The notes under the pieces: model-generated | Databases searched by the model: none | The model's input: only the letters and a program-made list of their open reading frames with translations | Told to the model about the DNA's origin: nothing | Program-made: the position numbers and the translations under genes | In this document: positions 1 to 20,038 of the stretch, piece after piece | Position numbering within the stretch: the stretch's first letter is position 1 | How the letters are laid out: each line of letters starts with the position of its first letter | DNA from: a virus | Direction: 5' to 3' (one strand) | DNA length: 20,038 bases | IMG/VR virus record: IMGVR_UViG_3300046009_001894 | Span: 1 to 20,038 of that record

Positions 1-4
1 GAAA

Positions 5-484
5 ATGAGTATCGAGAACCTGCTCAAGACTAACGTAAATGAGCATCTATCATACAACCCAGATACAGGATTATTTACCTGGCGTATGAAGCGCGGCAAC
101 AAAGCCGCTGGATCCATAGCAGGAAGTCAACACAATAACGGATATCACACAATTTTTTTGTGTGGTCGTAGATTTTACGCGCATCGCCTAGCTTTTTTGT
201 TTATGCGCGGCAACCTACCAACTGGCGTTGTTGATCATATCAATGGCGTCAAGAATGACAACAGGTGGATAAATCTACGAGATGTTTCTCAAAGTGAGAA
301 CATGGCAAATAGATCTGGAGCACAAAAAAATTCAAAGACTAAACATCTTTGTGTGAGCCCTCATGTTGCTGGTGGATACGTTGTTCAGATTAGGCGAAAC
401 AAAAAACGCATCTATGTAGGATATTTTAAAGAACTGGAAGCCGCATTAGTTGCTTATAAAGGAGCCGCAAATGAGTATCTCTGA
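5..484 (+). CDS. HNH homing endonuclease-like protein with C-terminal AP2-like DNA-binding region
   Basis: A 159-residue protein that is probably a free-standing phage homing endonuclease, nicking or cutting DNA and spreading itself between related phages. Residues 60 to 92 hold the HNH core: HR at 60-61, then DHINGVKNDNRWINLR at 77-92, the classic DHxNGxxxDNRxxNLR pattern with the metal-binding His and Asn residues intact. Residues 122 to 158 (GGYVVQIRRNKKRIYVGYF and the following A/Y-rich helix) look like the AP2-type DNA-binding domain often attached to such enzymes. Start is the ATG at 5; anything upstream is outside the window. Its last 14 bases contain the start of the next gene, and bases 458-464 inside it (AAAGGAG) are that gene's ribosome binding site. 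Oddity: residues 1-13 (MSIENLLKTNVNE) match the first 13 residues of the downstream annealing protein at 10 positions. Confidence 0.9.
   Translation: MSIENLLKTNVNEHLSYNPDTGLFTWRMKRGNKAAGSIAGSQHNNGYHTIFLCGRRFYAHRLAFLFMRGNLPTGVVDHINGVKNDNRWINLRDVSQSENMANRSGAQKNSKTKHLCVSPHVAGGYVVQIRRNKKRIYVGYFKELEAALVAYKGAANEYL
458..470 (+). promoter_or_regulatory. Ribosome binding site that fixes the annealing-protein start
   Basis: AAAGGAG at 458-464 stands 6 bases before the ATG at 471. It lies inside the last codons of the HNH endonuclease gene and decides in favour of ATG 471 over the upstream TTG at 450. Confidence 0.75.
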
Positions 485-1040
485 ACTTTTAAAAATCAAC
501 GTCAACGAAAAAACAGAGCGCAAGAATGGCCTGACCTACCTAAGTTGGGCATGGGCTTGGGCTGAAGCCCTGAAAGCTGATCCAACAGCCACATTCAAGG
601 TCGAGACGTTCAAGCGCGATCAGTACACCGAAGAGCCGTTCATGACCCTGCCAGGAGGCACTGCAATCGTCTGGGTCACTGTGACGATCTTTGGCAAGGC
701 AATGACCTGCCAGCTTCCAGTCATGGATCACCGCAACAAAGCTATCCCGAATCCAGACGCCTTCCAAGTCAATACGGCCATCATGCGCTGCATGACTAAA
801 GCTCTGAGTCTGCATGGCCTGGGTCTGTACATCTATGCCGGTGAAGACCTGCCCGAAGGCGATGCCCCTGACGTTACAGACTGGCTGTCAGCTATCGAGG
901 CCACAGTGACTGGTGAAGAGCTTCAGACGGTCTACAAACAGGCCTACGAGGCTTGCCAGGGCCATCAGGAGTCCATCAAGAAGGTGATCGAGGCTAAGAC
1001 CGCCCGTATTGCCCGTGCCAAGCAGGAGAAAGCAGCATGA
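471..1040 (+). CDS. DUF1071/Sak-type single-strand annealing protein
   Basis: A 189-residue protein recognised by its N-terminal signature TYLSWAWAWAE at residues 22-32, typical of the DUF1071 family of phage single-strand annealing proteins (Sak/Erf-like). A second conserved stretch, VNTAIMRCMTKALSLHGLGL, lies at 100-119. Such proteins coat single-stranded DNA and anneal complementary strands during phage recombination. The ATG at 471 is chosen because AAAGGAG precedes it at normal spacing; an in-frame TTG at 450 lacks such a site. The gene overlaps the HNH gene by 14 bases and is followed by a small gene and a YqaJ-type exonuclease, the usual partner. The C-terminal third is charged and helical. 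Family assignment is confident; the annealing activity is inferred from family and context. Confidence 0.88.
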   Translation: MSISELLKINVNEKTERKNGLTYLSWAWAWAEALKADPTATFKVETFKRDQYTEEPFMTLPGGTAIVWVTVTIFGKAMTCQLPVMDHRNKAIPNPDAFQVNTAIMRCMTKALSLHGLGLYIYAGEDLPEGDAPDVTDWLSAIEATVTGEELQTVYKQAYEACQGHQESIKKVIEAKTARIARAKQEKAA

Positions 1041-1234
1041 AAGACACAGGAGGACCAGCTTTCCCGTTTGACGGAACCCATGCTTTTACCGGGATGAGTC
1101 TGCGAGACTACTTCGCGGCCAGGGTGATGCAGAGCTTTATTACATCGGATCGATTTGTCACCTATGAATCCTGTGCTGTCGATTCTTACGCAATGGCAGA
1201 CGCTATGCTGAAAGCGAGGCAGTCAAATGGCTGA
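1037..1234 (+). CDS. Small conserved phage protein of unknown function
   Basis: A 65-residue protein starting in an ATGA overlap with the annealing-protein gene and ending 8 bases inside the exonuclease gene, so translation is probably coupled in both directions. It contains GGPAFPFDG near the N-terminus (residues 5-13) and GMSLRDYFAARVMQ (19-32), a pattern that recurs in small proteins of many phages but has no assigned function. No membrane segment or Cys motif is visible. Its place between annealing protein and exonuclease suggests a link to DNA metabolism, but that is only positional inference. Confidence 0.8.
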   Translation: MKDTGGPAFPFDGTHAFTGMSLRDYFAARVMQSFITSDRFVTYESCAVDSYAMADAMLKARQSNG

Positions 1235-1844
1235 CCAACGCACAGACGCATGGCTCCAACAGAGAATTGGCAAAGTCACGGCCAGCAACTTGCACAAAGT
1301 GCTAGCCAAAACCAAGACCGGCTACGGGGCTGATCGGGGTCATTACCTGACCCAGCTAGTCCTAGAGCGCATTACAGGCCAAAAAGCCGATTCCTACACC
1401 AATGCAGCCATGCAGTTTGGTATCGAGCAGGAAGCCTTCGCTAGAGCCGCTTACGAGGCCCATAGAGGCGTTTTGGTGGAAGAGGTGGGGTTTATCCCTC
1501 ATCCGACAATTCCAATGGCTGGAGCGTCTCCTGATGGCCTCGTAGAGGACGGTATGGTAGAGATCAAGTGTCCAGAATCGGCAACCTTCCTTGAAGTGCT
1601 GCTATCCCAAAACCCTGTTGCTGGCAAGTACTTTGCCCAGATGCAGTGGCAAATGAGGTGCGCCGACAGACCCTGGTGCGACTATGTTGTTTTTGACCCA
1701 CGTTTTCCACAAAAAATTCAGTTGGTTATACATAGGGTAAATCGGGATGACAGATGGTTGGCAGAAGCTGAAACTGAGGTCAAGAAGTTCCTTTGCGAAG
1801 TAGAGGAAAAAGTGCAATCGTTGAAACAGAAGATTGGAGAATGA
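1227..1844 (+). CDS. YqaJ/lambda-type recombination exonuclease
   Basis: A 205-residue PD-(D/E)XK nuclease of the YqaJ viral recombinase family. Visible motifs in order: GKVTASNL at 15-22, GIEQE with Glu67 or Glu69 at 65-69, GASPDGLV at 99-106 with catalytic Asp103, EIKCP at 112-116 with Glu112 and Lys114, and QMQWQM at 138-143. These match the expected active-site layout of lambda exonuclease relatives, which digest one strand from double-stranded ends so that an annealing protein can load. Length is normal for the family. The C-terminal 30 residues form a charged helix. The gene overlaps its upstream neighbour by 8 bases and is followed directly by an SSB-like gene, completing a phage recombination set. 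Confidence 0.92.
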   Translation: MADQRTDAWLQQRIGKVTASNLHKVLAKTKTGYGADRGHYLTQLVLERITGQKADSYTNAAMQFGIEQEAFARAAYEAHRGVLVEEVGFIPHPTIPMAGASPDGLVEDGMVEIKCPESATFLEVLLSQNPVAGKYFAQMQWQMRCADRPWCDYVVFDPRFPQKIQLVIHRVNRDDRWLAEAETEVKKFLCEVEEKVQSLKQKIGE

Positions 1845-1845
1845 A

Positions 1846-2103
1846 ATGAGTAAAGTTCTGAAAGAGATTTCCTGCGTTACGGGCGAGTACAAAAACGCCC
1901 AGGGCGAGGTCAAGAAGCGATACACCCGCATCGGCAGCATCATTGACACCAAGAACGGTGCCATGCTCAAGCTGGACACGATCCCGCTTAAAGAGGGTGG
2001 CTGGGATGGCTGGGCCTACCTGAACGATCCCAAAAAGGAGGATCAGCAGGCCCGTCCAGTACGACAGGCCAAGCCCGAGTTTGAAGAAGACTTGCCCTTT
2101 TAA
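1846..2103 (+). CDS. Probable small single-stranded-DNA-binding protein with SSB-like tail
   Basis: An 85-residue protein starting at ATG 1846, with GGAG at 1835-1838 as ribosome binding site; an in-frame TTG at 1834 is less likely. The body is short beta-strand-like segments (ISCVTGEYKNAQGEVKKRYT, then RIGSIIDTKNGAMLKLDTI) and the C-terminus is a flexible charged stretch ending in EEDLPF. An acidic tail ending in a Pro-Phe is the hallmark of bacterial and phage SSB proteins, where it recruits partner enzymes. Position directly after the exonuclease supports a role in recombination or replication. The SSB call rests on the tail and context; the OB-fold itself cannot be proven by reading the sequence. 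Confidence 0.6.
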   Translation: MSKVLKEISCVTGEYKNAQGEVKKRYTRIGSIIDTKNGAMLKLDTIPLKEGGWDGWAYLNDPKKEDQQARPVRQAKPEFEEDLPF

Positions 2104-2105
2104 TC

Positions 2106-2315
2106 ATGAAAGCAGCAAGCCTAGAGAAATCGGATCGCCTTAATAGGGTCCGTGATCTGCTGCTTCAGGGTGGGGAATTCTCCACTCTGGACATCATCAA
2201 ACAGGCAAACGTCTGTGCGGTGAATTCAATCATTGCCGAACTGCGTCAAAACGGCATCGGTATCTCTTGTCAGCGCAGGGGCGAGAGATGGTTTTATAAA
2301 CTGGAGGAAGTATGA
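2106..2315 (+). CDS. Small helix-turn-helix (winged-helix-like) protein
   Basis: A 69-residue protein. Residues 8-30 form a first helix plus GGEFSTLDIIKQ, followed by a second helix VNSIIAELRQNGIGI and a basic beta-hairpin-like wing (CQRRGERWFYKL, 55-66). This layout resembles the winged-helix modules seen in small phage DNA-binding proteins in which a helix-turn-helix pair is followed by a short wing. It begins two bases after the SSB-like gene stop and ends in an ATGA overlap with the next gene, so it is in the same operon. It may act as a small regulator or a DNA-processing accessory; the target is unknown. Confidence 0.6.
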   Translation: MKAASLEKSDRLNRVRDLLLQGGEFSTLDIIKQANVCAVNSIIAELRQNGIGISCQRRGERWFYKLEEV

Positions 2316-2503
2316 CTGAAACACGAAAAGAATCTTCAATTAGCCTGGGTGATATGAAAAGTATCTTTATTACCCAATCATTTGACAACAAGACGGTTGT
2401 GGCTTTGTATGTCCCAGGAGGATATATCTACATCAATCTTGATGATTGTCAGCTAGAACAGTTCATTGATGCCCTTACACAGTTCAAAAAGGAACCAGCA
2501 TGA
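2312..2503 (+). CDS. Hypothetical small phage protein
   Basis: A 63-residue acidic protein whose start and stop both lie in ATGA overlaps with its neighbours (2312-2315 and 2500-2503), strong evidence that it is translated as part of the operon. The sequence suggests a beta-rich centre (SIFITQSFDNKTVVALYV) followed by GGYIYINLDDCQLEQFIDAL. No known motif is recognised and no function is proposed. Confidence 0.7.
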   Translation: MTETRKESSISLGDMKSIFITQSFDNKTVVALYVPGGYIYINLDDCQLEQFIDALTQFKKEPA

Positions 2504-2649
2504 AAAAAGTACTCGCAGCCCTTGGAATCGCCCTTGTAACCACTGGTGCATGGGCACAATGCTCGACTCATACCTACGTGATTAACGGACGGATGGTGAC
2601 TTGTACAACCTGTTGCTATGGACCTAGCTGTTCGACCAACTGCTTTTGA
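2500..2649 (+). CDS. Exported six-cysteine mini-protein
   Basis: A 49-residue protein beginning MKKVLAALGIALVTTGAWAQ, a textbook Sec signal peptide: two lysines, a hydrophobic stretch, then AWA before Gln20 as a signal peptidase I site. The predicted mature part is about 30 residues with six cysteines (21, 36, 39, 40, 44, 48), including a CTTCCYGPSC cluster and a terminal NCF. It starts in an ATGA overlap with the previous gene and ends in a TGATG overlap with the next. The Cys layout predicts a disulfide-stabilised periplasmic or secreted peptide, since a signal peptide makes a cytosolic metal site less likely. Because Cys21 is not preceded by a lipobox, it is not an obvious lipoprotein. Function unknown; a cell-envelope or superinfection role is possible but speculative. 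Confidence 0.75.
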   Translation: MKKVLAALGIALVTTGAWAQCSTHTYVINGRMVTCTTCCYGPSCSTNCF

Positions 2650-2891
2650 TGAACCCATTTGATCCCAATTACAAGGCCCAGATTAGCCTGAAAGACCTGG
2701 AGCGATCCAGAAAGACCTCCTATCAGGCTAGTCGGGTCGTCAATGCAAGACGTTTATCTGGCGTAGAGCCAAGCAAGTCATACGCTACTCGGGTTGGGGC
2801 TTACAAAGGCACCAATCCAGAAGCAATGACCCTAGAAATGGCTGAAATGACGCCTCACAAGAGGACTATTGAGAAGAAAGGCAAGAAATGA
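2649..2891 (+). CDS. Hypothetical basic phage protein
   Basis: An 80-residue protein starting at the ATG at 2649, which overlaps the stop of the exported mini-protein gene (TGATG); an in-frame TTG at 2646 is less likely. It begins MNPFDPNYKAQISLKDLERS and is rich in Lys, Arg, Ser and Thr, with a C-terminal KKGKK. There is no recognisable domain. It ends in an ATGA overlap with the next gene. It lies in the run of small genes that follows the recombination cassette. Confidence 0.65.
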   Translation: MNPFDPNYKAQISLKDLERSRKTSYQASRVVNARRLSGVEPSKSYATRVGAYKGTNPEAMTLEMAEMTPHKRTIEKKGKK

Positions 2892-3091
2892 GAGACAGCG
2901 ACATTGTTGACATATGGCGCAAGCACAAGGAAGTTCACGCATTTGCTAACGAGATTCTGAACATCGAGCGCAAGATCTGTGCAGAGATTGCCGACCAGAA
3001 TGAGCGCAAACATGAGCTACGTCAAATTAAAGGCAAGTGGGAATGGGTTAGTCCAGCCGCTGAGGCTATCAGGGCCAGGATAAAACCATGA
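2888..3091 (+). CDS. Hypothetical small helical protein
   Basis: A 67-residue, strongly charged, probably all-helical protein (residues 1-45 predicted helical from the heptad-like pattern in IVDIWRKHKEVHAFANEIL and the following stretch, then KGKWEWVSPAAEAIRARIK). Start and stop both sit in ATGA overlaps with its neighbours, supporting real expression. No family is recognised. Confidence 0.65.
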   Translation: MRDSDIVDIWRKHKEVHAFANEILNIERKICAEIADQNERKHELRQIKGKWEWVSPAAEAIRARIKP

Positions 3092-3381
3092 CCCGTGATG
3101 ACATCATTGCAATGGTGCAGGAAGCCATCATTGACCATTCCAACGACAACCCTTTCGACTTCAGACTAACTACTATGGAGCAAATAGAACGCTTCGCCGC
3201 CCTTGTAGCCGCAGCCGAACGTGAGGCGTGTGTGAAGGTTTGTGATACGTTATCTGATCAACACGGATGGGAAGGCTGTTATGCAGATGAATGCGCTGCT
3301 GCAATCCGTGAAAGGGGGCAAGACCCCATTCCTTTGTTCGACGACTGGGAAGGCGGGTTTCCCTATAAGGACCAGAAATGA
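3088..3381 (+). CDS. Conserved small phage protein of unknown function
   Basis: A 97-residue protein with the pattern [17 protein letters not shown] followed by ACVKVCDTL and [14 protein letters not shown]. This [13 protein letters not shown]...CA.AIR.RG arrangement is very common in short hypothetical proteins of phages of Gram-negative bacteria. Four cysteines occur (in ACVKVC and CYADEC), but their spacing is not a clear metal-binding site. It is linked to both neighbours by ATGA overlaps. No function is known. Confidence 0.75.
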
Positions 3382-3563
3382 AGTCTAGAATTCTTGACCC
3401 AAATTTTAAGTACATCAACTCGGCAGCGACCAATGTCCAAGAGACATGGCGAAAATTCGGATGGAAACCACTAAATGAAATGCCCCAAGTGCGGAGCGTG
3501 GAGCCTAGTAAAGGACACCAGACAGAAGAACGGGATCGTCCAAAGATCCAGAGAGTGCGGTAA
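3378..3563 (+). CDS. Hypothetical small phage protein, overprinted by a zinc-ribbon frame
   Basis: A 61-residue basic protein. The first 34 residues (beginning [20 protein letters not shown] and continuing to a WRKFGWKP motif) look like a conserved short phage protein. From base 3475 the same DNA also encodes a zinc ribbon in another frame, so the C-terminal 29 residues, which are low in hydrophobic content and Arg/Glu/Gln-rich, may be shaped by that frame. Its start is in an ATGA overlap with the preceding gene and its stop is in a TAATG overlap with the next, so it reads as a normal member of the chain. Function unknown. Confidence 0.6.
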
Positions 3564-3666
3564 TGAGCATCGTTTCACCACTGAAGAGCGGGAAATCACA
3601 TCTAAGCCTCGTGGAAGGCCCAGACTTCGCAACATGGAAGACGGAGACTCTAGTTCAGTTCGCTAA
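3475..3666 (+). CDS. NrdR-like zinc-ribbon protein with AT-hook-like tail, fully overprinted
   Basis: A 63-residue protein starting [20 protein letters not shown]. Cys3, Cys6, Cys28 and His32 form a Cys2-Cys-His zinc site in the arrangement CPKCG, then [13 protein letters not shown] at 26-38, the pattern of the N-terminal ribbon of NrdR and of small phage zinc-ribbon proteins. A basic stretch KPRGRPRLR at 44-52 resembles an AT-hook and may bind DNA. Unlike NrdR it has no ATP-cone domain. All 192 bases are shared with other genes in different frames: the first 89 with the upstream gene and the last 104 with the downstream gene. The ribosome binding site is weak (GGAAA about 9 bases upstream). 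The ribbon pattern is too specific to be chance in my view, but expression is not proven. Confidence 0.6.
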
Positions 3667-3781
3667 ACAGGCTCATGAGCGCATGAAGGCTCAAGAAGAG
3701 CAAATAGAAGCCCTACGGATGGATGTCAGGGCCGCAATGGAATCTTATCGCAAATTGCTTATAGAGAGCCAACGTCGATAA
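3563..3781 (+). CDS. Small coiled-coil phage protein
   Basis: A 72-residue protein starting at the TAATG overlap at 3563. Residues 23-70 ([20 protein letters not shown] and onward) are a long charged helix with coiled-coil periodicity, ending in SQRR. This FATWxxExLVQFAKxA type of short helical protein occurs in many phages, without a known function. It is the last plus-strand gene; its final 23 bases overlap the end of the convergent metallophosphoesterase gene. Its N-terminal third overlaps the zinc-ribbon frame. Confidence 0.65.
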   Translation: MSIVSPLKSGKSHLSLVEGPDFATWKTETLVQFAKQAHERMKAQEEQIEALRMDVRAAMESYRKLLIESQRR

Positions 3782-4730
3782 CCTTGCCTCTGAACTCAAT
3801 CTTGTCTTTAGCCCAGCGGTGAACAAGCTCAGGCCACAGCAACCTACCATTGTGGAAGGTCAGCACGGAAAACCCAGACCTCCAGTTCACAGGATTGTCC
3901 TCAAGATAGTCCGTGAATTGGGGTCCATCAGTCTCCGCTAGAGTGCCCGTATCAACGCCAAACCTATTCCCGGCGTAATCAGCAAACGGGGTCACTTTGA
4001 GGCTGTGCAAGTGCCCAGTAACGATGTTTAGACCAGCGTTAACCGTGTTGTTATGGGTGGCATGAAGCCCTCCCTTGAACCTGTGCTTGACGACTACGTT
4101 TTCTGTCGGCCAGCATGACCAGCATGGAACCCAGGCAGGGAAGTGATCCGATAGCTTAAAACCACCCACAGCCATGTATTCAGGTACTGTGTTGGCCAAG
4201 CGGTTCTCAAACCGAGCGTCATGGTTGCCCAAAGCCCAGACCAGCTTGGCATCCTTAGAGGCATCCTCAATCTCGCCCAGGCTAGCCTCACAAGCGCGTA
4301 GTTCCTGAATGACGGTCGGCTTGGAATCCCACCCGATCCTGGGGAATCTACTGATGGCAGATCCGTCAAATGCGTCGCCATTATTGATGATAGCTTTTGG
4401 CTTTAGCTCCTTGATAGCCCAAAGCAATCCCTTGAACGCAGTAGACCTGATCCCAGGCCAGAAATGGGCATCAGAGAACACCAAAACAGTCCCATTCTCA
4501 ATGCCAAGATGATGCCTTGCCATTGATGGCTGAACAGATTCAGTCTGGCCTGTTGTGTTCCCAGAAGCAGATCTCGTTATCAGCAGTTGTTGGGTTTTGT
4601 TCTCAATCCTGTTGCGACGGGCCATGATGCCGCGCTCAGAGACACCAAGAATCCGAGCGATCTTGACAGGCGATTGATACTTATCCCAAAGCTCAATAAA
4701 TTCTTCTTCACTGACAACCGGCTTTGGCAT
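3759..4730 (-). CDS. Metallophosphoesterase with N-terminal helix-turn-helix
   Basis: A 323-residue protein of the calcineurin-like metallophosphoesterase superfamily. Metal-binding motifs are all present: D87 and H89 (SDAH), D119 (NNGD), N169-H170-D171 (GNHD), His in GLHATHNN (223, 226), and GHLH with H240 and H242. The family hydrolyses phosphoesters, in nucleic acids, nucleotides or phosphoproteins. Residues 19-45 (SPVKIARILGVSERGIMARR) form a helix-turn-helix, suggesting DNA binding, joined to the enzyme by a Ser/Thr/Gln-rich linker (50-72). The start at 4730 is supported by an AGAGAGGG-type site upstream and by a 23-base overlap with the preceding gene. It is the last gene of the long minus-strand operon, after lysis genes. 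The substrate is unknown. Confidence 0.88.
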   Translation of the reverse strand: MPKPVVSEEEFIELWDKYQSPVKIARILGVSERGIMARRNRIENKTQQLLITRSASGNTTGQTESVQPSMARHHLGIENGTVLVFSDAHFWPGIRSTAFKGLLWAIKELKPKAIINNGDAFDGSAISRFPRIGWDSKPTVIQELRACEASLGEIEDASKDAKLVWALGNHDARFENRLANTVPEYMAVGGFKLSDHFPAWVPCWSCWPTENVVVKHRFKGGLHATHNNTVNAGLNIVTGHLHSLKVTPFADYAGNRFGVDTGTLAETDGPQFTDYLEDNPVNWRSGFSVLTFHNGRLLWPELVHRWAKDKIEFRGKVIDVGSL

Positions 4731-5088
4731 ATAGTGCCCTCTCTAGTACGTTGATTACGCGATGCTCCACAGACTCCAAGTCCTCGGGAGTCGCTGACCT
4801 ATCTTGGGCTGTTGTTATCAGGTCGTATAGGAAAACGTGCAAGCACTCGTGGAGTGCCGTCATGGACAGCGTTTCGCTGTTGATTGGAGAAGCGCCAAAG
4901 TCACCCAGCTGGTAGGTGCCTAGTCTGGCTTGGTTATCGCACTGCATAGAAGCCATAGCGCCCTTGGCTGGCTTCATACTGCGCTCTAGTCTCCAATCCA
5001 TTAGATTGAGGACTGTCTGCCAGTGTTTAACGCATTCGTCGAACTCTAAAGCCTGCTCTACAGTAGGCCTGTTTTGCGGTTTTGCCAT
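4708..5088 (-). CDS. Small HExxH metallopeptidase-like protein
   Basis: A 126-residue protein with a zinc-protease motif ALHECLHVFLYDL at 78-90 (His80, Glu81, His84). Glu105 or Glu108 in a following helix (LESVEHRVINVLERAL, 104-119) could be the third ligand, as in gluzincin- or SprT-like minimal proteases. The N-terminal part includes the segment HWQTVLNLMDWRL, also typical of small phage metalloprotease-like proteins. There is no signal peptide, so it acts in the cytosol if active. It sits between endolysin and metallophosphoesterase and overlaps the latter by 23 bases. Activity and target are not known; it may instead be a catalytically idle relative. Confidence 0.65.
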   Translation of the reverse strand: MAKPQNRPTVEQALEFDECVKHWQTVLNLMDWRLERSMKPAKGAMASMQCDNQARLGTYQLGDFGASPINSETLSMTALHECLHVFLYDLITTAQDRSATPEDLESVEHRVINVLERALYAKAGCQ

Positions 5089-5110
5089 AACTGCCCATTG
5101 TTCTGCTCAT

Positions 5111-5608
5111 CTATGACAAGAATAATTCGATCTCTGCTTTGCGGCGGCGCACAAGGCCAGGAAGCTCCTTGCCGCCACCCTTGGTCCAAGACATGAATGC
5201 CTCCGCAGCACCTTCCCAATCGCCACGGTTAGCCTTCATGCGGATAGTTGATCTCTGTAGGTTCCCTAGCCCAGCGTTAAAGGCGAAAGAGACAAGAGCG
5301 TCAAAAGCGCCTTGACGGCCAACAACGCCGGGAACAAGTCGTAGAACACCACGTTCAAAACTTGCGACATCAACCGTGAATAGTTCATCGATCTCCGCTT
5401 TGCTCCAGACACGCGCATCCTCCGGTTTTAAAGGATAGTCCTTACGAGCCGTCTTACCATCAGTCGCAACCATCGGTAAACGGATCTGATCTTGGTATAG
5501 GACATGACCGTATCCGATTGTCCAGATATGCGCTGGGCAGAGATACGGCTTGTTCCTACAACCCTCAAAGCGGTGCATGAGGTCTACACCGGCCTTGGAT
5601 AGCTTCAT
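5111..5608 (-). CDS. Endolysin, GH24 (T4/lambdoid-type) lysozyme
   Basis: A 165-residue muramidase that cleaves the glycan backbone of peptidoglycan at the end of infection. The catalytic triad follows the family spacing E-8-C-5-T: Glu15 in RFEG, Cys24 in YLCPAH, Thr30 in WTIGYGH. Further family features are FNAGLGNLQRST around residue 110 and the C-terminal PGLVRRRKAE. There is no N-terminal signal or signal-arrest-release segment, so release to the periplasm should need a holin, and a holin-like gene lies directly upstream with an ATGA overlap. The central part (about residues 38-66) is somewhat longer than in short T4-like lysozymes. Identification is firm. Confidence 0.95.
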   Translation of the reverse strand: MKLSKAGVDLMHRFEGCRNKPYLCPAHIWTIGYGHVLYQDQIRLPMVATDGKTARKDYPLKPEDARVWSKAEIDELFTVDVASFERGVLRLVPGVVGRQGAFDALVSFAFNAGLGNLQRSTIRMKANRGDWEGAAEAFMSWTKGGGKELPGLVRRRKAEIELFLS

Positions 5609-6108
5609 TTCTTAGCCCAGTTACGCGACCCGAACCAAAATCCAATAATTCCACCCAACATAGCCATCTCATCTGGGCTAAAGATGATGTCGGCGTATTT
5701 CAAAACATCATCAATGCTGTCTACCATGCCTGGATTGGCATATAGGTAGTAACACAAAAAGGCGTTGATCAGCACAAGTTCGATCACGAAGATGTAGGTC
5801 ACAGTAGGACGAACCGTGCCAATGTAGTTCGCCACCCACCTGCTTGCCTTCTCCAGCACCTTCTCATCGTGCTTTAGAGCAGCCTCGGTCATCTGGGCCT
5901 CGCTCTGCATCATGACCTGCTCCGTGCGGATCTCCTCAATCCTTTGCTGTGCTGCAAAGCCCTGAGCAGCCAGAGCAAGCTCTCTCTCAGTCTGAATCTT
6001 GGCTAGTGCCAGTTCGTGCTTCTGATCTGCTTTGTTCTGGAAGAACTCCAAGAGCTTTGGCAAGCCAGAGATCAGTAGGCCACCAAGGGTAGAGATGAGA
6101 GATAGCAT
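5605..6108 (-). CDS. Holin of the 3TM (gene-transfer-release) type
   Basis: A 167-residue membrane protein with hydrophobic segments at about 1-20, 101-124 and 147-163, separated by a long charged coiled coil (about 24-90). The C-terminus GGIIGFWFGSRNWAKK matches the conserved end of the 3TM holin family, and RPTVTYIFVIE begins its second segment. Holins form lesions in the inner membrane that let the endolysin through at a set time. The gene overlaps the endolysin by four bases (ATGA), and its ribosome binding site GGAG lies inside the last codons of the upstream gene. No Rz/Rz1 spanin pair was recognised beside it. Confidence 0.85.
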   Translation of the reverse strand: MLSLISTLGGLLISGLPKLLEFFQNKADQKHELALAKIQTERELALAAQGFAAQQRIEEIRTEQVMMQSEAQMTEAALKHDEKVLEKASRWVANYIGTVRPTVTYIFVIELVLINAFLCYYLYANPGMVDSIDDVLKYADIIFSPDEMAMLGGIIGFWFGSRNWAKK

Positions 6109-6111
6109 TGA

Positions 6112-7581
6112 TTACTCCAAAGGAGGTTGTGTCAACAAGGTACTAGCTACGCCACGGCCATACATGGATGGAAGCGGCGCAGGAGTTTGACCGCTCAACA
6201 AACCACCAACCGCTCGTTGTGCAGCCCGTTGGCGCAATGCAGCTTGTAACTGGTCAGCCGCAAAGCCAGCAGCAGCAGTTGGAACGGTGTACATGAGTGT
6301 TTCTGGGCTAGTAACACCAGCAGCGCCAATACCACCAGTAATCAACTGGCTACGTTGTGGGTTAAACCTAGCCAGCAACGAAAGGAAGTTGTCCAATTTG
6401 CCGCCATTAGCAACAGCACGGATTGCGTTACGCTCATTCTCGTTGAAGAGGCGCATCTTTTCTTTGTTGGCAGCAAGATTGATAAAGCCAGTGCGGATAA
6501 GTTCGCTTTCTGATGCCGTAGGACGCAATGCACGAGCTTCTGCTGTATCGAGAATGTCCTGCAAAGTCGTAGCTCTGCTTAGGTTTCGCCAATCCTTACG
6601 GGCAGCAGCAAGCGTTTTTACAGCCTCATCAATGCCGCCAGCGCCAGAAGTGACGTTCTTTGGCGAAAGATTAGCCACATAGTCATCAATACCGCCAATA
6701 ACCTCTTTGCCAAGCCTTCTCACGTTCTTGTCTTGATCAGATAACAAGACATTGGCAAGACGGCGCATCTGGTCAACATCGCTAAAAGAAACATCGCCAC
6801 GTTCGACGATGCTTTGGTACTTTTTAAGGGTGTTGGCAACCGCTGGAGCATTTTCTGGCAGATAGTCAACAGCATCAAGACGGACCCTGATTTTGTCAAC
6901 AAGCTCGTTTGCTGATGTTTGATTCAACTTGATGCCAAGATCAGCAACTTTTCTGTAGTTACGCTGGGCGCTTTCTTGAACCTGCTGCATGGTTGGCGGA
7001 GCAGGTTGTTTGCCCGACGCAATACGGCCAGCAATGTTTCCAGCAGACTGACCAACAGCACCAGCGACACCGACTCCAGCCACTAAAGCTGCAAGATCAC
7101 TGCCGGTTATTTCTTTGACCTCTTCGGCAACAGGTTGGGCAACAGTAGCAGCCGCAGCAGAAGCAGGAAGTTGCCTTGCGAGATCGCCTCCAAACGCTGC
7201 TGGAGCAGCACGAGCAGCACCAGCCGCACCCGTCAATGCTTGCATACCAGCCTGAGCAGCACGCTCTGCACCAGTTTCAGGCGCAGGCAATCCCATTTGC
7301 GTCAATCCCTGTTGCTGCATTTGTGACAGGTAAGGCATACGACTTTGAGAGCCAAGTAGACCAGCGCCAAGGTTGTATGCACCACTCAGGAAATCAGTAA
7401 CCGTAGTAACAGGAGCAGAAAAGCCAGTAATGACCGCCCTAGTTGCAAGACCCGGACCTCTTGCTAGAGCTTCAGAAGTCGTTTGTTGCCGTGGCTGCGG
7501 TACTGGTTCTTGTGCGCCAACATCAAACTGATCAAATGAAGTTTGTGACTTGGTGTCAAACTGATCAAATGGATTAGACAT
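6112..7581 (-). CDS. Large virion-operon protein with FDQFD repeats, probable internal or ejection protein
   Basis: A 489-residue protein with no recognisable enzyme motif. The N-terminus has a short repeated motif, FDQFD at 5-9 and 16-20, in an acidic Gln/Pro-rich stretch. Residues about 44-80 and 106-190 are Gly/Ala-rich and partly hydrophobic, as in proteins that insert into membranes. The remainder is helical and charged. It begins in a TAATG overlap with the 481-residue protein gene and ends just before the holin. Placement as the last of three large Ala/Gln-rich proteins between the tail genes and the lysis genes parallels the internal virion (ejection) proteins of short-tailed phages. 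That role is inferred from position and composition. Confidence 0.6.
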   Translation of the reverse strand: MSNPFDQFDTKSQTSFDQFDVGAQEPVPQPRQQTTSEALARGPGLATRAVITGFSAPVTTVTDFLSGAYNLGAGLLGSQSRMPYLSQMQQQGLTQMGLPAPETGAERAAQAGMQALTGAAGAARAAPAAFGGDLARQLPASAAAATVAQPVAEEVKEITGSDLAALVAGVGVAGAVGQSAGNIAGRIASGKQPAPPTMQQVQESAQRNYRKVADLGIKLNQTSANELVDKIRVRLDAVDYLPENAPAVANTLKKYQSIVERGDVSFSDVDQMRRLANVLLSDQDKNVRRLGKEVIGGIDDYVANLSPKNVTSGAGGIDEAVKTLAAARKDWRNLSRATTLQDILDTAEARALRPTASESELIRTGFINLAANKEKMRLFNENERNAIRAVANGGKLDNFLSLLARFNPQRSQLITGGIGAAGVTSPETLMYTVPTAAAGFAADQLQAALRQRAAQRAVGGLLSGQTPAPLPSMYGRGVASTLLTQPPLE

Positions 7582-9026
7582 TACTTTTCTCCAAGTACAC
7601 GATCAGCCTGACCAGCACCATATTTTTTATCAAAATCTGCCTTCAGGCTTGGGTTTTGACGCAAGTAATCAATAGCCTGTTGAGGAATTGTTACCGATGG
7701 CGTTGCTTGACTTGGCGCAGCTGGACGAGGACGATTAACTCCAAAGTACGGAGATACACCTTGAGACTCCCTGCGACTTTCCAATCGAGTTCTGGTTCGA
7801 TCTTGGGCCTTTTCGGTGGCATTACGGAAGTTGGTCAGCGCATCTAAAGTAGTCTTTGTATCGTATTTACCAAACGCAGCAATCAACTCATTAGCAAAGC
7901 GCAAAACGTCTTTGTCAGTCTGAACACCTTTTGCAGCATCAGTCTTCAAGTTGGTTGCCTCTTGCACAGCCCTTTGCAAATTAGCAAAAGCTCGGCTTTG
8001 GTCGGTAGAGTTACCAGCAACGTTTTGAGCCAGATACCGTGCATTAGCAAGCGGACCAAGCTCTAAGAACGGCTTGTTTGTCTTCGGATCAGGAGTTAGA
8101 GCCTGAATAGCAGGAGCAAGCGTTTCTTTGCGAGCCTCAAAGTTGTCAATAAGCTCCAAATCTTTGTCTTCTTCTTTTTGTAGACCAGCAGGCAATGCTT
8201 TCGGACTCTTCAAAGATGCAGCAAGGGAGGCAAGTTGCCTTCTATTTTCTTGTCGTATTTGTTCAATCTCAAGTTGACTTGCTCTACGCTCCCTGGCGGC
8301 TTCAACTCGCGCCTCAGCAGCAACACGAGCGGCTTCCAAAGTAGAAATTCTTTGCTGCTCAGCCTGCTGTTCACGGGCTTGTCGGGCGAGTTCTGCTTGC
8401 TGCGCTAGAAAGTCACGTTGCTGTTGCGCTTGTTCTGCACGGAAAGCCAAGTTTTCTCTACGGCCCTCTCTTGTCTGTAACGCACCGAGAACCTTTTCAG
8501 GATCTCCATACTTTGTAAGAACACCCAAAACTTGTTCGTCTGTTGCTTCTGGACCAAGTGCGTTTAGTTGTTTACGCAATTCTTCTTTTTGATCAGCAGA
8601 AATTCTTGCAGCTCTTGCTTTTTCCTCAGCTTCACCCGCCTGAGCCAAAGAGGCTTGAGTAGCAGCCTGTCTTTGACCACGCAAGGCCATCTCGCTTTGC
8701 ATTTTTCTAAGCACATCAGACAACTGCATAGCACCAACCGTGTCACCAGCCTGCGAAAGAGCTTGGATGCCAGCAGCCATAGACTCTGGATTGGTGTAGT
8801 CAATCTGTTTAGCAATAGCATTGCGAGTGCTAACCATTCGCAGTTGCGGATCTTCACCACCCAAGGCACCAGCCAACTGATAAGCACCACGACCAATGGC
8901 AAACTGAGCCTGCTGTAGAGGCTTGAGTTGTGCGTACTCAAGCGCCATCCGATCTGCTTGTGCAGCCTGTGCTTGTTGGTATGACTCGGGAGTGATACCA
9001 AACAAAGATTGAACGATGTCTGCCAT
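7581..9026 (-). CDS. Large coiled-coil virion-operon protein, probable internal or ejection protein
   Basis: A 481-residue, Ala/Gln/Glu/Arg-rich protein. Residues 104-155 and especially 185-275 form long charged coiled coils (for example FLAQQAELARQAREQQAEQQ). Residues 340-415 (ranging from RAFANLQRAVQEATNLKTDA to a TDKDVLRFANELIAAFGKYD stretch) look like a conserved helical domain seen in large structural proteins of short-tailed phages. The C-terminus includes IPQQAIDYLRQNPSLKADF, resembling short helical ends found in related internal proteins. ATG at 9026 follows an AAGGG site. No catalytic motif such as a lytic transglycosylase is visible. The internal-virion role is inferred. Confidence 0.6.
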   Translation of the reverse strand: MADIVQSLFGITPESYQQAQAAQADRMALEYAQLKPLQQAQFAIGRGAYQLAGALGGEDPQLRMVSTRNAIAKQIDYTNPESMAAGIQALSQAGDTVGAMQLSDVLRKMQSEMALRGQRQAATQASLAQAGEAEEKARAARISADQKEELRKQLNALGPEATDEQVLGVLTKYGDPEKVLGALQTREGRRENLAFRAEQAQQQRDFLAQQAELARQAREQQAEQQRISTLEAARVAAEARVEAARERRASQLEIEQIRQENRRQLASLAASLKSPKALPAGLQKEEDKDLELIDNFEARKETLAPAIQALTPDPKTNKPFLELGPLANARYLAQNVAGNSTDQSRAFANLQRAVQEATNLKTDAAKGVQTDKDVLRFANELIAAFGKYDTKTTLDALTNFRNATEKAQDRTRTRLESRRESQGVSPYFGVNRPRPAAPSQATPSVTIPQQAIDYLRQNPSLKADFDKKYGAGQADRVLGEK

Positions 9027-9035
9027 GATCAGCCC

Positions 9036-10094
9036 TTAAATGAATAGACCGTAATCTTGATTTCCGTAAGCCATTCCAGTTCCAAATCCAGACTGTCCTA
9101 GTCCAGTTTGAGAGAATGCAGCCTGTGCACCGCCTCCAAAGAAATTGCCTATTCCTGTTGCAAAAGCAGGATTTCTAGATCCCATCGTCAGCGCAGTAGC
9201 AAACGGATTGAATGCGTTAGCCGCCTCCAGCGACCTTGCAGCGCCAGTACCACTAGCCAACAATGCCTGAGCAGCACCAGTGCTTTGGCCTTTAGCGCCG
9301 ATGTCAATGCCAAGACCAAGAGGTTGCTGTCCAAGAGCTTCAAGTGCCTTCGACTGTGCAAGATACGCCTCAAACGGAGCCAAGGCACCGATTTGACCCT
9401 GATAAGCGCCTCGTAGCAACTCAGCACCAGTACCAAACAAACCAGCACCAAATTTGGTCTGCTCCATGCCAGCCTGTTGCGCTTGTGCAGCAAGTTGAGC
9501 TTCTTGTTGAGCCAGAGCGTTGTAGTAAGCCTCCATCTCAGGAGATGCGGCTCCAAGGCCAGCAGCGCCACTAGGACGGGCACCAGTCGCACCAACAGCC
9601 AATCCCTCACGGCCAGTTTGGAACAGACGGTTTTGGAGTTGTGAGAGCGCCCTCTCACGGCCAGGAGCCAGCAGTTCTTGCTGACGCGCCATGTACTGTT
9701 GAGCAGCCTGTTGCGGAGTCTCTGCCAGATAGCCCTGAGCCAGTCCAAACAGGCCAGGAGCAGCAGCCATCAGAGGTTGGTACAAGCCAGGAGCAGCCTC
9801 AGCCTGGGTCAAACCCATGCCTGTCAAGCCCATAAGGCGGTCTTGATAGGCACGAAGCTCAGGAGAAAGCTCGTAACCAGCGCCCGTTACCCGGCCCTGA
9901 TCATCGGTCTGAAATGCAGACTGACCAAATCGAGTCGTGATTCCTACTGGTCGAAAACGTGCTTCTTCAGCAGCTAGTCGTCCAGCCTCAAGCTCTGCGG
10001 CAGCAGCAGTTCGTGCGGCTCGCTCTGCTGACCGACCCTGTAAGACACCGCCTACGATTGAACCACCAGCAAGCGCGGCTACTGGATTAGGCAT
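9036..10094 (-). CDS. Ala/Gly/Gln-rich virion-operon protein, probable internal or ejection protein
   Basis: A 352-residue protein. ATG at 10094 is chosen because AAGGAG lies 8 bases upstream; an in-frame TTG at 10100 is less likely. The N-terminus ALAGGSIVGGVLQGRSAERA is a short hydrophobic segment followed by a charged Ala-rich helix, then a Gly/Ala/Gln-rich body with many short helices and loops (GLGAASPEMEAYYNALAQQE around the middle) and a Gly/Phe/Asn-rich C-terminus. This composition, with an N-terminal membrane-like anchor, is typical of small ejection or internal proteins encoded next to larger ones in short-tailed phages. It overlaps the end of the 149-residue gene by 8 bases. Function is inferred from composition and place. 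Confidence 0.6.
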   Translation of the reverse strand: MPNPVAALAGGSIVGGVLQGRSAERAARTAAAAELEAGRLAAEEARFRPVGITTRFGQSAFQTDDQGRVTGAGYELSPELRAYQDRLMGLTGMGLTQAEAAPGLYQPLMAAAPGLFGLAQGYLAETPQQAAQQYMARQQELLAPGRERALSQLQNRLFQTGREGLAVGATGARPSGAAGLGAASPEMEAYYNALAQQEAQLAAQAQQAGMEQTKFGAGLFGTGAELLRGAYQGQIGALAPFEAYLAQSKALEALGQQPLGLGIDIGAKGQSTGAAQALLASGTGAARSLEAANAFNPFATALTMGSRNPAFATGIGNFFGGGAQAAFSQTGLGQSGFGTGMAYGNQDYGLFI

Positions 10095-10536
10095 GATCAA
10101 ACTCCTTCATATAGTCCTCAAATTTCTCGCCGTACAACTCCATGACATAACGAGAAAGTTCTTTCGCACGTTTTGCTGGATGACAGAGCGTCACAACCAT
10201 CAAAACAACATCGTAATAACCTGCTCTCCACATATACGATTTGGCATCTGCTTTGCCATCTCGCTCTGCCTCATCTGAAGCCTGCCACTTCAACACCATC
10301 GTTGCCACAACAGGCATCAAGCTATTCGCATTGGCTTGCCAGAACTGATTCTGGCTCATCCCAACCAATGTGTTCCAAATCACCACATCCAGATCATTGC
10401 GTTTAACTTCATCTCCATCAGCAACATCATCAAAGACCTGAATCGCATCCCAAAGCATCAACAACCATTCAACCGCAGCATTTGGCAATTCAAAGACACT
10501 GACAAAATTCTCTCTAAGCCATTCTTCGCTTTTCAT
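10087..10536 (-). CDS. Conserved phage protein of unknown function
   Basis: A 149-residue protein rich in Trp, Asp and Val. It contains AIQVFDDVADGDEVKR (residues 31-46) and MWRAGYYDVVLMVVTL (about 103-118), followed by YGEKFEDYMKEF near the C-terminus. I recognise this arrangement as a recurring conserved hypothetical protein of phage structural operons, but no function is established that I know of. The helices are hydrophobic but not long enough to be confident membrane spans. The start at 10536 has only a weak AAGA-type ribosome binding site. It lies between a tail fibre and the large internal proteins. Confidence 0.7.
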   Translation of the reverse strand: MKSEEWLRENFVSVFELPNAAVEWLLMLWDAIQVFDDVADGDEVKRNDLDVVIWNTLVGMSQNQFWQANANSLMPVVATMVLKWQASDEAERDGKADAKSYMWRAGYYDVVLMVVTLCHPAKRAKELSRYVMELYGEKFEDYMKEFDHA

Positions 10537-10550
10537 ATATCTTATTAAAA

Positions 10551-11402
10551 TTATTTTGTGATATATGCTTGCAAAATAAACGATCCGCCAACACTGTTGT
10601 CAAAAATTTCAAATGTTACAGATGATGCAGATGAAGAGATTGGAATAAATGTTCCAGATCCATCCGTCATCCCAGAGCCACCATCTGCTCCTTGATTCAA
10701 GTTTGTTCCGCTGACAAAAATGGTTCCAATCGTTGATCCACCACTATTTTTAACGGTAACCTTGCCTTTACCGCCATTGTTTCCGGAGCCAGATATTTGG
10801 CACCATACATAGATACCAATACAGTTAGCTGGCAGTGTGTATGAATCACCAGAGTTGTACGATGTACTAACATAGGTGACGTTCCAGCCACTAGGAGCAG
10901 ATGAAACCCAAGCAGATCCATTGCTGGTTAGAACATTCCCACTTGCACCAACACTCGTAACTCCAGTTCCACCATTTGCAACTGGCAAAGTACCTGTAAC
11001 TCCAGTGGTCAATGGAAGGCCAGTGGCATTAGTCAATGTTCCAGAACTCGGCGTACCAAGTGCACCACCATTGACAACAACAGCACCAGAAGATCCAACA
11101 TTAACTGCCAATGCAGTTGCAACATTGGTTCCTAGACCAGAAACTCCGGTGCTAACTGGCAGTCCAGTGCAGTTAGACAATGTTCCGGAACTAGGGGTTC
11201 CTAGAACTGGGCTTGTCAATGTAGGACTACTAAGAGTTGCTCCAGTAAGAGTTGCCCCAGATGAATCTGCTTTTGATGAAATTGCGGTGGCAATATTGTT
11301 GAACTCAGTGTCAATCTCAGTGCCTTTGACAATCTTCAAAGGATTGCCTGATGCCAGCGCATCTTTGGTCGCAAAATTAGTGCTCTTGGTGTAATTACTC
11401 AC
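10551..11402 (-). CDS. Tail fibre or collar-like protein with tandem Gly/Thr/Ser-rich repeats
   Basis: A 283-residue protein with a GTG start inside a GTGA overlap with the upstream tail gene. After an N-terminal stretch with EIDTEFNNIATAISSKAD, residues about 48-160 are built from repeats with the core LGTPSSGTLxNxTGLPxxTGVxG, seen twice, flanked by TLSSPTLTSPV and LPVANGGTGVTSV. Such repeats form trimeric beta-structured shafts in phage tail fibres. The C-terminal 110 residues (from about PSGWNVTYVSTSYNSGDSYT onward) are a Gly/Ser-rich beta domain and may be the receptor-facing tip. A role in host attachment is the likely reading. There is no S74 chaperone in this one. Confidence 0.78.
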   Translation of the reverse strand: MSNYTKSTNFATKDALASGNPLKIVKGTEIDTEFNNIATAISSKADSSGATLTGATLSSPTLTSPVLGTPSSGTLSNCTGLPVSTGVSGLGTNVATALAVNVGSSGAVVVNGGALGTPSSGTLTNATGLPLTTGVTGTLPVANGGTGVTSVGASGNVLTSNGSAWVSSAPSGWNVTYVSTSYNSGDSYTLPANCIGIYVWCQISGSGNNGGKGKVTVKNSGGSTIGTIFVSGTNLNQGADGGSGMTDGSGTFIPISSSASSVTFEIFDNSVGGSFILQAYITK

Positions 11403-12958
11403 GACAATCTCCCATCTTTGTACTGAATCTCTATCCTTTGGATAGACAATGAAGATCCATTGATATCAGATTCGTAACCAGTTTGAACAATCTTGCCACT
11501 TCCTGTTGCAGGAACAGAAAGTTGCTGCATCAAAACACCTTCAGAGTAGTAAGCAACCGGAACTCCGTTTGCACCATACTCGGCAACACCATACTCAGAA
11601 ATACCTTGGACAGGAATCGTTGAATTGGCAGACTGGTAGTTGGTCAACAGATCAAAGCCCCACTTCATTGTGACCGTTTGATTCGTGCCGCCAATGACAG
11701 TAGCCTTCAACTTCTTCAGTATCGAAGTAACATTTGCGTTACCAAGGTCGGCATGATTGGTGTAATACAGCATCCTGTACGCTACACCATCATCTTGATA
11801 GGTGCCGTATTTACCAATGTACCCAGTCTTGCCAATTAGAACATCACCATTCCTGCGTGATAACAATGCAGTTGGTTCTATAGAGTCCCAAATCGTTACC
11901 CTAAAAGAGCCATCCTGTAGTTGTCCCCTGGTGTCAAAGCAATAGACCTCTTTGACAGAAGGCAGTGTTATCAGATAGAAGGCTTCTTTTTCAGAATACA
12001 CAGACTTGATGTTGGCAAGTGTTTCGCCAGCAACAATGTCCATAAGATCGTTACGCACGTTCTTAGACAAATCTCCAAGAGGTGCAGACTTTTCGATGAT
12101 TGTTCTGGCAAACGATCTGACACCACTGTTGGATAAAAACAACACATCCTTGCCAGTTGTCTGAATCGTATCCCTTGCGATACACCCAATTCCTCCAACC
12201 GTGTCACTCAACTGCATGGTCGAGGGAGTGGTGGCATCTTGGTAAACCAGAATCTGCCGCTTACCAAAGATGATCAAGAAGCCATTGTGGGCAGCAAGAC
12301 CTTGGATTTCGTCAGGACCATTGGGCCAAATCCTGTCCACATTCAATGAGCCAGCCGTGCCCGTAGACCACACATGGCCTGCCAGCAAGTCAGAGAAGTA
12401 GACCGTATTCTTGATCGTTGACGTATTCGCCACCCACAAGCGACCAAAAGCCGACAGGGCGATGTTTGCGCTGGGGACGGTAGCCACATAGCCAGTCTTC
12501 TCACTCACCCTGCGATAGGTTGTTGTGCTAACAGCAGGGTCGTAAATCAAGGGATCATGACCCGTCTGGAAGAAGTAGGTAATCCCATTAAGGGAAGCAC
12601 ATGACCAGTTGTTTGCAGTGATCGTAGGAGCGGAACCACCCCCCCCGTACGTCAATTCCACTACCGCATTAGAGCCATCGAGCTTGAACAGCTTGCTATT
12701 GCCAGCGAACAGGATAGTCAGAGTGCCGTCAGACTGCACAAGCTCATGGATCACACCAACAGGGTTAGAACCAAGATTGCCAGAAGAACTGTTGACCTTA
12801 GACCAACCTTTGCGAGAGCCAACTCGTCCATACTGGTCAATGATGCAGTTCGTCGCAACAAGAGCAAAGCCAGCCGCCAGATCAAGAGGCGAGTCTTGAG
12901 TGTTCAGGCCGAAGAATCCCGGCGCTGAAATGCTGGCAATCTGAAGCTGTTCGCTCAT
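11399..12958 (-). CDS. Large tail protein of short-tailed phage type (tail nozzle/tubular B-like)
   Basis: A 519-residue beta-rich protein. The N-terminal region has PGFFGLNTQDSPLDLAAGFA, followed by NCIIDQYGRVGSRKGW: the pattern GxNTxxSPxxLxxGxAxxxxNxxxDxxGxxxxRKG is typical of large tail proteins of short-tailed phages that follow the adaptor gene. Repeated hydrophobic beta strands with Trp/Tyr/Gly turns suggest a propeller or beta-domain structure. It starts in an ATGA overlap with the 215-residue adaptor-like gene and ends in a GTGA overlap with the fibre. It probably forms the distal tail tube or nozzle. It is shorter than T7 gp12 (about 800 residues), so it is not a direct equivalent. 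Function is inferred from family pattern and gene order. Confidence 0.65.
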   Translation of the reverse strand: MSEQLQIASISAPGFFGLNTQDSPLDLAAGFALVATNCIIDQYGRVGSRKGWSKVNSSSGNLGSNPVGVIHELVQSDGTLTILFAGNSKLFKLDGSNAVVELTYGGGGSAPTITANNWSCASLNGITYFFQTGHDPLIYDPAVSTTTYRRVSEKTGYVATVPSANIALSAFGRLWVANTSTIKNTVYFSDLLAGHVWSTGTAGSLNVDRIWPNGPDEIQGLAAHNGFLIIFGKRQILVYQDATTPSTMQLSDTVGGIGCIARDTIQTTGKDVLFLSNSGVRSFARTIIEKSAPLGDLSKNVRNDLMDIVAGETLANIKSVYSEKEAFYLITLPSVKEVYCFDTRGQLQDGSFRVTIWDSIEPTALLSRRNGDVLIGKTGYIGKYGTYQDDGVAYRMLYYTNHADLGNANVTSILKKLKATVIGGTNQTVTMKWGFDLLTNYQSANSTIPVQGISEYGVAEYGANGVPVAYYSEGVLMQQLSVPATGSGKIVQTGYESDINGSSLSIQRIEIQYKDGRLS

Positions 12959-13602
12959 ACCGCAACAAATTCTTGGTTCTCGGGATAACGAGTGCTTTCA
13001 AGAGCAATGTAATCTGCTAGCATGGCTCTATAAAGCTGGTAAGCCTCAGATGAAGCTAACCCACCATCTTCCCCGCGCTCCACCAAGGCACGAGCGTAGG
13101 CATTCTGGGCAACCAGAACGTCAGGTACCAGTACAGATGTGCTGTCAGACGACAAAGTGGCCTGAGGCACCGTCAAGCTGAACTGCATTGTGTACACGTT
13201 GTCAGGACGAGCGTAGAGAACTACTTTGGTATCTCCGCTTCCATCAACTCCATCAAACGCATAAGCCTCTGGAATGCCAGAGATAGGGGTTGTGAAGTTC
13301 TGTAGACGATTCATTTCTACAAAACTGATGTTCCGCAAACCAACGTTGGAAGTTACGTTGATAGCATCCATGACCTGAAACTTCTGACCAGCACCAGTCA
13401 TTGAGTAGATGTAGGTGCCAGAAACCGTGTTGAACGTCAAGGTCTGGCCCAGTACGTTCCAGGCGTACGAATCTTCAATCTGCCGCTTGGCATCATTGAC
13501 AAACTTGCCAATCAGCGTAGAGTAGGCCGTTTCAGTACTTGTCGATACGGTAGTCTCACGCAACCGGATCAGTACGTCATTGATCAATTCAAGATAGGTC
13601 AT
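12955..13602 (-). CDS. Adaptor or head-tail connector-like protein (tail tubular A-like)
   Basis: A 215-residue protein. The N-terminus TYLELINDVLIRLRETTVST continuing with FVNDAKRQIEDSYAWNVL (about 33-50) is the helix pattern of connector or tail tubular A proteins, which bind beneath the portal. A central beta region follows, and the C-terminal helix (LVAQNAYARALVERGEDGGL, then SEAYQLYRAMLADYIALES) resembles the end of that family. It ends in an ATGA overlap with the large tail protein and begins in an ATGA overlap with the 112-residue gene. The gene order adaptor then tail nozzle matches short-tailed phages. The family call is reasonably strong by pattern; direct proof would need structure comparison. 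Confidence 0.7.
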   Translation of the reverse strand: MTYLELINDVLIRLRETTVSTSTETAYSTLIGKFVNDAKRQIEDSYAWNVLGQTLTFNTVSGTYIYSMTGAGQKFQVMDAINVTSNVGLRNISFVEMNRLQNFTTPISGIPEAYAFDGVDGSGDTKVVLYARPDNVYTMQFSLTVPQATLSSDSTSVLVPDVLVAQNAYARALVERGEDGGLASSEAYQLYRAMLADYIALESTRYPENQEFVAV

Positions 13603-13937
13603 TGCCGTGTCAATCCTGTTTCTTCAAAGGTTGCGATGACAGAAATAGTCGAACCAGATTCTGAAATCGTAGTTATGTAGTCACCCTCTTCTAAGACAAA
13701 GTACTGGTTTACATCAATCTCAGCAAGCGTCGATTTAGCAGTAAGTGTGTATTCAGTTGTAATCGGTATTGTTTCCGCAGCACTTGCGTCATACCAGCTA
13801 AAACTTACATGCTTGTTCGAGCCACCATTATTCGATGCGTGCAAAAGAACACACCTAGCGTAATAGCCAGTTGGTACTGTGTACAACGTTGTAGTTGTAG
13901 CAGCAGTTAAATTTCTACCAACCGATAGTGGCCTCAC
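13599..13937 (-). CDS. Hypothetical beta-rich virion protein
   Basis: A 112-residue protein with a GTG start inside a GTGA overlap with the upstream gene. It is rich in Thr, Ser and Val, with alternating strands such as TTLYTVPTGYYARCVLLHAS and a later EGDYITTISESGSTISVIAT. The pattern resembles small beta-sandwich proteins found on phage particles. Nothing marks a specific function. Its place between a small basic protein and the adaptor makes a structural role likely. Confidence 0.6.
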   Translation of the reverse strand: MRPLSVGRNLTAATTTTLYTVPTGYYARCVLLHASNNGGSNKHVSFSWYDASAAETIPITTEYTLTAKSTLAEIDVNQYFVLEEGDYITTISESGSTISVIATFEETGLTRQ

Positions 13938-14227
13938 TTCTTGTTCCTCGCTGAGATTGCCTTAGCTTTCGACCGTGCATCTGCTTTGGACGATGCGCCC
14001 CAGGCTCGGAGGGACAGTAGAAGGCGAGTGGGTTCGCCATTCTTGTACTCAGGCCCGGGCATATTGCCCATACGCGCTAGGAAGGAGGCCCGTCGCGGGT
14101 TATCGCCTGATTTGACGGGAGGTTTGAGGTTCCCGCCTGTAGATTCATTATAGGACTTTCTGCCTTTGGCGTTAAGCCCTCCAGCAGGGTTTTTGCCCTC
14201 TTTCCGAGTCCAGGCAGGGCTTTTCAT
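13934..14227 (-). CDS. Conserved basic phage protein (DUF6321-like)
   Basis: A 97-residue, strongly basic protein with the pattern PAWTRKEGKNPAGGLNAKGR, then LKPPVKSGDNPRRASFLARM and LLLSLRAWGASSKADARSKA. This KEGKNPxGGLNxKGR...NPRRxSFLARMG...LxLSLxAWGAxSKxxA arrangement is widely conserved in phages, and I place it with moderate confidence in the DUF6321 group. No enzymatic motif is visible. The start lies in an ATGA overlap with the 51-residue gene. The high Lys/Arg and Gly content suggests nucleic-acid contact, possibly inside the virion, but no function has been assigned. Confidence 0.75.
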   Translation of the reverse strand: MKSPAWTRKEGKNPAGGLNAKGRKSYNESTGGNLKPPVKSGDNPRRASFLARMGNMPGPEYKNGEPTRLLLSLRAWGASSKADARSKAKAISARNKK

Positions 14228-14379
14228 TTCTTCCTCGCCGCACGCATATTGTCAATAAGATTGGGGTAAAGCCGACCAGCAGCCTTAGCCATCTTCTTAG
14301 CAGCAGCCTTCTTGGCGGGAGTTAGAGGCTTTGAAGCGCCCAAAGACTTCGGACGCTTTTTATCCCAGACCTCTTTCAC
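14224..14379 (-). CDS. Tiny Lys/Ala-rich basic protein with GTG start
   Basis: A 51-residue protein starting at GTG 14379, which sits in a GTGA overlap with the upstream 52-residue gene, and ending in an ATGA overlap with the DUF6321-like gene. It begins VKEVWDKKRPKSLGASKPLT and continues with a Lys/Ala-rich helix, then GRLYPNLIDNMRAARKK. The Ala/Lys-rich part and tail of this kind recur in tiny phage proteins. It is strongly basic with no hydrophobic span. It could bind nucleic acid, but that is inference from charge only. Confidence 0.75.
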   Translation of the reverse strand: MKEVWDKKRPKSLGASKPLTPAKKAAAKKMAKAAGRLYPNLIDNMRAARKK

Positions 14380-14534
14380 TTCTTCTTCCGGGCTTTACCG
14401 GCCTCAGAAAGTGCAATTGCCACTGCCTGTTTAGGACTCTTGACAACAGGGCCACCTTTTCCGGAGTGCAGCGTACCAGCCTTGTACTCACGCATGACCT
14501 TGCTGATCTTTTTCTCAGCTTTGGTCTTTTTCAT
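14376..14534 (-). CDS. Tiny conserved basic protein (DUF6496-like)
   Basis: A 52-residue protein. It contains VMREYKAGTLHSGKGGPVVK followed by SPKQAVAIALSEAGKARKKK; the pattern KVMxEYKxGxLxSGxxGPxVKxxKQAxAIALSEA is common in tiny phage and bacterial proteins, which I associate with DUF6496. It starts at ATG 14534 and ends in a GTGA overlap with the next gene. It is strongly basic. Function unknown. Confidence 0.8.
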   Translation of the reverse strand: MKKTKAEKKISKVMREYKAGTLHSGKGGPVVKSPKQAVAIALSEAGKARKKK

Positions 14535-14680
14535 TTGCCACGGCCCATCTTTTTGACCATTTTGGGTGCTTTCATAGCTTTTGGCATGGCTTTAGGCTTG
14601 CCAACAGCAACCATAATTGCTACAGGCATACCCATTTTCTTGCCAGACTTCTTTTCCATTTTGGGTGCTTTACCGTACAT
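14531..14680 (-). CDS. Tiny Lys/Met-rich basic protein
   Basis: A 49-residue protein starting at ATG 14680 with AAAGGA upstream; longer starts (to 14716) overlap the preceding gene and lack a site. By count it has 14 lysines and 9 methionines, with repeats of PKAM and KMVKKM type motifs, and the middle is GMPVAIMVAVG. The composition is unlike its neighbours. It ends in an overlap with the next gene's ATG. No family is recognised; charge suggests nucleic-acid or membrane contact. Confidence 0.65.
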   Translation of the reverse strand: MYGKAPKMEKKSGKKMGMPVAIMVAVGKPKAMPKAMKAPKMVKKMGRGK

Positions 14681-14682
14681 GA

Positions 14683-15084
14683 TCAATCCTTTGTGATAGG
14701 CCCACCAGACTTCCAAGCATCACAAGTGCGGGCCGCTGCACAAGTGAACTGGAATAAGTCGCAGTAACCAAGATCGGCTGCTGCAACAAACTCCTCATCG
14801 TAAGACAATTCGCCCTCATTTTCATCTTTTTCCAGTCCACCTATGATGCACTGCATCATTTTTGGCGTCTGGATGAAGGCGGCACAGTTTCCACAACGCA
14901 TCCCCTTGATCGCTTCGGTGGGAGCGTTATACATCTTGGCCTTTTTCAGCCAAAAAGCATCGTTTGGCTCGTCAGGATTGGGCGGTCCATAGCCATACTC
15001 CTTGAACGCATGGTTGCGGTTCTTGAGGTTGACATGAACGTCTTGTGTAGCTATTGGGCACACAGCCCCTGAAAGCATACCCAT
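14683..15084 (-). CDS. Cys-rich protein, possible iron-sulfur (HiPIP-like) or zinc protein
   Basis: A 133-residue protein with seven cysteines: Cys9, then a cluster at 64, 67, 79, 108, 115 and 121. The C-terminal half has CGNCAAFI, MMQCIIGG, GYCDLFQFTCAAARTCDAWK. The CxxC...C...C layout near an aromatic DLFQF stretch recalls small high-potential iron-sulfur proteins, and similar Cys-rich proteins are known in virion operons of short-tailed phages. The N-terminal half is polar with GPPNPDEP and no signal peptide. Whether the site binds an iron-sulfur cluster, zinc or forms disulfides cannot be told from sequence. It starts one base before the upstream gene's stop codon, so expression is coupled. 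Confidence 0.6.
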   Translation of the reverse strand: MGMLSGAVCPIATQDVHVNLKNRNHAFKEYGYGPPNPDEPNDAFWLKKAKMYNAPTEAIKGMRCGNCAAFIQTPKMMQCIIGGLEKDENEGELSYDEEFVAAADLGYCDLFQFTCAAARTCDAWKSGGPITKD

Positions 15085-15085
15085 G

Positions 15086-15295
15086 CTAGGTGCCTTTTTG
15101 CTGCTTAGGTGGGCGTCCAGGCTTTTTGGCTGCTACTGGCGCAGTCATAGGAAGAGGACGACTTTCTTCCTGTTTCTCATCTTCTTCTGGCTCATTGACG
15201 CGAACATAGCCAGAATGACCCTTCATGGACTCAATGTCGTGCGTGTAAGTGAACGTCACCGTGTTACCACTTGCCAAACAACGAAAAGTTGCCAT
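15086..15295 (-). CDS. Small protein with AT-hook-like C-terminus
   Basis: A 69-residue protein starting at ATG 15295. The N-terminal 35 residues (TFRCLASGNTVTFTYTHDIE then a GHSGYVRV motif) look like a short beta domain. The middle is acidic (EPEEDEKQEE) and the C-terminus is APVAAKKPGRPPKQQKG, with the GRP core of an AT-hook DNA-binding motif. The acidic-basic layout fits a small DNA- or capsid-contacting protein. An upstream in-frame start (15331) would overlap the previous gene by about 30 bases and is less likely. No family recognised. Confidence 0.6.
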   Translation of the reverse strand: MATFRCLASGNTVTFTYTHDIESMKGHSGYVRVNEPEEDEKQEESRPLPMTAPVAAKKPGRPPKQQKGT

Positions 15296-15299
15296 TGTC

Positions 15300-15575
15300 T
15301 TATCCGTAAATAGGAATGTACCCATCAGCACTCACAAGCCATGCTTTGGTTGCTGATGCGTCTTCGTAAACAGGGATGTAGTCAATCCAGGCTTTCTTAC
15401 CTGTAACTGACCCAAGGATGTCTGCATCAATGTTCCCATCGTAGGAATTGAGAATTCCAGGGGAGCCAGCAGTTTTGACGGGGATGTAATCTGACCAGCG
15501 AGTCAGACCTGTGAGGGTCGTGATCTTGAAAACAACCATCTTCCCGTTGTTAGAGGGAAAAGTCTGAGGAACCAT
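15300..15575 (-). CDS. Small protein with three YIPV-type repeats
   Basis: A 91-residue protein with a strong ribosome binding site (GGAGGTG) before ATG 15575. Three short motifs repeat: SDYIPVK, IDYIPVYE and GYIPIYG at the C-terminus, spaced by 30 to 40 residues and flanked by Trp (RWSDYIPV, KAWIDYIPV). This suggests a repeated beta-strand unit, as in small surface or fibre-like virion proteins. It lies directly downstream of a strong terminator. Function unknown. Confidence 0.65.
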   Translation of the reverse strand: MVPQTFPSNNGKMVVFKITTLTGLTRWSDYIPVKTAGSPGILNSYDGNIDADILGSVTGKKAWIDYIPVYEDASATKAWLVSADGYIPIYG

Positions 15576-15588
15576 TTACACCTCCAAA

Positions 15589-15616
15589 GAAAAAAACAGG
15601 GGGCTTGTGGCCCCCC
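15589..15616 (-). terminator. Intrinsic terminator downstream of the capsid-accessory gene
   Basis: Read on the minus strand, the stem GGGGGC and GCCCCC (15610-15615 with 15599-15604) closes a 5-base loop and is followed by TGTTTTTTTC, including an uninterrupted run of seven T (15590-15596). It lies directly after the stop of the 107-residue accessory gene and just before the ribosome binding site of the next gene, so it probably lowers expression of everything downstream. Confidence 0.85.
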
Positions 15617-15620
15617 GTCC

Positions 15621-15944
15621 TTACACAGCACGCCCGATAACGAGCGTAACAGTGGTCGATGCCAGATTCACAGAACCGGCAGTCGGGTTGTAGGTAACGA
15701 TAGTCACCGTATTAGCAGCAGAAACATAAGCCCGTTTCACCAGACCAGCCTCGCTAACACCGTGCGAAAAACCGATAACCATATCACCCAGTGCTACGCC
15801 AGGAACAGTGACCGTATCCGTGTCGGTAGCACCAGCCGAAACTGCGCCAGCGTCAAGGGTACATTGCACTTCCCAGGTGTCCGAGAACAAGCCCCGGAAT
15901 TGATCGTTTCCACGACGGGAAACAACAGCGGTTGCAGCAGCCAT
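15621..15944 (-). CDS. Small capsid-accessory (decoration/head-fibre-like) protein
   Basis: A 107-residue protein rich in Ala, Thr, Val and Gly, with beta-strand segments (for example TDTDTVTVPGVALGDMVIGF and ANTVTIVTYNPTAGSVNLAS). Directly follows the major capsid gene and is flanked on both sides by intrinsic terminators, which suggests a high copy number, as for capsid decoration proteins. It has a good ribosome binding site (TAGGAG) before ATG 15944. No decoration protein family is recognised with certainty; role inferred from location and composition. Confidence 0.65.
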   Translation of the reverse strand: MAAATAVVSRRGNDQFRGLFSDTWEVQCTLDAGAVSAGATDTDTVTVPGVALGDMVIGFSHGVSEAGLVKRAYVSAANTVTIVTYNPTAGSVNLASTTVTLVIGRAV

Positions 15945-15959
15945 TTCAATCTCCTATAA

Positions 15960-15988
15960 GAAAAAGATCCCTCCCCCGAAGGGGAGGG
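15960..15988 (-). terminator. Intrinsic terminator downstream of the major capsid gene
   Basis: Read on the minus strand, CCCTCCCC pairs perfectly with GGGGAGGG (15981-15988 with 15969-15976) across a TTCG tetraloop, followed by ATCTTTTTCTT. An 8-bp GC stem with a UUCG loop and a T-run is a classic strong terminator. It lies 11 bases after the capsid stop codon and 16 bases before the accessory gene start. Confidence 0.9.
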
Positions 15989-15999
15989 GACAACTGCAA

Positions 16000-16974
16000 T
16001 TAGGCCGGAACAGCCAGGGCAAAAGCAGCGGAAGCGTCAGCAGCAGTGCTGGTAGCGTTGGTACGCAAAGCCTTCACACCGTAGATCGTGTCAGCGGTGA
16101 ACAAAGTACCCAGGTACTCTTGCTTGTACTGAGTCTGCGAACGGATGCCAAGCTGCTCAACCAGAACCATCGCATCGCGGTGGCCCATCAAGCAGATACG
16201 GTCAGCGCCACCATTTCCAGCGCCAGTGTCAGCGTTCGACGAAGAGAACACTGCCATGCCGTACAGTTGGCCGATCTCACCATTGCGGATAGCATCGCCG
16301 TTGCCAACGAATGCTTGCTCGGTATAACGGGCCAGACCCATCAGGGTGTTGCGGCTCGACGGGGGGATCAGGAAGAAACGACCGTCCATAGGAACATCGT
16401 TGTCATCCAGACGCTGAATGGTGCGGCGGATAGCAGCATCAGTCAGAGCGGCAGCGTTGGACGAGGTGCTGTTGTAAGCAGTCGTACCATCAGAGCCGAT
16501 GAACGCCTTGGTCGAGCTATTGCTGGTGGCATAGTCGTTGGTGCCAACGGTTGCGCCGTTGAAGTAACGACCAAGCTGGACCAGATCGGTATCCATGCGA
16601 CGAGCCAGGGCGTAACCAGCGTCTTCCGTGTAGAAAGCGCGCAGGCTGGTCAGGGCTTGCACTTCAACGATGTCCTCGATCAAGCGGCTGTACTCAAAGT
16701 GCTTGTTGATCAGCACTTGAATGTTGGTGTCGCTCTCTGCAATCAGAGTAACGGCATCGGTAGCCACCTTAGCGTTGGCGGTGCCACGAGCGGGCGACGG
16801 GATGTTAACGGTGTCACCCTTCTTGCCTTTGAAAGACATACGCTTGACCAGATTGGCCAGAACGAGGTTCTTTTTAAAGGCAGCAACAATCTCATCACTC
16901 CAAATTTCGGGGATGAAGTTAGCTGCGGAAGTGGTCGTAACCGCATTGTTAGGTGCGAAAGCAGTGTTTGCCAT
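16000..16974 (-). CDS. Major capsid protein (HK97-like fold)
   Basis: A 324-residue protein. The N-terminus (FIPEIWSDEIVAAFKKNLVL), GDTVNIPSPARGTANAK around 53-69, and KHFEYSRLIEDIVEVQALTS at 91-110 with YALARRMDTDL (121-131) match the pattern of major capsid proteins of short-tailed phages, in which the last stretch forms the long spine helix. The C-terminal region includes YTEQAFVGN and KQEYLGTLFTADTIYGVKAL. It follows the scaffold gene and is followed by a terminator, as expected for a highly expressed head protein. Start at ATG 16974 is preceded by GGAG. It lacks an obvious extended N-terminal scaffold domain, consistent with the separate scaffold gene. Confidence 0.9.
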   Translation of the reverse strand: MANTAFAPNNAVTTTSAANFIPEIWSDEIVAAFKKNLVLANLVKRMSFKGKKGDTVNIPSPARGTANAKVATDAVTLIAESDTNIQVLINKHFEYSRLIEDIVEVQALTSLRAFYTEDAGYALARRMDTDLVQLGRYFNGATVGTNDYATSNSSTKAFIGSDGTTAYNSTSSNAAALTDAAIRRTIQRLDDNDVPMDGRFFLIPPSSRNTLMGLARYTEQAFVGNGDAIRNGEIGQLYGMAVFSSSNADTGAGNGGADRICLMGHRDAMVLVEQLGIRSQTQYKQEYLGTLFTADTIYGVKALRTNATSTAADASAAFALAVPA

Positions 16975-17001
16975 GTTAAATCTCCAAGAAACAAAGGTTG
17001 T

Positions 17002-17730
17002 TTACTTGACTCGCCCCTCGGCATAGGCTTGCATGATCTCATCACTCAAAGCCTCGTACCTAGCAGGGTCCGTCATTTTTAGCCGAATCAGGTCGGCACG
17101 TCGATACACCCTTTTTGAACTCTCTCCAGATCCACCAACATCAACTTGCGCGGCTTTCATTGATTTAGCCCTGCTAGCATCGCTTGCTTGCTCTGCTTGC
17201 TTGGACTTCACCCCGCGAAGTTGCTTGAAGGTAGACAACAGTTCGTTGGCAGAATCATAGTCAAACTCCGCATCTGCTTTTGCATAGAGCGCCAACCGAA
17301 CGGATGAACCTTTCACCCAGTTCTGGAAGTCTGCATCTCCAACTACCTGTTGGTAATCAGGATGCTCCTGCGTCAGCTTCTGCTGAATTTGCAGCTTCTT
17401 GAACTCCATGCTGGCCTGACGGGCAGCAAGGACATCAGGATGCTTTTCTATGGTCGCCTGAACCGCCTTTTGAGGATTCTCAAAGAAGTCTACTTCAGGT
17501 TCTTCCTGTTTTGCTGGTTGCTTGGAACCGATATTCTGCTTTATAAGCTCATCTGCGAGTTTTCGGACCTCACCGACCTCTTGGGCCTGTTTACCAATTA
17601 GCTTTTCAGCCTCTTGGTGCATCCGAATGATCTCTTCGAGACTTTTATCCCTGTATTTTTCAGGAAGCTCGTTTTTTGATTCCTCGACTTGGAGTTCGCC
17701 TAGCTCTTCAGGTTCTTTGTCAATCAGCAT
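17002..17730 (-). CDS. Scaffolding protein
   Basis: A 242-residue acidic, helical protein typical of capsid scaffolds. It starts at ATG 17730 (AGGA upstream); a longer in-frame TTG start at 17766 is less likely. Features: EELPEKYRDK-like opening (NELPEKYRDKSLEEIIRMHQ), predicted coiled coils at about 30-70 and 85-120, a charged middle, and the C-terminal segment SKRVYRRADLIRLKMTDPAR followed by ALSDEIMQAYAEGRVK. Such a basic C-terminal helical end is the coat-binding element of phage scaffolds. It lies directly upstream of the major capsid gene. It is lost from the head during packaging in known systems. Confidence 0.85.
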   Translation of the reverse strand: MLIDKEPEELGELQVEESKNELPEKYRDKSLEEIIRMHQEAEKLIGKQAQEVGEVRKLADELIKQNIGSKQPAKQEEPEVDFFENPQKAVQATIEKHPDVLAARQASMEFKKLQIQQKLTQEHPDYQQVVGDADFQNWVKGSSVRLALYAKADAEFDYDSANELLSTFKQLRGVKSKQAEQASDASRAKSMKAAQVDVGGSGESSKRVYRRADLIRLKMTDPARYEALSDEIMQAYAEGRVK

Positions 17731-17780
17731 ATGTTTTCCTGCCAAAAATGGTTGTAGGAGATTCAACTCGGTCCAATGAC

Positions 17781-18008
17781 TTATGAGTTGGCTTTGCGCT
17801 CCGCTTTCAACTTTTCGATGTGTTTACGCTCAAACCGACCGTGTTCGCTCGGAAAGTGCCCAGACCACCCCTCAAGTTTGAATTTAGGAGCACTCATGAT
17901 GCGATGGGCGATACCACCACATCCACACTGAACAGTAGCTGTCTCATAACCAACTAGCTTCTCAGTGCGCTGTCCGCATTTGCAGACAAATTCATACATT
18001 CTTCGCAT
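17781..18008 (-). CDS. FmdB-type zinc-ribbon protein
   Basis: A 75-residue protein with two CxC pairs, Cys9/Cys11 (FVCKCGQ) and Cys28/Cys30 (VQCGCGG), in the layout of the FmdB zinc-ribbon family, which begins M-Y-E-F and is followed by HRIMSAPKFKLEGWSGHFPS. The C-terminus (GRFERKHIEKLKAERK) is a basic helix. ATG 18008 is favoured over ATG 17999 because GAGGA stands 6 bases upstream. In phage genomes small FmdB-like proteins often sit near the head genes. The biochemical role is not known; FmdB members are annotated as putative regulators on weak evidence. Confidence 0.85.
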   Translation of the reverse strand: MRRMYEFVCKCGQRTEKLVGYETATVQCGCGGIAHRIMSAPKFKLEGWSGHFPSEHGRFERKHIEKLKAERKANS

Positions 18009-18231
18009 TCAAGTCCTCGTATGCGTCTTCGCTGACCTTTTTCAAGGTTTTTAGCCAAGTAAGAATGGAAATCTCACCCTTGCGGAATTGTAAAGCCTTC
18101 TCGTCAGGGATACTACTTACATTGTTCATAGATGCCAACATATTGTCAACATCTTCCATTAAATCTATCCACCCAGGCTGGGAAAATAGGTCAAATCGGT
18201 CTTCGTAGTAACGCTGTAACTCTGGGGTCAC
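17992..18231 (-). CDS. Small acidic helical protein with GTG start
   Basis: A 79-residue protein starting at GTG 18231 inside a GTGA overlap with the preceding gene; AAGGA stands 8 bases before it. It is helical and acidic, with YYEDRFDLFSQPGWIDLMED and LTWLKTLKKVSEDAYEDL. This type of short protein recurs upstream of scaffold genes in short-tailed phages, but I know no function. Its end overlaps the FmdB-like gene. Confidence 0.65.
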   Translation of the reverse strand: MTPELQRYYEDRFDLFSQPGWIDLMEDVDNMLASMNNVSSIPDEKALQFRKGEISILTWLKTLKKVSEDAYEDLNAKNV

Positions 18232-18701
18232 TGATTCATTCCTTCAAGAACAGCCCAAACAACCACAGAAATAGATCCTATAGCTATCATCAAACCACCA
18301 ATTATGATGAAAAGCTCGTCCATTTCCTGTTTTTTGCGCTTCTCAGCCTCTTTTCTACGCCTAGCAGCGTGTGCAGCCTGAACTTCCATCTGCTGCGCCC
18401 TAGCCGCTATACGCATCCATACGTCCATCTTGTTGCTCTGGAAGAACAACATCTTGATCTGCTCTTCAAACTGCTTGGCTTGCTCAATCGCCATTTCTAG
18501 TTCGATAGCTTTGCCCAGCGCAGATCCCTTAAATTCGCCTTGTTTAGATTTCTCTACAACCTCAATAGCTTCGGCTTTGGCGTCAAAGTACTTACCCAAA
18601 ACAGGCCCAAGCGATGCAACATCGTCAACCGTTTCGGCAACCTTTTTGACAAGGGCTACGGCTGAAGATACTGCTGCCAGGGCGCTGATTGGATCAATCA
18701 T
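18228..18701 (-). CDS. Coiled-coil protein with C-terminal membrane segment
   Basis: A 157-residue protein starting at ATG 18701, which sits in an ATGA overlap with the upstream gene; the longer in-frame start at 18764 is rejected. The N-terminal SALAAVSSAVALVKKVAETV is amphipathic and hydrophobic. A charged coiled coil runs from about 60 to 130 (MRIAARAQQMEVQAAHAARR, then a KEAEKRKKQEMDEL stretch), and residues about 131-150 (FIIIGGLMIAIGSISVVVWA) form a membrane span at the C-terminus. The layout could suit a holin, a spanin-like or a membrane-associated factor, but it does not match a known family. Confidence 0.65.
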   Translation of the reverse strand: MIDPISALAAVSSAVALVKKVAETVDDVASLGPVLGKYFDAKAEAIEVVEKSKQGEFKGSALGKAIELEMAIEQAKQFEEQIKMLFFQSNKMDVWMRIAARAQQMEVQAAHAARRRKEAEKRKKQEMDELFIIIGGLMIAIGSISVVVWAVLEGMNQ

Positions 18702-18934
18702 GTCATCAACTCTAGCGTAAGTCCGACAATTATTCCAGGCAGCGCCGTCGCAATAGCGTCCCAAACATCAGGCTGACCTTCTTTGCGATACCACTGCTGA
18801 TACTCATAGAACAGGCCAAAAACGATCCCACCGATTGCGACAGCCCAGCCTACTGGCAAATAGTGGACAGCAACCAACACAGCGGTTGCGCCCACTCCCA
18901 TTGCCAGATGCTGTAGCTTGTCTTTCGGAATCAT
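18698..18934 (-). CDS. Small membrane protein with HxxxG start and D-rich loop
   Basis: A 78-residue protein starting at ATG 18934, which is confirmed by an ATGA overlap with the preceding gene. It begins MIPKDKLQHLAMGVGATAVL, the KDKLxHLxxGxGA pattern of a conserved phage membrane family resembling YfiM, then has two hydrophobic spans (WAVAIGGIVFGLFYEYQ and TALPGIIVGLTLELM) around a polar loop with PDVWDAIAT. It is probably an inner-membrane protein. A possible role is lysis or superinfection control, but the sequence does not say. Confidence 0.65.
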   Translation of the reverse strand: MIPKDKLQHLAMGVGATAVLVAVHYLPVGWAVAIGGIVFGLFYEYQQWYRKEGQPDVWDAIATALPGIIVGLTLELMT

Positions 18935-19110
18935 TTTGAAATCCAAATCGCAGCGAAGATAGTCCCAGCCATCGACACAAGCATCACGCCAGCAGTCCGC
19001 ATCATGATTCCTTCAATGCGTTTAAGGCGGGCATTGATCTGCTCGTACCGTAATGCACAGATTTCTTCGTGAGTAGACAGTCGTGCTTCTGTCGCGTCAA
19101 TGGTGGTCAT
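18931..19110 (-). CDS. XhlA-like membrane protein
   Basis: A 59-residue protein. Residues 5-36 (DATEARLSTHEEICALRYEQ and on to INARLKRIEG) are a short coiled coil; residues 40-57 (AGVMLVSMAGTIFAAIWI) form one membrane span close to the C-terminus. This helix-plus-TM layout is typical of XhlA-like phage proteins, small membrane proteins associated with lysis and often encoded beside a holin. It ends in an ATGA overlap with the next membrane protein gene. Confidence 0.7.
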   Translation of the reverse strand: MTTIDATEARLSTHEEICALRYEQINARLKRIEGIMMRTAGVMLVSMAGTIFAAIWISK

Positions 19111-19112
19111 TT

Positions 19113-19334
19113 TCAGTCTTCAGCTTTGACGGTTGATTCCAAGGATTGCCGGAGCATCTTCAAGAATGCGTCCTTGCCGACCCTGAGTTGATCGAATTGA
19201 AATTGACAAGAGCCGATCTTCCTGTCCAAGTCCATGCAGTGTTCAAGCATCACTCGCTGCTCCTGCGTGAAGTCGTCAAGGTTGTACTCTTTGCCTTCAA
19301 TGCTCACAGTCTGGGGGTCTTTGTTATTGCCCAT
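19113..19334 (-). CDS. Small helical phage protein (DUF6447-like)
   Basis: A 73-residue protein. It has SIEGKEYNLDDFTQEQRVML, then a long helix (QFDQLRVGKDAFLKMLRQSL) with coiled-coil character. The pattern of a short N-terminal strand, LDDFTxEQ, and a helix with a conserved middle is that of small phage proteins I associate tentatively with DUF6447. Start ATG 19334 has a perfect AAGGAG site. Function unknown; it lies between the fibre-related genes and the membrane proteins. Confidence 0.65.
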   Translation of the reverse strand: MGNNKDPQTVSIEGKEYNLDDFTQEQRVMLEHCMDLDRKIGSCQFQFDQLRVGKDAFLKMLRQSLESTVKAED

Positions 19335-19353
19335 TCTGTTTCTCCTTCAAGAT

Positions 19354-19375
19354 GCCACCATCATGGGCTGGTGGC
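19354..19375 (-). other. Perfect 7-bp inverted repeat between genes
   Basis: GCCACCA at 19354-19360 and TGGTGGC at 19369-19375 can form a hairpin with an 8-base loop in the 47-base gap between the 94- and 73-residue genes. There is no T-run after it on the minus strand, so it is not a good intrinsic terminator. It may be an mRNA processing or stability element, or chance. Confidence 0.4.
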
Positions 19376-19381
19376 TTGCCA

Positions 19382-19666
19382 TTACCAAGGAGTGCCGCTG
19401 GCAACAACAGGGTTCTTCTGAGCCTCAATCTGTGCAGCCAAAGCCGCCTCAGTTGCAGCCTTGTCCACGCTCTCCCAGACCCACGCCAGCACCTGCTGCT
19501 CGGTCAGGTTGGCATAGGGCACGTTGGGCTGGCCTTCGCTCCATGAGCAGGTGGCATAGACAGAGGCGCTATGGTCGCCGTCTACGGCAGTGGCACGCCA
19601 GTGCGCGGTGGTGACAAAGCCGTCAGAGGTGCGGCGGTCGAGGTTGTCGATTGTCCAGGTGGTCAT
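19382..19666 (-). CDS. Conserved small phage protein (DUF7936-like)
   Basis: A 94-residue protein with WTIDNLDRRTSDGFVTTAHW, then YATCSWSEGQPNVPYANLTE followed by QVLAWVWESV and a Trp-terminated C-terminus. This pattern, with the DxxxxDGFVxxAHW start and QVLxWVWE motif, is a recurring small protein downstream of phage tail fibre genes, which I associate with DUF7936. It has an AAAGGAAAA site before ATG 19666. It is probably a tail or fibre accessory protein, but no function is known. Confidence 0.75.
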   Translation of the reverse strand: MTTWTIDNLDRRTSDGFVTTAHWRATAVDGDHSASVYATCSWSEGQPNVPYANLTEQQVLAWVWESVDKAATEAALAAQIEAQKNPVVASGTPW

Positions 19667-19677
19667 GGTTTTTCCTT

Positions 19678-20038
19678 TCAGGGGTGGGTTGCTTTGTAAG
19701 CGTCAAATTCTGCTTTGAGTTCTTGGATGGCTTTAACAAGCACAGGGATTAGGTCAGCACGAACCGACTTGTAAGGCTCCTCGCCTTCAGGAGCTTCGTC
19801 CTTCCATGTGTCGATCATGTCGGGGAAGACTTGCTCAAACTCCTGAGCAATCCAGCCACGGTCACCCTTGATGTCCTTGCCCTTGCCGGATTTCCAATCA
19901 AACTTGCGAGGCTTGAGCGCCATGATTTTGTCAAGGCCGACATCAAGGTCTTGAATGTTCTCTTTCAGACGCTGGTCAGAGATTGCGCTGATGGTGGTGT
20001 TGGTGGCGTAAACAGTGCCGCCTCCCCCAACATAAAAA
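19678..20038 (-). CDS. C-terminus of a tail fibre/spike with S74 intramolecular chaperone (5' end outside window)
   Basis: The last 119 residues of a larger protein whose reading frame is open to the window edge; the ATG at 19923 is internal. It contains SDQRLKENI, the S74 signature, with Ser and Lys five residues apart as in the Ser-Lys autoproteolysis pair of endosialidase-type chaperones. Then come ALKPRKFDWK, GDRGWIAQEFEQVFPDMIDT, YKSVRADLIPVLVKAIQELK and a final helix. The chaperone domain trimerises the fibre and then cuts itself off. The residues before it are Gly-rich (YVGGGGTVY) and beta-like. This marks the end of a receptor-binding fibre gene. The chaperone call is strong. Confidence 0.93.
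   Translation of the reverse strand, partial: FYVGGGGTVYATNTTISAISDQRLKENIQDLDVGLDKIMALKPRKFDWKSGKGKDIKGDRGWIAQEFEQVFPDMIDTWKDEAPEGEEPYKSVRADLIPVLVKAIQELKAEFDAYKATHP

What the first reader, a model, noticed from the sequence alone, without database searches (positions are those of the whole stretch)
5..510. HNH endonuclease starts with a copy-like version of the annealing protein's N-terminus
Residues 1-13 of the HNH protein (MSIENLLKTNVNE) and of the next protein, the annealing protein (MSISELLKINVNE), match at 10 of 13 positions, while the DNA matches at only 25 of 39 bases. Typical HNH proteins of this kind begin near the YxPxTGxFxW motif (here from residue 17), so the extra leader looks borrowed. 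One explanation is that the HNH gene arrived with the 5' end of a related phage's annealing gene, through co-conversion, so that it took over the leader and start region while the local annealing gene kept a start hidden in the HNH tail. The endonuclease would then use its host gene's own translation start, while the annealing gene gains a new ribosome binding site inside the endonuclease C-terminus.
Basis: partly seen in the sequence, partly recalled or inferred. Interest (0 to 1): 0.65.

Follow-up and report, generated by a model that had tools for sequence, protein, structure and literature searches.

The report
Homing gene that rebuilds its target
A selfish DNA-cutting gene has inserted itself inside the beginning of a phage recombination gene, uses that gene's own start signals for itself, and carries a differently spelled replacement beginning so that the interrupted gene still works; the same arrangement turns up in unrelated phages and target genes, so it looks like a natural version of a "home-and-rescue" gene drive.

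Summary
In detail: HNH 5-484 and Sak 471-1040 share 10/13 N-terminal residues but 25/39 bases. It is not a chance resemblance. HNH-free relatives show that HNH nucleotides 1-42, plus the promoter and ribosome-binding site above them, ARE the native 5' end of sak. The HNH body was inserted between sak codons 14 and 15. The present sak start (471-512, recoded) is the newcomer, carried on the 3' end of the HNH element.

The element (HNH body plus recoded 5' end) moves as a unit: 464/466 identical between two virus lineages whose flanks are 93% identical. A scan of 219 HNH loci found eight with the same leader/downstream match (0 in 3266 re-pairings), covering six target genes. HNH-free alleles confirm four: sak, lysozyme (two phage genera), a tail fibre gene and rusA. 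A different HNH-like nuclease family does the same in yqaJ. Gutted copies and HNH-free copies keeping recoded starts exist. Homing cleavage is inferred, not shown. The mirror case (C-terminal replacement) is known from fungal mitochondria; I found no report of it in phages.

The parts
1..4 (+). Last 4 nt of the native sak 5' untranslated region (contig edge). In L083/L002 the upstream CCCATGCCGCAGCATCCCGCAGCGGTCTTT-AAGGAG is the same as upstream of sak in HNH-free relatives
   Evidence: 60 nt upstream of the HNH start 44-55/60 identical to native sak upstream; upstream of the second sak start only 29-36/60
5..46 (+). Native sak codons 1-14, now the leader of the HNH protein (left homology arm of the insertion)
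   Evidence: L002 copy 42/42 identical to HNH-free L006, 41/42 to L004/L005; window copy 40/42 and 39/42
47..484 (+). HNH homing-endonuclease body (HNH_3 at about nt 176-307, AP2-like C-terminus), fused in frame to the native sak leader; left junction 46/47
   Evidence: catalytic-type AHRLA...DHIN...NLR motif intact in alignment A3
458..464 (+). Shine-Dalgarno-like AAAGGAG inside the HNH C-terminal codons, 6 nt before the regenerated sak ATG
   Evidence: and direct reading of the sequence
471..512 (+). Recoded sak codons 1-14 carried by the element; 471-484 also encode the HNH C-terminus (NEYL stop)
   Evidence: 25-29/42 nt to native alleles; G+C 0.286 against 0.557 for the rest of sak; identical in L002, L083, L084
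513..1040 (+). Remainder of native sak from codon 15; right junction 512/513
   Evidence: alignment with HNH-free alleles resumes at ACAGAGCGCAAGAATGGC; Sak PF06378
1227..1844 (+). YqaJ exonuclease gene, uninterrupted here. In relative L002 it is interrupted at the point matching 1265-1268 by a second nuclease element with its own recoded start

Best explanation
This is a mobile HNH homing-endonuclease cassette that inserts inside a gene and regenerates it. It sits between codons 14 and 15 of the phage sak gene. The first 14 native codons, with the native promoter and ribosome-binding site, stay upstream, fused in frame to the HNH, so they drive the HNH and form the left homology arm. The cassette's 3' end carries a Shine-Dalgarno sequence inside the HNH C-terminal codons and a recoded copy of codons 1-14 that joins native codon 15, so full-length Sak is made by an overlapping re-start. 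Inferred: the HNH nicks or cuts uninterrupted sak near codon 14/15, repair copies the cassette in, and splitting plus recoding make the occupied allele resistant and limit deletion between the two copies. Inferred: the recoded end came by co-conversion from a diverged donor gene. Shown: junctions, origin of the leader, cassette composition, recurrence, gutted copies, and HNH-free alleles carrying the recoded start.
For: HNH-free L003-L006 carry sak starts matching the HNH leader, not the present sak start. Between L082 and L083 the cassette is 464/466 identical against 711/767 in flanks and leader (p 6e-10). Jerseyvirus AG11 and Kagunavirus BUCT825: HNH body 98.2% and recoded lysozyme codons 96.7%, but leader 70%, upstream 48% and rest of lysozyme 71%; each leader matches its own genus's HNH-free lysozyme start. 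L109's leader is 39/39 identical to HNH-free tail-fibre starts while its downstream copy is 28/39; L108's leader fits a different native allele, yet the recoded copies of L108 and L109 are 41/42 identical. rusA: leader 31/33 to a native gene, recoded 21/33. Scan: 8 loci score 32 or more against 0 of 3266 re-pairings. A second nuclease family does it in yqaJ in L002 and L023. Gutted copy Bas73 and HNH-free recoded allele Bas71. No Rfam intron in L083, L098 or L109.
Against: No cleavage, homing or expression data. No HNH-free donor with the recoded sak start was found (one search returned only the three HNH-bearing contigs), so its origin is open. Most HNH loci scanned do not show the signature. 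Two of the six targets (L225, L329) lack an HNH-free comparison, and L225 has no overlap and no clear Shine-Dalgarno sequence.
Confidence: 0.9

Rival explanations
1. The HNH arrived with another phage's annealing-gene 5' end as its leader, and the local annealing gene kept its own start.
For: Leader and second start are clearly homologous.
Against: Native alleles, including their upstream DNA, match the leader and not the second start; the second start travels with the HNH across lineages.
Confidence: 0.03
2. Target-site or tandem duplication of the sak 5' end at insertion, followed by neutral divergence of one copy, rather than import of a diverged end.
For: No donor was found for the recoded sak end; many of the differences are synonymous.
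Against: Recoded ends are nearly identical across elements sitting in different native backgrounds. In S119 the divergent lysozyme end runs for about 115 nt with amino-acid changes, as expected of an imported homologue. Low G+C of the recoded sak end.
Confidence: 0.15
3. The HNH lies in a group I intron (or intein) in sak, and splicing restores the gene.
For: Insertion of a homing endonuclease inside a gene is typical of introns (general knowledge); no tool result here supports it.
Against: No Rfam match above noise in L083, L098 or L109; the HNH ORF runs to the second sak ATG, which has its own Shine-Dalgarno sequence and a full recoded 5' end that splicing would not need.
Confidence: 0.02
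4. Two adjacent genes whose N-termini resemble each other by chance or by convergence on YNPDTG-type HNH leaders.
For: Most HNHs of this family have short variable leaders before the YxPxTG motif.
Against: 42/42 nt identity of the L002 leader with the native sak 5' end and its upstream region; scan null.
Confidence: 0.005

Closest known systems
Fungal mitochondrial mobile ORFs with C-terminal duplication (Allomyces atp6; Glomus atp6, atp9, cox2, nad3; PMC3630166)
   Same: Free-standing homing-endonuclease ORF inserted inside a gene, bringing a foreign, recoded end of that gene (64-81% nt identity to the native end) so that a hybrid full-length gene is kept
   Different: There the 3' end (C-terminus) is replaced, by LAGLIDADG or GIY-YIG enzymes, and in at least atp6 and cox2 the native end is no longer expressed. 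Here the 5' end is replaced, by HNH enzymes in phages, and the native end is reused as the leader and start of the nuclease
T4 mobA in gene 39/60 and Aeh1 mobE in nrdA (PMC2988022, PMC5009743)
   Same: Free-standing phage HNH endonuclease inserted inside a gene, harnessing upstream promoters and overlapping ORFs
   Different: The target gene stays split into two polypeptides, with no regenerated end
Engineered home-and-rescue (HomeR) gene drive (PMC7968924)
   Same: Nuclease system inserted at its cut site in an essential gene plus a short re-coded gene end that resists cutting and restores function, expressed from the native promoter
   Different: Man-made Cas9/gRNA system at the 3' end of a fly gene; cutting and resistance are demonstrated there and only inferred here
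HNH_3/AP2-type phage homing endonucleases, including ICP1 IPA-HNH and Skunavirus HNHEs (PMC10448857, PMC12724721)
   Same: Same broad class of nuclease, clustering at essential genes and boundaries of genetic exchange; Skunavirus also has an HNH directly before sak
   Different: The passages read describe genes beside or inside essential genes and do not mention regenerated, recoded gene starts

Membership tests
HNH_3 endonuclease (PF13392), AP2-type phage HNH (phrog_99) | HNH_3 domain and the family motifs | tested here: met
   PF13392 E 5e-14 above cut-off; phrog_99 E 4e-57 over residues 7-158; DH and N positions conserved in A3
Homing endonuclease gene (mobile, HNH-bearing and HNH-free alleles) | Precise presence/absence polymorphism at one site | tested here: met
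   L002/L083/L084 against L003-L006
Homing endonuclease gene (mobile, HNH-bearing and HNH-free alleles) | Element more similar between lineages than its flanks (horizontal movement) | tested here: met
   464/466 against 711/767 (sak); 490/499 against 456/731 (lysozyme)
Homing endonuclease gene (mobile, HNH-bearing and HNH-free alleles) | Site-specific cleavage of the HNH-free allele and gene conversion | not testable with these tools
   needs biochemistry or mixed infection
Gene-end-replacing mobile ORF (fungal mitochondrial type) | Element carries a divergent copy of one end of its target gene, giving a full-length hybrid | tested here: met
   recoded codons 1-14 joined to native codon 15
Gene-end-replacing mobile ORF (fungal mitochondrial type) | The replaced end is the 3' end (C-terminus) | tested here: not met
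   here the 5' end is replaced
Group I intron-encoded endonuclease | Surrounding self-splicing intron | tested here: not met
   no Rfam intron in L083, L098, L109
Sak single-strand annealing protein (PF06378) | Family domain in the regenerated gene | tested here: met
   E 2e-42, residues 5-134

The most novel reading that the evidence does not exclude
Phages carry a general class of natural home-and-rescue elements: homing endonucleases of at least two families that insert about 10-17 codons into essential genes, take over the native start region, and rescue the target with a recoded, cut-resistant 5' end expressed by overlapping re-initiation. The class has a life cycle of invasion, decay and precise loss that leaves resistant recoded alleles, and so explains mosaic 5' ends of phage genes.
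Probability: 0.7. Interest if true: 0.85.

Novelty: new variant of a known kind. Interest (0 to 1): 0.78.

Why it matters
Homing endonucleases that sit inside genes were thought to need an intron, an intein or a tolerated gene split. This is a further solution in phages: replace the interrupted 5' end. It shows how a selfish gene can occupy recombination, lysis and tail genes without self-splicing, may explain why phage HNH genes often overlap the start of the next gene, predicts cleavage sites directly from sequence (the native junction), and offers a natural counterpart to engineered home-and-rescue drives. It also warns that HNH N-termini and the start codons of the genes after them are easily misannotated. 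Lysozyme-type alleles (gutted element and HNH-free recoded start) occur in sequenced Escherichia phages of the Bas series, so it is testable.

Tried and rejected
A donor of the recoded sak start was sought with a degenerate pattern across IMG/VR; only the HNH-bearing contigs matched. A distant blastn of the cassette against named phages found nothing. HNH-free alleles for the L225 and L329 targets were not found. Group I intron rejected. Chance resemblance rejected. A wider bacterial survey for this HNH family gave few new loci and no clear new case by eye. Paper searches for a phage precedent found none; two searches gave the fungal mirror case and the engineered one.

Full report
Observation. 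The HNH ORF (5-484) and the Sak ORF (471-1040) begin with MSIENLLKTNVNE and MSISELLKINVNE: 10/13 residues and 25/39 bases identical. The composition-based chance of such a protein match is about 2e-9. The second gene is a Sak-type annealing protein (PF06378, E 2e-42) and the first an HNH_3 endonuclease (PF13392, E 5e-14) of phrog_99. The window is a complete IMG/VR contig that starts 4 nt before the HNH, so nothing upstream can be read from it.

Which end is native. Close relatives decide this. L003 (96% Sak identity), L004, L005 (93%) and L006 (91%) lack the HNH. Their sak genes start ATGAGTATCGAGAACCTGCTCAAGACTAACGTCAACGAGCAT (with 0-2 differences), which is the HNH leader and not the present sak start. 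The HNH-bearing contig L002 has a leader 42/42 identical to L006; the window's leader is 40/42, while its recoded sak start is only 28/42. The 60 nt above the HNH start in L083 and L002 are 44-55/60 identical to the 60 nt above native sak, against 29-36/60 for the DNA above the second sak start. So the native promoter region, ribosome-binding site and codons 1-14 lie in front of the HNH. The alignment with native sak resumes exactly at codon 15 after the second start. The element is therefore an insertion between sak codons 14 and 15 consisting of the HNH body plus a recoded replacement for codons 1-14.

The cassette moves as one piece. L082 and L083 are two lineages. HNH body plus recoded codons are 464/466 identical; upstream, leader and the rest of sak are 711/767 identical (Fisher p 6e-10). 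The recoded 14 codons have 0.286 G+C against 0.557 for the rest of sak.

A second, named case. Salmonella phage AG11 (Jerseyvirus) carries an HNH starting MPNRNISDNGL that overlaps by 14 nt a lysozyme starting MRNISNNGIKFTAAFEG. HNH-free Jerseyvirus lysozymes start MSNRNISDNGLHFTAAFEG, with DNA matching the HNH leader. Kagunavirus BUCT825 and ZCEC5 carry almost the same HNH, but their leader reads GTGTCTCGAAACATTTCAGATAATGG, which is the HNH-free Kagunavirus lysozyme start (L363, L359). Between AG11 and BUCT825 the HNH body is 98.2% and the recoded lysozyme codons 96.7% identical, while the leader is 70%, upstream 48% and the rest of lysozyme 71%. The leader belongs to the recipient and the recoded end to the element.

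A survey. I collected HNH relatives from viral contigs and bacterial genomes and compared each HNH leader with the N-terminus of the next gene. Of 219 testable loci, 8 scored 32 or more; none of 3266 re-pairings did (maximum 31). These 8 cover six target genes: sak, lysozyme, a tail-fibre gene (L108, L109), rusA (L264), and unidentified genes in L329 and L225. HNH-free alleles settle the tail-fibre case: L109's leader is 39/39 identical to native starts (L437, L436, L434, L433, L372, L371, L370), while its downstream copy is 28/39. L108's leader matches a different native allele better, yet the two recoded copies are 41/42 identical. For rusA the leader is 31/33 and the recoded copy 21/33 identical to a relative's native gene. 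L329 and L225 could not be checked this way.

Another nuclease family. In L002 the neighbouring YqaJ exonuclease gene is interrupted after 13 codons. The leader's last 30 nt, CAGCGCACAGACGAGTGGTTCCAGCAGCGC, read the same in native L006. The insert is a 203-residue nuclease of phrog_374 with no Pfam match, followed by a recoded start MDANDYQNIKQGTDAWQSARCGKVTAS (native MADQRTDAWLQQRIGKVTAS in the window). A distant phage, L023, has the same arrangement in its own yqaJ. Here the leader is not fused to the nuclease but ends in a stop a few codons on. In Lactococcus 936-type phages a different type of HNH takes the native sak upstream region (60-61/67 nt) and leaves sak a new ribosome-binding site, with only a few changed codons; this is a weaker parallel.

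States of the element. Bas73 has the lysozyme HNH gutted by an internal deletion, with the recoded start kept. Bas71 has no HNH, and its lysozyme joins the native GTGTCTCGAAACATT to the recoded AGCAACAATGGCATCAAATTC; Jerseyvirus Ent2 is similar. I read these as precise-loss scars; Ent2-type alleles could instead be donor-type alleles. S119 has a second HNH at the same lysozyme site with a divergent 5' end of about 115 nt including amino-acid changes, which favours import from a diverged donor over drift after duplication. In 34 phage records some part of the AG11-type HNH is found, 18 of them with most of it.

Mechanism. Shown: junctions, origin of both ends relative to HNH-free alleles, mobility of the cassette as a unit, recurrence, absence of a recognisable intron in three loci. 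The restart usually has a Shine-Dalgarno-like stretch inside the HNH C-terminal codons, for example AAAGGAGCCGCAA-ATG here and GGAGAATTTGCAAATC-ATG in L329; in several cases these are the codons of the HGEFA-type tail. Inferred: HNH cleavage of the uninterrupted gene near the junction, repair from the cassette-bearing genome using the native leader and the codon-15-onward region as arms, resistance of the occupied and recoded alleles, and re-initiation at the overlap.

Comparison. The nearest known kind is the fungal mitochondrial mobile ORF that replaces the C-terminal end of its target (PMC3630166). T4 mobA and Aeh1 mobE insert into genes but leave them split (PMC2988022, PMC5009743). Engineered home-and-rescue drives use the same logic with a re-coded gene end (PMC7968924). 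The passages read from two papers on phage HNHs do not describe it, and searches of the held library found no phage precedent; that library is incomplete, so prior description elsewhere is possible. Verdict: a real, recurrent and, as far as I could find, undescribed 5' variant of gene-end-replacing homing elements.

Noticed in passing
L002:4757-5486 (relative of the window; matching point in the window 1265-1268): YqaJ exonuclease gene interrupted by a phrog_374 nuclease with a recoded replacement start; the window's own YqaJ is intact. L023 (about 870-1560) has the same arrangement in a distant phage, and the insert's left end TGTAxTGGTTTATAAT is similar in both.
   Followed up: yes
L361 (Bas73), L362 (Bas71), L101 (Ent2): Gutted lysozyme HNH element, and HNH-free lysozyme alleles that keep the recoded start, perhaps deletion scars at GAAACATT microhomology.
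   Followed up: partly
L477 (Salmonella phage S119): A second HNH element at the same lysozyme site shares only about the first 60 nt of the HNH body with AG11 and brings a longer divergent lysozyme end (about 115 nt).
   Followed up: partly
L093, L094 (Lactococcus 936 phages): A different HNH type directly before sak has taken the native sak upstream region and first 7 nt; sak has a new ribosome-binding site and a few changed codons.
   Followed up: partly
window 458-470; L109, L108, L329, L098: C-terminal codons of these HNH proteins (HGEFA-type tail, or KG/LRE codons) double as the Shine-Dalgarno sequence of the downstream gene.
   Followed up: partly
L083:316-744, L084 (minus strand): A further HNH gene (36% identical to the query) lies about 2.3 kb upstream of the sak cassette on the other strand.
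   Followed up: no
L008:561-620: HNH-free relative whose sak start diverges from the others after codon 5-6 (29/42), possibly a recoded or converted allele.
   Followed up: no
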